Below are positions 1 through 64,000 of a stretch of 64,000 nucleotides of DNA, piece by piece. The DNA comes from Cordylochernes scorpioides (Eukaryota > Arthropoda > Arachnida > Pseudoscorpiones > Chernetidae). The notes under the pieces were generated by a model. It had not been told where the DNA came from. It was given only the letters and a program-made list of their open reading frames with translations, and ran no database searches. Both the position numbers and the translations under genes were made by a program. How positions within the stretch are numbered: position 1 is the stretch's first letter; every line of letters starts with the position of its first letter. Where the stretch lies: positions 95,931,794 to 95,995,793 of the forward strand of contig CP092872.1 of assembly GCA_030710605.1 (NCBI GenBank), written 5' to 3'.

Positions 1-490
1 AACAATGGAGTTGACGATATTATATATATTTCTCAGTGAATTCTGAGACTAAATGTGATTAATAATTGAGAATCTACTCTTTAAATCATCTTGCTGATAT
101 CAATATACGTTTCTGATTTATTTAGTAAGATTCTGGTTTTAAAATATAATCATTATGCATACAGACTCTAAAGTTGTATATATTTTTTCTTCTTATTTTT
201 CATTGAGTCCATTGTTTTTTATATTGCCACTTGGAAAATTAGGAAAGACAAACTTCAGGATGGTGCAGCAATTTATTTAAGGCAAGGACAAACTATGAAT
301 GGTAAAACAAAAGATAAGCAATGTGGGAATATTACAGAGTAGCAAAATATAAACATAAAAAATAATACTCTGTTAATAAAAAAAAATACTTCACTAGAAT
401 ATCTTCTGCCATAACTTACGGAATTTGTATATAAAAAGGAGAGCAGAAGAATGCATATAACCTATATACACTCATGACATGGACATGAAT
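1..490. other. AT-rich stretch with no recognised feature
   Basis: AT-rich sequence with short homopolymer runs. I see no coding signal, RNA gene or clear repeat here. Confidence 0.5.
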
Positions 491-494
491 ATCA

Positions 495-697
495 TTCCTT
501 AGATTCCACCCTTCAGTGTAACATATATAAGCAGAATGATCCAATACAGTATTAGAGCTCTAAGAAGAGTGGTCTGGTAGATTGAATTGGCGAAATAGCT
601 GAGAGGGTTAATCACTGATGAGACAAGCCCTCTCAATATTTTTTTCATCGCAGTAAAGACAGTAGAATTTTGTTTTATGTGTAAAATATACATCTAT
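495..697 (+). repeat. Dispersed repeat family C, copy 1
   Basis: About 200 bp that recurs elsewhere in the window on both strands (29.35, 49.8, 50.9, 58.55 and 59.2 kb). Shared landmarks in order are a GATCCAATACAGTATT block, GGTCTGGTAGATT, GGCGAAA, a GAGAGGGTT arm, CACTGATGAG, CAAGCCCTCTC pairing with that arm, and a CGCAGTAAAGACAGTAGAA tail. The GAGAGGG and CCCTCTC arms can pair as a hairpin. It has no coding capacity. The class is unknown: it could be a SINE-like or MITE-like element. Confidence 0.6.
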
Positions 698-714
698 GCT
701 TTAATAATATGATT

Positions 715-787
715 TTTTATATATATAGATGGCGTGTATATATGTATATATATATATATATCGTGTGTATATATATGTATATATAAG
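715..787. repeat. TA-rich microsatellite
   Basis: Runs of alternating TA interrupted by GTGTATATATG. Simple sequence only. Confidence 0.8.
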
Positions 788-1489
788 AATTGTTTCCATT
801 ATTCACCTTGTGGGTAAATTTTCTAGGCATCATCACGTAGTTTTGTAGAACATTTTGGGGGAATATTCCTTCATTTTGTTGTTTGATTATAAATGTATCT
901 ATTAGGTGACATGGCGGGGTATACAAGTATGCAATAATGTCGATTTTCGATAACTAGAATCCAGGTTCGAATCTCGAATTAAGAAGTTTTTATTTATTTA
1001 TTTATTCAGGAGCTACTAAATTCTTTATCTTTCATTGACCACCTAAATTTCTCAAATCCATCAATGTGTGCAAATAACAAAATGGATTCTTTTATCTATT
1101 TGTACAGGAGTCAAACTGTTTTCTGAATTTGCATATACGTGCGGACTTGCAGTATAGGAAGCTGAAGACTTACCACGGATAATACCATAAATGCATATTG
1201 GATTTTGATCAAATTGTAGACTCCACCAACCCTGAGGTTTCGACGACCGAGTGTCGCCATTTTCAAAGATATTATATATATAGAAAGCCTATAAACTTCG
1301 ATAATAAGATTTACATCTTTGAAAAAGGCGACAGTGGATTGTCGAAATGTCAGGACAATATACTTTTTATAGAGTTGATTGAGCCTAAAACTTTAATTGA
1401 TTTCCCTACCATGATTATCATGCTCCGTATATCTAAAATAATAAACGCAGTAATATTACATATTTATATAATTACTTTATATTTTTCTC

Positions 1490-2325
1490 CTTCAGTTTCT
1501 CTGTTCTTGACCAGGTTAAGGTCTCAGGTGACGTCATACTTCTCTATCTTGAATTCTTTATTTCTTCATAACTTCCCATCCAGTCCATCAGTCCAATTCT
1601 TCAATTTCTCTGTTCTTGTCCAGGTCTCCAGTGACGTCAGACTTCTCTATCTTGAATTCTTTATTTCTTCATAACTTCCCATCCAGCCCATCAGTCCAAT
1701 TCTTCAGTTTCTCTGTTCTTGTCCAGGTCTCCAGTGACGTCAGACTTCTCTATCTTGAATTCTTTATTTCTTCATAACTTCCCATCCAGCCCATCAGTCC
1801 AATTATTCAGTTTCTCTGTTCTTGTCCAGGTCTCCAGTAACGTCATACTTCTCTATCTTGAGTTCTTTATTTCTTCATAACTTCCCATCCAGTCCATCAG
1901 TCCAATTCTTCAGTTTCTCTGTTCTTGTCCAGGACTCCAGTGACGTCATACTTCTCTACCTTGAGTTCTTTATTTCTTCATAACTTCCCATCCAGTCCAT
2001 CAGTCCAATTCTTCAGTTTCTCTGTTCTTGTCCAGGTCTCCAGTGACGTCATACTTCTCTATCTTGAGTTCTTCTCTTTATTTCTTCATAACTTCCCATC
2101 CAGTCCATCAGTCCAATTCTTCAGTTTCTCTGTTCTTGTCCAGGTCTCCAGTGACGTCATATTTCTCTATCTTGAGTTCTTTATTTCTTCATAACTTCCC
2201 ATCCAGTCCATCAGTTCAATTCTTCAGTTTCTCTGTTCTTGTCCAGGTCTCCAGTGACATCATACTTCTCTACCTTGAGTTCTTTATTTCTTCATAACTT
2301 CCCATCCAGTCCATCAGTCCAATTC
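1490..2325 (+). repeat. 103-bp satellite (family S1), about 8 copies
   Basis: Head-to-tail copies of a roughly 103-bp unit running CAGTTTCTCTGTTCTTGTCC, AGGTCTCCAGTGACGTCATA, CTTCTCTATCTTGAG, TTTCTTCATAACTTCCCATC, CAGTCCATCAGTCCAATTC. Copies differ by a few substitutions, and one carries a short CTTCT insertion near 2071. Most units contain the palindrome TGACGTCA or a one-base variant. The same satellite recurs at 30778-31260. The short ORFs across it are a consequence of the repeat. Confidence 0.92.
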
Positions 2326-2756
2326 CTTTCCTCTTTTCCTACCGTTTTTTCTGTTTAATAATTTTACCCTTCGTCAATCCATTTCCTCTTCAATACGTCT
2401 CACATCTGATTCTTTTTCTGATGATTTTATGCACAATAATATATTCATATAAAATCGTCTAGAAAAAAAACGAGCGATATATTTATGTGCAAATATAAAA
2501 TGGAATATAACCTTCTTGAGATTTATTTAGGTGCGATTTTTAAGCGATTCTTTTAATTTCATATAGGCCTTGAGCCTTATGCAACTTTGAAATATTTATT
2601 TTTCCCAAAGTAGAAAATATCTCTTTTTCCCCAAGTATAATCCTAAGAAACGACCAAAGCGGGGATTTTTATGTAGAAAGTGTGTAAATAGGGTATATGA
2701 ACATAAGGAGGTATTTGCATAGAGACAGACATCGTCGGCTGCCATAAAAAATACGA

Positions 2757-2769
2757 GGGGGGGGGGGGT
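2757..2769. repeat. poly-G run
   Basis: A run of about 12 G in otherwise AT-rich sequence; simple repeat, and its length may be unreliable. Confidence 0.8.
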
Positions 2770-2829
2770 ATAACAGGAACGATGAATCAAAGAAGCAATT
2801 AAAGCCAGAACATCGTCATGGCTGCTGGA

Positions 2830-3240
2830 CATATTTGCATAGATTCACTCTCTATTTGCATACAGATTGGGTCAGTGGAATTCCCGCAGAAATTCTTCCT
2901 TGAAGCTATCGAATATGTCATCCAAGATATTTGCATAGGTTGCATATCTCCATTCGCCAGTGATTGATTCGGATATTGACAGAAATCCTTCTTTGGGGAC
3001 ATCGAATATATCATTTTGCATAGCTTGCATATCTCCATTCGCCAGTGGTCGCGCCATTCGGATATTGACAGAAATCCTTCCTTGGGGACATGGAATATAT
3101 CATTTTGCATAGCTTGCATATCTCCATTCGCCAGTGGCCGCACATTTCGGATATTAGCAGAAATCCTTTCTTGGGGACATTCACCAGTGGTCGCGCCAGT
3201 TGGATCAATAAAGAAATTATTTCTTGAAGCCATTGAATAT
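2830..3240. repeat. Degenerate tandem repeat of about 85-90 bp
   Basis: Three to four imperfect copies sharing CATATCTCCATTCGCCAGTG, a GTCGCGCCA segment, CGGATATTGACAGAAATCC and TTGGGGACATGGAATATATC. The last copy is shortened. Short ORFs on both strands reflect the repeat. No coding family is recognised. Confidence 0.8.
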
Positions 3241-3289
3241 TTACATATTTACATATGCTATAGATGTGATTCTCCTAGATATTAATTAA

Positions 3290-3505
3290 ATATTGCAACA
3301 GGTTTCTGGAGATGAGTTTTTCTTTTCATTTCATTCTTGAAATCTCAAGCTTTCGGGAATTTCCTCCTTTCTACAGGAGTCCAAAAAATAAAAAATAAAA
3401 GAATAATAATGTACGCCGCTCCTGTAGAAGGGCGAAAATTACCGAAAGCTTGAGACTGCAATAATAAACGAAAAGAAACATTTCCAGACACTTGTTGCAT
3501 TATTT
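3290..3505. mobile_element. Foldback or MITE-like inverted-repeat element
   Basis: The ends read GCAACAGGTTTCTGGA and TCCAGACACTTGTTGC, which are inverted repeats of each other. Inside, CAAGCTTTCGGGAATTTCC with TCTACAGGAG is mirrored by CTCCTGTAGAAGGG and CCGAAAGCTTGAG, so the element can fold into a long imperfect hairpin. The right arm contains the module CTGTAGAAGGG...CGAAAGCTTG, which recurs elsewhere in the window and resembles a decayed hammerhead core. Confidence 0.65.
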
Positions 3506-3818
3506 TATTTGCATAGATTGCATATTTCTTTCCACCAGTTGTCGTGTGCCAGTAGTTTCCCTAGTAGCCAGGATGTAAAAGTGATGTAAATATGTAAATA
3601 TGATGTGAGGTAAATAGATGATTGATGGATCGGTTCTTGTGTTTCTCTTCAGGAGATGCCAACTTCCTCGACAAATATATATATTTGATTGAGATAGAAA
3701 TAAACAAACACTTCCATTCTTTAAGATTTAAATACATAAATATGAAATATAATCAATTTTGTCTCACCTAATGTATTTAATATCATAAATTATCTAAATA
3801 TATTTAGATATAGTAGTA

Positions 3819-4040
3819 TAAAATTTTACACAAATAAATTTACTGGCAATGCGTTTCTTTTAAATATCATCAAATATTATCTCTACAGACCTTACTGCAA
3901 TAATATGAGTTATTGAATGAGAGGGCTTGGCTCATTCTCATTCAATAACTCATATCATTGCAGTAAGGTCTGTAGAGATAATATTTGATGATATTTAAAA
4001 GAAACGCATTGCCACTAAATTTATTTGTGTAAAATTTTAA
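3819..4040. mobile_element. Foldback element with about 100-bp arms
   Basis: A near-perfect inverted repeat with arms of about 100 bp around a short GGCTTGGCTCATT centre. The arms contain AATTTTACACAAATAAATTT, GGCAATGCGTTTCTTTTAAA and CTCTACAGACCTTACTGCAA. One arm recurs as a single copy at 48740-48850 next to a family C block, so the two repeats have exchanged or nested sequence. Confidence 0.85.
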
Positions 4041-4110
4041 CGATAGATGGCAAATAAATTTAATTTACTAATAGTAGTATAAGTTATAATAATTTTATAT
4101 AAAAGACATA

Positions 4111-4199
4111 TATATTTCTTCAAATAAAAGATACTTCGGCCAGTAAATCTAAAAGAAAGAGACTTACAGACCAAAGTGTCGTTTATTTGAAGAAATATG
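4111..4199. mobile_element. Short foldback element, family D fragment
   Basis: Ends TTTCTTCAAATAAAAGATAC and its inverted counterpart GTTTATTTGAAGAAAT. It is an internally deleted relative of the complete foldback at 11128-11304; the flank ATGCCGGCCAGGCAGCCTCT recurs inverted at 57910. Confidence 0.65.
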
Positions 4200-4451
4200 A
4201 ATGCCGGCCAGGCAGCCTCTATATTTACGATATGATATATCTGGAGTTAAATGGAAGGAACACCCCTCATAGTTAATGTTCTCTTCGTTTAAGATGGTTT
4301 TTTGGTTCTTCTTTCTGTTAAAATAATTTATTATATATATTCACAGTCAGGTCTTATTTATTTGAAATTATCTGGGAAGTAAAATTCAGTTTAAATTATT
4401 AATAAAATTCTCTTTTATATAGCGACTCTCTAGATATTTAAACTCTTAATA

Positions 4452-4628
4452 CAGTTAAACCTGTCTATAGCGCCCCCTCTTGGGACTCACCAAAATAGGG
4501 TGCTATAGAGAGGGGGTGCTATAGACAGGTCACTTTTAATGTAAATCGCATCGTACTACGTATTTAAAATCGGGCGCTATAGAGAGGAAGGCGCTATTTA
4601 GAGGGGGTGCTATAGACAGGTTTAACTG
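4452..4628. mobile_element. pogo/Tigger-type MITE, 177 bp, TA target duplication
   Basis: The termini are CAGTTAAACCTGTCTATAGC and its reverse complement, each flanked by TA (4450-4451 and 4629-4630). Internal subterminal repeats read GCTATAGAGAGG and GGGGTGCTATAGACAGG. TA duplication and a CAG-starting terminus are typical of pogo/Tigger elements. It has no coding capacity and would depend on a transposase from elsewhere. Confidence 0.8.
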
Positions 4629-4729
4629 TATCTCTTAAATCTTACTAATTTGAATAAAATAGAAATCTTCAATATGAGCTATTTACGATTAGGGCGATTT
4701 TATTCTTTTCTATCGATTCTCATAGGCTT

Positions 4730-5005
4730 TCAAAGAAAACAAGAATAAATCCCGAGAAACACATAAGTCTTCCCAGCGCAAATCGTATAGTTTCTCAAAG
4801 AAAACAAAAATGAATCCCAAGGAACATATAACAGTCCCAGCAAATCTCATAGTCTCTCAAAGAAAACAAAAATGAATCCCAAGGAAGAATCCCAGAAAAT
4901 CTCAGAGTATTAAAGAAAGTAAAAATCCCCCAAGGAACATATAGGCCGTCCCAGAAAATTCCATAATTTCCTAAAGAAAGCAAGAATAAATCCCAAGAGG
5001 CCCAC
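4730..5005. repeat. Tandem repeat of about 62 bp, about 4 copies
   Basis: Imperfect copies of TCTCAAAGAAAACAAAAATG, AATCCCAAGGAACATATA, CAGTCCCAGCAAATCTCATA. One copy is shortened near 4890. Non-coding. Confidence 0.8.
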
Positions 5006-5755
5006 AGCCAGCCTATGGATCCATGCTATGGTTCAGCCAGGACTCCACAGTCTCATTGACTAAGAAACGTGCAGACGAAGGGGCATTTTACATTTTTTCC
5101 CAGGCGATAATTGGCTGCCAACTAGGCAGATCTGTCGTCCTTGAACCTGATGACTTCATCACCAAAGCGGACATCCCGCAAAAAGCCACAAATTGAACAA
5201 GGTTTCTACCACCCGTGACAACCACAAAAAACCCGGCGGTTTCACGTTAAGTTCATTGGAGCGACCACAAAACTGCTTGCCATCAAATAGGTCTGCTTCC
5301 GAAAGCCATTAGCAGACAGGGCGTGGCAAAGAATTCTCGGAGTTTCGTCAGTTTTTTGCTGTCCCCCCCGTCAAACGAGCCAAAGACATTTCTCTAGTAC
5401 CCTTTCCTGAGAGGGAACGCGAGAACGGCCGAAGAAAAAAAGAGTTTTTTTACAGTACCCCTTCTCTAAAAGGGAGGTTGATTGTATCGGACCTGACGTC
5501 TCAATCAAACAAGAAGACAATGGAAGGTTATCATTACTCCTCCGGGCTCCCATTGGCCGGCCGTGCTGCCTCGCGTGCAACAAGCCCTCCCAACAGATTG
5601 TCACAAGCTCATCCTACAGCGGAGGTCCTCAGATGGCAATCTTGTTCCTGTAATTTCCATTTTTTAATTCGGTGGAATGAAATAATCTTCAGATGAAATT
5701 ACTTCATCTCATTGATACAGAACCTTCGTGACCTTTCTGTCGCTCATCACTATGC
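5006..5755. other. Unique sequence without a recognised gene
   Basis: Less AT-rich than its surroundings. It has short ORFs of up to 77 codons on both strands, but none shows a recognisable domain. Nothing further is supported. Confidence 0.4.
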
Positions 5756-5759
5756 TAGA

Positions 5760-8700
5760 CCCCTTGCTATTGTACCGCCCAACAAGTATCACAGGGGTCA
5801 TGCTAATATTCTCTGTATCCTTCCTATTGCAGTAGTTGTACCGCCCAACAAGTATCACGAGGGCCATGCTAATCTTCTCTGTTATCTTCCTATTGCAGTA
5901 GTTGTACCGCCCAACAAGTATCACGAGGGCCATGCTAATCTTCTCTGTATCCTTCCTATTGTAGTAGTTGTACTGCCCAACAGGTATCACAGGAGCCATG
6001 CTAATCTTCTCTGTATCCTTCCTATTATAGCAGTTGTACCGCCCAACAAGTATCACAGGGGCCATGCTAATCTTATCTGTTTACTTCCTATTGTAGTAGT
6101 TGTACCGCCCAACAAGTATCACAGGGACCATGCTAATCTTCTCTGTATCCTTCCTATTGTAGTAGTTGTACCGCCCAACAAGTATCACAGGGACCATGCT
6201 AATCTTCTCTGTACCCTTCCTATTGTAGTAGTTGTACCGCGCAACAAGTATCACAGGGGCCTTGCTAATCTTATCTGTTTACTTCCTATTGTAGTAGTTG
6301 TACCGCCCAACAAGTATCACAGGGACCATGCTAATCTTCTCTATATCCTTCCTATTGCAGTAGTTGTACCGCCCAACAAGTATCACAGGGACCATGCTAA
6401 TCTTTTCTGTATCCTTCCTATTGCAGTAGTTGTACCGCCCAACAAGTATCACAGGGGCCATGCTAATCTTATCTGTTTACTTCCTATTGTAGTAGTTGTA
6501 CCGCCCAACAAGTATCACAGGGGCCATGCTAATCTTCTCTGTATCCTTCCTATTGCAGTAGTTGTACCGCCCAACAAGTATCACAGGGGCCATGCTAATC
6601 TTTTCTGCATCCTTCCTATTGCAGTAGTTGTACCGCCCAACAAGTATCACAAGGGCCATGCTAATCTTCTCTGTATCCTTCCTATTGTAGTAGTTATACC
6701 GCCCAACAAGTATCACAGGGGCCATGCTAATCTTCTCTGTATCCTTCCTATTGCAGTAGTTGTACCGCCCAACAAGTATCACAGGGGCCATGCTAATCTT
6801 ATCTGTTTACTTCCTATTGTAGTAGTTGTACCGCCCAACAAGTTTCACAGAGACCATGCTAATCTTATCTGTTTACTTCCTATTGTAGTAGTTGTACCGC
6901 CCAACAAGTATCACAGGGGCCATGCTAATCTTATCTGTTTACTTCCTATTGTAGTAGTTGTACCGCCCAACAAGTATCACAGGGACCATGCTAATCTTTT
7001 CTGTATCCTTCCTATTGCAGTAGTTGTACCGCCCAACAAGTATCACAAGGGCCATGCTAATCTTCTCTTTATCCTTCCTATTGCAGTAGTTGTACCGCCC
7101 AACAGGTATCACAGGGGCCATGCTAATCTTCTCTGTATCCTTCCTATTGTAGTAGTTGTACCGCCCAACAAGTATCACAGGGAACATGCTAATCTTCTCT
7201 TTATCCTTCCTATTGTAGTAGTTGTATCGCCCAACAAGTATCACAGGGGCCATGCTAATCTTCTCTGTATCCTTCCTATTGTAGTAGTTGTACCGCCCAA
7301 CAAGTATCACAGGGACCATGCTAATCTTATCTGTATCCTTCCTATTGTAGTAGAGGTACCGCCCAATACGTATCACAGGGACCATGCTAATCTTATCTGT
7401 ATCCTTCCTATTGTGTAGTAGTTGTGCCGCCCAACAAGTATCACAGGGGCCATGCTAATCTTCTCTGTATCATTTCTCTTGTAGTAGTTGTACTGCCCAA
7501 CAAGTATCACAGGGACCATGCTAATCTTCTCTGTATCCTTCCTATTGTAGTAGTTGTACCGCCCAACAAGTATCACAGGGGCCATGCTAATCTTCTCTGT
7601 ATCCTTCCTATTGTAGTAGTTGTACCGCCCAACAAGTATCACAGGGACCATGCTAATCTTATCTGTATCCTTCCTATTGTAGTAGTTGTACCGCCCAACA
7701 AGTATCACAGGGGCCATGCTAATCTTCTCTTTATCCTTCCTATTGTAGTAGTTGTACCGCCCAACAAGTATCGCAGGGACCATGCTAATCTTCTCTGTAA
7801 CCTTCCTATTGTAGTAGTAGTACCGCCCAACAAGTATCGCAGGGACCATGCTAATCTTCTCTGTAACCTTCCTATTGTAGTAGTAGTACCGCCCAACAAG
7901 TATCGCAGGGACCATGCTAATCTTCTCTGTAACCTTCCTATTGTAGTAGTAGTACCGCCCAACAAGTATCGCAGGGACCATGCTAATCTTATCTGTATCC
8001 TTCCTATTGTAGTAGTTGTACCGCCAAGCCAGTATCACAGGGGCCATGCTAATCTTCTCTGTATCCTTCCTATTGTAGTAGTTGTACCGCCCAACAAGTA
8101 TCACAGGGACCATGCTAATCTTATCTGTATAGTTCCTGTTGTAGTAGTTGTACCGCCAAGCCAGTATCACAGGGGCCATGCTAATCTTCTCTGTATCCTT
8201 CCTATTGTAGTAGTTGTACCGCCAAGCCAGTATCACAGGGACCATGCTAATCTTCTCTGTATCCTTCCTATCGTAGTAGTTGTACCGCCAAGCCAGTATC
8301 ACAGGGGTCATGCTAATCTTCTCTGTATCCTTCCTATTGTAGTAGTTGTACCGCCAAGCCAGTATCACAGGGGCCATGCTAATCTTCTCTGTATCCTTCC
8401 TATCATAGTAGTTGTACCGCCAAGCCAGTATCACAGGGGCCATGCTAATCTTCTCTGTATCCTTCCTATTGTAGTAGTTGTACCGCCAAGCCAGTATCAC
8501 AGGGACCATGCTAATCTTCTCTGTATCCTTCCTATTGTAGTAGTTGTACCGCCAAGCCAGTATCACAGGGGCCATGCTAATCTTCTCTGTATCCTTCCTA
8601 TTGTAGTAGTTGTACCGCCCAGCCAGTATCACAGGGGTCATGCTAATCTTCTCTGTATCATTCCTATTGTAATAGTTGTACCGCCCAGCCAGTATCACAG

Positions 8701-9032
8701 GGGTCATGCTAATCTTCTCTGTATCCTTCCTATTGTAGTAGTTGTACCGCCAAGCCAGTATCACAGGGGCCATGCTAATCTTCTCTGTATCCTTCCTATT
8801 GTAGCAGTTGTACCGCCAAGCCAGTATCACAGGGGCCATGCTAATCTTATCTGTTTACTTCCTATTGTAGCAGTTGTACCGCCAAGCCAGTATCACAGGG
8901 GTCATGCTAATCTTCTCTGTATCCTTCCTATTGTAGTAGTTGTACCGCCCAGCCAGTATCACAGGGGCCATGCTAATCTTCCCTGTATCCTTCCTATTGT
9001 AGCAGTTGTACCGCCCAGCCAGTATCACAGCA
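5760..9032 (-). repeat. U6 snRNA-derived satellite, 66-bp unit, about 49 copies
   Basis: Head-to-tail array of a 66-bp monomer. Read on the minus strand, each unit runs CTTGTTGGGCGGTACAACTA, CTACAATAGGAAGGATACAG, AGAAGATTAGCATGGCCCCT, GTGATA. ACAGAGAAGATTAGCATGG and the following CCCCTG are the invariant heart of U6 snRNA: the ACAGAGA box that contacts the 5' splice site and the AGC catalytic triad. The monomer aligns without gaps to the U6-like sequence at 26310-26410 with about 8 mismatches in 60 bases (counted by eye), covering roughly U6 nucleotides 4-69. The 3' third of U6 is absent. The left part carries the variant CCAACAAG and the right part (from about 8020) CCAAGCCAG or CCCAGCCAG on the plus strand. 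A 2-bp insertion near 7414 breaks phase. Because 66 is divisible by 3 and few units contain stops, very long ORFs appear on both strands; I do not regard them as genes. Confidence 0.93.
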
Positions 9033-9224
9033 CATCAGAGAATGGCTGTGAGAGTCCCCACCAGTCTTGCCAGGTAGCACACGCGGGCCCAGGGAGATGC
9101 AATAAGGGAGAGTGGAGTGTTGATGGACGAGGACATGTCGGGAGTCCATTTATTAGGGAGCGGATATTGATGGAGTTGTTTCCTCCGCTGCCGGGACTGG
9201 GGAGTCCGGGGACTGGCTGTTCCT
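9033..9224. other. Spacer between two tandem arrays
   Basis: GC-richer unique sequence between the U6-derived satellite and the 29-bp minisatellite. No gene or repeat recognised. Confidence 0.4.
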
Positions 9225-9770
9225 CGCTCGGTGGTTGGGACAAAGGAGTTTTTGGGATGATGGTTGGGATTGTGTGAGCCTGGGGATGATGGGTGTAATT
9301 GTGTAATCCTTGGGATGATGATTGAGATTGTGGGGATCCTTGGGATGATGGTTGGGATTGTGTGAGCCTTAAGATGATGCTTGGGATTGTGTAAGCTTCG
9401 GAATGGTGGGTGAAATTGTGTGAGCCTGGGGATGATGGTTGGAATTGTGTGAGCCTGGGGATGATGGGTGGAATTGTGTAATCCTTGGGATGATGATTGA
9501 GATTGTAGGATCCTTGGGATGATGGTTGGGATTCTGGGATCCTTGGGATGATGGTTGGGATTGTGTAATCCTTGGGATGATGGTTGGGATTGTGTAATCC
9601 TTGGGATGATGGTTGGGATTGTATAATCCTTGGGATGATGGTTTGGATATTGTATGGTACTTGGGATAATGGCTTAAATTGTGTGATACTGGGTTGAGAT
9701 AGTTGGGATTGTCGGATCATTTAGATGAAGATTGGAGTAGTTTGATCCTTTGGATGGGGGTTGGGATTGT
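9225..9770 (+). repeat. 29-bp minisatellite, about 17 copies
   Basis: Repeats of CCTTGGGATGATGGTTGGGA followed by TTGTGTAAT, with variants using GAGCC for AATCC. Copies degrade towards both ends. The minus-strand ORF of about 230 codons across it is rich in serine, glutamine and proline only because of the repeat. Confidence 0.9.
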
Positions 9771-9924
9771 GGGGTCCACGGACTGAGACATTTTCTGAGC
9801 TAAACAAATTAAATATATATTCTTGTAAACCTGAAAATTAAACATTATTTGAAAATTTTTATGTAATATTCGAAAATTACCTATATATATAATGCACAAA
9901 CTTTATGTAAAAAAAAGCCATTTT

Positions 9925-9980
9925 CACTCATGGATGAAACTTAAGGAAGTTGTACCTTTCAGCATGTATATCGGGATTGA
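9925..9980 (+). mobile_element. MITE family M fragment, left of a LINE insertion
   Basis: Begins CACTCATGGATGAAACTTAA and runs to TGTATATCGGGATTGA, where a LINE 3' end has inserted. The monomer resumes at 10294 after duplication of those 16 bases. Confidence 0.85.
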
Positions 9981-10293
9981 CATGGCCCACCTGTGCTGTG
10001 TGAGAGCTTAAATTGACTTGTTCCATATGTAAATACCTGTTTTCTTTCCTCTTTTCGCTCTCCACTTCTCCCATCCATATTTCCAAAAAAAAAATTTTTT
10101 TCTTTTTTTGATTTTTTTATTCTTCTTATTTTTTTATTCTTTCTTATAATCTGTATATATTTACCAAATGTATATAATCTTTCTCCATTTTTTATTTCCC
10201 ACTTTCATAGGTTTCTCCGTTTTGTAACCCCAAGGAGAATCCTCTGTAAGACCTGTGTGTCTTAATAAAGGCTTTTGTTTGTGTGTGTGTGTG
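9981..10293 (+). mobile_element. 5'-truncated LINE 3' end with 16-bp target duplication
   Basis: About 313 bp flanked by direct repeats TGTATATCGGGATTGA at 9965-9980 and 10294-10309. The insert ends with AAGGAGAATCCTCTGTAAGA, CCTGTGTGTCTTAATAAAGG and a (TG)n tail. The same 3' UTR occurs at 12678-12932 (minus strand) and 57955-58100 (plus strand). AATAAA just before the tail is the likely polyadenylation signal. Severe 5' truncation plus a target duplication is the usual outcome of target-primed reverse transcription. Confidence 0.85.
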
Positions 10294-10340
10294 TGTATAT
10301 CGGGATTGAGACAATAACTCTGAAATATATTACAATGACA
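10294..10340 (+). mobile_element. MITE family M fragment between two LINE pieces
   Basis: Continues the monomer interrupted at 9980: CGGGATTGAGACAATAACTC to about TTACAATGAC, after which LINE coding sequence begins. The same monomer segment appears again after that LINE piece. Confidence 0.75.
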
Positions 10341-10590
10341 TCACAAGACTCAGAACAAAACACTATAAAGGAATGACAATACATCCAGATGGCACAAGAA
10401 CCTATAGGACATGCAACAACTGTCCTGGTGTGGAACTAACATCTACCCACATATTCTCATGTCCAGCAATAGCCGCAGCCTTGCAGAAAATTGACATGGA
10501 CCCAGAGCAGCAACTTTACATACCCAAGATAGAGGACATTGCAACTGCTGTGATAGAGATGAATGGAGATATCTGAGATTCTTCATTGGA
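10310..10590 (+). pseudogene. C-terminal fragment of a Jockey-like LINE ORF2
   Basis: The open frame from 10310 ends at a TGA at 10574-10576. It contains ITRLRTKH, then DGTRTY, CNNC and THIFSCP, and ends in the last residues IEMNGDI. The pattern LTRLRTGH, C-x2-C, H-x4-C is the C-terminal end of arthropod non-LTR retrotransposon proteins, after the RNase H domain. Reverse transcriptase and endonuclease are absent. The 3' end, GGACACGACAACAACAAC, joins directly to MITE family M sequence. The same protein end and 3' sequence occur on the minus strand at 55127-55400, which confirms a repeat family. The apparent start codon at 10373 is not a real start. Confidence 0.8.
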
Positions 10591-10775
10591 CACGACAACA
10601 ACAACATTGATATTCAGACAATAACTCTGAAAGATATTACAGTGACCTTTATTGAAGACATACCAGATAACCAAGTGTGAACAAATTTCTCTCTGTCTCC
10701 CTCTAAAAAAAAAAAAACAGACGACTGGCGACATAAAAATATGCAACTTTCATAATTCTATAATGAGTATATATT
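10591..10775 (+). mobile_element. MITE family M, terminal part
   Basis: ATTCAGACAATAACTCTGAA, AGATATTACAGTGACCTTTA, then AACCAAGTGTGAACAAATTT, an A-rich run, and a decayed right terminus ending near ATAATGAGTATA. It corresponds to the last monomer plus right end of the family seen intact at 40244-40449. Confidence 0.75.
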
Positions 10776-11127
10776 CAGAGATTGATGATATGGCCGATTT
10801 GAAACCGGGATACTGCCTTGATATTGAACCATAGGCATTCAAGATATTTACCATCTTAAACTAACTGAATTCATCTATCGTATTAAAACAAAATAATTAA
10901 TGTTAATAAGGTTTCTATTCTAGTCATATGGAATGGGAATATACGCAATATTCAATTTGCATATTTATATCTCAATATGATATTCTAAGGAATTTTTTGA
11001 CATACAGTAGAACCTCCATATAAAGAAATTCATTTAATTTAACGCCGTGTGATATCCACTTATCTACATATAAATCTTGTTAAACATAAAATATTTAGGT
11101 TTGCCAAATATAACATAATCAAAGTAG
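10776..11127. other. AT-rich sequence with a possible pogo-type terminus
   Basis: No gene is seen. CAGTAGAACCTCCATATAAA near 11008 looks like one end of a pogo/Tigger-type element, but I found no matching second end nearby. Confidence 0.3.
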
Positions 11128-11304
11128 TTCTTCAAATAAAAGATACTTCGACCAGTAAATCTTTTTATTGCCTCGACGTTTCGACAAAAATCTTTTGTCC
11201 TCTTTTAATTTTTGTTCGCCCCTGACGAGGACAAAAGATTTTTGTCGAAACGTCGAGACAATAAAAATGATTTACTGACCGAAGTGTCTTTTATTTGAAG
11301 AAAT
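11128..11304. mobile_element. Foldback element family D, complete copy
   Basis: Near-perfect inverted repeat of about 80-bp arms: TTCTTCAAATAAAAGATACT, CGACCAGTAAATC, TCGACGTTTCGACAAAAATC and the mirror image. The right arm reads CTGACGAGGACAAAAG, ATTTTTGTCGAAACGTCGAG, i.e. CTGACGA, a stem of GACAAAA with TTTTGTC, then GAAAC and GTC, which resembles a hammerhead core with no room for a stem III loop. Related copies are at 4111-4199 and 58105-58320. Confidence 0.8.
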
Positions 11305-12415
11305 TCTGTCTTCTTGTTATCTTGTTTCTTTTTAAGGATACTTTCAACTTATTTTACTGAACTCTGGTAATGCAAATAGACAAATCTCTCATTGACTAAT
11401 AAATAAGAGATCAACTTGTAAATCTTTGGCATGATATGTATGTGGAGCTGCTAATTTTTGTCTTTCACCTTGAAACCGGTAAAGACGAAAAAAAGTAGAA
11501 TAGGATTATTCTCAATTGAGGAGCCATGTGCTTGATAATTATCTAGAAGACTGATAATCAATAAAAGGATAAAAAATAAAGTTTTAATTAAGAAGGCCAA
11601 TGTTAATTACTCTAAGTGAGCAATCAAAAACTTCCATCTAAGTCAAAAATACCCCCAAAATTGACCAAACTGGCCTAACATAAACATTGCATCTTTTTCC
11701 TATCAGGTTTTGTAGAAGGAAAGTCAATTTAGAAAATCGACCCAATTTTTTCTACGAAACCAATTTTAATCATCTGTCCTGATAAGTCAATTTGATTCAC
11801 ATTTTCATCTTTTTTTCCTCCCTTTCATCAAATGCTAACATCTTCATTATTACCTCTTTTTGTTATTGGAGCCCTCAATGAATCTCGCCGACTGAAAAAA
11901 AAAAGAGAGAGAAAATGAGTCTTAGAAGAAGGGAAAAAAAAAAAACTTTTGACCAAAGACATTTTTCTTTTTATATCAAACGAAGATTGGTGACATTTAC
12001 AGGTCTGTTAGAGCACACCGTCCAATTGTCCTGTAGCAATCAAACCTCTTTTTTTGATCCCCTCAAGGAACTTGAAATAAATAAAAATGGTGTTGCTTTT
12101 TCACGATGTCTTTACCTTCATAAATGCCGACAGGTTCTAAATATGTATGATGTCGTTTATTTGGATTAATCGTCTGCTTATCCGAATATGTGAGGAGGGT
12201 TCGAATCCAATCGATTTTCTTTTTTTTTAATTATTATTCCATTTTTTTTAATCTTCTGTAGCTGAAATGTATATAATCATAACTATGGCTGATTAGGTGT
12301 TCTCTCCCTATAATTAAATTTGTCCATGTTTGTTTAGTGTTAGTTACCATGTGCAATTTGTATTAAGGTTCTTTTTCTTAGTCATATTATTTTATCAGTT
12401 TTTAAAATTATTATC
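11305..12415. other. AT-rich unique sequence
   Basis: No recognised gene. Near 12196 the sequence GGGTTCGAATCCAATC resembles a Pol III B box without a convincing tRNA fold. A short ORF near 11915 has no recognisable domain. Confidence 0.4.
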
Positions 12416-12419
12416 GGTT

Positions 12420-12605
12420 CAAAATCACTTTATTAGGTACCGCTCAACAAGCGAAACCTAGTTCATGATAATTGAAACAGTGAATAATAAGAGAAGGTTA
12501 TTCACATTTTAAACAAAATTTTAACGCTGGATTCAATCCTGGATCATGACTGTCGGGAATCGAGGGTGTTACCCACTCGTCCACCGACTTTTATGTTAAA
12601 ATTAT
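12420..12605 (-). repeat. tRNA-like dispersed repeat (SINE-like), copy 1
   Basis: On the minus strand it begins GGTGGACGAGTGGGTAACAC (A-box-like) and has GATTGAATCC (B-box-like), then GTTAAAATTTTGTTTAAA, AACTAGGTTTCGCTTGTTGA, GCGGTACCTAATAAAGTGAT. The same order occurs at 48590-48945, where it is interrupted by another repeat. An internal Pol III promoter-like head and a shared 3' end suggest a tRNA-derived SINE. The assignment is moderate. Confidence 0.6.
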
Positions 12606-12677
12606 TATAAATGATAAAAACACATCCGTTTTTTATTTATTTATCACAACTACATGTGGTACAAACCATGATAATCA

Positions 12678-12932
12678 CACACACACACACAAAAACCTTT
12701 ATTAAGACACACAGGTCTTACAGAGGATTCTCCTTGGGGTTACAAGACGGAGAAACCTATGAAAGTGGGAAATATACAAAGGGGTAAAAATAGAGAAAGA
12801 TTATATACACATGGTAAATATATACAGATTATAAGAAAGAAGAAAAAATAAGAAAAAAAATTGGAAATATGGATGGGAGAAGTGGAGAGCGAAAAGAGGA
12901 AAGAAAACAGGTATTTACATATGGAACAACAA
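12678..12932 (-). mobile_element. LINE 3' UTR copy, minus strand
   Basis: Reverse complement of the sequence at 10019-10293: TTGTAACCCCAAGGAGAATC, CTCTGTAAGACCTGTGTGTC, TTAATAAAGG then a (TG)n tail. No coding part is retained. Confidence 0.85.
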
Positions 12933-13261
12933 ACCATGATAATCATGGTGGGTAGTATTTAGCGACTGCATTTACTGTAAATACATGTCTATACATGTAT
13001 AAATTTAATTAAAAACGCATATATTGAATACAAAAAATAATTTATTTATCAATATTTTACATCGACTTTTGGGTTATTTTCAATACTGCAATCTCTGAGA
13101 TGGAAGCAATGATTTGATCATCTCAATCTTTACTTTCATCCGCATTTCTATTGTTAGGTAAAAACAAAAGTCCTATTGTACTGGGATCCCATTGATAAAT
13201 TATGATAAAGACAATGATCGTGGAACTAAAAGATTCTGATGGTTTGTTCCATCTGTTGAAA

Positions 13262-13345
13262 CGATTAGTTGATATTTATTCCGATAGATGGCGCAAGCCA
13301 TCAGCAACTTTTAGTTACACAATCAGAAGACACCTTTCTCTTTTG
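13262..13345 (+). repeat. Dispersed repeat family B fragment
   Basis: GTTGATATTTATTCCGATAG, ATGGCGCAAGCCATCAGCAA, CTTTTAGTT. GATGGCGCAAGCCATC is a hairpin. Family B copies that extend further upstream (47 and 52.6 kb) carry a hammerhead-like module. Confidence 0.7.
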
Positions 13346-13371
13346 TTGGGTATGTAACTGTTAGGTATGTA

Positions 13372-14046
13372 CACTCTTGGACAAAAGTTACGTAAGTGGA
13401 AAGTATTTGATGTCGTCGGTTGTCTGTTTTTTGAATGAGACAGAGGCAATTTTGTTTACACTTGATTATCTCGTATGTCTTCAATAAAGGTCACTGCAAT
13501 ATATTTCAAATTATTGTCTGAATCCCGATATGCATGCTAAATGGTACAACTTCCTTAAGTTTTGTCCATGAGTGTATATTGGTTATCTCGTGTGTCTTCA
13601 ATAAAGTTCACTGTAATATCTTTCAGAGTTATTGTCTGAATCCCGATATACATGCTGAAAGGTACAACTTCCTTAAGTTTTGTCCATGAGTGTATATTGG
13701 TTATCTCGTGTGTCTTCAATAAAGTTCACTGTAATATCTTTCAGAGTTATTGTCTGAATACCGATATACATGCTGAAAGGTACAACTTCCTTAAGTTTTG
13801 TCCATGAGTGTATATTGGTTATCTCGTGTGTCTTCAATAAAGTTCACTGTAATATCTTTCAGAGTTATTGTCTGAATACCGATATACATGCTGAAAGGTA
13901 CAACTTCCTTAAGTTTTGTCCATGAGTGTATATTGGTTATCTCGTGTGACTTCAATAAAGGTCACTGTAATATCTTTCAGAGTTATTGTCTGAATCCCGA
14001 TATACATGCTGAAAGGTACAACTTCCTTAAGTGTTGTCCATGAGTG
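13372..14046 (-). mobile_element. MITE family M tandem array, 5 monomers, minus orientation
   Basis: Left terminus CACTCTTGGACAAAAGTTAC, right terminus TTTTGTCCATGAGTG, so the ends are inverted repeats. Between them lies a T-rich unique part (13400-13460) and about five 118-bp monomers, each ending TTAAGTTTTGTCCATGAGTG at 13575, 13692, 13810, 13928 and 14046. Every monomer holds CTTCAATAAAGGTCACTG and CAGAGTTATTGTCTGAATCC. Each monomer repeats one terminus of the element, giving a satellite built from part of a MITE. Confidence 0.88.
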
Positions 14047-14329
14047 TAAATGTGATTAAAGAAAGGAAAGAGGAATGTATCTGATGATAATCATGAGGAA
14101 ATGTTGTGACCATCGGTGAAGTAGGTCGAGACTATTGATGAGACAGCCTGCCATCAATAATTCCATCAGTACTTCCTCCAGAGCAAATATAGCGGGACAG
14201 GTCCTTCCTTCCAACGTCAGTGTTACATGATCTCTACATTTTGTGACATGCTCACACACATCGATTGATAGGTTCACAATAGATGAGAGTTTTCGAATTA
14301 GTCTCTTTCTCAGCGTGTCTAATCATCCT

Positions 14330-14815
14330 CATGTAGTACAGCTATCATAGAACACGATTCCAGCCTGTCCTATACAATTCTCTTCCTATCTTCTAACTCC
14401 AGAACATTATATTACATTACCAAACCAATTACTTCCTTGGGCTACCTCTCCCTTCATTCTTCAATCTCTTCATATAGACAATAGACTCTTCAATAGACAA
14501 TCCCCCAATGATCCTCATGGAAAATGTTCTGTAAAACTTCCATTACTTCCTTATTACTACATATAGAGGAGAGCTATCATCACCATGTAACATCTCTGAG
14601 GACAGCAGCCATCATGGAACATCACCCTGTTCTCTCTGTACAATTCTCTTCCTATCTTATAACCCCAGGTCATTCTATTATATCACTCAAACATCAATAT
14701 TTTCTTTGTCTACCTCTCTCTTCAAGGTGCACCATCCCTTCAGTATGGTCAATATATGATCTTCAAATGATCCATGGAGTACATGTCCTGCAGACTTTCA
14801 TTACCTTCTGATGAC
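14330..14815. repeat. Two-copy diverged tandem duplication of about 240 bp
   Basis: CTATCATAG...TACAATTCTCTTCCTATCTT with AACTCCAG, then CTACCTCTCCCTTCA and ATGATCCTCATGGA, occurs twice with considerable divergence. Non-coding. Confidence 0.55.
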
Positions 14816-16059
14816 TTCATGTAGAAGACTGCAGGCTGCCCCCACCACACAACCGGCTACAGGCTCCAAGGAAGCGATGGGAAAGTCCATGTTGGTACAT
14901 TTTCCCAGCCAAACATGTCTCGGCACACATGGACAATCAGATGAACAAAAGAATGTTAATTGCTACCGGACATTAAAGCACAGAAGTCACCTTGGGTGAA
15001 ATTAAATGTCACGGCGGAATAATCAATCTTGCCCCATTGTGGCACCTGCAACACAATGCTCAATCAATGGCAGGCAGATTTGGGTGGGGTTGTTTAATTA
15101 ATGATTTTTAATCATGAAAAAGCAAGGTTATCTAACGTGACAACTTGTTGGTTTACATTGTTAGCACTTCTACTGGACAATGGTCAGTTGGTATGCTCAG
15201 AAACTTCGAATATGTAAAATGGTCGAACATTTTGCCTGCTTAGGATTTTCCTTTCGAATGATGCATGTCAATGATGCATGCTGTTTCTAGCTTCAATCAA
15301 GTGGAGGTCGACCTTTGGTGACTAAATGACTCCAGTTTGATCTGTAAGTGACCATCACTTTGGTGACCTTCCAGTAATCTTGACCCCTTCTAGCCAGCTC
15401 ACTGCAGGTCTTCTTTTCTTCATTATTCCTTTAATTTTTCTGAACACACATGTTGTTACGACTACTAAAGTAGTCAACTTTAATTTTATGCAAATATATT
15501 TAACTTAAAAACTAAGAGAAAAAGTATGTAAAATTATTTTAGTGTGTAAATTGGTATGTAAATTTCTTTGTTGTGTAAATTGTTATGTAAATTTCTTTAA
15601 TGTATAAATTGAGCGTATTTTTTAATAAAAATGAGTTCTGGATAAGATTTTGGACGTTTGGTAGTCGTTCTTAAAGCCTCTTCCTTTGGTGTTGCGGAGC
15701 TGGTCGGGTAGCTGGACTAAAACACAAGGTCGTCTCTCGGGGTAAAGAGAGACACCAATCTATATTGAGAAGAAGACCTCAATACATGTAGTATGAAAGA
15801 ATTTAAAAGCACGAATGTTTCTTTTATACATAATACAAACTTCAAATACATGTAGTATACCAAATCTTAAACTTAAATATCTTTCAAATCTGTCAATGAC
15901 ACTCGGTGTATCTTTCTCCATGTCCACATTTTAAATATCTCAATTATTTTTTTTCTTTCTCTTCTTATCTGAGAGTCCATTTCTCACATTCCCAATGCTG
16001 TGTAATTCGTGTAAATAACAAATCGGAGTGTAGAATGAAACATCTCTTTGGTAGATTCA
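14816..16059. other. Unique AT-rich sequence
   Basis: No gene, RNA gene or strong repeat recognised. Short repeats of GTAAATTTCTTT with TGTAAATTG lie around 15530-15610. Confidence 0.4.
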
Positions 16060-16400
16060 AAAGAAAATACGATTCTCTGATGGATCTCATGCAATCTCTC
16101 CTGGACTGACAGAGCGTCAGAGCCAGAAATCATAGTCTCTTGGTGAGCATTCAGAATTTGACAAAGCTGATGTTTTCACCGAAAAAATCTACTAGCTTGT
16201 AAGACTATTAGAACATAAAGCTTTTGTATCTATTTTGATGGGATTGAATCTTTTCTTTTTAAGATTATGAATTCACTTTGCATATCTACAAGATACTCTC
16301 AGCCTACCATCTTTTTAGCAGCGAAAGTATGCGATCTACGTTTTCTTCGTAGATCGCGAAATACGTGGTGTCGCTGAAGACCCGCTGGCGATCTTCCATC
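16060..16400 (+). repeat. Repeat with decayed hammerhead-like segment and 10-bp hairpin
   Basis: At 16100-16150 CTGGACTGACAGAGC, CAGAGCCAGAAATCATAGTC, TCTTGGTGAGC lines up with the intact hammerhead at 41094-41148, but the CTGANGA box is altered to CTGACAGA and stem I is mismatched. Downstream at 16331-16357 GCGATCTACG, seven bases, CGTAGATCGC form a perfect 10-bp hairpin followed by AAATACGTGGTGTCGCTG. The hairpin section recurs on the minus strand at 54925-55040. Confidence 0.55.
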
Positions 16401-17299
16401 TAACTCTGTCTGCAGTGGACTTAAGCAAGAATCAAGATAATTATTGAAGATTGTAATAATTTAATTAAAAAAATAGTTTTAATAGACATTTATAACCCAG
16501 ATGGATAGTCAAAATATAAAAAAAATATTTAAGAATTCAACCACCAGATTACCACAAGGTGTTAAAATGTTCCTTCGCCGTCAAACCAATTTTTGTTGAA
16601 GCAGACGAACCTCTTTAACCCCAGCAGACGACGAGACTTGGTGGGAAATTTACCTTCCTTGCACGCATGCGCATAACCATCTCATCATATTATCATCATG
16701 TTATCCTTCAAGCCATCTCCTCACGACTCCGTAAGGCTTCCTGGGTTATTTTTAACTGGTGCTTCCGCAACAATGACCAGCCTTTGCTGCAACTTTGCTA
16801 ATTTATAACTTGCTCATTGTTATGATTTATCATTGTTTGATTAGGTATTGTGTTCATGGACACAACTATATATCAATATGCTGTATGTTGAATACAAGTA
16901 GCCCCCTCTCTGTTTTTTTTTTTTTCTTCTTCTTTAAATCATTTATATAAATATTTATGGAGGGAGGTTGAAATGTATTATTTAAATATGGTACTTGTTA
17001 TTAGGTTGGCAATGACTTATTTATGATAATTTTTAATTTATTCTTCGGCTGCTCTCTTATTGTCGAAATGTTCTATGGTGCAAGTTATGTCTTTAGTCAA
17101 ATTCAATTAATTATATTGGTTATGCAAATACATATGTAAATAGGATGATTTATATTGTGAAATAGAATGATGAATGGGAGAATTTAGCTTTACAAGAAGT
17201 GACATTTGTTATATATTATACAGGTGTCGTATCCCTGAATTAAATATAATTTTAAAACATAATATCAAACTATAATCCATAAAAATGTTTCTCTGAAAT
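16401..17299. other. AT-rich unique sequence
   Basis: No recognised gene or structured repeat. Confidence 0.4.
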
Positions 17300-17992
17300 A
17301 TATATATACTAGCCGAATGACCCGGGCAACGCCCAGGTTTTACCCGATTAAATGTTTTTATTCAAATACTATTCGTTACAATTATAAATTGGCGCCGTGG
17401 ATGTCACTCTTGTGAAACGTCCCGCTCCAAACTTTGTGTCAGAGAAGCGATATTTTTATAAAGAGATGATCTGGCTTTGTGTCTTCTGCTCGAATGAATG
17501 TTTTTCTGTTAGAATTTTGTTCCTGCACACTAAAAATGAACTGGCTTCACCCGTGGTCTCAGCTTTTTAGAATTTTTCCCGATATAATATTGTATCTGAT
17601 AATCAAACATGATACAGCAATATTGTCATCATCATTTTCTGACTAAAAAAACAACTATTTTTGCCCAGAACCTGTCAATTTTATTTTTTATTGGCTAAAA
17701 ATCCGATAAATATCTTTCCAGATTTTTCTCTATGTCCTGTCAAAACACGTTTTACATGTATATTAGGTCAGCTGATATTACCTCCCATCTTCACCGCTAG
17801 AGGCGCTGCTTGCGAGCGAAAAGGCAAATTTGCAACGCAATTTGCAAATAACTCGAAGAATATTTGGAATAGAGACCTGAAATTTTCACTATAAGTTTTT
17901 CCAGATTCTACTCTATATACTGTTAAAATTTCAGTCAGATCAGTTACGTATTATGGACGTGTATAGCCGACATAGATACCCACATACATACA
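17300..17992 (+). mobile_element. RTE-type retroposon-like element, left part
   Basis: Begins TATATATACTAGCCGAATGA with CCCGGGCAACGCCCAGGTTT, a head I associate with RTE-class or RTE-dependent elements in many animals. It runs to the CATACATACA stretch, where the LTR retrotransposon has inserted. The remaining 3' end, CATACACTGACTTTTATATA, is at 24512-24540. No ORF in the left part can be assigned, so a non-autonomous copy is likely. Confidence 0.55.
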
Positions 17993-19002
17993 TGTCATAA
18001 TTTGTATATAATTGTATGCCCCCCGACCCACTATGTATGTACCATGTATGATTTTCAAAGATTTAATAAAGAATAAGGTGACTGGAGGAAAGAAAGTAAC
18101 AAAAAGACATAGGAAGTAGATCTAGAAGAGAACATAATTATTAATAACGTCACAGTTAACCTTCTGACCCCGGGAACCCTGCGAGCTAAGTTTAAACCAA
18201 TACTTCCTGGCAAAGCAGGACGTATCTGGTTACCAGAAGTTATAAAAGTTTGAGAGACGCCCAATTTCCGGAACAAGACCGGACGTATTCTGATAACGCG
18301 GAAGTAAATAAAGTCGAAATAGCACCCGACACTTCCTATCAGGCAGACCATATCTTTCACCAAAGAGAACCGCGGTCCAATTAGAAAGTCTCCCCTTAAG
18401 TAGGTCAACCAATAGGAAAACGGGGACGTTCCATTCTCGACCAATCAAAAAGAAACTGAGTCTTGGTGTTAAATCGAAAAGCAAGAATGGTCAGTTGTTC
18501 ACTCGTTCTCGCCGAGTTCGGACCTAGTAGTGTTTGGCTCCCATCTGAACAACATCTACAGTTCTTCATTCACTCCCACCGAGTTCAGACCCAGTCATCG
18601 ACTCGACCCCACCAAGGTAATGTCTGCTCACTAGAGACCTCTCTCTCCGCTCATTTCATCTAAATCCAATCATCGCCATGTGATCAACTAATTAATCATC
18701 AAAAACCGCTCTGCCTTTCTCAAAAGCTTTCTTTCCTCCAACCCGTTGCCTTATATTTTCAACCATCAAGTGTCTCGGCTTATTTCCCCTGTGTGTAATC
18801 CTTTCACTCAGCCACCACGACTGCATCATCCACCACGACTGCATCATTCACCACGACTGCGTCACCACTTCAACAACCTTCAACACCAAGAGTAAGGTTT
18901 CCCAACATAGTAGAATACCACAGCTATTCCTAAAGTCGACAGGATTCTACAACAGTGTAATACATCAAATATTGCAGTGTAATAACTTTGGATTATATTA
19001 CA
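17993..19002 (+). mobile_element. 5' LTR of Ty3/gypsy-type retrotransposon
   Basis: A 1010-bp direct repeat starting TGTCATAATTTGTATATA and ending GGATTATATTACA (TG...CA). Target duplication TACA lies at 17989-17992 and 24512-24515. AATAAA near 18064 is a candidate polyadenylation signal. The matching LTR at 23502-24511 looks identical in the stretches compared, including identical ORFs through it. The ORFs inside the LTR are not genes. Confidence 0.95.
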
Positions 19003-19021
19003 TAGAGTCGACAGGATAAAG

Positions 19022-19498
19022 ATGGAAATTAGCCCAGGCGCCAGCAAAACAAAAGGCGATGACAAACCGAGAGAGAAGAAACTGGCAACGAGCGGAAAGA
19101 AACTGACAACGAACGAAGCGACAAGACATACCCTGGCGACGGTAATTTTAGAACTGACCGCCGCGCTACAAGGGGCAAGATCCACGCAAGGTGAGACGGA
19201 GTTCCGGAGCGCCACCCCCGGGGCAACCGACGCCCGCACCGCCGGTACGTGTCCGAACAACCTGACGCCCACCGAGGAGTCGCCACCCGCCATGCCGTAC
19301 CCGTGCACCCGGAAGCAATCCACGCGACACGGGCCCAGTGTACCGACAACGCGATCCACTCGAATGGAAGCAGTACAAATGACTAGATTTCCCTTTCAAT
19401 TGCGCGGACAGTGCAAACGGTCCCGATCCGGCCCAACAGACATTCCAAGCCAGCCATCCCAAGCCGAAGACGCCACAGTGGAGCCCTTTCGAGACTGA
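19022..19498 (+). CDS. Putative gag-region ORF of the LTR element
   Basis: A 158-codon ORF beginning just inside the 5' LTR. The product is hydrophilic, rich in Thr, Arg, Pro and Lys, starts MEISPGASKTK and ends AEDATVEPFRD. I see no CCHC zinc knuckle and no clear capsid domain, and it is much shorter than a usual gypsy Gag (several hundred residues). Its position ahead of a protease-like segment argues for a gag remnant. GC content is higher here than in the flanking sequence. The start is the first ATG after the LTR; there is no other support for it. Confidence 0.5.
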   Translation: MEISPGASKTKGDDKPREKKLATSGKKLTTNEATRHTLATVILELTAALQGARSTQGETEFRSATPGATDARTAGTCPNNLTPTEESPPAMPYPCTRKQSTRHGPSVPTTRSTRMEAVQMTRFPFQLRGQCKRSRSGPTDIPSQPSQAEDATVEPFRD

Positions 19499-19524
19499 GG
19501 TAGGCAATCCACCCAATGACACCA

Positions 19525-19767
19525 TCAAATTGACTTTTGACTTGTATCTGACCCAGGACCTACCATGTACCTTTCTAATTGAACCAGACGCAGGTTCGAA
19601 CATATTGCCGTATCATTTATACAATAGATTAAAAGCACAACTTCCCAACTTAAGTATTAAAAAAACCTTCCCTTGATCTATCCACCCTAAATAGTTTTAC
19701 GAAAATAATAGGACATTTAACTCTCCCTCTGACAATAGGCCAAATAACCCGTAGAGAGAACTTCCAC
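19525..19767 (+). pseudogene. Aspartic protease remnant, frameshifted
   Basis: The translated segment contains LTFDLYL, then FLIEPDAGSNILP and YHLYNRL, matching the retropepsin layout. The catalytic D-T/S-G is D-A-G-S here. That frame stops at 19674-19676; the continuation GHLTLPLTIGQ, then FHVVNASLPFGVL, lies in the frame of the downstream long ORF, so a frameshift near 19672 separates the halves. Family members cleave the Gag-Pol polyprotein. The A for T/S change and the frameshift make activity doubtful. Confidence 0.65.
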
Positions 19768-21690
19768 GTGGTAAATGCATCCTTGCCATTTGGAGTTCTT
19801 ACCTTAAAAACCCTTTATCAGTATAAATTAAAATTAAATTATAATCACGGCACTATTTTCCAACTTGGCGTCCCATTATCTAATACTATCTACCACTTTA
19901 AACATGTATCAAATGAATGCAAGCACGGGCTAGGCCAAAACCTGTCCCAAAGGACTCGCACAGCACCCAAAGCTTTCACACATGGAAACCCTTGCCTGCA
20001 TTCATTGCCCAAACCCCAAATATTTACATGCCACCATTCTAATCTCACACCACGCAACTTTTCACTCAATCCAATTGCCAATACTTTATGCCCACAACAC
20101 ATAAAACCACAGGACGGTTTTCACACTCACAACACACGCACCCATACGTCGTCACACAACGGTAACACACACAACCAGCCCAACAAGCGCGACACTCACA
20201 CCAAAAGGCGACACCAACCAGTAAACACATGTACAATCGTTAAGAATAATACAATCATCCCGTCTACACAAAACATAGAAAAAATTCACGCCACCAAACA
20301 ACCACACAATCGAAAAACATTACGATCTTTCCTAAAAGCTGTGAACGCCTATAAAGAGTTCATTCCGGACCACGCCCGCTTGCGGACGCCACTTGTCAAC
20401 CTTCTAAAAAAGGATGTCATGTGGGTCTGGGATGACGAATGCCAGAAAGCATTCACTAACCTGAAAGAAAACCTTACCACACACCCCACATTACACCTTT
20501 ACCAGGAAGGTCTGCCATGCCAGGTGTACTGTAACACCTCAACATTCAGCATTACAGGCGTTCTTAAACAAGTCTACCCTGATGGGAAGACATACACCGT
20601 TCAACATTTCAGCCGATCTCTGCGTAGTCACGAGCGAAATTATTCAGACTTGGAACTACAATGCCTAGCCATTGTGGAAAGTGTGGATAATTTCCGCACC
20701 TGTCTAATGGGCAGAAAGTTTACAATATTTTCTGACCATCCCGCATTGCAGTGGTTGAAAGAGATCAAAGCTCCGTCAGGCAGATTGTTTCGATGGAGGT
20801 TAAGATTGTCAAGATACGAATATGAGGTCCGTAGCATAAATGGAGTACAACAATATGAAACGGGCGTTGGAACTCGTATCCCATTTTGTGGCTTTCTAGA
20901 TGCGCCACTCATAAAGAGCCAACAGTCTTCTCCACCGGGAAAATCTCGCGTGACTATGGATCACAATAAACTGCGCACCGTCTCCCGAAAAGGAGTACTT
21001 AAAACTATAGTCCCAAGTTCACTTACAACCAGACTTCTTAAATCCGTACACACTCAACACCACCATCCAAACATCTCCAAGATGACGAGACTCATCTCGT
21101 CACAATATTATTGGCAGAACATGACACAAGACATCGCAAAACAGGTAAAAACCTGCCCCACCTGCCGATTCGCTAGAAGAATCGATGAATACAACCAACC
21201 TTCACGTAAAAATACCGACACAGGCACCAAAGCAAAACAAAATTCGTACATAAAGCACAGCGTACACACAACACAAACAATGCCAAAATTACACCACCCA
21301 CGTCAGAACGATCACACAGCTCAACCTAAATCAATTACCACCGACATATCGCTAATAAAACCATTAACGATCAAACAGGAGAACTGCGAACCTACCAATC
21401 ATCTAAATTCTACAATTAATAAGGTTCAGGCAAATATTTCAGAGTCCCCATTTACAAAAATCTGGATAAACATGGGGCAATATCCTATCTTTCATCTGAT
21501 TTTTATCCTTTGTTTGTTAGTTCTACCATACAACTGTATCCCAATTTTATTCATTAATTACTTGTTTATCTATACCATGCCCGCTCATAAAATCTTCGAA
21601 CTACAAGAGGCAGTTTTTAATTTTGGACAAACTTTAGGAAACATCTTTGCAGAAAACCTAAATAGACTCCGAAGAGATAGAAGTAATTGA
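19768..21690 (+). CDS. Internally deleted Pol ORF: RNase H and integrase zinc domain
   Basis: A 640-codon ORF. Roughly: residues 1-60, end of the protease region; 60-185, low-complexity His/Thr/Asn-rich linker; 185-235, the end of the reverse transcriptase (FLKAVNAYKEFIPDHA, PLVNLLKK, then WDDECQKAF); 245-350, RNase H (VLKQVYPDGKTY, HFSRSLRSHERNYSDLELQC, FSDHPALQWL); 420-475, the integrase HHCC zinc domain (HTQHHHPN, QYYWQNM, CPTC). The reverse transcriptase palm with its Y-x-D-D motif is missing, as is the integrase D,D35E core. The first RNase H aspartate is Asn (YCNTST). The last 120 residues include a hydrophobic stretch near WINMGQYPIFHLIFILCLLV and are unrelated to Pol as far as I can tell. 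The ORF cannot support autonomous replication, yet it is open throughout. The ATG may not be the true start. Confidence 0.75.
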   Translation: MVNASLPFGVLTLKTLYQYKLKLNYNHGTIFQLGVPLSNTIYHFKHVSNECKHGLGQNLSQRTRTAPKAFTHGNPCLHSLPKPQIFTCHHSNLTPRNFSLNPIANTLCPQHIKPQDGFHTHNTRTHTSSHNGNTHNQPNKRDTHTKRRHQPVNTCTIVKNNTIIPSTQNIEKIHATKQPHNRKTLRSFLKAVNAYKEFIPDHARLRTPLVNLLKKDVMWVWDDECQKAFTNLKENLTTHPTLHLYQEGLPCQVYCNTSTFSITGVLKQVYPDGKTYTVQHFSRSLRSHERNYSDLELQCLAIVESVDNFRTCLMGRKFTIFSDHPALQWLKEIKAPSGRLFRWRLRLSRYEYEVRSINGVQQYETGVGTRIPFCGFLDAPLIKSQQSSPPGKSRVTMDHNKLRTVSRKGVLKTIVPSSLTTRLLKSVHTQHHHPNISKMTRLISSQYYWQNMTQDIAKQVKTCPTCRFARRIDEYNQPSRKNTDTGTKAKQNSYIKHSVHTTQTMPKLHHPRQNDHTAQPKSITTDISLIKPLTIKQENCEPTNHLNSTINKVQANISESPFTKIWINMGQYPIFHLIFILCLLVLPYNCIPILFINYLFIYTMPAHKIFELQEAVFNFGQTLGNIFAENLNRLRRDRSN

Positions 21691-23501
21691 AGGATGACCA
21701 ACCAATGTCGGAGAAGTCACACTCCAAAAACAAGATCTGAGCCGCACCAAAAAATAAATAAGCGGAAGGAAGAGTGAATTTTGAGACACCGCGACAGGAA
21801 GTGTAGTCCGCGGCGATAAATTCGGCCTATGCAAACAAAGCGGAGCGCCTCGTCCGATCTCCAATTTCATTCCCTCTCTTTTGCCCGACACACACCACTT
21901 CCGTATCTCTAATTACAATGAGAAGGTCCCCTATTGAGGTCAACTGGGAACCTCCCTATGCCACCGATTTTTTGGATTCCAGTTCGAGTATACATATCGA
22001 TTTTTACCACCCAATTCCACATCCACAAGACAACACATAGAACTCGCTCACACATTTCTTACACAACAGACTTCTAACATTTTTTCACAACACACACAAA
22101 GACAAAAAATTACACATAAAGGTTATATAGATTTCCATGTCTCCTGTACACATAGCATAAACGCACTTGAGGGCTAGAATCACGTTTTCACCTAAGTGTC
22201 GCTACAGATGAGACAAAAAAATTTATAGGGCATAATTGAGCAATTAAAACATTTATAGGGCATAATGGAGCAATCAATACATTTAGATCAGGGCATGTAG
22301 ATACCAAAGGGCTCAAACCAATACACCTTATTTTTCATATTAATCATTTTCATTATTTTCTCTCAATTAAAATTTAAATATATAATCAATTTATTCAACT
22401 TATTATCACTTTTAATCATTAATTATCATTTTTTTTTCCAATTAGTTTATATTATCATTTTATTTATCAATTATCATTCTATTTACCACTTAGCTTATAT
22501 TAGTATAACTTCATTATCAACGAAAACTCATTGGTTTTCGGTTACACTAAAAACATTAAATCATCCTATTTTTGAAACCTTATTTTTCATTTTTCCTTTT
22601 TTTTTTTTTCATTCAACCAAGCACTCAACTTTGATTTCGCTCAAAAACTTTTTATTTTTATTTGATTTCAAAATACCTTATGAAATTTTATTTTTATTTT
22701 TATTTTGATTTCTCAAAAGCCCTAATAAAATTCCCTCGGTTTCCATTCCCAATTTCGAGCTAGAATATGGTTAGGCATTTTTCCTTTTTTTTTCTCACCA
22801 TGCACCAAGCATTCACTTTGATTTCTTCCAACTTTTTATATTACTTTGATTTCTCAAAAGACCTTATGAAATTTCCTCGAATTCTTTTCCAAAATTCGAG
22901 CAAAAAAGTAACTAGGCATTTTCCCTTATCACCATGCAACAAAACAATTTTTCTATTTCAACCAAACACATTTAATTTTGATTTCATTCAACTATTCTTA
23001 TTTTATTTTGTTTTGATTTCAAAGAACCTTATGAAATTTCCTCGGTTTCTTTTCTCAAAATTCGAGCAAAAAAGTAACTAAGCAGTTGTCTTTGTCACCA
23101 TGCAACAAAATATCTTTCTTTTTCAACCAAACATTCAATTTTGATTTCATTCAACTATTTTTATATTATTTTTATTTTGATTTCAAAAGCCTTAATAGAA
23201 CTCCCTCGATTTTTTTTCCAATTTCAAGTAGTAATTAGTTAGGCGCATTTTCTTTTCTTTTTAAATCCACTATGTACCATAGCATTCATTTTGATTTCTT
23301 ACAATTAAAAAATTTTTGATTTCTATTAATTATACTCAACCTATATCATCAACACCATTCTATTTTACTTATTATATCGCCACCAATGCTTGTATATAGA
23401 CTCAATACCCACAACTAATTTTCCCACAAAATTATTTTTCACCTTACAGAATTCTCTCAGGCTAACCCCTTCTTGAATTCTTCACATGTAGGGGGCGCAT
23501 C
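21691..23501 (+). other. 3' non-coding region of the LTR element with T-rich repeats
   Basis: No coding capacity. From about 22560 to 23260 there are diverged repeats of about 140 bp containing TTGATTTCATTCAACTATT, CCTTATGAAATTTCCTCGG and AAATTCGAGCAAAAAAGTAA. Immediately before the 3' LTR, GTAGGGGGCGCATC may serve as the polypurine tract. Confidence 0.7.
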
Positions 23502-24511
23502 TGTCATAATTTGTATATAATTGTATGCCCCCCGACCCACTATGTATGTACCATGTATGATTTTCAAAGATTTAATAAAGAATAAGGTGACTGGAGGAAA
23601 GAAAGTAACAAAAAGACATAGGAAGTAGATCTAGAAGAGAACATAATTATTAATAACGTCACAGTTAACCTTCTGACCCCGGGAACCCTGCGAGCTAAGT
23701 TTAAACCAATACTTCCTGGCAAAGCAGGACGTATCTGGTTACCAGAAGTTATAAAAGTTTGAGAGACGCCCAATTTCCGGAACAAGACCGGACGTATTCT
23801 GATAACGCGGAAGTAAATAAAGTCGAAATAGCACCCGACACTTCCTATCAGGCAGACCATATCTTTCACCAAAGAGAACCGCGGTCCAATTAGAAAGTCT
23901 CCCCTTAAGTAGGTCAACCAATAGGAAAACGGGGACGTTCCATTCTCGACCAATCAAAAAGAAACTGAGTCTTGGTGTTAAATCGAAAAGCAAGAATGGT
24001 CAGTTGTTCACTCGTTCTCGCCGAGTTCGGACCTAGTAGTGTTTGGCTCCCATCTGAACAACATCTACAGTTCTTCATTCACTCCCACCGAGTTCAGACC
24101 CAGTCATCGACTCGACCCCACCAAGGTAATGTCTGCTCACTAGAGACCTCTCTCTCCGCTCATTTCATCTAAATCCAATCATCGCCATGTGATCAACTAA
24201 TTAATCATCAAAAACCGCTCTGCCTTTCTCAAAAGCTTTCTTTCCTCCAACCCGTTGCCTTATATTTTCAACCATCAAGTGTCTCGGCTTATTTCCCCTG
24301 TGTGTAATCCTTTCACTCAGCCACCACGACTGCATCATCCACCACGACTGCATCATTCACCACGACTGCGTCACCACTTCAACAACCTTCAACACCAAGA
24401 GTAAGGTTTCCCAACATAGTAGAATACCACAGCTATTCCTAAAGTCGACAGGATTCTACAACAGTGTAATACATCAAATATTGCAGTGTAATAACTTTGG
24501 ATTATATTACA
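23502..24511 (+). mobile_element. 3' LTR of Ty3/gypsy-type retrotransposon
   Basis: Same length (1010 bp) and, by eye, same sequence as 17993-19002. Followed by the TACA target duplication at 24512-24515. Confidence 0.95.
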
Positions 24512-24540
24512 TACATACACTGACTTTTATATATATAGGG
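24512..24540 (+). mobile_element. RTE-type retroposon-like element, right end
   Basis: TACATACACTGACTTTTATA, TATATAGGG: the 3' end of the element interrupted by the LTR retrotransposon; it continues the sequence that stops at 17992. Confidence 0.55.
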
Positions 24541-24689
24541 ATTAAAAGTATACAGATATAGAATGACAAAATATATATATATATTTTAAATATATTGTAA
24601 AAAGAAAGAAAGAATTTCCTAGAGAATCGAACCTATGATCATGTATTTAATATAATTTTTTTTTTTTTCCAATTCAAAATTGAAAAAAA

Positions 24690-24975
24690 AAAATCATGCT
24701 GATTGGCTAATGAACTCGACGCTTATTGGCCGCCGAAAATTAGTGGACTCAGGTCGGTTACAAAGCCACAATACCAGTTTTGGAAAAGTTGAGAAGCGTT
24801 CACCTGGAGACCATGGTTTTGGGATATTTCTCAGTTTACCAAAGCTGGTGTTGTGGCTTTATCACCGACCCGAGGCCGCTAGTTTGTGGATACGGTCAAT
24901 AGATAACGTCTAGTTTGACGTTTTTTTGTTTTTATAGATCAATTTCCTCCCGGAAAAATTCCCATCTATAGTGAG
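24690..24975. mobile_element. Family A element, inverted rearranged copy
   Basis: The plus strand holds TCTCAGTTTACCAAAGCTGG, TGTTGTGGCTTTATCACCGA, CCCGAGGCCGCTAGTTTG, as in the hammerhead element at 41150-41220. The same segment lies inverted at 24750-24815, with GGAGACCATGGTTTTGGG being the reverse complement of the ribozyme 3' half. The right end, CCTCCCGGAAAAATTCCCATC, is the family's outer end inverted. The CTGANGA half of the ribozyme is lost. Confidence 0.65.
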
Positions 24976-26309
24976 AAGTATGATGAACCAACTGGACCAA
25001 GGCAACGTCTTTCACCAGACTATGGCTATGGAATAATCGCCTTGGAAGATCCTGATTGAAGAGACATACCTGTCCGAGGACCAATCCACCTGAAATCAAC
25101 TTTCTAGAAAATGCGAGTTTAAAAAGGAATGCTCGATTGCCCGTTGAAGAAGAAGAAAGGAATGAGACCCACCAGAATGACAAAGGTTCGACTCCAGGCA
25201 CGAAGGATGTTTTTTATTGATCATTAGTGCTTCACTCCCCATAACTGACTGTCTCATTTCCAAGTCCTTGCCCAACAAATTCTGACGAAGGGAGCCATTC
25301 TAAACTATTCATGTTTTATTCAATGAATTCCTACTTTTAAAACTTCTTGACCCTTGACTTGATGTCTAAATGTGTGGTAGAGTAAAAGTGCTTCCAATTT
25401 GCATAACTCTATCTATCTATGTGGAGATATATGCAAAATCGAATCTATATTTAAATTGGAAATAAGTCTTTCACTTTTCTAATGTTCTTGTCTGTGATTA
25501 TCATTCCTGAAGATAGAGTACCAGGTCTTGTTGCATTCTTTGGAGGAAAATGGGGAAATTTGCACATTCTTGAACTTGCCTGATCTTGGTCTCTCGTTTG
25601 TTGAACTTTAAACTCCAAAATACGATATTTGCATACTGTCATGTCCTATATATGCATATTTATCCGATTTTTATTCAAGGGATGAAATGTTCGAATATTG
25701 ATATTCTGGAACCTGATTTTGATTGGTTTTTCTTTGAATTAACTTCACACCCTGTAATTAATATTTGCGTGCCATTTCCCAGTTATGCAAATTTCTCAGT
25801 CCTTTAAGTTGAAATGCCAGCTCTTGAATATTCTTTAATCTGCTTGTTTTCTTCTAATTCTCTTTGGTTTCTCTCTTCTAGTTTATACACCAGAAATAAT
25901 ATTTGCATGTTGGCATATCCCAGGTAGGCAAATTGAATCCTCGTTTCGAGGATACATTTTTGTCTCAATAATGAAATTTCTGCTCAAATAATACAATACC
26001 GGATTTATATATAAGGAGAGAGCTTCTCCTGAACGTGCAGCTAGACGCTATTGATAACTGAGCCCCATCTATCTCTTTGAATAATTTGGAAAGTTAAATC
26101 AAAAACATTTTATATACTTTTTTTAACATTTGAAGTTTTTATTTTATTATATAATTATTCTGATTGTTTTTTTTTTTCTTTTCCACTTATCATTTCTTTC
26201 ATATGTTTCTTAGTATTCTTTAAGTTACATTTTGAGAGAAGATGACGAAATCTTTCCTTATCGACACTCATACACACACCCTACAGACATCCACTCACCA
26301 TTACTGCAG
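24976..26309. other. Unique sequence without recognised gene
   Basis: Several short ORFs without recognisable domains. No strong repeat was seen. AT-rich in the right half. Confidence 0.4.
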
Positions 26310-26410
26310 GTACACACTTGTTCGGCGGTACATATACTGAAATTGGAATCATACAGAGAAGATTAGCATGGCCCCTGCGCAAAGATGACATACAAATTCG
26401 TAAAGCGTTC
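26310..26410 (+). ncRNA. U6 snRNA-like sequence, probably a pseudogene
   Basis: Over about 100 bases this follows U6 spliceosomal RNA: GTACACACTTGTTCGGCGGT (5' stem-loop), ACATATACTGAAATTGGAAT, CATACAGAGAAGATTAGCAT, GGCCCCTGCGCAAAGATGAC, then ACAAATTCGTAAAGCGTTC. ACAGAGA, the AGC triad and the internal stem-loop region are present. Doubts: GATGACAT and GTAAAG differ from the usual GATGACAC and GTGAAG, the 5' stem-loop is short by one base, no TATA box is seen at about -25, and the oligo-T end that terminates Pol III is absent. Instead the sequence runs straight into a MITE terminus at 26416. It is best read as a U6 pseudogene or a U6 chimera. Confidence 0.88.
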
Positions 26411-26415
26411 TTCGA

Positions 26416-27090
26416 CACTCACGGACAAAACTTAAGGAAGTGGAGAGTTTTTGATGTCACAGGTCTTTTTTTTTTTTTAGGAGACAGGCAATTTTATTCA
26501 CTTACTCTCGTGTGTCTTCAATAAAGGTCACTGTAATATCTTTCAGAGTTATTGTCTCAATCCTGATATACATGGTAAAAGGTACAAACTTCCTTAAGTT
26601 TTGTCCATGAGTGTATATTGGTTATCTCATGTATCTTCAATAAAAGTCACTGTAATATCTTTCAGAGTTATTGTGTGAATCCCAATATACACGCTAAAAG
26701 GTACAACTTTCTTAAGTTTTATCCATGAGTGTATATTGCTTATCTCGTGTGTCTTCAATAAAGGTCACTGTAATATCTTTCAGAGTTATTGTCTCAATCC
26801 CGATATACATGTTAAAAGGTACAACTTCCTTAAGTTTTATCCATGAGTGTATATTGCTTATCTCGTGTGTCTTCAATAAAGGTCACTGTAATATCTTTCA
26901 GAGTTATTGTCTAAATTACGATATACATGTTAAGAGGTATAACTTCCTTAAGTTTTGTCCATGAGTGTATACACACTTGGTTATTTCGTGTGTCTTCAAT
27001 AAAGGTCACTGTAATATCTTTCAGAGTTATTGTCTGAATCCCAATATACACGCTAAAAGGTACAACTTCCTTAAGTTTTGTCCATGAGTG
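26416..27090 (-). mobile_element. MITE family M tandem array, 5 monomers, fused to U6
   Basis: Left terminus CACTCACGGACAAAACTTAA only a few bases after the U6-like sequence, a T-run (26465-26478), then about five monomers ending TTTTGTCCATGAGTG or close variants near 26614, 26732, 26850, 26972 and 27090. The right terminus is the inverse of the left. Same family as 13372-14046. Confidence 0.88.
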
Positions 27091-27850
27091 TATATTATTT
27101 ACTGATTTCTTACTTCCCATTCGACCGTTTATTCTCAAGGTTCTCAGTGTGGAATCGAAGCTTTAAAAAGGTATTCTCCATCTTTATAGTCTTCCTCTTT
27201 TCTTCTTCCATCCGTCCCCTTATGTCTACATCCGTCCGTGTCTTTGTTCCCTCAGCGCGACAGATGGAGTCAAAGTCAAACATTGCTTTCCAGGTCAGAC
27301 CATCTTGGCTTTTGTTACAAAGTGTTTCTCGGTATACTCCTTCCCTCTGTTGATCTTCAGGGGATGATCTATTGTCCATACGTAAACCTTCTGTTCTTCC
27401 GTTGTATTGTCGTTGAAACTGCTGTGTTTGGAGAGAAACATACGGCTTTCGCTCTTAGCCAATAGGAGATAAGAATAGAAGATAAAAGGTACGTGCGCAC
27501 CTTCCTTTGTATCGTAAACACACCGATATTTCTTCTTCTTCTTCTTGACTGTACACCCGCCATATTGCTTGAAATAACAAACACTTCGATATCAGAGGAG
27601 TTTTCACTTTTTCTATTTTCAACAACAAAAAGTTTTATTAAGACCTTTTCGGATCTTGTGGAGAAACTGAACAAACTGCTCTTCACCTTATCTATGACTG
27701 TCCGAACTTTACAGAAGTGAGACATCGATTGTTCCCTGATTTAAATGATCTAATTCTTTTACCTTAGCCACTTTGTCAATATTCATTTTATGAACTCTGT
27801 TGATTAATACATGTAAGGTTATATTATAAGTTACTTTATGTATCATTTAC
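27091..27850. other. Unique sequence without recognised gene
   Basis: Overlapping short ORFs on both strands (up to 118 codons) have no recognisable domain. A short run of TTC repeats lies near 27531-27546. Confidence 0.4.
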
Positions 27851-28000
27851 GAACGGAAAAATACGTCCAGGGTAGCCTAGTGGACATGGCATCTGCCCGG
27901 TAAGCGGAACATTGTGGGTTCGATTTCCCATCCCTGGACACTTTTATTTTTCCGTTCGTCATTACTCTTCATAATTCACCCTCTCATACCTCATCCAAAA
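27851..28000 (+). mobile_element. tRNA-like short element family T, copy 1
   Basis: GTCCAGGGTAGCCTAGTGGA at 27865 opens a 75-base tRNA-like sequence closing with CCTGGAC at 27939. It has an A-box-like TAGCCTAGTGG and a B-box-like GGTTCGATTTCC; the T stem is mismatched. It is enclosed by GAACGGAAAAAT and the inverse ATTTTTCCGTTC, followed by CATTACTCTTCATAATTCAC and CTCATACCTCATCC, all shared with the copy at 41348. Not a functional tRNA gene by structure. Confidence 0.75.
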
Positions 28001-28159
28001 AGGTTAAAAATAGTCGATATTTTACCTTGAGATATAAATTTTGATTTTTCGTTTAAAAGAAACTCATGCGGTGTAACTTCAAGTGTCGTTTTACAATCAC
28101 AGGCCGCAGTGTATTATATTGTATTATATACATGTAAGTTTGTAAATATTTAATTCTAA

Positions 28160-28490
28160 GTTCTAATTTGTATTATTATTATTTATTATTTATTTAAGTA
28201 ACCCAGGTTCCTGGAGCGTACAAAAGTCGCTAACTACCCGGGATGTCCTTCTGACCTAAGTCTTCTTGGATTTATATACAATGCCAGTGGAAGTCCAATT
28301 AATGAGGTGTTGCCAGGCACATTTCTTTCTTGGGAGATTTTCTAGGGATGCTGGACATATGTTGGTGATACCTAGGAGAGTGGCTGTCTGGAATCTTTGG
28401 TATTGGAAGGTTGGACAAGTGAAGAGGAGGTGGTCTACGGTTTGGTCTTCATCTTGGCAGTGGAGGCAAGTTGGGTCTTCTTTCGATACC
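28160..28490 (-). pseudogene. C-terminal fragment of a LINE ORF2, minus strand
   Basis: On the minus strand an open frame from 28489 to a TAG at 28256-28258 encodes about 77 residues. It contains CLHC, DHLLFTCP, FQTATLLGI and KCAWQHLINW. C-x2-C with D-H-L-L-x2-C-P is the C-terminal zinc-binding tail of Jockey-type LINE proteins. It is preceded by an in-frame stop, so only this tail survives. The 3' UTR (left of 28256) ends in an (AAT)n-like tail around 28166-28195, as in many LINEs. It differs in sequence from the fragment at 10310. Confidence 0.75.
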
Positions 28491-28499
28491 GTTTAATTT

Positions 28500-28700
28500 G
28501 TATTGTTTCCTCTGTAATAGACGCAAATATTTCAATACCGCGTCTGGTTGATTAATAAATCAAATGAAACGAGAATCTCTGGTCTTATATACAGATTCTC
28601 CGAGTAGAAGAGGATATATTCAGGGGAGTAACAGTAATAATAATCAGCAATGTTATTTACAATGTATCAAATAAAGGGAAAAGAAGAAAGAAAGGGCTTG
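28500..28700 (-). mobile_element. LINE 3' UTR pieces, minus strand
   Basis: The reverse complement contains CTCGGAGAATCTGTATATAA, GACCAGAGATTCTCG, the same layout as other LINE 3' ends in this window. It also contains CCTTTATTTGATACATTG, TAAATAACATTGCTGATTAT, which is shared with the LINE end near 55080 and 55390. Confidence 0.6.
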
Positions 28701-29335
28701 GTATAAACTTATATGCAAGTTGTTTGCGCCTGGTTATGTAAATAACTTGCTAGGCTGCATTGATTTATAATCATGTAAATTTTTATTTCTTTCTTTTAAT
28801 TATGTAAATATGTATATAAAAGGAGTGAATGATTCAATAAAGTCAGTCAGTCAGCTAAAAGGAGAGAGGCGTCCTTCCTCTATTCAAACAGCTTGCTACA
28901 TCGCAGTCTTGCGATAGTAAAACATTCTCAGTAGTCAATCCGCCGGTCTCGTAAAGTACAGTCAACCTCTGCCACATATCGTCATCACCTGAGATCAGAC
29001 TAGAGGCTGAAGGAAGTACTGGCTAACATTATCAGGAACCAAGCTCCAACACAAGTAATCGAGAAAAAGGAAGTTCCTTTTCTTAAAAAAAGCAATAATT
29101 ATTAGTATTGAAAGAAATTCAGATTAGTACAAGTGAAAAAAATATACAACAATGTTTTATACATAATTATAAAGCATCTTTATACTTTTATACATGGATG
29201 GTTCATGGGTATCTTTTCTATTTTCTTCTCTTTTTTTTTTTTTTTGAACAAAGTGAGTTTGTTATTTCAAGATATTTATTATTCTCTCGAAGTGTATATC
29301 CATAGTTTGATTAGAAACCTTAGTTAAAATTTACA
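28701..29335. other. Unique sequence without recognised gene
   Basis: No domain-bearing ORF. Homopolymer T run near 29230. Confidence 0.4.
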
Positions 29336-29339
29336 ACTT

Positions 29340-29520
29340 TCATTGTGTCGGAAATATAAACAGAATCATCCAATACAACAGTAGAACTCGAATTAGCGAT
29401 TTGGTAGATTAAACTGGCGAAACTTCTGGGAGGGTTCGCTAATGATGAGCCAAGCCCTCTTAATCTGTTTTTATCATAGTAAAGAACAGTAAAATGTTTG
29501 TTTTATTTGTAGTATAAAGT
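29340..29520 (+). repeat. Dispersed repeat family C, copy
   Basis: CAGAATCATCCAATACAACA, GGTAGATTAAACTGGCGAAA, CTTCTGGGAGGGTTCGCTAA, TGATGAGCCAAGCCCTCTTA then a TAGTAAAGAACAGTAAAA tail, matching 495-697. Confidence 0.7.
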
Positions 29521-29694
29521 AAATTTGTGCTAAATGTGGTATCACATTCCGTTTACACCGATATTTCTTGAATGTATACTGAAAACACATGAAAGATCTT
29601 GTACGGCGAATTCTTATTCCTAGTGAAAGTTTTTAATCCAAAGATTCTTGAGAAATACGTTATGAAAATGAAATAAAAGAATTAATTGCAATAT

Positions 29695-29875
29695 ATATTT
29701 ATTATAAACACTAAAAACATTTTAAAATTACAAAATAATTTCTCACAATTAGTTTCTTTTTATTTCAAAACGCTAACTTTCAAGTGATAATCACTTGAAA
29801 GCTAGCGTTTTGAAATATAAAAAAAACTCATTGTGAGAAAATATTTTGTAATTTTAAAATGTTTTTCACGATTTC
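29695..29875. mobile_element. Foldback element with about 80-bp arms
   Basis: Arms AAAACATTTTAAAATTACAA, AATAATTTCTCACAATTAGT, TTTCAAAACGCTAACTTTCA and mirror images, meeting at AGTGATAATCACT. A few mismatches. No coding capacity. Confidence 0.8.
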
Positions 29876-30777
29876 ATCATGAATAGAACTAAAAAATATT
29901 AAAAGCGCTATGTCTGTACTCATGTTAGAGTCGTCAGTAAAGGCTTCCATGTTAGGAACAGTCTCAAATTACAGGCAAAGTCAGACTTTCACCAAATTGT
30001 GCCTGGATCATGGTGCCGTGATTAATGAAAGCTACATCCCTACACCCCATTCCACGAGAAATATTTCCATGCTGCAGTTCGAGGAGCATAGACTTATGGA
30101 ATTCGTGTAATCTTTGCACAAAGGAATAAGAAACAACAATAACGATACTGAGGGTCTTTAATAAAGGTATTTATTGATAAAACATGGGAGATATAAACAG
30201 AAAGAGAGAGTTGAAGAGAATGGAATTTCTACCAAAATGAACAAATTATTTCAGACTTACTTGGAAAGAGAAACACAAGACTTATCCACCAAAATATTTC
30301 TTTTTATGGAAGCAAACTTTGCGGAAATCAGCCAAGTTTTCATCGAACTTTTCCTCCAATTGATTTTAACGTAATTAGTTTTTTCGTTATTTCAGCGGCC
30401 AGTATAGTATGGTTTAGTGGGGTTAAAACAGATTTAATCCCTGTCTTAACTTTCTAATTGAAAAATCCGTGGTTTAATTTAATAGTAAAAAATAAGTTTT
30501 TTTTTAGTCAATAAATGGATAATGGGAAACATCTATAAAAGATTGTTTAATATCGGGATCTGTTTGTTTGTAATTAAAGTGAAGTTTGACAAATCTTTTT
30601 GTGGAGTTTATTGATTTGATCTGGAAGTTTCTTTTAATATCTTCAGTTTTTATATATATCGTTGTCTTTTATTGGATTTTCGCGTGTCCTTTATTTTAGT
30701 TATGTATTTATTTTTTCACATATGTAAATAAGACCTGTTTAAAATTTATTCTTCTGCTTTTTTTTTTTTTTGCTCTT
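29876..30777. other. Unique sequence without recognised gene
   Basis: Two 66-codon ORFs near 29910 and 30174 have no recognisable domain. T-rich towards the right. Confidence 0.4.
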
Positions 30778-31260
30778 GAGCAGATCCACGTCTCCAGTGA
30801 TGTCATACTTCTCTATCTTGAGTTATTTATTTCTTCATAACTTCCCATCCAGTCCATCAGTCCAATTCTTCAGTTTCTCTGTTCTTGTCCAGGTCTCCAG
30901 TGACGTCATACTTCTCTATCTTGAGTTCTTTATTTCTTCATAACTTCCCATCCAGTCCATCAGTCCAATTCTTCAGTTTCTCTGTTCTTGTCCAAGTCTC
31001 CAGTGACGTCATACTTCTCTATCTTGAGTTCTTTATTTCCTCATAACTTCCCATCCAGTCCATCAGTCCAATTCTTCAGTTTCTCTGTTCTTTTCCAGGT
31101 CTCCAGTGACGTCATACTTCTCTATCTTGAGTTCTTTATTTCTTCTTAATTTCCCATCCAGTCCATCAGTCCAATTCTTCAGTTTCTCTGTTCTTGTCCA
31201 GGTCTCCAGTGACGTCATACTTCTCTATCTTGAGTTCTTTATTTCTTCATAACTTCCCAT
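30778..31260 (+). repeat. 103-bp satellite (family S1), second locus, about 4.7 copies
   Basis: The same unit and orientation as at 1490-2325, with CAGTGACGTCATACTTCTCT in each copy (one CAGTGATGTCAT at the left edge). The array stops abruptly at CTTCCCATTTCG. Confidence 0.92.
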
Positions 31261-31489
31261 TTCGTTTATATATATATAATGACAAAGTTGTTTCCGTGAG
31301 ATCATCTAGAATTTGTAAATTACTTTAAAGGTTTTTTTTTTTGCAATAAATACATAAAGAGGTAGGAATCCCTCTTAAATATTTTTAAAATTTGTTTTTC
31401 TTCACCGATCCAGGTGTACGCCCTTTTTCAAATAGAATTATTACAAGAAAAGCTTAACTTAATGGGTTGACCTAATATCATGTAACAAG

Positions 31490-31625
31490 CTAAATCAACG
31501 TTTAGTTGATTTTTGTTCCCCTAGATGGCGCTGAAATGCTCATGTGAGCGTTCAGAATATGCAAATTTTATTTTTAATATTAACACCTGACCATTTTTAT
31601 ATTTTTCACATATATACTTTATGTG
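31490..31625 (+). repeat. Dispersed repeat related to 54755-54900
   Basis: TTTAGTTGATTTTTGTTCCC, CTAGATGGCGCT, then a GCTCATGTGAGC hairpin and AATATTAACACCTGACC. The same order is seen at 54755-54900 with CACATGTGC in the hairpin. Confidence 0.65.
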
Positions 31626-31815
31626 AGAAATTGTTGCCTAGAAAATATGTAAAAGAGAAACAGGCAAATATTTCTATGTATTTGAAATAGAAGTATTTTC
31701 CCTTTGAAGAGCAGAAAATTTGCTCGAAAGCTTGCAAAATCAAATTAAAAGAAAGTCTTTACCTGAAATTTATTGTTCCTTTTTTACATATTTACTTTAT
31801 ATATGTGAAAAAATA

Positions 31816-32010
31816 GTACAAATGTGATATTATACTGGGATAAGGTGCATAAATTCAGAAAAAGGCATCCCCTTATCGTGCAACTGTTGGCCCTCATCAG
31901 CGTGGTGCAAGCTGCACCTCAACGACCAAAAAATTGGTCATTCAGGCATCCTGAAAAATCATGAAACGGGTAGTTAAGGCCAGAATTGCGTGAGAACGCT
32001 ACACTTTAAA
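31816..32010 (-). repeat. Dispersed repeat family B, minus strand, truncated hammerhead-like part
   Basis: The minus strand reads CATTCAGG-type upstream sequence, GGTCGTTGAGGTGCAGCTTG, CACCACGCTGATGAGGGCCA, ACAG, after which the GAAAC half is missing and the tail TTGCACGATAAGG follows directly. The CCACG before CTGATGAG is complementary to the CGTGG that follows GCGTC in the copy at 52651. Confidence 0.65.
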
Positions 32011-32811
32011 TATATAAAATTTATATAAATTTCTCTATTTATAAACAGAATTAAATGGTATCGGTTTAGAACAGTTTGTATAAGATATCAGTATAAGACA
32101 GTTTGAAGTAGTTTTCATGGAAATCCTGTAGAACTTCACGATGGGAAAAAGAGAAAATGAAAAAAGGCACAAGTTCGTGGTAGAGGAAGAAACCGTGTAA
32201 TATTTAGACGGCTTAAATTATTAATGCGCCATCCTATTCAGCTGTATTGGGAAATATTGGATTCATCTTCAACTTTGTTTTGCACGATTCGGTCATCTTG
32301 AGAGTGGATTAACTTTTGTTCCCTCATGGCGACCTCCTACATCAGATCAGCTACACACACCGACTTTTCTGTAAAAAAAACCTTCAGTTTTACTATTCAA
32401 TCCTTTAAATAAACATTCTTTATTACATAAAGAAAATAGCTCAAAAGTGAAATTGTACTGGAAACAGGTTGATAAATTAAAATAAATTCATCCCTTGATT
32501 GTGAAACTAAAAGTTGCGCTGATAAAAGTTCTAAACGTGAAGTATATTGGTAACAAAATCGACTATTTTGTTTTTAATCTCGTTTATTGCTACCTTCTTT
32601 TACAAGTGATTTTTTATGTCTATTTTTATTGAATTTTTACTATAAATTTAGAGTATATACACATCATTTACTTTCAATTATACACATAAGTAATTAAAAA
32701 TAAAATAAAATATAAAAATATTAAAATATCATTATAAAGGAAATGATGTACAATTTAAAATTGTTTCTCAATTTCTTTTCTTTATAGCGTATCAAAATAA
32801 ATACATAGATC
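32011..32811. other. AT-rich unique sequence
   Basis: No gene or structured repeat recognised. Confidence 0.4.
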
Positions 32812-33105
32812 CCAGATCATCATATTGACAACAATGCAATTTGATAATTTATCATTTAATAATTCAATGAATTCAATATAATTCAATTGTTATTTGTGAA
32901 GCGCTTTGTGTGATCATGTTTTTGCCGATATGTAAATAAAATTAAAACAAAACATTAATCTGTGTTTTGTTTTAATTTTATTTACATATCGGCAAAAACA
33001 TGATCACACAAAGCGCTTCACAAATAACAATTATAAATTGAATTATTAAATGATAAATTATTAAATTGCATTGTTGTCAATATGATGATCTGGGATTATC
33101 TTTTT
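32812..33105. mobile_element. Foldback element with about 140-bp arms
   Basis: Arms CCCAGATCATCATATTGACA, ACAATGCAATTTGATAATTT, TTTGTGAAGCGCTTTGTGTG, ATCATGTTTTTGCCGATATG and mirror images, around a short ATTAATCTGTG centre. The left arm carries a short extra AATTCAATATA-type segment. No coding capacity. Confidence 0.85.
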
Positions 33106-36100
33106 GTGTGTGAGCGACACCAAAAAAGATCATTTTGAACTACACACAAATAGGTTATTAAATCAACTTTTTATAAGAATTCATGCAAAAACTTTCAAAC
33201 TTTCTTTTAATATTCTGATTTTATATTCGTGTGCAAAAAAAATCATCGAAAATTTAAATTGGAATTAAACGATAGCAAAAAAAAAAAGAGAACTATATGA
33301 AAAAAATAAATTTTAGAAACTTAATATATCCATATAAAATGGAACAAGAAAAATGTAAATCGACGCAATTATCCCTAGCTGGGATATCACGTTTGTGTGT
33401 TGAAATAAAATAGATTAAAAGTATATATACATATGTTCTACAATGTAGTGTACAAATATCTATGTAGTGCAAATAGGCGTGGTGCAGCCGAACCTAACCT
33501 TCATAATTCATCACCTCTCAATAATGATGATAACATCAATATTTGTATTCGCTCATAGAATATTAATAAAGCGATCACAGAGGGAATCCTTTGTTATCAT
33601 CATCAAAACCCAATCACAGATGGCATTAGCATAGATAAAACTTCTGACTACATTATTTACAATGTCTCAGAGAAAGATAAGGTCTTAAAGGCGCGAAGTT
33701 GCATGGCTTAAACCATTCCAAGCATGATGTCCGCGGTCAAAAAAAAATAAAAAGAAAAGAGTTCTGCGAATATTATCTCCTTATGAAATCCTGAAGGAGG
33801 GCACAACTCATTTTTAATCCTATCACAGAGGAATCTGAGTCACGAGCCTGGCAACATTGTTATGTGACATTGGTGCCGGATAGCATCTTGTAATAATACG
33901 TCTTCCATTCTGTGCTACCACTCCCCTTCTCACAGATCTCTTTTCTGGAATGTTCTAATTCTTGCCTTGCCAAAAGATTTGCGAATAGTTATTGAGATGG
34001 ATGGCAAACATCGGCTGCGTTTATTAAAAAATATATATACATAGATTTATATAATGATGTATGATATAAATATATATATTGAATATATTAAAGTTATAAA
34101 AAAGAGAGTTCATAAATAAGATTAAAAATAAAAGAAACCTGTTCCTAAAATATTTCACTTTATTTATATTGTTAATTTTAAAAAATACTTTTCACACACA
34201 TTTTCATATATGAAGAAAACCTTTTTATAAATCAATAAAAATATTTATTTAAAAATAATAAAAACTACACTCTGTGAAAGTTAGAAAATATCAATTCAAT
34301 TTTGAAATAAAAATGAAAAAAAAACCTCATTTTTTAAATAATATTAATTAATTTCTTTATTGTTTTATTATATTTGAATTTACTTAAATTCGAGTTTGTA
34401 ACAAATCTTTAAATGTTATAATAATATAATTTTATTTTTAGAGTACAGAAAAAAATAAAAAATAATTAGCGAAATTGTGTATACTATAATATATTTTTTA
34501 ATATTCTTAAATTTGTATTTTCAATATATACACGACTAGAAATTTATGTTGATATAATTCAATGTTTAAACGATTTTGTGTTAGAGTTTCTGAAATAACT
34601 TCTTTTCAAAATAAAATATACATTTTATAAACTTATAAAATCACCAAAAAATATTTTTATAAGCGTATTAAAAGTTATTAAATATTTATATACGTATTTT
34701 TCGGTTAAATATATTATTTCCAAAAGTATTTCAATTTTTAACGCTTTAATAATTTAAAAGGAATAATTGTATAGAAATATATATTTATATATGAAAAATG
34801 TTCTAAAGTTATGTGTTTTGGCACCAAGAGATTGCTCTAAGCTAACTTAAGAAGAAATCATTCAAAAGGAAAGGGAGGAAATTACTAGCTGTTTACGTAT
34901 AATGATGATGATAAATTCCCTCTATTTACAGAGTAGCGTAAATATTTAATGTAAATACAATCTCTATTTATAAGGGGAATATTAAGAGCTATCAGAAGAT
35001 TCTATCAAAACTTTTCACCTAAATAAACTTATATCACCATTTATAATTTTAACGTTTTAAAATATTTTGTTATATATATCGCTATATGTAAAAATTTAAA
35101 TATTTTATATATAGGTTTGCACTTTTAAGACAAATAGTTTACACTTTAATCACATTTTTCATTTTAATCACATCATTTTACACTTTAATAACATTATCAT
35201 TTTTTTGTTTTGAAAATAGAGCAATCCATACTTAATTCATTAGAAAATAAAAGGCATATATTGGATTTAATAAAATATTTTATTAAATCCAATATATGCC
35301 TTTTATTATCTAATTATCATTTTTTAACGATAATTTTATATTATTTTTGACTTTACCAGTAATATGTTTTGTTCAACAAATTTTAATTGAAGCTCTTTAT
35401 TTTAATTTAAATTAGTTTATTTTAATATTATTTTTAAGGTTATTTTTTATTTTAAAGTGCACATTTTTTATTCAAATAAGAACATATTTTAGTTATGTGT
35501 AATGGTTTTGAATTCTTAAGAAACATATAAAAAGTTTAATAAAGATTTTAATGGTATATAATATCGACATTTTATAATTTGATAGCGAATATTTAAAGAT
35601 TTTATAAAGCCAAATTTCTAAGTTTAACAACAAAATTTCAAAGCATAATTTTGCCGTTTAAAAGTTTGAAACTGCATTTAATGTAAAATAAAAATATTTT
35701 AATGTTTAAAAATATTATTTAGTAATTATATACGAACAAATTGAGATGAATAACAGTTTCGATTTTTATTCAAATTTCATATTTATTTCTTTGCATTTTT
35801 ACAAAACTTTTTATATCTAAATTTTATTATATTTTAACTCTTTCAAAGTTAACATAAAAGATTTCAACCTGATATCGTATCAAAATGTTAAGTGCAAAAG
35901 AATTTTATTGGATGAAATAGAAATAAAAAGTTATTAAATAGGGGAAGGTGTTAATAAAAAAAAATTAAATAGAAATTATATTTTTCTATAGATTTTTTAA
36001 AAATAGAAATTCTATATTTCTATTTATAATTCTTAAAATGTTATTTTAAACTTCAAAATATATATTATTGATCAATGTCATAGTTTGTTTTTTTAAGTGT

Positions 36101-37750
36101 AAAACATGTTTTTTTTTAAACTTTAAATGTAGTTTTGAAACATTTACATGAAAAACATGATATTATAATTTGATATGCCGTTGTTAAACTTCAAATTCTG
36201 TTTTTAAATCTTAAAATATTTGCTATTAAAGTATGAATGCTGATTATTATAAAATGGGCTTCTAAAGAGTGCAAGACCGTTAATACACACACACACATAC
36301 ACATAAAAATATGTCCTTATTGGAATCAAAAGTGTGCTTATATATCTATTTACTGTTAATGTTTCAAATAAAATCGAAAATATCGCTTTAAAAAATGTTG
36401 TTATTGAAGTGTAAATTGTTTTATTAATGTGTAAAAATGTTGTCACATTAAAGTGTAAAATGTTGTTATTAAAATGAAAAATGTTATTCTTAAAGTGTAA
36501 AATATTGTATTAAAATTTCAAAAACCTATATATAAATTAAAATTATATTTGTAATCAAATAATTTATTTATTTTATAAATAAAGATGCTTATATGCTAAA
36601 TATTTGATTTTCCGAATTGGATATTCCGAAAAAATATGTTTTCATTTATTTTATTATATTCGTATCTTTAAAATGAAAATGAAAAAACAAACATCCTATC
36701 TCTCTATATATCAAATATATTTCATATAATCTGAATTTTAGATATAGCGAATATAAATAATACGTGAGAAAATATTTGTACACAAATGATAAACAAAAAT
36801 ATATTATATGTAAAGTTATATATTAAACTTTTCTAGAAAAGTTAATTTATTATTTTAGGATGTGTTGAACTGTCAAAATGTTTTATTATAAATAACTTTA
36901 AAATTATTTTTTCAATATATTTTATTTTTTACTATACTAAAAAAATATAAGAACCATTTATTTAAAAACATGATTATAAAAAAATGTAAAAAATTTATAG
37001 TTATTATAAAAAAACACACGTGTTTTTTAAAGCAGGCAATTTAAGGAATGGTGGAGAAAAGATTTTAAAATATATTTTTACAAAAAATAAAAAATAAAAA
37101 GCGGTCGAAATATAGATTAGCCGCTAATATATTTAAACCAAAAATATATTTAATATTTTAGATTGAGGAAAAGAAAAAGGGTTGTGAAAAGAGGTGGATG
37201 TGGGGGGTTAAAACTAATTACACTCTAAAAATGATAAAACCCCCCAAATTGTTTTTTAAAAGCAAGATTCTTGAGAAAGAAAGAAGGAAGAGAAAAATGT
37301 CCTTTCCTTTGTTAGAGGCCTCGGCTTTCCCTAAGGAAAACAAGCCTATGGTTTCTTCTGCTATATAAAATACTTTAATTATACCCTAAGGGTTCAAGAT
37401 TAGAAGTTTTAATATCGAGATTCTTTGGTCTTTTGTTGGGCTCCACATTCGTAATTATACCGCTTCTCATCGTCTGTTACGTACCTCAAAAACGCCATCT
37501 TGTTTCCCTTGCGCTATGAATTTTAATGCGATTAATCGAGATTCGTTTTTTTTTTATATATAAAAAGAATTACAATTAACTTTTGAGATAAATGTATATC
37601 CATTTGTGTACTTTTATTATAAAAAGTTTTCGAACTTTTAAAAAATATATAATAGGAATAATAAATTAAATTATATATATATATTTTTTTTTTGGTCTGA
37701 GAGAGAGTAATAAAAAAATTCACAGAATATTAAAATTTTAAAGAACACGA
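33106..37750. other. Very AT-rich tract without genes
   Basis: About 4.6 kb with strong A and T bias from about 34000. No ORF with a recognisable domain. Contains a 35222-35325 foldback and a CA-rich microsatellite near 36283. The Tc1-like element sits at its right edge. Confidence 0.6.
35222..35325. repeat. Short palindrome, about 40-bp arms
   Basis: AATAAAAGGCATATATTGGA, TTTAATAAAATATTTTATTA, AATCCAATATATGCCTTTTA: a nearly perfect palindrome without a loop. Confidence 0.75.
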
Positions 37751-37753
37751 TAT

Positions 37754-39175
37754 ACACTGCGTGACATTGAAAATGGAACACCAAGAAATAGTGGCCAGAA
37801 AATTATGCAAATTTCAGGGTAGACGCGCCTAACCGAGTTATGCAAATGATGTAAAATGCGCAGCTCTCGTGCGCACATGCAGTAAGATATAAGGGAAGGA
37901 ATTTGCAGAAAGGACAGTATTCATGTCGTTATTTCTTCAAGGAAAATCATTGTAGAAATTTTGTTCTTGTGTCGAAAGACACGTGTAATAACAGAGAATG
38001 CCAGGTCATCGTAAACGGAGGCAGTTCAAGCAGACAGACGCTTTTTCGAGCGGCATGGTGATTGGACTGAAAAGGGCAGGTTGGTCCATACGTCAAATCG
38101 CAGCTAATACACACCTTGGTGCGTCCACGGTGCACCGACTGTGGAGAAGATGGTTGGAACAAGGAAAAGTGGCAATTTATAGGAATGCTGGTGCAACCAG
38201 AGTGACGTCAGCACGTGTGGATCGGCGTATCCTTCGACAAGCAGTGGCGGCCCCACAAGCTACTTGTACCGCCATCCTGCAACATGTGCAAGACACCCTA
38301 GATCATTCCATCTCGACCAGAACCATTTCCCGTCGATTGGTTGCTAATGGCTTGCACTCATGCCGTCCGCTAAGAAGACTGTCATTGATTCCACCGAATA
38401 GGCGCCAACGTTTGGAATGGTGCCGGGCTAGATCGACGTGGATGACGGAATGGCACAGGGTCGTGTTCTCAGATGAGTCGCGTTTCTGCTTGTCCAGTGA
38501 TAGTCGCCGTGTACGCGTGTGGCGTCGACGTGGAGAAAGGTCCAATCCGGCAGCAATTGTGGAACGCCCCACCGTGCGACAACGTGGAATCATGGTTTGG
38601 GGCGCAATCGCGTATGATTCCAGGTCACCTTTACTTCGTATTCAGGGCACTATGACGGCCCAACGATACGTTGATGATGTGCTGCGACCGGTGACACTCC
38701 CCTACCTTCAGGGGGTACCCAATGCCCTTTATCAGTAGGATAACGCCCGACCGCACACTGCTCGCATTAGCCAACAAGCTCTGCAAGATGTACAGATGCT
38801 TCCCTGGCCACCGTACTCTCCTGATCTCTCACCAATCGAGCACGTCTGGGACATCATTGGACGCCGTTTGCATGCCTTGCCACAGCCGCGTTCAGAAGAC
38901 GAACTGTGGCAAATGGTTGAGAGGGAATGGAGAGCCATCCCTCAGGACGCCATCCGTACTCTGATTGACTCTCTACCTAGACGTGTTTCTGCGTGCATCG
39001 CCGTCCGCGGTGGTCCTACTTGCTACTAAGCCGACGCCGTTCTCGCTCTGTATTATGACTATCATTTTGAAATAAAGATCACTTATTGTTCGTCCCTGCC
39101 TCTCTCTGTCTGCCGAGTTTCATCACTTTCTGGCCACTATTTCTTGGTGTTCCATTTTCAATGTCACGCAGTGTA
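37754..39175 (+). mobile_element. Tc1-like transposon, complete, about 1.4 kb
   Basis: Both ends carry an inverted repeat of about 47 bp: CACTGCGTGACATTGAAAAT, GGAACACCAAGAAATAGTGG, CCAGAAA, and TATA flanks are consistent with insertion at TA. It contains one transposase frame. The sequence is GC-richer than the AT-rich tract into which it is inserted, suggesting recent arrival. Confidence 0.9.
37998..39029 (+). pseudogene. Tc1-like transposase, one in-frame nonsense codon
   Basis: A 343-codon frame with a TAG at 38736-38738 (codon 247); otherwise open. Start chosen at the first ATG, giving MPGHRKRRQF. Residues about 25-52 (GWSIRQIAAN, STVHRLWRRW) form a helix-turn-helix; a second DNA-binding region follows to about 120. 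The catalytic triad is present: D159 in VVFSDES, D248 in DNARPHTA immediately after the nonsense codon, and E281 in SPDLSPIEHVWD. I count 32 residues between the second Asp and the Glu, two fewer than classic Tc1. The length is normal for the family, whose members excise and insert the element at TA. The stop removes the last two catalytic residues, so this copy should be inactive unless the stop is read through. Confidence 0.9.
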
Positions 39176-40017
39176 TATATTAAATATTTTATAATTATCT
39201 TTTTTTTGTATTTTTAAAAATATATATATCTCTATTTTTTTATACCAATTAAAGTTTTAATGTTGTGAACATTTATTCTTTTTTAAAATTTGTATTTATC
39301 TAATTATATTTTACAATCGTATATTTAATAATGATAATAAAGCAATATGTAAATACGCATTTCAGTAAATTATTCATTCTATTTACTCTTTCAGTAAATA
39401 TTATAATCACATTATATATTACAAATATATATGTAGATATTTAATTGAATTTATATGATATTTTGTATAATTTAGTCTTCAAAATATATTCAAATTAACT
39501 AATGTTCAAAAATATATAGGCGCGCATATATATAAAATTATATATTGAAGGAAGGGTGTAGTATACGTATTTGCATAAAGCACTTTAATCAGACCAGTAG
39601 AACTTGGTTAATCACATAGCTCAAATTTTACCTCCCTCACCTTATCAACATAATACCCCAATATAACGCGTCATAAACTGAGCTCCCTGTGTAAAAGGAA
39701 TTTGTCAACTGGGGGGAAGAAATATGGCTCTGGATTAGCCATGGTAACTGTGACACCACCCCTGGGAGACATAGGCTATCCCGACCTAGCTCCCCAATTA
39801 CATATACTAGGGGGCAATCTATGCAAATTTAGGTGGTATCGTTTAGTTGTTAGCTGTGATATACGGGTGTATTGTTCTGGGGATTTCTGGAGCCAAGTTG
39901 GGGCATGGGAGAATGAACACAAATCTTCACAGCACGAAACTCAACAGCAGTGTGACTTTTATGTAAAAACTTGAATTAAATATAAAGATAGAGGGATATA
40001 ATGATCATATTATGATA
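39176..40017. other. AT-rich then unique sequence
   Basis: No recognised gene. A 90-codon ORF at 39702-39974 has no recognisable domain. Confidence 0.4.
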
Positions 40018-40020
40018 TTA

Positions 40021-40449
40021 CACTCATAGACTTAAGGAAGTTGTACCATGTATATCAGGATTCAGACAATAACTTTGAAAGATATTACAGTGACCTTTAT
40101 TGAAGACACACGAGATAACCAATATACACTCATGGACAAAACTTAAGGAAGTTGTACCTTTTACCATGTATATCAGGATTCAGACAATAACTTTGAAAGA
40201 TATTACAGTGACCTTTATTGAAGACACACGAGATAACCAATAAACACTCATGGACAAAACTTAAGGAAGTTGTACCTTTTACCATGTATATCGGGATTTA
40301 GACAATAACTCTGAAAGATATTACAGTGACCTTTATTGTAGATACACGAGATAACCAAGTGTGAACAAATTGCTTCCGTCTCCTTAAAAAAAAAAGAGGA
40401 CTGACAATATCAAAAACTTTCCACTTCCTTAGGTCTTGTCCATGAGTGT
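40021..40449 (+). mobile_element. MITE family M, 3 monomers with both termini
   Basis: Monomer starts at 40021, 40127 and 40244, each beginning CACTCATGGACAAAACTTAA (the first decayed) and containing CAGACAATAACTTTGAAAGA and AGTGACCTTTATTGAAGACA. After the third come GTGTGAACAAATTGCTTCCG, an A-run, and the right terminus CCACTTCCTTAGGTCTTGTC, CATGAGTG, the inverse of the left. Confidence 0.9.
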
Positions 40450-40923
40450 TTATTAAAATAATTATAGCTCTATATATACATATTTCCCATATTACTTTGT
40501 TTATTCTAATTTCTTTATCCCTTTGTTTTCCACTCCTTGTACTGTGTCAGAAGAATCTGTTTATAAGTCTAAAAAAAGTATAATTTTTAATATAATTATA
40601 TAAATCAGTAAAAAAATTAACAATAATTATCTTTTTTATTTTGAAAAAGGGACAGCTTTCAAGCAAATACACTTTTCTACAGGCTTATCAAAGCTATGAT
40701 AGTAAATTCCAACAATTTATAAAATTAATTGTTTACCTTCAAACACGCGGCATAGTGGCCGTTTGAAATCAAAACATTAAAAACTATTTAAAAAACACTC
40801 AATACCATTTGTATTTTACAAAATTGAGAGAGAGATACCCTACTATGTAATTAAAATATATATATAGATGGCATATATACATATATTACTAATTTTAGGG
40901 GATGAATATCTAATTTGTATAAT

Positions 40924-41290
40924 ATAGATGGAAATTTTGCCGGGAGGATATTGATCTAAAGAGACAAATTCACCTCTCCCGTCAAAATAGACGTCAAAAC
41001 TAGACGCCATCTAGACAGCCACTTGCCAGCTAAACACCTCTATGGCAGATTGTCAAGATTCCATTAGATCCCGTGTGGATCTCATGGAATAAAGTCCGCC
41101 CTAGACTGACGAGGGCCATTAGCCCGAAACCATGGTCTCTAGGTGGACGCTTTTCAGTTTGCCAAAGCTGGTGTTGTGGCTTTGTCACCGACCCGAGACC
41201 GCTAGTTTGCGGTGATGGTCAATAGATGGCGTCTAGTTTTGACGTCTATTTTGACGGGAGAGGCGACCTTTGTCTCTAATTTGTATAAGA
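40924..41290 (+). mobile_element. Family A inverted-repeat element carrying a hammerhead
   Basis: Terminal region AGAGACAAATTCACCTCTCC, CGTCAAAATAGACGTCAAAA, CTAGACGCCATCT is mirrored at the right end by AGATGGCGTCTAGTTTTGAC, GTCTATTTTGACGGGAGAGG, CGACCTTTGTCTCT. The interior holds the hammerhead (41094-41148) and CTGGTGTTGTGGCTTTGTCA, CCGACCCGAGACCGCTAGTT. No ORF. Relatives are at 24690, 56450 and 62354. Small non-autonomous elements with hammerheads are known as retrozymes and in Penelope-like elements; which applies here is open. Confidence 0.8.
41094..41148 (+). ncRNA. Hammerhead ribozyme, type I, short stem III
   Basis: All core parts are in order. Stem I: GTCC(41094-41097) with GGAC(41145-41148), an internal loop GC opposite T, then CCTAGA(41100-41105) with TCTAGG(41138-41143). 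Core CTGACGA(41106-41112). Stem II: GGGC(41113-41116) with GCCC(41122-41125) and loop CATTA. Core GAAA(41126-41129). Stem III: A-C-C(41129-41131) with G-G-T(41134-41136) and a 2-base loop. Predicted cleavage after GTC at 41137. Only position 7 differs from CTGATGA, and that position tolerates any base. Self-cleaving hammerheads process transcripts of tandem or dimeric elements. Confidence 0.85.
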
Positions 41291-41347
41291 CTAAAGGCCT
41301 TAAAAAAGTATTGATATAATTATAACATAGAATAATTATAAGTTATG

Positions 41348-41500
41348 AACGGAAAAATACGTCCAGGGTAGCCGAGTGGACAAGGCACCTGCCCGGTAAG
41401 CAGAAGGGTGTGGGTTCGATTCCCGCCCCTGGACACTTTTTATTTTTCCGTTCTCCATTACTCTTCATGTTTCACCTTTCCATACCTCATCTTCAAAGTT
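41348..41500 (+). mobile_element. tRNA-like short element family T, copy 2
   Basis: A 74-base tRNA-like part at 41361-41434: GTCCAGG with CCTGGAC as acceptor stem, A box TAGCCGAGTGG, anticodon stem CTGC with GCAG around loop CCGGTAA (anticodon GGT, but C instead of T at position 33), T arm GTGGG, TTCGATT, CCCGC and B box GGTTCGATTCC. One extra base lies before the acceptor 3' strand. It is enclosed by GAACGGAAAAAT and ATTTTTCCGTTC, then CATTACTCTTCATG and CCATACCTCATC. Better preserved than the copy at 27851 but still not a standard tRNA. Confidence 0.78.
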
Positions 41501-41894
41501 AGAAATGTCGCTATTTCTCTTTGAAAATAAATTTCGATTTTTAAAAGAAACATTCGCGGTATAATTTTAATTTTCGTTTTACAATCATCAGCCGCGTTAT
41601 ATTGTATTTTAAATAAACTAAGAGATGATAATAAATAAATAAAATATATCACCGATGTATATTATCGAAACAATTCAACCTATTGTTAAATCATAATATA
41701 ATGAAACCTGTTAGGACATAGAACTATGATACTTATCATTCTTGTCAGATGGATAAGCTTTCGAGTGTTGTATAAGCTCTTCTTCAGGATTTAGGCCTAA
41801 ACAGAAGCCTGCCGTTATGTAGTGACGTTCTTTTAAAAAGTTTTCTTTTTTACTTTGCTTCCATATCTGTTGTTCCGTCTGTCGACAAATCTTG

Positions 41895-42190
41895 TAATCA
41901 ACAACAAAACAACAAAAAGCCTTTATTTAGGGTCACTGACCCTATACAGGATTCACCAGAGGTATGCATAAGAACAAAGCAGTGAGACAAAGGAAACAAC
42001 GATATAGACAGAAGAAAAAGAAAAAAAACAAGAAAGAGAAAGAGGGAAGCAAGAAAAACAACACAAAAAGAGTAGCAGTAAGAAAGTGAGGAGTGAGTGT
42101 TACTTGGCCTTCTTCTGAGATATGGACTTGTGGAAACCATAAAACGCCGTAGCAATATACTTTTTTCTGGGTAATATTGTCAATTATTGA
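41895..42190 (-). mobile_element. LINE 3' end with last codons of its ORF, minus strand
   Basis: On the minus strand the end of a reading frame ATAFYGFHKSISQKKAK then stop, a long T-rich 3' UTR, and TCTGGTGAATCCTGTATAGG, GTCAGTGACCCTAAATAAAG, GCTTTTTGTTGTTTTG. This is the same tail layout as other LINE ends here. The assignment of the short coding end is tentative. Confidence 0.6.
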
Positions 42191-42334
42191 TGGAAGTGAA
42201 GCACAGAGTTGCCCAGTTAAATCTTGTAATCAATTTTACATATTGTAAAACGACATTTGAAAACTATCCCGCAAGTGTTTCCTTTCAACGAAAAATCAAA
42301 ATTCATTTCAAGGGGAGAAATAACGATTATTTCT

Positions 42335-42408
42335 AACCTTAGGGATGAGGTATGAAAGGGTGAATTGTGAAGAGTAATGATAAACGGAAAAAAAAAAGTG
42401 TCCAGGGA
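42335..42408 (-). mobile_element. Family T fragment, minus strand
   Basis: The reverse complement contains CCCTGGACAC, a T-run, CCGTTTATCATTACTCTTCA, CAATTCACCCTTTCATACCT, CATCCC: the 3' part of the tRNA-like element without its tRNA-like head. Confidence 0.7.
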
Positions 42409-42409
42409 T

Positions 42410-42895
42410 ATTTTACATATACTTACAGAGCGCCTAGAAGCCTGAAATTTGATACAACTTGCTCTACCACGATGACAATGCAAGTTGAAAAAAGTCCAGG
42501 CTTATAGTGGTCGGGAATGAACTAATATTTTATTTTAAAATATGTTACCTATTTTAAACATACTTATAGACCTTTTAGAAGTCTGAAATTTGGTACACTT
42601 AGTCAACCAGGATGATAAAAAATTTGAAAAAAAAAATCAGACTTATGAGTGAGAAGGAATGGTCTAGTAACTATACTCTTGTTTTTATATTTCCTTTCAA
42701 ATTTTGTGACCGTTTTTTAATATACTTATAGAGCTCCTAGAAGTCTGAAATTTGGTATACTTTTTCAAACCTGATGACAATGCAAGTTAACAAAATTTCA
42801 GACTTCTGGGTGATCGGGAATGGACTAATTTCTATATTTCCTTTCACATTTTGTGACAAATTTTAATATACTTTTCCTGGTTAATATTACCAATG
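42410..42895. repeat. Diverged tandem repeat of about 150 bp, 3 to 4 copies
   Basis: Copies share TATACTTATAGAGCTCCTAG, AAGTCTGAAATTTGGTATAC, GATGACAATGCAAGTT, ATCGGGAATGGACTAAT and TTCCTTTCAAATTTTGTGAC. Non-coding. Confidence 0.7.
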
Positions 42896-43099
42896 TACTA
42901 TGTAAGGCCGATAGTCGGTGAAGAGAAGGATTGTCTCTCAGAAACTTGTTGAAGTTTGGGATTTCTTTAATGATGATCCCATAGAACGGGTGTGTTCACA
43001 GCAGACCTCCGCATACCAAGTGGAACAAGTGATCCACGGACTGGAGTGATAAGAAACTATTAAACCTCTCACAAGGCGGCAAACAAAAGTCCAGTAAGA

Positions 43100-43430
43100 T
43101 AGAAGGGCTTCAACAAGTGTCAGGAATGTTACAACAGACACACAGATAGCGGAGATGTAACAACAGACACACAGAGATGTTACAACAGACTTCCATAGCC
43201 AGAAGAGATGTTACAATAGACTTCCATCGACAGCAGAGATGTTACAATAGAGTCATAGAGAGGAAAGCAAGGATGTTCCAACAGACACACAGAAAAGTAA
43301 CCCCCACATCTCACACCACAGACAACAAAGGCCCAGGGATGTTACAACAGACACACAGGGAGAAGATATGTTACAACAGACTTCCATAGACAGTAAAGAT
43401 GTTAAAATAACCCCCACATCTCACGCGGCG
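43100..43430 (+). repeat. Irregular GATGTTACAACAGAC repeats
   Basis: Scattered copies of GATGTTACAACAGACACACA and GATGTTACAACAGACTTCCA separated by short spacers, leading into the 127-bp array. Confidence 0.8.
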
Positions 43431-44108
43431 AGCTAACAAAGGCCCAGTGAGAGACCACAACCAGCTCCTGGGATGTTACAACAGACACACAAAGATGTTA
43501 CAACAGACTTCCATAGACAGTAAAGATGTTAAAATAACCCCCACATCTCACGCGGCGAGCTAACAAAGGCCCAGTGAGAGACCACAACCAGCTCCTGGGA
43601 TGTTACAACAGACACACAAAGATGTTACAACAGACTTCCATAGACAGTAAAGATGTTAAAATAACCCCCACATCTCACGCGGCGAGCTAACAAAGGCCCA
43701 GTGAGAGACCACAACCAGCTCCTGGGATGTTACAACAGACACACAAAGATGTTACAACAGACTTCCATAGACAGTAAAGATGTTAAAATAACCCCCACAT
43801 CTCACGCGGCGAGCTAACAAAGGCCCAGTGAGAGACCACAACCAGCTCCTGGGATGTTACAACAGACACACAGAGATGTTACAACAGACTTCCATAGACA
43901 GTAAAGATGTTAAAATAACCCCCACATCTCACGCGGCGAGCTAACAAAGGCCCAGTGAGAGACCACAACCAGCTCCTGGGATGTTACAACAGACACACAA
44001 AGATGTTACAACAGACTTCCATAGACAGTAAAGATGTTAAAATAACCCCCACATCTCACGCGGCGAGCTAACAAAGGCCCAGTGAGAGACCACAACCAGC
44101 TCCTGGGA
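43431..44108 (+). repeat. 127-bp tandem repeat, about 5 copies
   Basis: Unit: GAGCTAACAAAGGCCCAGTG, AGAGACCACAACCAGCTCCT, GGGATGTTACAACAGACACA, CAAAGATGTTACAACAGACT, TCCATAGACAGTAAAGATGT, TAAAATAACCCCCACATCTC, ACGCGGC. Copies are almost identical, indicating recent expansion. Each contains two copies of the 22-bp motif that expands next door. Confidence 0.92.
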
Positions 44109-45868
44109 TGTTATAACAGACACACAAAGATGTTACAACAGACACACAGAGATGTTACAACAGACACACAGAGATGTTACAACAGACACACAGAGATGTT
44201 ACAACAGACACACAGAGATGTTACAACAGACACACAGAGATGTTACAACAGACACACAGTTACAACAGATACACAGAGATGTTACAACAGACACACAGAT
44301 ATGTTACAACAGACACACAGGGATGTTACAACAGACACACAGAGATGTTACAGCAGACACACAGAGATGTTACAACAGACACACAGAGATGTTACAACAG
44401 ACACACAGAGATGTTACAGCAGACACACAGAGATGTTACAACAGACACACAGAGATGTTACAACAGACACACAAAGATGTTACAACAGACACACAGAGAT
44501 GTTACAACAGATACACAGAGATGTTACAACAGACACACAGAGATGTTACAACAGACACACAAAGATGTTACAACAGACACACAGAGATGTTACAACAGAC
44601 ACACAAAGATGTTACAACAGACACACAGAGATGTTACAACAGATACACAGGGATGTTACAACAGACACACAGAGATGTTACAACAGACACACAGAGATGT
44701 TACAACAGACACACAGAGATGTTACAACAGACACACAGTTACAACAGATACACAGAGATGTTACAACAGACACACAGAGATGTTACAGCAGACACACAGA
44801 GATGTTACAACAGACACACAGAGATGTTACAACAGACACACAGAGATGTTACAACAGACACACAGAGATGTTACAACAGACACACAGAGATGTTACAGCA
44901 GACACACAGAGATGTTACAACAGACACACAAAGATGTTACAACAGACACACAGAGATGTTACAACAGACACACAAAGATGTTACAACAGACACACAGAGA
45001 TGTTACAACAGACACACAGATATGTTACAACAGACACACAGAGATGTTACAACAGACACACAAAGATGTTACAACAGACACACAGAGATGTTACAACAGA
45101 CACACAAAGATGTTACAACAGACACACAGAGATGTTACAACAGACACACAAAGATGTTACAACAGACACACAGAGATGTTACAACAGACACACAGAGATG
45201 TTACAACAGACACACAGAGATGTTACAACAGACACACAGAGATGTTACAACAGACACACAGAGATGTTACAACAGACACACAGAGATGTTACAACAGATA
45301 CACAGAGATGTTACAACAGACACACAGAGATGTTACAACAGACACACAGAGATGTTACAACAGACACACAGTTACAACAGACACACAGGGATGTTACAAC
45401 AGACACACAGATATGTTACAACAGACACACAGAGATGTTACAACAGACACACAGGGATGTTACAACAGACACACAGAGATGTTACAACAGACACACAGGG
45501 ATGTTACAACAGACACACAGAGATGTTACAACAGACACACAGGGATGTTACAACAGACACACAGAGATGTTACAACAGACACACAGGGATGTTACAACAG
45601 ACACACAGTTACAACAGACACACAGGGATGTTACAACAGACACACAGGGATGTTACAACAGACACACAGGGATGTTACAACAGACACACAGAGATGTTAC
45701 AACAGACACACAGAGATGTTACAACAGACACACAGAGATGTTACAACAGACACACAGGGATGTTACAACAGACACACAGTTACAACAGACACACAGAGAT
45801 GTTACAACAGACACACAGAGATGTTATAACAGACACACAGAGATGTTACAACAGACACACAGGGATGT
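44109..45868 (+). repeat. 22-bp minisatellite, about 80 copies
   Basis: GATGTTACAACAGACACACA plus GA, with single-base variants (AAAGATG, GGGATG, GATATG, TACAGCAG) and recurrent shortened units reading CACAGTTACAACAGA, which fit a higher-order period. The unit length leaves remainder 1 modulo 3 and has no stop, so all three forward frames stay open and encode the same periodic sequence rich in LQQTHRDVTTDTQRCYNRHT. The ORFs of 551-650 codons are therefore by-products, not genes. The array ends in the same GGCCCAGTGAGAGACC segment as the 127-bp unit. Confidence 0.94.
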
Positions 45869-46585
45869 AACCCCCACAGCCAACAAACAAAGGCCCAGTG
45901 AGAGACCTGCCCCAGGGATGTTATGGGAAGATTGCGGGTTGTGGGGAGGAGCATTAGCATGTTGGGCAGCTAGCGATCTTGATAAGAAGGTCCCTGACCT
46001 CTCGACGGAGCTTTTCTTTATCTTCTCTTTTTGATGGGGCAGCAGCGGCTCGGATAGTCCAAATACACTGATGGTGTATGAGGAGGGGGATGATCGAAAC
46101 ATCCAACACCAACGTCAAACGTCACATTTGACCAACAATTATTAAGAAATTAAAGTCCCTCTTCTGCGGGAATATGTTTCTTTATTGTGAATTGGTGGCG
46201 GCGAAATTTCGAAGCAGCCGACTCTTCTTTGGTCCAAAAACAAAACCAAAACCAAAAATTAAAAATCAAAAATAAAAAGAATAAAGATTGATGTTCACTT
46301 TCTGCAATAATGAAATCTTTTAATAGCAAGATTATAGAAATCTCACTTTAAGCTTTCAAATTTTAATTGTTCTTTCTCAGACGGTCTTATTTACAATATG
46401 TCTTTGTCCAAAAATGGCTTTTCAAAAATATAAACAGAAGCACGAGGCCAACGCACTTCTTAATGTTTTTTAAAATAACCGTCTCAACTACTAAGCTTGA
46501 AAACTTAGACATTTTTAGGGAGGTCTCGGGACTAGCTCCCATGCTTTTACTAACCCTAATCTTGCGTCAAGTCTATACAAGTCAT
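45869..46585. other. Unique sequence without recognised gene
   Basis: No recognised gene; short ORFs only. Confidence 0.4.
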
Positions 46586-46589
46586 GACG

Positions 46590-46755
46590 AGGTTTGGTTA
46601 GGTTAGGATAGGTTAGTTTGAGTTCATTTTACATTCCGCTTAGGTTAGGTTCAGGTTAGGTTAGGTTAGGTTTAGGTTAGGTTCAGGTTAGGTTAGGTTC
46701 AGGTTAGGTTAGGTTAGGTTTAGGTTAGGTTAGGTTAGGTTCAGGTTAGAGTTAG
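46590..46755 (+). repeat. Interstitial TTAGG-type telomeric-like repeat
   Basis: GGTTAGGTTAGG blocks with variants GGTTCAGG, GGTTTAGG and GGATAGG; a short unrelated stretch lies near 46615-46640. TTAGG is the ancestral arthropod telomere repeat. Flanking sequence is not subtelomeric in any evident way. Confidence 0.8.
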
Positions 46756-46854
46756 TCACCCAGGGAGATTGTCCCGAGATCTCCCGATTTATAATCGTGA
46801 TAATAAATTTTCCATTACATTGATGAAAAAAATTGAATACTGGATCATTGGATA

Positions 46855-47300
46855 AGGTGGATATTCCGATAGATGACTCAAGCCATCAGCAACTTTTAGT
46901 TGCATAATCAAAAGAAGCCTTTTTCTTGATTTATCCACCTGATACCAGTACACTTTCACTTTTTACTATTTTTTTGACATTGTTTGACGTTCTCATACCC
47001 TTCTGACCTTAAATACCTGTTTCATGATTTTTAAGGATGCCCCTAAGTCAAGAAAATTTTGGTCGTTGAGTTACAGCTTCCACCACGCTAATGAAAGCTA
47101 ATAGATCGAAACGCATACAATGTTAGATTTAATTGATAAATTAAGAAAAGGTATTTAGCCAATTCTGGAATAATAATGAAAAAATCAACGAATAGTTGAT
47201 ATTTATTCCGATAGATGGCGTAAGCCATCAGCAACTTTAAGTTGCACGATAAGGAGATGCCTTTTTCTTACTATATACCATGGTTTCGGATTTTGGCCCT
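46855..47300 (+). repeat. Dispersed repeat family B, partial dimer
   Basis: Two copies of the family B hairpin segment (near 46868 and 47198, CCGATAGATGGCG then AAGCCATCAGCAACTT) flank a decayed hammerhead-like segment at 47078-47125: CCACCACGCTAATGAAAGCT, AATAGATCGAAACGCATAC. TTTTTCTT tails follow each hairpin. The arrangement hairpin, tail, module, hairpin is a partial head-to-tail dimer. A further minus-strand decayed module lies at 47270-47310 (GATGAGGGCCAAAATCCGAA, ACCATGGTA). Confidence 0.65.
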
Positions 47301-47437
47301 CATCCGTACAGGGGCGGCATCACCAGTAAAGTGTTTTTACTGGGGTAATACACAGTGCATCGTACTGATGCAGAGATAGAGAGAGATGTTCCTCTTTTGA
47401 TGCATGAATATCATCCTCCTGCAACTTTATATTGTAT

Positions 47438-48120
47438 TTATACGATAATAACAAGGCGAAGGAAGACGAGTATCTTTATTGGTGCATAAGAGCGAGCTTT
47501 CGGGCAAAAGCCCTTCGACTGGCAAAATATAACGACACTATGAAGGACATCGATGGCTGTAGAGAATATATACACATATTAATTTACATAAATATAGAAA
47601 AAAGCATGCAAATGGGCAATTTAACTATTTGTAACAATGAGAGGTAAAAAATAAAAATGGATAAAAATGAAATAGATATCCTATAGGGCAATAGAAGAGA
47701 TGCCCGAACATCAGCTGAAGGAAAGAAATATCAATGAGGCACAATATATGGCTGCAATGGGACATCAGGTATACAAATCTTTTGTATACCTGATGTCCCA
47801 TTGCAGCCATATATTGTGCCTCATTGATATTTCTTTCCTTCAGCTGATGTTCGGGCATCTCTTCTATTGCCCTATAGGATATCTATTTCATTTTTATCCA
47901 TTTTTATTTTTTACCTCTCATTGTTACAAATAGTTAAATTGCCCATTTGCATGCTTTTTTCTATATTTATGTAAATTAATATGTGTATATATTCTCTACA
48001 GCCATCGATGTCCTTCATAGTGTCGTTATATTTTGCCAGTCGAAGGGCTTTTGCCCGAAAGCTCCCTCTTATGCACCAATAAAGATACTCGTCTTCCTTC
48101 GCCTTGTTATTATCGTATAA
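47438..48120. repeat. Large near-perfect palindrome, 340-bp arms, 3-base loop
   Basis: Arms 47438-47777 and 47781-48120 around TCT, within GTATACAAATCTTTTGTATA. I find about one mismatch (GAGCGAGC against GAGGGAGC near 47492 and 48064). Mirror-image ORFs of 71-77 codons occur on both strands as a result. Each arm contains GCTTTCGGGCAAAAGCCCTT, the short motif found in several other repeats here. It could be a foldback element, a recent inverted duplication, or an assembly or library artefact. Confidence 0.9.
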
Positions 48121-48179
48121 GTTCATTCCAGGAAGAATTACTCTACTATTATTTATATTGTATATTTACATATTTTAAA

Positions 48180-48400
48180 ACATAGTACAAATGTGATATT
48201 GAACTGGGATAAGGTGCATAAATTTAGAAAAAGGTATCGTGCAACTGAAAGTTTCTGATGGCTTGCGCCATCTATCGGAATAAATATCAACTATTCTCGT
48301 TGATTTTTAATTATTCCCGAATTGGCCAAATACCCATTATTGATTAATCAATTTGGGTATTCAGTTGCACGATAAGGAGATTCCTTTTTCTAAATTTACA
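48180..48400 (-). repeat. Dispersed repeat family B, minus strand
   Basis: AATGTGATATTGAACTGGGA, TAAGGTGCATAAATTTAGAA, then TTTCTGATGGCTTGCGCCAT, CTATCGGAATAAATATCAAC and GAATTGGCCAAATACCC, in the reverse order of the plus-strand copy at 52640-52832. The right edge turns back into a short forward copy ending GTTGCACGATAAGGAGA. Confidence 0.65.
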
Positions 48401-48589
48401 TATTTAGAAAGCAGTTAGAATTTTGCACTTACAATGTGTGCTTACACGCATTCACTGGTAAGGTTGAACTTTTACAAGAATCGAGGCCTATTGATGCAAT
48501 TTTTTTACTATGGTAATTCACAGTGCCCTCGTTCTAATGCATATTTAAAGGGAGAGGTACTCTTTTGATACATGAATATCATCCCCTCG

Positions 48590-48945
48590 ATTCCCGACAG
48601 TTATGAACCGGGATTGAATCTAGCGTTAAAATTTTGTTTAATATGTGAATAACCTTCACATATTATTCACTATATTGTCTAGAGATTAATTTGGCGAAAC
48701 CGCTGAGAGGGTTCACTACTGATGAGCCAAGCCCTCTCATTCAATAACTCATATCATTGCAGTAAGATCTGTAGAGATAATATTTGATGATATTTAAAAG
48801 AAGCGCATTGCCAGTAAATTTATATGTGTGAAATTTTAACGATAGATGGCAATTAAATTTAATTTACTAATATTATTAACTAGGTTGCTCTTGCTGAGCG
48901 GTACTTAATAAAGTGATTTTGAACCGGCTGAATATTATCTTCCCG
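48590..48945 (+). repeat. SINE-like repeat interrupted by a family C/foldback piece
   Basis: CTCGATTCCCGACAGTTATG, GGGATTGAATCTAGCG, GTTAAAATTTTGTTTAATAT up to about 48680 is the same repeat as 12420-12605. It resumes at about 48888 with AACTAGGTTGCTCTTGCTGA, GCGGTACTTAATAAAGTGAT. Between them lie a family C block (GGCGAAACCGCTGAGAGGGT) and one arm of the 3819-4040 foldback. Confidence 0.65.
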
Positions 48946-49790
48946 CAATTTTATGTTGTATGTCTACAGTGGAAAGAGAGATTTTGTTCTTCGGTTAATT
49001 AGCCAACTTGGTGTATGGTCTTCTAACCGAGCTAAAATGTCCAGACGCGATTCCAAAGGTGGAAAACCCAAGGAGCAGTAAGTTAACGAGCCCGCGGAAA
49101 TATGGAAAGTAGTGAGAATTTTGTACTTAGGTTGGATTCGATCCAGAGTGGTTATGGAAACCTGACGGTATATGCCACTCCTCCAGCGTACGTTGACGTA
49201 TGTTGTCTATATTAAAGTGGCAAATAAAACAAAAGAAACACATCCTGCACGCCTACATTACGTACCCACACCACACCCACAGCCCTGCTGTGTTGTTTAC
49301 TTTGTCCCCCCGACTGCTGTGGTTCCCATGTCGGATTATGGTTAGTTAGCGACACCTGCGACATTGGACAACACCTGGTGGAACATTTCTTTCTATTTTT
49401 ATAAGAAGAAATTGTGAAAAAAAAAAAAAGGGGGGGGGGGGGGAGGCATGGGAGAGAAAGCTCCATTTAAAATTTTGGTCTACTTTTTTTTTATAGTATA
49501 AAATACAAAGTTGCCCCAAAAGTTCGTAAACACTTGCAAAAAAAATTGAAATACCAATTTTATATTCGTCCGTATGTATAATGCCTTTGTATTATGTATA
49601 AATTAATTGTATTATATATTATTGTGTATTCTCCGTAATAATATTATTATTCGCCAAGTAATAAGAAAAACATGAAATTTTGGTGACAAATTATATTTGT
49701 TCATTTTTTTTTCACACACAGAAAAAAAAAAGGAACATAATGATCCCTATCTTTAGCACCTTTATATATCTTAAATCGCGGCCAGACATG
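48946..49790. other. Unique sequence with a poly-A/poly-G tract
   Basis: No recognised gene. About 13 A followed by about 14 G at 49418-49443. Confidence 0.4.
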
Positions 49791-49794
49791 CAGA

Positions 49795-49885
49795 GTCGCC
49801 ATTTGAAAGAAACCGCTGGAAGCGTTCACCACTGATGAGCCAGGCCCTCCCATTAATTTTTCCATTGCATTAAGGGCAGTAGAAA
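49795..49885 (+). repeat. Dispersed repeat family C, short copy
   Basis: GAAAGAAACCGCTGGAAGCG, TTCACCACTGATGAGCCAGG, CCCTCCCATTAATTTTTCCA, TTGCATTAAGGGCAGTAGAA. Confidence 0.7.
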
Positions 49886-49989
49886 TTGTTTTATTTTAAA
49901 AAGAATATTACGCGTCTAAAATAGTTTCGTAATTTAAAACATATTTAAAAACACTCGTTATATATCATTGTAAAAATTTGATTCATATA

Positions 49990-50359
49990 CACTGATGGAC
50001 AAAACTGAAAGAAAAAAAGTGAAAAGTCTTTATTAGAATTATAATCCTCTGTATCAATTAGACCAATCAAATCTCCGAGGTTTCTTTATTATACTTTTAA
50101 CAAGCTTTCGGGTTTTAAACGACCCTTCTACAGGTAAATCATTATTATTATTATTTTTGTGTGTGAAAAGTCTTTGATGTCGCAGGTTGTCTTTTTTTTT
50201 TTTTTTTTTTGAAGGCAATTTTGTTCATAATTGGTTATCTCGCGTGTCTTCAATAAAGATCATTGTGTATCAAATATATTTCACTGATATTGTCTGAATC
50301 ACGATATACATGCTACTTACTACTGGTACAACTTCCTTAAGTTTTGTCCCCATGAGTGT
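49990..50359 (-). mobile_element. MITE family M, single copy with a retroposon insert
   Basis: Left end CACTGATGGACAAAACTGAA, right end AACTTCCTTAAGTTTTGTCC, CCATGAGTG, with internal CGTGTCTTCAATAAAGATCA. It is split by a 131-bp insertion at 50032-50162. Confidence 0.8.
50032..50162 (+). mobile_element. 131-bp retroposon insertion with 13-bp target duplication
   Basis: The direct repeat GTGAAAAGTCTTT occurs at 50019-50031 and 50163-50175. The insert holds AATCCTCTGTATCAATTAGA, CAAGCTTTCGGGTTTTAAAC, GACCCTTCTACAGG and ends in (ATT)n TTTTTGTGT. Target duplication plus a simple 3' tail indicate retroposition. The CTTTCGGG...CTTCTACAGG motif is shared with other repeats. Confidence 0.75.
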
Positions 50360-50880
50360 ATATTGATTTTTTTCCTTTCAGATAACTATCTTTGACACCG
50401 TAGTTATAAATCGTCAGGAAATGTCATTCACAGAGCATGTCAATGTGAGATGACCGAAGTTGTCAAAGCTCTGCCGACAAAAGGACCACTGTGTAGTACC
50501 CACGGCAGTGAAGAAAATTTTCCTACTCCCTCCTATTGTGTGATTCGAAGGAAATCTGCGCTAATGACACCAATTTGGTATCGTCCTAAAATGTAGGTCG
50601 CGCGACAAAAAGATCCACAAACATCGTATTTCCTCCCTAAATATCCTTAAATTACCGAGCCTGAAATATATATAAATAAAGCAATCCCCGGGTATAAGAC
50701 AGATTGTCTTAATTTGGTTTTCGTGTACATACCACACATCTGTAGTATTATCAATATACAAATATATAAATTGAGTTTCAATTTTTTTCCTTGTGGCAGA
50801 CTCCGTGGGGAAAATATGTTTAAAATAGTAACAAGGATATAACGCGCAATGTATACACAAGAAATGAAAACATTGAGGCA
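50360..50880. other. Unique sequence without recognised gene
   Basis: A minus-strand 106-codon ORF (50561-50881) has no recognisable domain. Confidence 0.4.
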
Positions 50881-50881
50881 C

Positions 50882-51092
50882 GAATGTTTCCTTTATACAT
50901 AAACCAAACTTCTACTGTCCTTACTGCGATGAAAAAATATATTGGGAGGTTTGGCTCATCAGTGGTGAACCCTCCCAGCTGTTTCGTCAATTTAATCTAC
51001 CAGACTGCTTTTTAGAACTCTAATACTGTATTGAACGATTCTGTTTATATATGCTACACTGAAGGATGGAATCTCAGAAATGGTATTCAAGT
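50882..51092 (-). repeat. Dispersed repeat family C, minus strand
   Basis: ACTTCTACTGTCCTTACTGC, TTGGGAGGTTTGGCTCATCA, GTGGTGAACCCTCCCAGCTG, TTTCGTCAATTTAATCTACC, AATACTGTATTGAACGATTC: the inverse of 59190-59400. Confidence 0.75.
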
Positions 51093-51884
51093 TAACTATG
51101 TACATATGCTTTTAGGACAGTAGAATTACATATAAATGGCGTTCATCGTAATAAGGAACGTAGAAGTTTTTTTTATGTGTAAAGGAAAACATTAGTTTTT
51201 TATTGGTTTTATTCCATTATTTAAACTGTTGGAACGGGCATCTATAGGTGGAGACTTCCTACGTATGTGGCCTCAGGGGACGGTGAGAGTTGTCTACAGC
51301 TTCAACACGCAGTCTCAACTGTGTCTGTTATTTTCAGGCTTTCCTGCCTTGTGAAACGACCCTGTTCGGAATTCAGACACGGTTGGTACGGTAGCCGTAC
51401 CGCTTGGCTCCCTGGCGACATCTTGGCTTGACCGGTCTCTGTGGAACAATTTGCATATCATCCTTGTGAACAGGGGACATTCTAATCACATATTTACAAT
51501 GATTCTAGTTGTTAGGTGACATAACCATAATGAACCATGACAGACTTCAATACAAAGTATTGGCTAACAGAATGAAACCAGAAAGAGAGAACCAGCTGGA
51601 TGCAAACCTTGGTTCCTACAGTGAACTTTATACCAGAGATGTCTGGAATGTTGATGTCCGCGAGTTGACGGATCGGAATATAGCCAGCCTACCTGGAGCG
51701 ACTGCTGCATCACATGACATGGGGAGTGAAATAAATCAGGAAGGTTTTATTGCCTCATTTGTAGCGGGATAATTAACTGGAATTTAATTAGTGTGGAGAG
51801 AGTTCCAAACATTGATGATTCCAATTAACACCAGGAATTTGGCCGATTCTTCCGCCCACCACCCGACTTATCCTCCGGACATTC
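51093..51884. other. Unique, GC-richer sequence without assignable gene
   Basis: An 87-codon plus-strand ORF at 51509-51772 has a non-repetitive sequence, starting MLGDITIMNHD. I recognise no domain, splice context or homologous family, so it is not called as a gene. Confidence 0.35.
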
Positions 51885-51894
51885 TTGTGTCGTC

Positions 51895-52060
51895 ATGAGA
51901 CAACATGGTCTGTGTTCTACATGTTCTGTATCTTACATGTTCTGTATCCTACATGTTCTGTATCCTACATGTTCTGTATCCTACGTGGCCTGTATCTTAC
52001 ATGGTCTGTTTGTATCCTATATGTTATTTATCCTACATGTTCTGTATCCTATATTCTTGG
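51895..52060 (+). repeat. 16-bp minisatellite, about 9 copies
   Basis: TACATGTTCTGTATCC repeated with variants (GTGGCCTGTATCT, TATATGTTATTTATCC). Confidence 0.85.
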
Positions 52061-52639
52061 TTATTTGAATGTCTGTTTCTTCAGTTGGTTGTTTGGTTTG
52101 TGGTTTAGTTTCCTAATTGACTGGTATTCAGGTTGTTTGATTGGTTAGCTGGTTGTTTGCGGCGTTAGAGTCTCCCCCTATTCCAAGAACGACCCAGGCC
52201 ACGACAATATTTCCTTGATGCGGGACCGAGGCCTTCCTGTCCCAACGACTTCATACATTTCCGGATTTTTCCCAAGTCTCACGTCCAAGCAGGATGTCTC
52301 TAGCCCTGAGTGACAGCTGTCACATCCCTGGCGATAAGACCCGGTGGGGACACCCTCCGTGTGAAACCGTTTGACATGTCTGTCGCAATCCCTTCCATCC
52401 GCGTTGCTGCCATTCCGTGAAAATCTTCTCTTTTGTTACCGTCCATTTTGTCCATTACGTAAACACCCCCCCCCCCCCCTTTTAACCAATATTTGTCATT
52501 TCTATTACTCACCGAAACTATTTTTTCCATTACGAAAAACCTAACGCTCGTTTGGTGTTTTCATTTTTCGAGACCATTATTTGTTTGTATAATGGTGAGT
52601 TTGTTTCCTTTGTACGAAGCTTATTCGTTGGTCTCCATG
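52061..52639. other. Unique sequence with a poly-C run
   Basis: No recognised gene. A run of about 13 C lies at 52467-52480. Confidence 0.4.
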
Positions 52640-52832
52640 ACATTAAACCACTGATGAGGGCCAACAGGCCGAAACGCGTCCGTGGTTAGCTTTACTTGAT
52701 TAATCAAGAATGAGTATTTGGCCAATTCTAGAATATTTAAAAATCAACGAGAATAGTTGATATTTATTCCGATAGATGGTACAAGCCATGAGCAACTTTC
52801 AGTTGCACGATAAGGAGATGCCTTTTTCATAA
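52640..52832 (+). repeat. Dispersed repeat family B with hammerhead-like module
   Basis: At 52651-52680 CTGATGAGGGCCAACAGGCC, GAAACGCGTC: CTGATGA, stem II GGGC/GGCC with one G-G mismatch or a slipped GGCC pairing, GAAA, a two-base stem III AC/GT with loop GC, and cleavage triplet GTC. Stem I is TAAACCA against CGTGGTTA with two bases unpaired. Then follow TTGATTAATCAAGAATGAGT, TTGATATTTATTCCGATAGA and AGTTGCACGATAAGGAGATG. The core is close to complete but stems I and II are imperfect. Confidence 0.7.
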
Positions 52833-53119
52833 TAAACCATTCGTTAGTTACCATTGCGCGAAATATTTATTTATTTGCTTTGCACACGAAATATTTCGTT
52901 GATTTCCATTCAGTTAAATCATTCTTTGTTTCCATGATATTAAACCATATTCTTTGGTTTCCATTCGTGTGGCGAGATTCCATTTAAACGAACTAAGCCA
53001 ATAGGATGTGATTTCCTTATGTTATTGTACTTCCTAGAGTATAACTAGAAATGTTGTTAAAACTATAGTCTGTTAGTGTAAAGGGACTATACAATTTTTC
53101 AAAATTCCTTATAGAAAAA
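52833..53119. other. Unique sequence
   Basis: Nothing recognised. Confidence 0.35.
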
Positions 53120-53120
53120 T

Positions 53121-53793
53121 ACACTCATGGACAAAACTTAAGGAAGTTGTACCTTTTAGCATGTATATCGGGATTGAGACAATAACTCTGAAAGATATTA
53201 CAGTGATCTTTATTGAAGACACACGAGATAACCAATATGCACTCATGGACAAAACTTAAGGAATTTGTACCTTTTAGCATGTATATCGGGATTCAGACAA
53301 TAACTCTGAAAGATATTACAGTGACTTTTATTGAAGACACACGAGATAACCAATATACACTCATGGACAAAACTTAAGGAAGTTGTGCCTTATAGCATGT
53401 ATATCGGGATTGAGACAATAACTCTGAAAGTTATTACAGTGACGTCTATTGTAGACACTCGAGATAACCAATATGCACTCATGGACAAAACTTAAGGAAT
53501 TTGTACCTTTTAGCATGTATATCGGGATTCAGACAATAACTCTGAAAGATATTACAGTGACTTTTATTGAAGACACACGAGATAACCAATATACACTCAT
53601 GGACAAAACTTAAGGAAGTTGTACCTTATAGCATGTATATCGGGATTGAGACAATAACTCTGAAAGTTATTACAGTGACGTCTATTGAAGACACTCGAGA
53701 TAACTAAGTATGAATAAAATTGTTTCTGTCTCTTTAAAAAAAAAGAGGCGAAATCAAGTATTTTCCACTTCCTTAAGTTTTGTCTATGAGTGT
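53121..53793 (+). mobile_element. MITE family M tandem array, 5 monomers
   Basis: Monomers start at 53122, 53240, 53358, 53476 and 53594 (118-bp spacing), followed by the A-run and right terminus TTCCACTTCCTTAAGTTTTG, TCTATGAGTG. Monomers 2 and 4 share AAGGAATTTGTACC; monomers 3 and 5 share CCTTATAGCATG and AGTGACGTCTATTG, so the array has duplicated as a two-monomer block. Confidence 0.92.
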
Positions 53794-54410
53794 TTATAAT
53801 TTATAACTCAGTTATAAAACAGAAAAGACTGCAAAATGTCATTTTCCTCAAGACAATAAAGTAAAAGTTTTACAATCATTGCCTTTCTGTATCCCAGACT
53901 GTATTGAGACAAACGCTGACACAACTAGCCACTGTAATCCATCAATCCACGACATACCGAGAAAGTCACAAGAAAGGGAAAACAAAAACATAAATTTCCT
54001 CAAAAAAATATCTTTCCAACAGACAAAGGAAGAAAACGTTGTTTACCCGCTGGAGGTAAATGACGATCCAGGGGTGGGTCTCCTTGGGTAAAAAACATTG
54101 GAGATGTCAGTCATCTTGGGGGGGGAAGGTCAAATTAAGCCTTCTGTCCTATTTTAGTCACCCCTCCCAGCCCCTCTGTGATGTCACACTGGAATCTGCC
54201 TCTGTCGTAACTTGGATAAACAGCTCAAAGACTGTTGTTCAATCCATTTTGATGGGGTAACGCCATCTATCACATTTTTAAAAGGATAATCCACATCGAA
54301 TTTATCGCAATTTGTCTTTGGATTTCAGAGCGTTGTTGGAGTTGGAAGCGAATAACAAACAACAACAATAAACTTTTAACTATTAGTCCATTTGAATATT
54401 GCGTAAATAT
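53794..54410. other. Unique sequence without recognised gene
   Basis: Two ORFs of 66-70 codons without recognisable domains. Confidence 0.35.
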
Positions 54411-54622
54411 CGAATTATATAATGTGTATCAGTGGCACGCAAAAACGTTCAATATCTCTTACAGATAATTATAAAAGGCCCTCTTTTATTTTTTATTGAG
54501 CATGTTTTGCTTATTCATTTTAACTTTTAATTTTTTAAAATACAATTTAATAAAATGTTTTTATAATTATCTGTAAGAGATATTGAACGTTTTTGCGTGC
54601 CACTGATACACATTATATAAAA
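54411..54622. mobile_element. Foldback element with about 65-bp arms
   Basis: TATATAATGTGTATCAGTGG, CACGCAAAAACGTTCAATAT, CTCTTACAGATAATTATAAA and mirror image at the right end, around an AT-rich 80-bp centre. Confidence 0.85.
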
Positions 54623-54690
54623 CAATAAACTTTATTAAGATATTTTGGTCTTATACAGATTATCCGAGTTGACAATTGACAATTAAAATA
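54623..54690 (-). mobile_element. LINE 3' end, minus strand
   Basis: The reverse complement reads CTCGGATAATCTGTATAAGA, CCAAAATATCTTAATAAAGT, the window's common LINE tail. Confidence 0.6.
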
Positions 54691-54754
54691 ATTTTATTGA
54701 CATCGTGTCAATACATGCAAAAGTGCACAGTCTGCATTATTTTAAAGTGATAAT

Positions 54755-54900
54755 TATATTAATGCTTAGTTGATTTCTGTTCCACTAGATGGCGCTCTGC
54801 CATATAAAAAGCACATGTGCTTTTGATCAGGATATGTCTTCATTATTTTTCATATCAACACCTGAACTTTTTATTTTTTCTATTGTTTTCTCGTATATAT
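54755..54900 (+). repeat. Dispersed repeat related to 31490-31625
   Basis: TTAGTTGATTTCTGTTCCAC, TAGATGGCGCTCTGCCATAT, a GCACATGTGC hairpin and ATATCAACACCTGAAC. Confidence 0.65.
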
Positions 54901-54924
54901 ACATGATACTATGAACAATGTGCA

Positions 54925-55050
54925 TGGCGCCTCTACCACCGCTGCAGAGTTTGGTAGAGAATCACCAGAGGGTCTCCAGCGACACCACGTATTTCGTGAT
55001 CTATGAAGAAAACGTAGATCGCGTGTTTACCGAGTAGAACATTGTCTATA
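54925..55050 (-). repeat. Copy of the 16.3-kb hairpin repeat, minus strand
   Basis: The minus strand contains CGCGATCTACGTTTTCTTCA, TAGATCACGAAATACGTGGT, GTCGCTGGAGACCCTC, matching 16329-16385. Confidence 0.65.
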
Positions 55051-55079
55051 CAAGAATACCAGTACTAGTAACAATAATC

Positions 55080-55430
55080 AGCAATGTTATTTATAATGTA
55101 TATGGACAAGACACCACCACCATTTACAATGTATTGTTGTTGTTGTTGTGTCCAATGAAGAGCCTCAGATATCTCCATGCATCTCTATCACAGCAGCAGC
55201 AATGTCCACTATTATATACAATGTATTGTTGTTGTTGTCGTGTCCAATGAAGAGCCTCAGATATCTCCATGCATCTCTATCACAGCAGCAGCAATGTCCA
55301 CTATTATATACAATGTATTGTTGTTGTAGTTGTGTCCAATGAAGAGCCTCAGATGTCTCCATACATCTCTATCTCAGCAGCAGCAGCAATGTCCACTATC
55401 CTTTATCAAATAAGGGGAAAGAAGAAAGAA
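55080..55430 (-). pseudogene. LINE ORF2 C-terminus, triplicated 93-bp segment
   Basis: On the minus strand each of three tandem copies encodes the end DIAAAVIEMHGDI, stop, then a sequence with GGACACGACAACAACAAC. It is the same LINE family as at 10310-10590 (DIATAVIEMNGDI). The unit boundaries near 55127, 55220 and 55312 coincide with AATGTATTG. The flank CTTTATCAAATAAGGGGAAA is shared with 28640-28700. No other part of the LINE is left. Confidence 0.75.
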
Positions 55431-55621
55431 AGGTAAAGAGGATAACCCAAGTAGATATATAAGAAAATAATACCAAAAATTGCACTGGGATCAGTTTGAT
55501 AAATTAAGAATGAGATATCTTAGGTGAAAAAATCAGGCTTGCAGGGATAAATTTCTTTTAAAAAAAATTATAATTCACAAATCTCTCTCAAGTTTTCGAG
55601 CATGAAAACCCTTCTACAGTC

Positions 55622-56026
55622 GTCGGTCGTCTTTCTTTTTTGAAGAAGAAGAAAATAGAGGCAATTATGTTCACACTTGGTTATCTCGTGTGTCTTCAAT
55701 AAAGGTCACTGTAATATCTTTCAGAGTTATTGTCTCAATCCCGATATACATGGTAAAAGGTACAACTTCCTTAAGTTTTGTCCATGAGTGTATATTGGTT
55801 ATCTCGTGTGTCTTCAATAAAGGTCACTGTAATATCTTTCAGAGTTATTGTCTCAATCCCGATATACATGGTAAAAGGTACAACTTCCTTAAGTTTTGTC
55901 CATGAGTGTATATTGGTTATCTCGTGTGTCTTCAATAAAGGTCACTGTAATATCTTTCAGAGTTATTGTCTGAATCCCGATATACATGGTAAAAGGTACA
56001 AATTCCTTAAGTTTTGTCAGTGAGCG
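55622..56026 (-). mobile_element. MITE family M array, minus strand, left terminus missing
   Basis: Starts inside the element (GTCGTCTTTCTTTTTTG) and has three monomers with TTAAGTTTTGTCCATGAGTG; the last end is decayed to TTTTGTCAGTGAGCG. Confidence 0.85.
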
Positions 56027-56315
56027 CCATTTCAACATCTTAACCGATTTTGCCATAAACCTAGACACTTATTCCTTGATAAGTTTTCCCAAATGAAGGT
56101 TTACCTTTTTTAATAATAAATTTTTAAATATTTTTATCTCTTGAATATTATGTCATTATTATCTTCGTTATCACCATAATTATTACTATCGTCATGTATT
56201 CCTAAAGAGAGAAAGTGATTTATTTGATTCTAACCTTAAGTTGCTCCTTATTATTAATATTTGCTACGCTATAATCAAAGCTAAATATGGATATGCTATG
56301 CAAATATGGAGCTAT
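56027..56315. other. AT-rich unique sequence
   Basis: Nothing recognised. Confidence 0.35.
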
Positions 56316-56420
56316 TCAGTCAATCAATACCTTTATTAAGACCTATTGTCTTATATACAGTAGATTCTGTTGAGAGATACAGATACAGAGAGGGAGAAAA
56401 AGAGAGAGAAAGAAATTTGA
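56316..56420 (-). mobile_element. LINE 3' end, minus strand
   Basis: The reverse complement has AACAGAATCTACTGTATATA, AGACAATAGGTCTTAATAAA, GGTATTG, the common LINE tail. Confidence 0.65.
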
Positions 56421-56449
56421 ATTTACAAAGTTATATAAGAAATATGTAA

Positions 56450-56605
56450 ATATAGAACTATATAGATGGAAATTTTTCCATGGTGTTGTGGCTTTGTCAA
56501 CGACCTGAGTCCGCTAATTTGCGGAGATAAAATCAATAGATGGGACTTAGTTTTTAGTGTCATTTTGACGGGGGAGGCGACGCTTATTTTTATATAGAGA
56601 TATAC
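56450..56605 (+). mobile_element. Family A element, deleted copy without ribozyme
   Basis: The outer end TATAGATGGAAATTTTTCC is joined directly to GGTGTTGTGGCTTTGTCAAC, GACCTGAGTCCGCTAATTTG, then TGACGGGGGAGGCGACGCTT. The hammerhead and left inverted repeat are deleted. Confidence 0.7.
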
Positions 56606-57059
56606 CATTATTTTTATAAAGTATTATAATTCATAGGTTATAGGTATTCTTTTCTCCTTTTTATATTGAGAATCCAATATGTAAATATGGAGTTATATGC
56701 AAAAAAAGAACGCACGAGGGCGTATTACATAAAGACCAATAAAAAGGTAAAAGACAATTGGCAAAAAGTGACAGAGATCATCATTAAACATCACATTGAG
56801 GCAGACTAATGAGATGATGATAATTCCTAGGGATGATGATTGGTCATGATCAATGTGAGAAAGAGAAGAATGAGCGCTGTAGAAGCTCATTAATGCGCTG
56901 CAGCATGGAGCTAAAGTTAGCCCCTGAAGGCCTGGGACAAACAAGCCTGGAAATAGCTCCCGTGTGACAGGAAATAATCGTTCCACAGAATCAGGTCGTC
57001 AAGTGGGAGGAGAGATTTCAGGGAGAATTTTCTCACGAATTTTCTCAATTCATTTCCTC
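56606..57059. other. Unique sequence without recognised gene
   Basis: A minus-strand 97-codon ORF has no recognisable domain. Confidence 0.35.
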
Positions 57060-57330
57060 TATCGATGTCAAGAGAAGCGACTCTGATAGCGCCGCTCTTG
57101 GAATGGCTAGTGAAGAAACCGATAGACCTTGGAAAGACTAGTAAAGAAGCTGATGTAGACTTGCTCTTTGAACGACTGGTAAAGAAACCAATAGCTTTCA
57201 GAACGGCTGGTAGAGAAACCGATAGACCTGTTATTGGAATGATTGGAAAAGAAACTGGTAGACACGCTCTTGAAACGACAGATTGGTCTGTAGAAACACC
57301 TTTGATTCAAAGCTGGTGGGGAGATGGGGG
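57060..57330 (+). repeat. Degenerate short tandem repeat
   Basis: Repeated GGCTAGTGAAGAAACCGATA, GACTGGTAAAGAAACCAATA and similar blocks of about 35-40 bp. An ORF of 99 codons runs through but reflects the repeat. Confidence 0.5.
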
Positions 57331-57900
57331 GGGATCTTATATAGGGTCTTATAAAAAACCTTAGCATTAATATTTTATATGCTACTTTTATTTATTTAGA
57401 ACTCGTTTTTAATTGTTTGTGTACAAGATGAAAGTTGACTATTTAAATACTTTAAATCGATTTTAAAACATTCAAATATAGGAATTGCTACTTACAAACA
57501 GGTTTATTTGTCAAATATCAACATCAAATTAGCGCCATCTATTGCTGAAAATTAAAAATTAAAATTTTCAACGATTACTTACTTGCATATATTCCAAAAC
57601 TGAGTTGAGTGAGAAAGTATGTAAATATATTCACTTTACACTTTTAGGAAGCAAAAACGGTTGAAACACTGGTAATATGTATTGGTTCGTAGGAATGCAC
57701 TTCTCCATGGTGAGTCTATGTACCTAAGCCTAGCTGTACGACCTCGGCAGACGCCTACGTGACATCCCGGCATTACGTGCCTTGGCGATAAGCCTAGCAG
57801 ACGATCCGTTTTTCTCGTCTGCTTCACAGAAATAGCCACTTCCTTAGAGGTTTCTAGAGTACCTTGTTAGTATCATATTTACATAATTATAGTGATTGTC
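57331..57900. other. Unique sequence
   Basis: Nothing recognised beyond AGCGCCATCTATTGCTG near 57530, a short motif like those in other repeats. Confidence 0.35.
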
Positions 57901-57954
57901 AAGAAGATAGAGGCTGCCTGGCCGGCATTCATGGTTCTTAGAATTAAAGAAACT

Positions 57955-58104
57955 TTATATATTTACCATGTGTATATAATCTTTCTCCATTTTTACCCCT
58001 TTCTATATTTCCCACTTTCATAGGTTTCTCCGTCTTGTAACCCCAAGGAGAATCCTCTATAAGACCAGTGTGTCTTAATAAAGGCTTTGTGTGTGTGTGA
58101 ATTA
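57955..58104 (+). mobile_element. LINE 3' UTR copy
   Basis: TTGTAACCCCAAGGAGAATC, CTCTATAAGACCAGTGTGTC, TTAATAAAGGCTTTG and a (TG)n tail, as at 10200-10293. It lies inside the family D foldback: the sequence after the tail continues with AATTAAAGAAACTTCGGCC, duplicated from 57941. Confidence 0.8.
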
Positions 58105-58320
58105 AAGAAACTTCGGCCTGTTTTCTTTTTATTTATCTCCACGTTTCGACAAAAATATGTCGTGAAAATGCCCTTGCAATCTTAGAATTATTTTTAACGC
58201 CTTTCCAAATGCTTTCATTTTTATTTGTTCCTGACGAGAACAAAAGATTTTTGTAGAAACTTCGAGATAATAAAAATATTTTATACTGGCCGAAGTATCT
58301 TTAATTTTAAGAACTATGGA
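58105..58320. mobile_element. Foldback family D, diverged copy
   Basis: AAGAAACTTCGGCCTG, TCCACGTTTCGACAAAAATA and, at the right, CCTGACGAGAACAAAAGATT, TTTGTAGAAACTTCGAGATA, CTGGCCGAAGTATCTTTAAT. Arms more diverged than at 11128. Confidence 0.7.
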
Positions 58321-58544
58321 TTGTAGTATACTACTCTTCATTTTTTACTCTCGCAGAAAGTTAGAAATACTCGAAAGCTCGGGAAAAGTAAAAAAATCCT
58401 TACAAGAAACTCTCTTCGTCTTCTGTTCTTTGGATAATTTACTGCTTATTATTTAGGTGAAAACATCAGGCTTTTAAGTATAAGTGTATTTGAAAATTCG
58501 AAACCACTATAGACGCGTATGATTCCTTTTAAAAATTAAAAAAA

Positions 58545-58640
58545 ATTCTACTGACCTTACTGCAATGGAAAAATTAATGGAAGGCCCTGGTTCATCAGTG
58601 GTGAACTCTCCCAGCGGTTTTGCCAATATATAGATGGCAT
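58545..58640 (-). repeat. Dispersed repeat family C, minus strand
   Basis: CTACTGACCTTACTGCAATG, GGAAGGCCCTGGTTCATCAG, TGGTGAACTCTCCCAGCGGT, TTTGCCAAT. Confidence 0.7.
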
Positions 58641-58732
58641 CACCTTATAATTAAATATGCCTAACTGGCCGTGTACTTATTGTTTTCGGAAAAGCATTGC
58701 TCGATGCCGATATTTATATGTAAGTATACTGT

Positions 58733-59160
58733 TTATGGGGCTGAAAGAACAACGAGAAGTGCTCCTCAGTGAATTAGGCCTTGAGGGACTCTCTTTGGAG
58801 CTCCTGTTGAATGAGGTGGTGAGAAACAGAGCTGGAGCGTTTGCGTTGTTCAAATTTTGGAAGACGGCTGAAGAGAAAAGTAGCTATATACATAATCTAA
58901 TTGATGTAAATAATTATATGTAAATAATCTTTGTCAGGATTAGAATGACGAATCCTGTATGGGACTTTGATTCCAGTAAAAGGCTTGTTGCTGCTGTTGT
59001 ATATAGTCACAGTGTAGAAAATACTATACTATACCTACTACATATAGGTTTCTCTCTGTATTCTTAGTTCTCTTCTCTTCAATTACTCTGTAAACTGGCG
59101 AATCCTTTATAGGACGAGAGGTCCTCAATAAAGGCTTTTGTTGTTGTTGTATAATTATAC
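58733..59160 (+). pseudogene. Probable LINE ORF2 C-terminus and 3' UTR
   Basis: The frame through 58733-58923 encodes MGLKEQREVLLSELG, LEGLSLELLLNEV, GAFALFKFWKTAEEK, then stop. A leucine-rich end with a phenylalanine-rich helix just before the stop is common at LINE protein termini. It is followed by TGGCGAATCCTTTATAGGAC, GAGAGGTCCTCAATAAAGGC and a (TTG)n tail. The 3' tail is firm; the coding part is tentative. Confidence 0.55.
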
Positions 59161-59189
59161 TGTTCTATAAGCTTATATCTATAGTTGCT

Positions 59190-59400
59190 GGAATACCATT
59201 TCTAAGATTCCACCGTTCATTGCAGCATATATAAGCATAATGATCCAATGCAGTATTTGAGCTCTAAGAAGCGGTCTGGTAGATTAAATTGGCGAAACCA
59301 ATGGGAGGGTTGACCACTGATGAGCCAATCCTTCCCAATATTTTTCATAGCAATAAGGATGTAGAAGTTTGTTTTATGTTCAAAATAAACATTCGTCCTT
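59190..59400 (+). repeat. Dispersed repeat family C, full-length copy
   Basis: TTCTAAGATTCCACCGTTCA, AATGATCCAATGCAGTATTT, GGTCTGGTAGATTAAATTGG, CGAAACCAATGGGAGGGTTG, ACCACTGATGAGCCAATCCT, TCCC and AGCAATAAGGATGTAGAAG. Confidence 0.78.
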
Positions 59401-60335
59401 TAATGCTTCCATTTTCTAAATCAGATATATGTACAATGAATATATAAATGACGCCTCTGCTATCGCTATTGTTTATAATTACATATCAAAATAATTATAT
59501 TTACATATCTCCTATATAAATTTGTATATTCGAATTACTTTTTTCCCCCATCTATTTTCCCACTCATTTGCTGTTTCTCTCAGGAGAATCTACTGCAAAG
59601 ATGACTAATGATCTTAATGAAGGTGTTAATTGATTGCCTATAATTGCGATTTATTTTGTTAACTTCAATTTCACTCCACCTACATTCCAATTTGTGGCCT
59701 CACCTTGCCGCAATAGGACACTGACTCATTGATGTCGAGACAACCCGTTGGATTCTGCGTCTCTGGAAAGGTTATCAGGGATTTATCAGTCGATAGGGTA
59801 TCTGGGTTTCAAGAACCTTTGTCTGGCTCTTGATCCTGCCCGCGCGACACCAGCCAACAAGGACGAAAATCCCATCACAAAATCCTCTTAACAAACGCTA
59901 ACAGTTTACATGCGATTACCAATCATTTTTTTAACTTTTCGCTTTTTTTTTGTTATCCTCTTTCAGAGTGAAAAAAACACATCTTCATGGTCCAATGTCC
60001 AAACCTAAAAAAAGCTTACCATGTATTTCCCTAATAAAATTAAACAAGCGATGCGCGAGGTGTCGGGGTTGAAGAAAAGAGATTTTTCACCTGGCCGACC
60101 AAATTGGCTGGGGGATTTACAAAAGGGGCCTGCGGGGAAATCGGAGTAGGTAGGGGGGTATACCTGACAATGCCCCTGGTTGTCCTTTGTGCTGTAGGGG
60201 CACAATGTGGCGACATCGTGTTCGACATCCGCGGGACAAGTTCTTCCACTCGATTATTCTCAATCAAATCCATGTGGTCCATTCAGAGTTCTTTGTCGTG
60301 GTAAACCAACGCGGTGCTGTAACCGTGTTTACTGC
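59401..60335. other. Unique sequence without recognised gene
   Basis: A LINE-tail-like GAGAATCTACTGCAAAGATG near 59583 is weak. Short ORFs lack domains. Confidence 0.35.
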
Positions 60336-60339
60336 CGCT

Positions 60340-61960
60340 GTTCTTCTGCACTTCCTTGGCCACCTGCTGCGCCGAGATTCTGGATCTCTCAGCGGATCAC
60401 ATCCTTGTCCACCTGCTGAGTCAAGATTCTGGAACTCTTAGCGGATCATCACTTCCTTGGCCACCTGCTGCGCCGAGATTCTGGAACTCTCAGCGGATCA
60501 CATCCTTGTCCACCTGCTGAGTCAAGATTCTGGAACTCTTAGCGGATCATCACTTCCTTGTCCACCTGCTGAGCCGAGATTCTGGATCTCTCAACGGATC
60601 ACATCCTTGTCCACCTGCCGAGCCAAGATTCTGGATGTCTTAGCGGATCACATCCTTGTCCACCTGCTGAGCCAAGATTCTGGATGTCTTAGCGGATCAC
60701 AACCTTGTCCACCTGCTGAGTCAATATTCTGGAACTCTTAGCGGATCATCACTTCCTTGGCCACCTGCTGAGTCAAGATTCTGGAACTCTTAGCGGATCA
60801 CATCCTTGTCCACCTGCTGAGTCAAGATTCTGGAACTCTTAGCGGATCACATCCTTGCCCACCTGCTGAGTCAAGATTCTGGAACTCTTAGCGGATCACA
60901 TCCTTTTCCACCTGCTGAATCAAGATTCTGGAACTCTTAGCGGATCATCACTTCCTTGGCCACCTGCTGAGTTTCTGGAACTCTTAGCGGATCATCACTT
61001 CCTTGGCCACCTGCTGAGTCAAGATTCTGGAACTCTTAGCGGATCACATCCTTGTCCACCTGCTGAGTCAAGATTCTGGAACTCTTAGCGGATCACATCC
61101 TTGCCCACCTGCTTGTCAAGATTCTGGAACTCTTAGCGGATCACATCCTTTTCCACCTGCTGAATCAAGATTCTGGAACTCTTAGCGGATCATCACTTCC
61201 TTGGCCACCTGCTGAGTTTCTGGAACTCTTAGCGGATCATCACTTCCTTGGCCACCTGCTGAGTCAAGATTCTGGAACTCTTAGCGGATCATCACTTCCT
61301 TGGCCACCTGCTGAATCAAGATTCTGGAACTCTTAGCGGATCATCACTTCCTTGGCCACCTGCTGAGTTTCTGGAACTCTTAGCGGATCATCACTTCCTT
61401 GGCCACCTGCTGAGTCAAGATTCTGGAACTCTTAGCGGATCATCACTTCCTTGGCCACCTGCTGAATCAAGATTCTGGAACTCTTAGCGTATCACATCCA
61501 TGTCCACCTGCTGAGCCAAGATTCTGGATGTCTTAGCGGATCATCACTTCCTTGGCCACCTGCTGAGTCAAGATTCTGAATATATCAGTGGGATCACCAC
61601 TCCCTTGTCTACCATCTGAGCCAATATTTTGGATCTCTCAGTGGAATCATCATATCCTTGGCCACTTAATGTGCCAAGATTCTGTATTTATCAGAGGATC
61701 TTCACATTATTGACCATCTGCTTAGCTAAAATACTGGATATATAAGCGAATCATCACTTCCTTGGCCACCAGCTGAGCCAAGATTCTGGAACTATTAGCG
61801 AATTATCACATCCTTGAACAGTTAATGTGCAAAGTTTCTGGATATATCAGTGGGATCATCACTTCCTTAGCCACCGCCTGGGCTAAGATTCTGGATTTCT
61901 CAGCTTATCATCAATCATATCTTATCCACTTTATGAGCCAAGATTCTGGACTTCACATCC
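60340..61960 (+). repeat. Minisatellite of about 50 bp, more than 25 copies
   Basis: Unit CTCTTAGCGGATCACATCCT, TGTCCACCTGCTGAGTCAAG, ATTCTGGAA, alternating with a variant GATCATCACTTCCTTGGCC. Larger blocks repeat (for example 60900-61080 and 61150-61280). Copies decay to the right from about 61560. Confidence 0.92.
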
Positions 61961-62084
61961 TTGGATATTTATCCAATCTAGGATAGAACACATTGTAAAT
62001 TTGATGTCAGGTTGATATCCTTCTGCAAAAAAAAATATATATATATCTTCCCATTTAAAAATACATCAAAACATTCATGGTAAA

Positions 62085-62190
62085 CGGATTGCGGATTTCG
62101 ACAATTTAGAAAGAGGGAATCATATATTGCCGCAAATCTTTTAATAAAAAGAGTTGCGGCGATATATGATTCCCTCTTTCTAAATCAAAA
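62085..62190. repeat. Short foldback, about 40-bp arms
   Basis: GATTTCGACAATTTAGAAAG, AGGGAATCATATATTGCCGC and, inverted, GCGGCGATATATGATTCCCT, CTTTCTAAATC. Confidence 0.8.
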
Positions 62191-62353
62191 CATTGCATTC
62201 TGGTTATGATTTGTGGCAGGTTTTACAATATTCCAGCGAGGAGACTCGAAATAGTTAGTCTTTATTTGAAACGTTAACAACAAACCTAGTTATCGCAACT
62301 CGATAACTAACAAAAAAATCTTTTTTTTAGCATTTTATCAACACAAATACCAT

Positions 62354-62625
62354 ATATATAGAAAATATTTGCCGGGAGGTTATTTATCTATAAAGACAAA
62401 GGTCGCCTCTCCCGTCAAAATAGACGTCAAAAGGCTGACAACCCCTTCTGACGAGTGCCATTAGCCCGAAACCATGGTCTCTAAGTGGACGCTTCTCAGT
62501 TTACCAAAGGTGGTGTTGTGACTTTGTCACCGACCCGAGGCCGCTAGTTTGCGGCAACAGTCAATAGATGGCGTCTAGTTTTGACGTCTATTTTGACGGG
62601 AGAAGCGACCTTTGTATACAAATAT
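62354..62625 (+). mobile_element. Family A inverted-repeat element, second copy with hammerhead relic
   Basis: Ends AGACAAAGGTCGCCTCTCCC, GTCAAAATAGACGTC and GACGTCTATTTTGACGGGAG, AAGCGACCTTTGT. At 62448-62479 CTGACGAGTGCCATTAGCCC, GAAACCATGGTC retains every core box. Stem II has one T-C mismatch, and stem I has lost three bases on its 5' side (CCTT against TCTAAG). Probably weak or inactive. Confidence 0.78.
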
Positions 62626-63465
62626 ACAATTATCGTCATAAACTCTGTGAAAAATAATTAGATAAAAACAAATATAAACCAACAAGTTAATATATTATAT
62701 TATCTTTCTCCTACATGCTACGATATAGAAGGTATCCGATCCCTTGGAGGGTTTCATCTTGGCAGGGGCATTTCCTTGCAATAAAGTTTGTGTAGACCGT
62801 GCTTATATACAGAGTCTACTGGAGAAAGGGAGAAAGAGCTCGCCAATCAGTTTCCCTAAGTCTCGAAAGATGGTGCGCGTTCTAGGCTTAAAACGCGCTA
62901 AACATTAGACGCCATTTTGATGATCCGTTCTTTTGCTTTTAGAATCTTCTGCATCTTATATTTTTATTATTTAGTACTTTTTTTATTTATTCATTTAACT
63001 ATTATTTTATATATTCTCATTCCTTATATTTATCTATACTTATTGATCAAAATATTAAACAATTTACGCTTATTTAATGAATTAATTATTATTTGTGTGT
63101 CTCACACAAACGTTGCTACTGTTTAGAGGCGTCTGCTACTGTGGAATCCGCCAATGGAAGGACAAAGGCTGACAAATGAGCTGAGCGCTGGTTGGTTGGT
63201 TGGGTAAGGATTGCATCACCCAACTGAGAGGTATTGCGCCAACTGTATAATGACTTCAATGGGAGATATGCAAATTTGTTGAGCGGCCACACAAAAACGA
63301 TAATTGTGCAAATTAAAGAATCCTTTCTTGACGCCGGGTCAACGGTACGATCACAGATAGCCCCAGAGTTCACTTACCTAACTCCCAGACGATACCTTCC
63401 GTTCTTTTTAATAACCAATTTGCATATTTACAGCTCATGGTGAAGAAAATGATATATGTATCTAT
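62626..63465. other. Unique sequence without recognised gene
   Basis: ORFs of 69-85 codons on both strands without recognisable domains. Confidence 0.35.
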
Positions 63466-63469
63466 AGTA

Positions 63470-63625
63470 CACTCATTAACAAAACTTAAGGAAGATGAAG
63501 ATGTACCTTTTAGCATGTATATCGGGATTCAGGCAATTTTTCTGAACGATATTTGATACAAAGTGACCTTTATTGAAGACACGAGATAACCACGTAACAA
63601 ACTTTTCTCTGTCTCCTTTAATCTT
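63470..63625 (+). mobile_element. MITE family M, single truncated copy
   Basis: CACTCATTAACAAAACTTAA, ATGTATATCGGGATTCAGGC and GTGACCTTTATTGAAGACAC, with several small insertions; no right terminus. Confidence 0.75.
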
Positions 63626-64000
63626 TAGAGTAAAATTAATATTTTATGTGGGTATTATGGATAATTTTATATCTAATATACATTTCAAATTTATATACAT
63701 TTTTAGTGTTATATAGTTTGTTAAGAATACGTCCGTGAGAAATATTGATATATCACTCGAAAGCTCACGATTCTGTTATTTAATACACATTTTAAAAGAA
63801 TAATGTGAGTGCAATATATTAAATTTACATATTGGTTTCGAAGTTGTATCGTTTAGTAAAGTGATGTATATTTTAATCCTGGATTATGCAACTTTATTGC
63901 TTTCCAATGACTGAAAATTTCAACCACGGTTTATATTTTCCTACATTCTCTTAAATTTCAATTCCACCATTGAATTAGGTCATAAATATTTTGCTTATTT
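63626..64000. other. AT-rich unique sequence
   Basis: Nothing recognised. Confidence 0.35.

Follow-up and report, generated by a model that had tools for sequence, protein, structure and literature searches.

The window analysed here, a 64,000-nt stretch of the Cordylochernes scorpioides genome which lies on a contig of 99.6 Mb at a distance of 3.6 Mb from one end, carries on its minus strand a long array of 66-bp units whose derivation from U6 snRNA is strongly supported (Table 1). Tandem Repeats Finder (TRF) counts 49.4 copies with 93% matches, bearing out the approximately 49 head-to-tail minus-strand units of the initial annotation, and splitting the array by unit yields 48 units of 66 bp, one of 68 bp and, at one end, a truncated unit. 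The array lacks a native U6 5' end at its 5' edge, and the native U6 3' part is not recognisable at its 3' edge (score of 16, null mean of 14.9); past the latter, at window positions ~5609-5664, lies a weak U6-like stretch that 19 of 2000 shuffles match equally well. A separate full-length U6 copy elsewhere in the window is probably a pseudogene, as it has no T-run terminator. The remaining features include an apparent LTR retrotransposon, further long arrays and a 118-bp tandem repeat that is perhaps part of a mobile element.

Table 1. Features of the 64,000-nt window, in window coordinates
Feature	Position	Strand	Basis
66-bp array derived from U6 nt ~5-70, ~49 units	5770..9030	-	TRF, RF00026 stretches, unit split
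5'-side part of the array (U6 sense), unit starts mostly ACTGGC	7970..9025	-	unit list, variant count
5' edge of the array, CTGTG, the end of a truncated preceding unit	9026..9030	-	unit split
3' edge of the array, last unit truncated and decayed	5740..5789	-	unit split, score
Separate full-length U6 copy, 84.6 bits; probable pseudogene	26310..26419	+	cmscan
Apparent LTR retrotransposon	18055-24400		by eye
ORFs of the LTR candidate with the same translation	18055-18444, 23564-23953
Long ORF between them	19654-21690
118-bp tandem repeat, both orientations	13462-14048, 26501-27096, 40044-40358, 53122-53712, 55677-56018
Array of 22 bp x 81, unit unlike U6	44107-45868
Array of 52 bp x 31, unit unlike U6	60349-61913
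Interstitial, imperfect (TTAGG)n, arthropod-type telomere repeat	46590-46755
Near-perfect inverted repeat, 345-nt arms, 99% complementary, 3-nt spacer	47433-48125
tRNA-Thr (GGT) gene or copy	27865-27941	+
tRNA-Thr (GGT) gene or copy	41361-41436	+

U6 identity and variation of the array units

At E<=0.01, cmscan aligns 44 stretches of the array to the Rfam U6 model RF00026, all on the minus strand and mostly covering model positions 1-65 (39 stretches, with 1-105 in two, 1-60 in two and 1-56 in one); at the gathering score, 17 of the 18 U6 matches in the window fall inside the array. Chance resemblance to U6 is ruled out, since the score of 77 that the monomer consensus reaches against the Rfam consensus is attained by none of 5000 dinucleotide shuffles (mean of 15.3, maximum of 30); the units of six other tandem repeats from the window score 15-22. 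The consensus also aligns without gaps to nt 5-70 of a native U6 copy on contig C20 (L032), so that the earlier assignment to U6 nucleotides 4-69 was off by no more than a base or two.

The satellite consensus differs from this native copy at 10 of 66 positions, nine of them in monomer positions 1-37, where three fall on the junction, and one in 38-66. The concentration of substitutions in the upstream half that was described earlier thus holds for fixed divergence, but not for variation among units, which is even along the monomer: 4.6% in positions 1-35 against 5.5% in 36-66 for 48 window units, and 3.5% in 1-37 against 4.2% in 38-66 for the 684 ungapped of 872 aligned units at 21 loci, where the outermost positions seem invariant as an effect of local alignment. 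The contrast between the two halves thus goes back to the founder unit and does not reflect ongoing constraint on the arrays.

The initial annotation further proposed that RNA from the array, with its repeated ACAGAGA boxes and AGC triads, could compete, decoy-like, for U4 or 5' splice sites. Judged from the sequence, such a competitor would be highly improbable even though most units keep the U6 core: no constraint on the ACAGAGA/AGC core is seen within arrays, either in the 48 window units or in the 684 units from 21 loci, the sixth base of ACAGAGA is not G in 14 of the 48 window units, and low-variation sites do not cluster (18,085 of 20,000 permutations give a run as long). A conserved functional core inside the arrays was accordingly rejected, its half of the monomer varying as much as the upstream half.

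A period of 66 also equals 22 codons, and long frames are indeed open across the array (573 and 628 codons on the plus strand, 493 on the minus). Nonetheless, a tandem protein-coding repeat has next to no probability and was rejected, since changes among window units in the open frames are mostly non-synonymous (synonymous to non-synonymous, 25:121 and 26:120) and their counts resemble those of frames with stops (24:115, 25:116, 52:89 and 49:90); furthermore, unit lengths of 61, 65 and 68 bp, as well as a spacing of 63 bp, are seen among family members. Neither of the two signs of function tested in the arrays, constraint on the core and coding potential, was found.

A dispersed family with a common junction

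The genome searched comprises 2.62 Gb in 24 contigs. Native U6 loci on contigs C20, C3 and C6 begin with GTACTCGCTTG or GTACACGCTTG, have TATATAAG upstream and a T run downstream, and a native 27-base U6 stretch occurs 1350 times genome-wide; the 365,745 first-look U6 candidates are unscored and are not taken as a count. A second kind of U6 tandem, joined differently from the 66-bp satellite, is seen at L035 (C1:170085900-170086450) and L038 (C12:5292350-5292750), where full-length U6 copies stand in head-to-tail rows linked by T runs. The exact monomer and U6-core patterns gave no matches in viral contigs; a contig filed under a Verrucomicrobiaceae MAG (L001) carries a U6 core 19-mer, probably through eukaryotic contamination.

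A 19-base pattern spanning the satellite junction, AGCATGRYCCCTGTGATAC, has 13,393 matches genome-wide (6429 + 6964), and its reversed control has none. In the fetched arrays and the window this pattern detects 487 places against 872 profile-detected units, a recovery that puts the family at roughly 24,000 units, 1.6 Mb or 0.06% of the genome, as estimated from a sample biased to the window's subfamily. In twenty fetched regions, chosen as the best matches to a window query (L010-L029), array length runs from 3 units to 146 or more. Long head-to-tail arrays are thus found at many loci, as in satellite DNA, and the window array is one locus of a dispersed, retro-derived family. A possible variant array lies at C1:1004292-1004509, where junction matches are spaced 73, 63 and 63 bases apart rather than 66.

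The earlier description of tandem partial U6 lacking its 3' part fits the window array, whose units stop at nt ~70, but not the short members of the family, which end in a single copy of the U6 3' part. Among 24 multi-unit runs, five (L011, L012, L021, L026 and L028) have a recognisable U6 3' part downstream, scored above the 99th percentile of 1988 random stretches, and in L011 it is only 62 bases from the array. Intermediate loci show the derivation directly: in these short elements, 2 to ~28 copies of the 66-bp block stand between a native U6 5' end and a native U6 3' part. A pattern of junction, one unit and native 3' continuation has 116 exact matches, and one of native 5' end, one unit and junction has 71; controls for both gave 0, and both counts are lower bounds, as the patterns demand exact letters. 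Pairing the listed ends (57 of the 71 5' ends, up to C20:7.9 Mb) gave 11 elements of 2-28 units. In the 12 elements with both ends read, the units number 2, 4, 5, 5, 5, 5, 6, 7, 9, 10, 13 and 15.

We retrieved 14 such loci (L043-L056) from 100 listed of the 116 matches, favouring native-like last units. L046, L047, L052 and L053 are pure native multimers (2, 5, 5 and 6 units), L044 and L054 are of satellite type, and L048, L049, L050, L055 and C20:72888598 mix both kinds. The last of these was found by the U6 model rather than by the junction; it spans seven units, opening with a U6-like 5' start, GTACAAGCTTG, and closing with a complete U6 3' part. The native body CATATACTAAAATTGG is found in the outer units and the satellite body CAACTACTACAATAGG in the middle three, with one mismatch allowed in each. 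Native, mixed and satellite-type multimers all carry the non-native junction CCCCTGTG|ATAC, so that insertions with different flanks have one non-native join in common; retrieval of L043-L056 by the junction pattern makes this sharing partly a matter of construction, and other junctions may exist.

Satellite-type units in the short elements are nearly as similar between elements (0.958) as within them (0.966), which argues against each element having grown from a single unit of its own and suggests that satellite-type units had probably already been made when the short elements arose. In addition, the native-satellite-native order of units seen in L048, L049 and C20:72888598 suggests template switching or conversion.

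Spread of short elements and growth of long arrays

Direct repeats flank many of the short elements. We compared the stretch before the 5' end, set by eye, with the stretch from the 3' part onward in 12 testable elements (11 L loci and C20:72888598; L043, L045 and L051 were left out, having no native 5' end in the fetched stretch). Exact repeats of at least 8 nt occur in eight of the 12, against 3 of 132 mismatched pairs, and are absent in L048, L055, L056 and C20:72888598. In L044, L046, L047, L052, L053 and L054 the repeat and the recognisable 5' end are no more than 1-3 nt apart; the repeat of L050 sits in a CT run, L047 is also CT-rich, and in L049 the edge repeat has one mismatch, the longest exact match (8 nt) being elsewhere. 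An alignment-score version of the comparison, which began too late to detect the L052 repeat, placed 7 of 12 above the 95% level and 1 of 12 above the highest mismatched pair, and a version with automatic end-calling placed 7 of 10 loci above the 95% level, misplacing L051 and missing L047, L052 and L055. Furthermore, L044, L047, L049, L053 and L054 lack an A tail, and their U6 part stops around GTTC directly ahead of the repeat (earlier in L052). Repeats and tailless GTTC ends together fit target-primed reverse transcription by a LINE, and LINE-type retrotransposition is the most likely way in which the internally duplicated U6 copies spread. The available text of PMC4476161 describes mammalian U6 pseudogenes as inserted by LINE machinery, with target-site duplications a hallmark of LINE insertion, and notes that U6 is often involved in template switching.

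Such duplications next to U6 sequence mark the short elements (8 of 12) as U6 retropseudogenes but are not found at the window array, which has neither native U6 ends nor flanking repeats and whose history is therefore read from its relatives. These show that long arrays change length and homogenise in place. L010 and L022 have flanks in common (99.5% and 95.5% over 200 nt), yet hold 49 and 20 units; L013 and L020 have a downstream flank in common (97%), yet hold 25 and at least 146. (L043 and L044, with 3' flanks 76% alike over 388 columns, were not used as copies of one insertion.) Within the window array, neighbours resemble one another more closely than when the unit order is shuffled (0 of 2000 shuffles), and two variants, present 7 and 11 times, the latter being ATACTGGCTTGGCGGTAC in its exact form in the array's 5'-side part, occur in none of 34 other loci; a third variant is found also once in L020. 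Homogenisation within arrays, as in satellite DNA, is thus evident.

Taken together, we favour, with a probability of about 0.78, a satellite descended from a retrotransposed U6 snRNA through duplication, LINE-type dispersal and subsequent growth in place. An early U6 copy would have gained an internal tandem duplication of nt ~5-70, creating the non-native junction; LINE-type target-primed reverse transcription would then have placed copies comprising a native 5' end, several units and a native 3' part at many sites, with direct repeats as flanks. Unequal exchange or slippage may have multiplied and homogenised the inner units at some of these sites, giving rise to long arrays such as the 49-unit array of the window, while the original ends decayed. 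Against this explanation stand the four of 12 elements without a repeat, the position of the L047 and L050 repeats in CT sequence, the displaced exact match of L049, the alignment-score comparison with its single element above the highest mismatched pair, and the failure to find a multi-unit U6 with a clear promoter.

That last point comes from a search upstream of the arrays. U6 promoters lie upstream. Eight arrays have TATATA upstream; the gap from TATATA to GCTTG is 21-27 in seven, of which one, on C8, is an internal unit; in L050, where TATATAAT stands inside a CT repeat, it is 30. None of these eight has TATATAAG at the native gap of 30 bases before a multi-unit copy. Of 47 positive-control matches (four of them overlapping repeats), seven, ordinary U6 loci, have TATATAAG at a gap of 30 and two have TATATAGG at a gap of 29. 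A promoter-bearing multi-unit master gene was therefore sought by promoter pattern, with none clear among the eight matches; multimers could have come from a gene since lost or divergent, could have arisen in reverse transcription, or could reflect units entering single U6 copies by conversion. The lack of a clear promoter on any array found also speaks against the splicing decoy, and with units that end at nt ~70 and no array bearing TATATAAG at the native gap, the window array does not have the makeup of a functional U6 gene. The present arrays are probably inert, with no role in splicing.

It is also possible that the family spread at the DNA level only, through segmental duplication, extrachromosomal circles or gene conversion into pre-existing single U6 retrocopies, with the flanking repeats dating from the single-copy insertions. 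DNA-level copying does occur, as the flanks in common between L010 and L022 and between L013 and L020 attest, conversion of inner units fits the native-satellite-native order, and the promoter search turned up no clear promoter-bearing multimer. We nevertheless consider this route unlikely as a sole explanation, as L046, L047, L052 and L053 are pure native multimers that have flanking repeats and the same non-native junction while holding no satellite-type units that could have served as conversion donors.

Within the retrotransposed satellite reading, we tentatively entertain the further idea, somewhat less probable than not, that U6 RNA multimers exist or existed and were themselves retrotransposed, forming a non-autonomous element in which the number of internal repeats varies, either in the course of a jump or from one jump to the next. 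The native-satellite-native order would then be explained by a switch of template between native and satellite-type RNAs in reverse transcription, and a single family would be at once transposon and satellite.

Relation to known systems

The origin of a satellite usually has to be reconstructed once its traces have been lost. This one genome holds the parent gene together with single retrocopies, dimers, elements of five units and arrays exceeding 100 units, and the shared junction tag allows the steps to be ordered and dated. An essential, highly conserved spliceosomal RNA can thus give rise to a satellite, and in such genomes thousands of array units may inflate U6 counts made with Rfam.

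The snRNA-headed SINEs, reportedly described by Kojima in 2015, are said to be non-autonomous retroelements derived from snRNA with a further body and tail; in the elements read here, both ends are plain U6. The LINE-made U6 pseudogenes of mammals are likewise U6 copies with target-site duplications, but the available text of PMC4476161 does not use the words tandem, dimer or satellite, whereas the copies here are internally multiplied. U6 is also listed among tandem multigene families in the available text of PMC7754599. No U6-derived satellite appears in the titles or abstract beginnings of the literature matches listed, which is weak evidence of absence given that subscription literature lies mostly outside their scope.

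The closest known kind is the SINE-derived satellites (sSats) of squamates (PMC10702118), and we file the present case with them among retroelement-derived satellites. As far as the available text of that study goes, sSats are likewise head-to-tail repeats of a partial retroelement unit, in many cases flanked on one side by an end of the parent, and comprise a few to hundreds of homogenised units with locus-specific variants; snake sSat units are 67 nt long. Their parent is a SINE, whereas here it is U6 snRNA, so that the present satellite works alike without being a member of that class. The same text does not contain the phrase target site duplication, and in discussing how the first duplication arose it prefers unequal recombination. 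By comparison, the short multi-unit copies described here, with both parental ends, flanking repeats and one common junction, point to spread as multimers.
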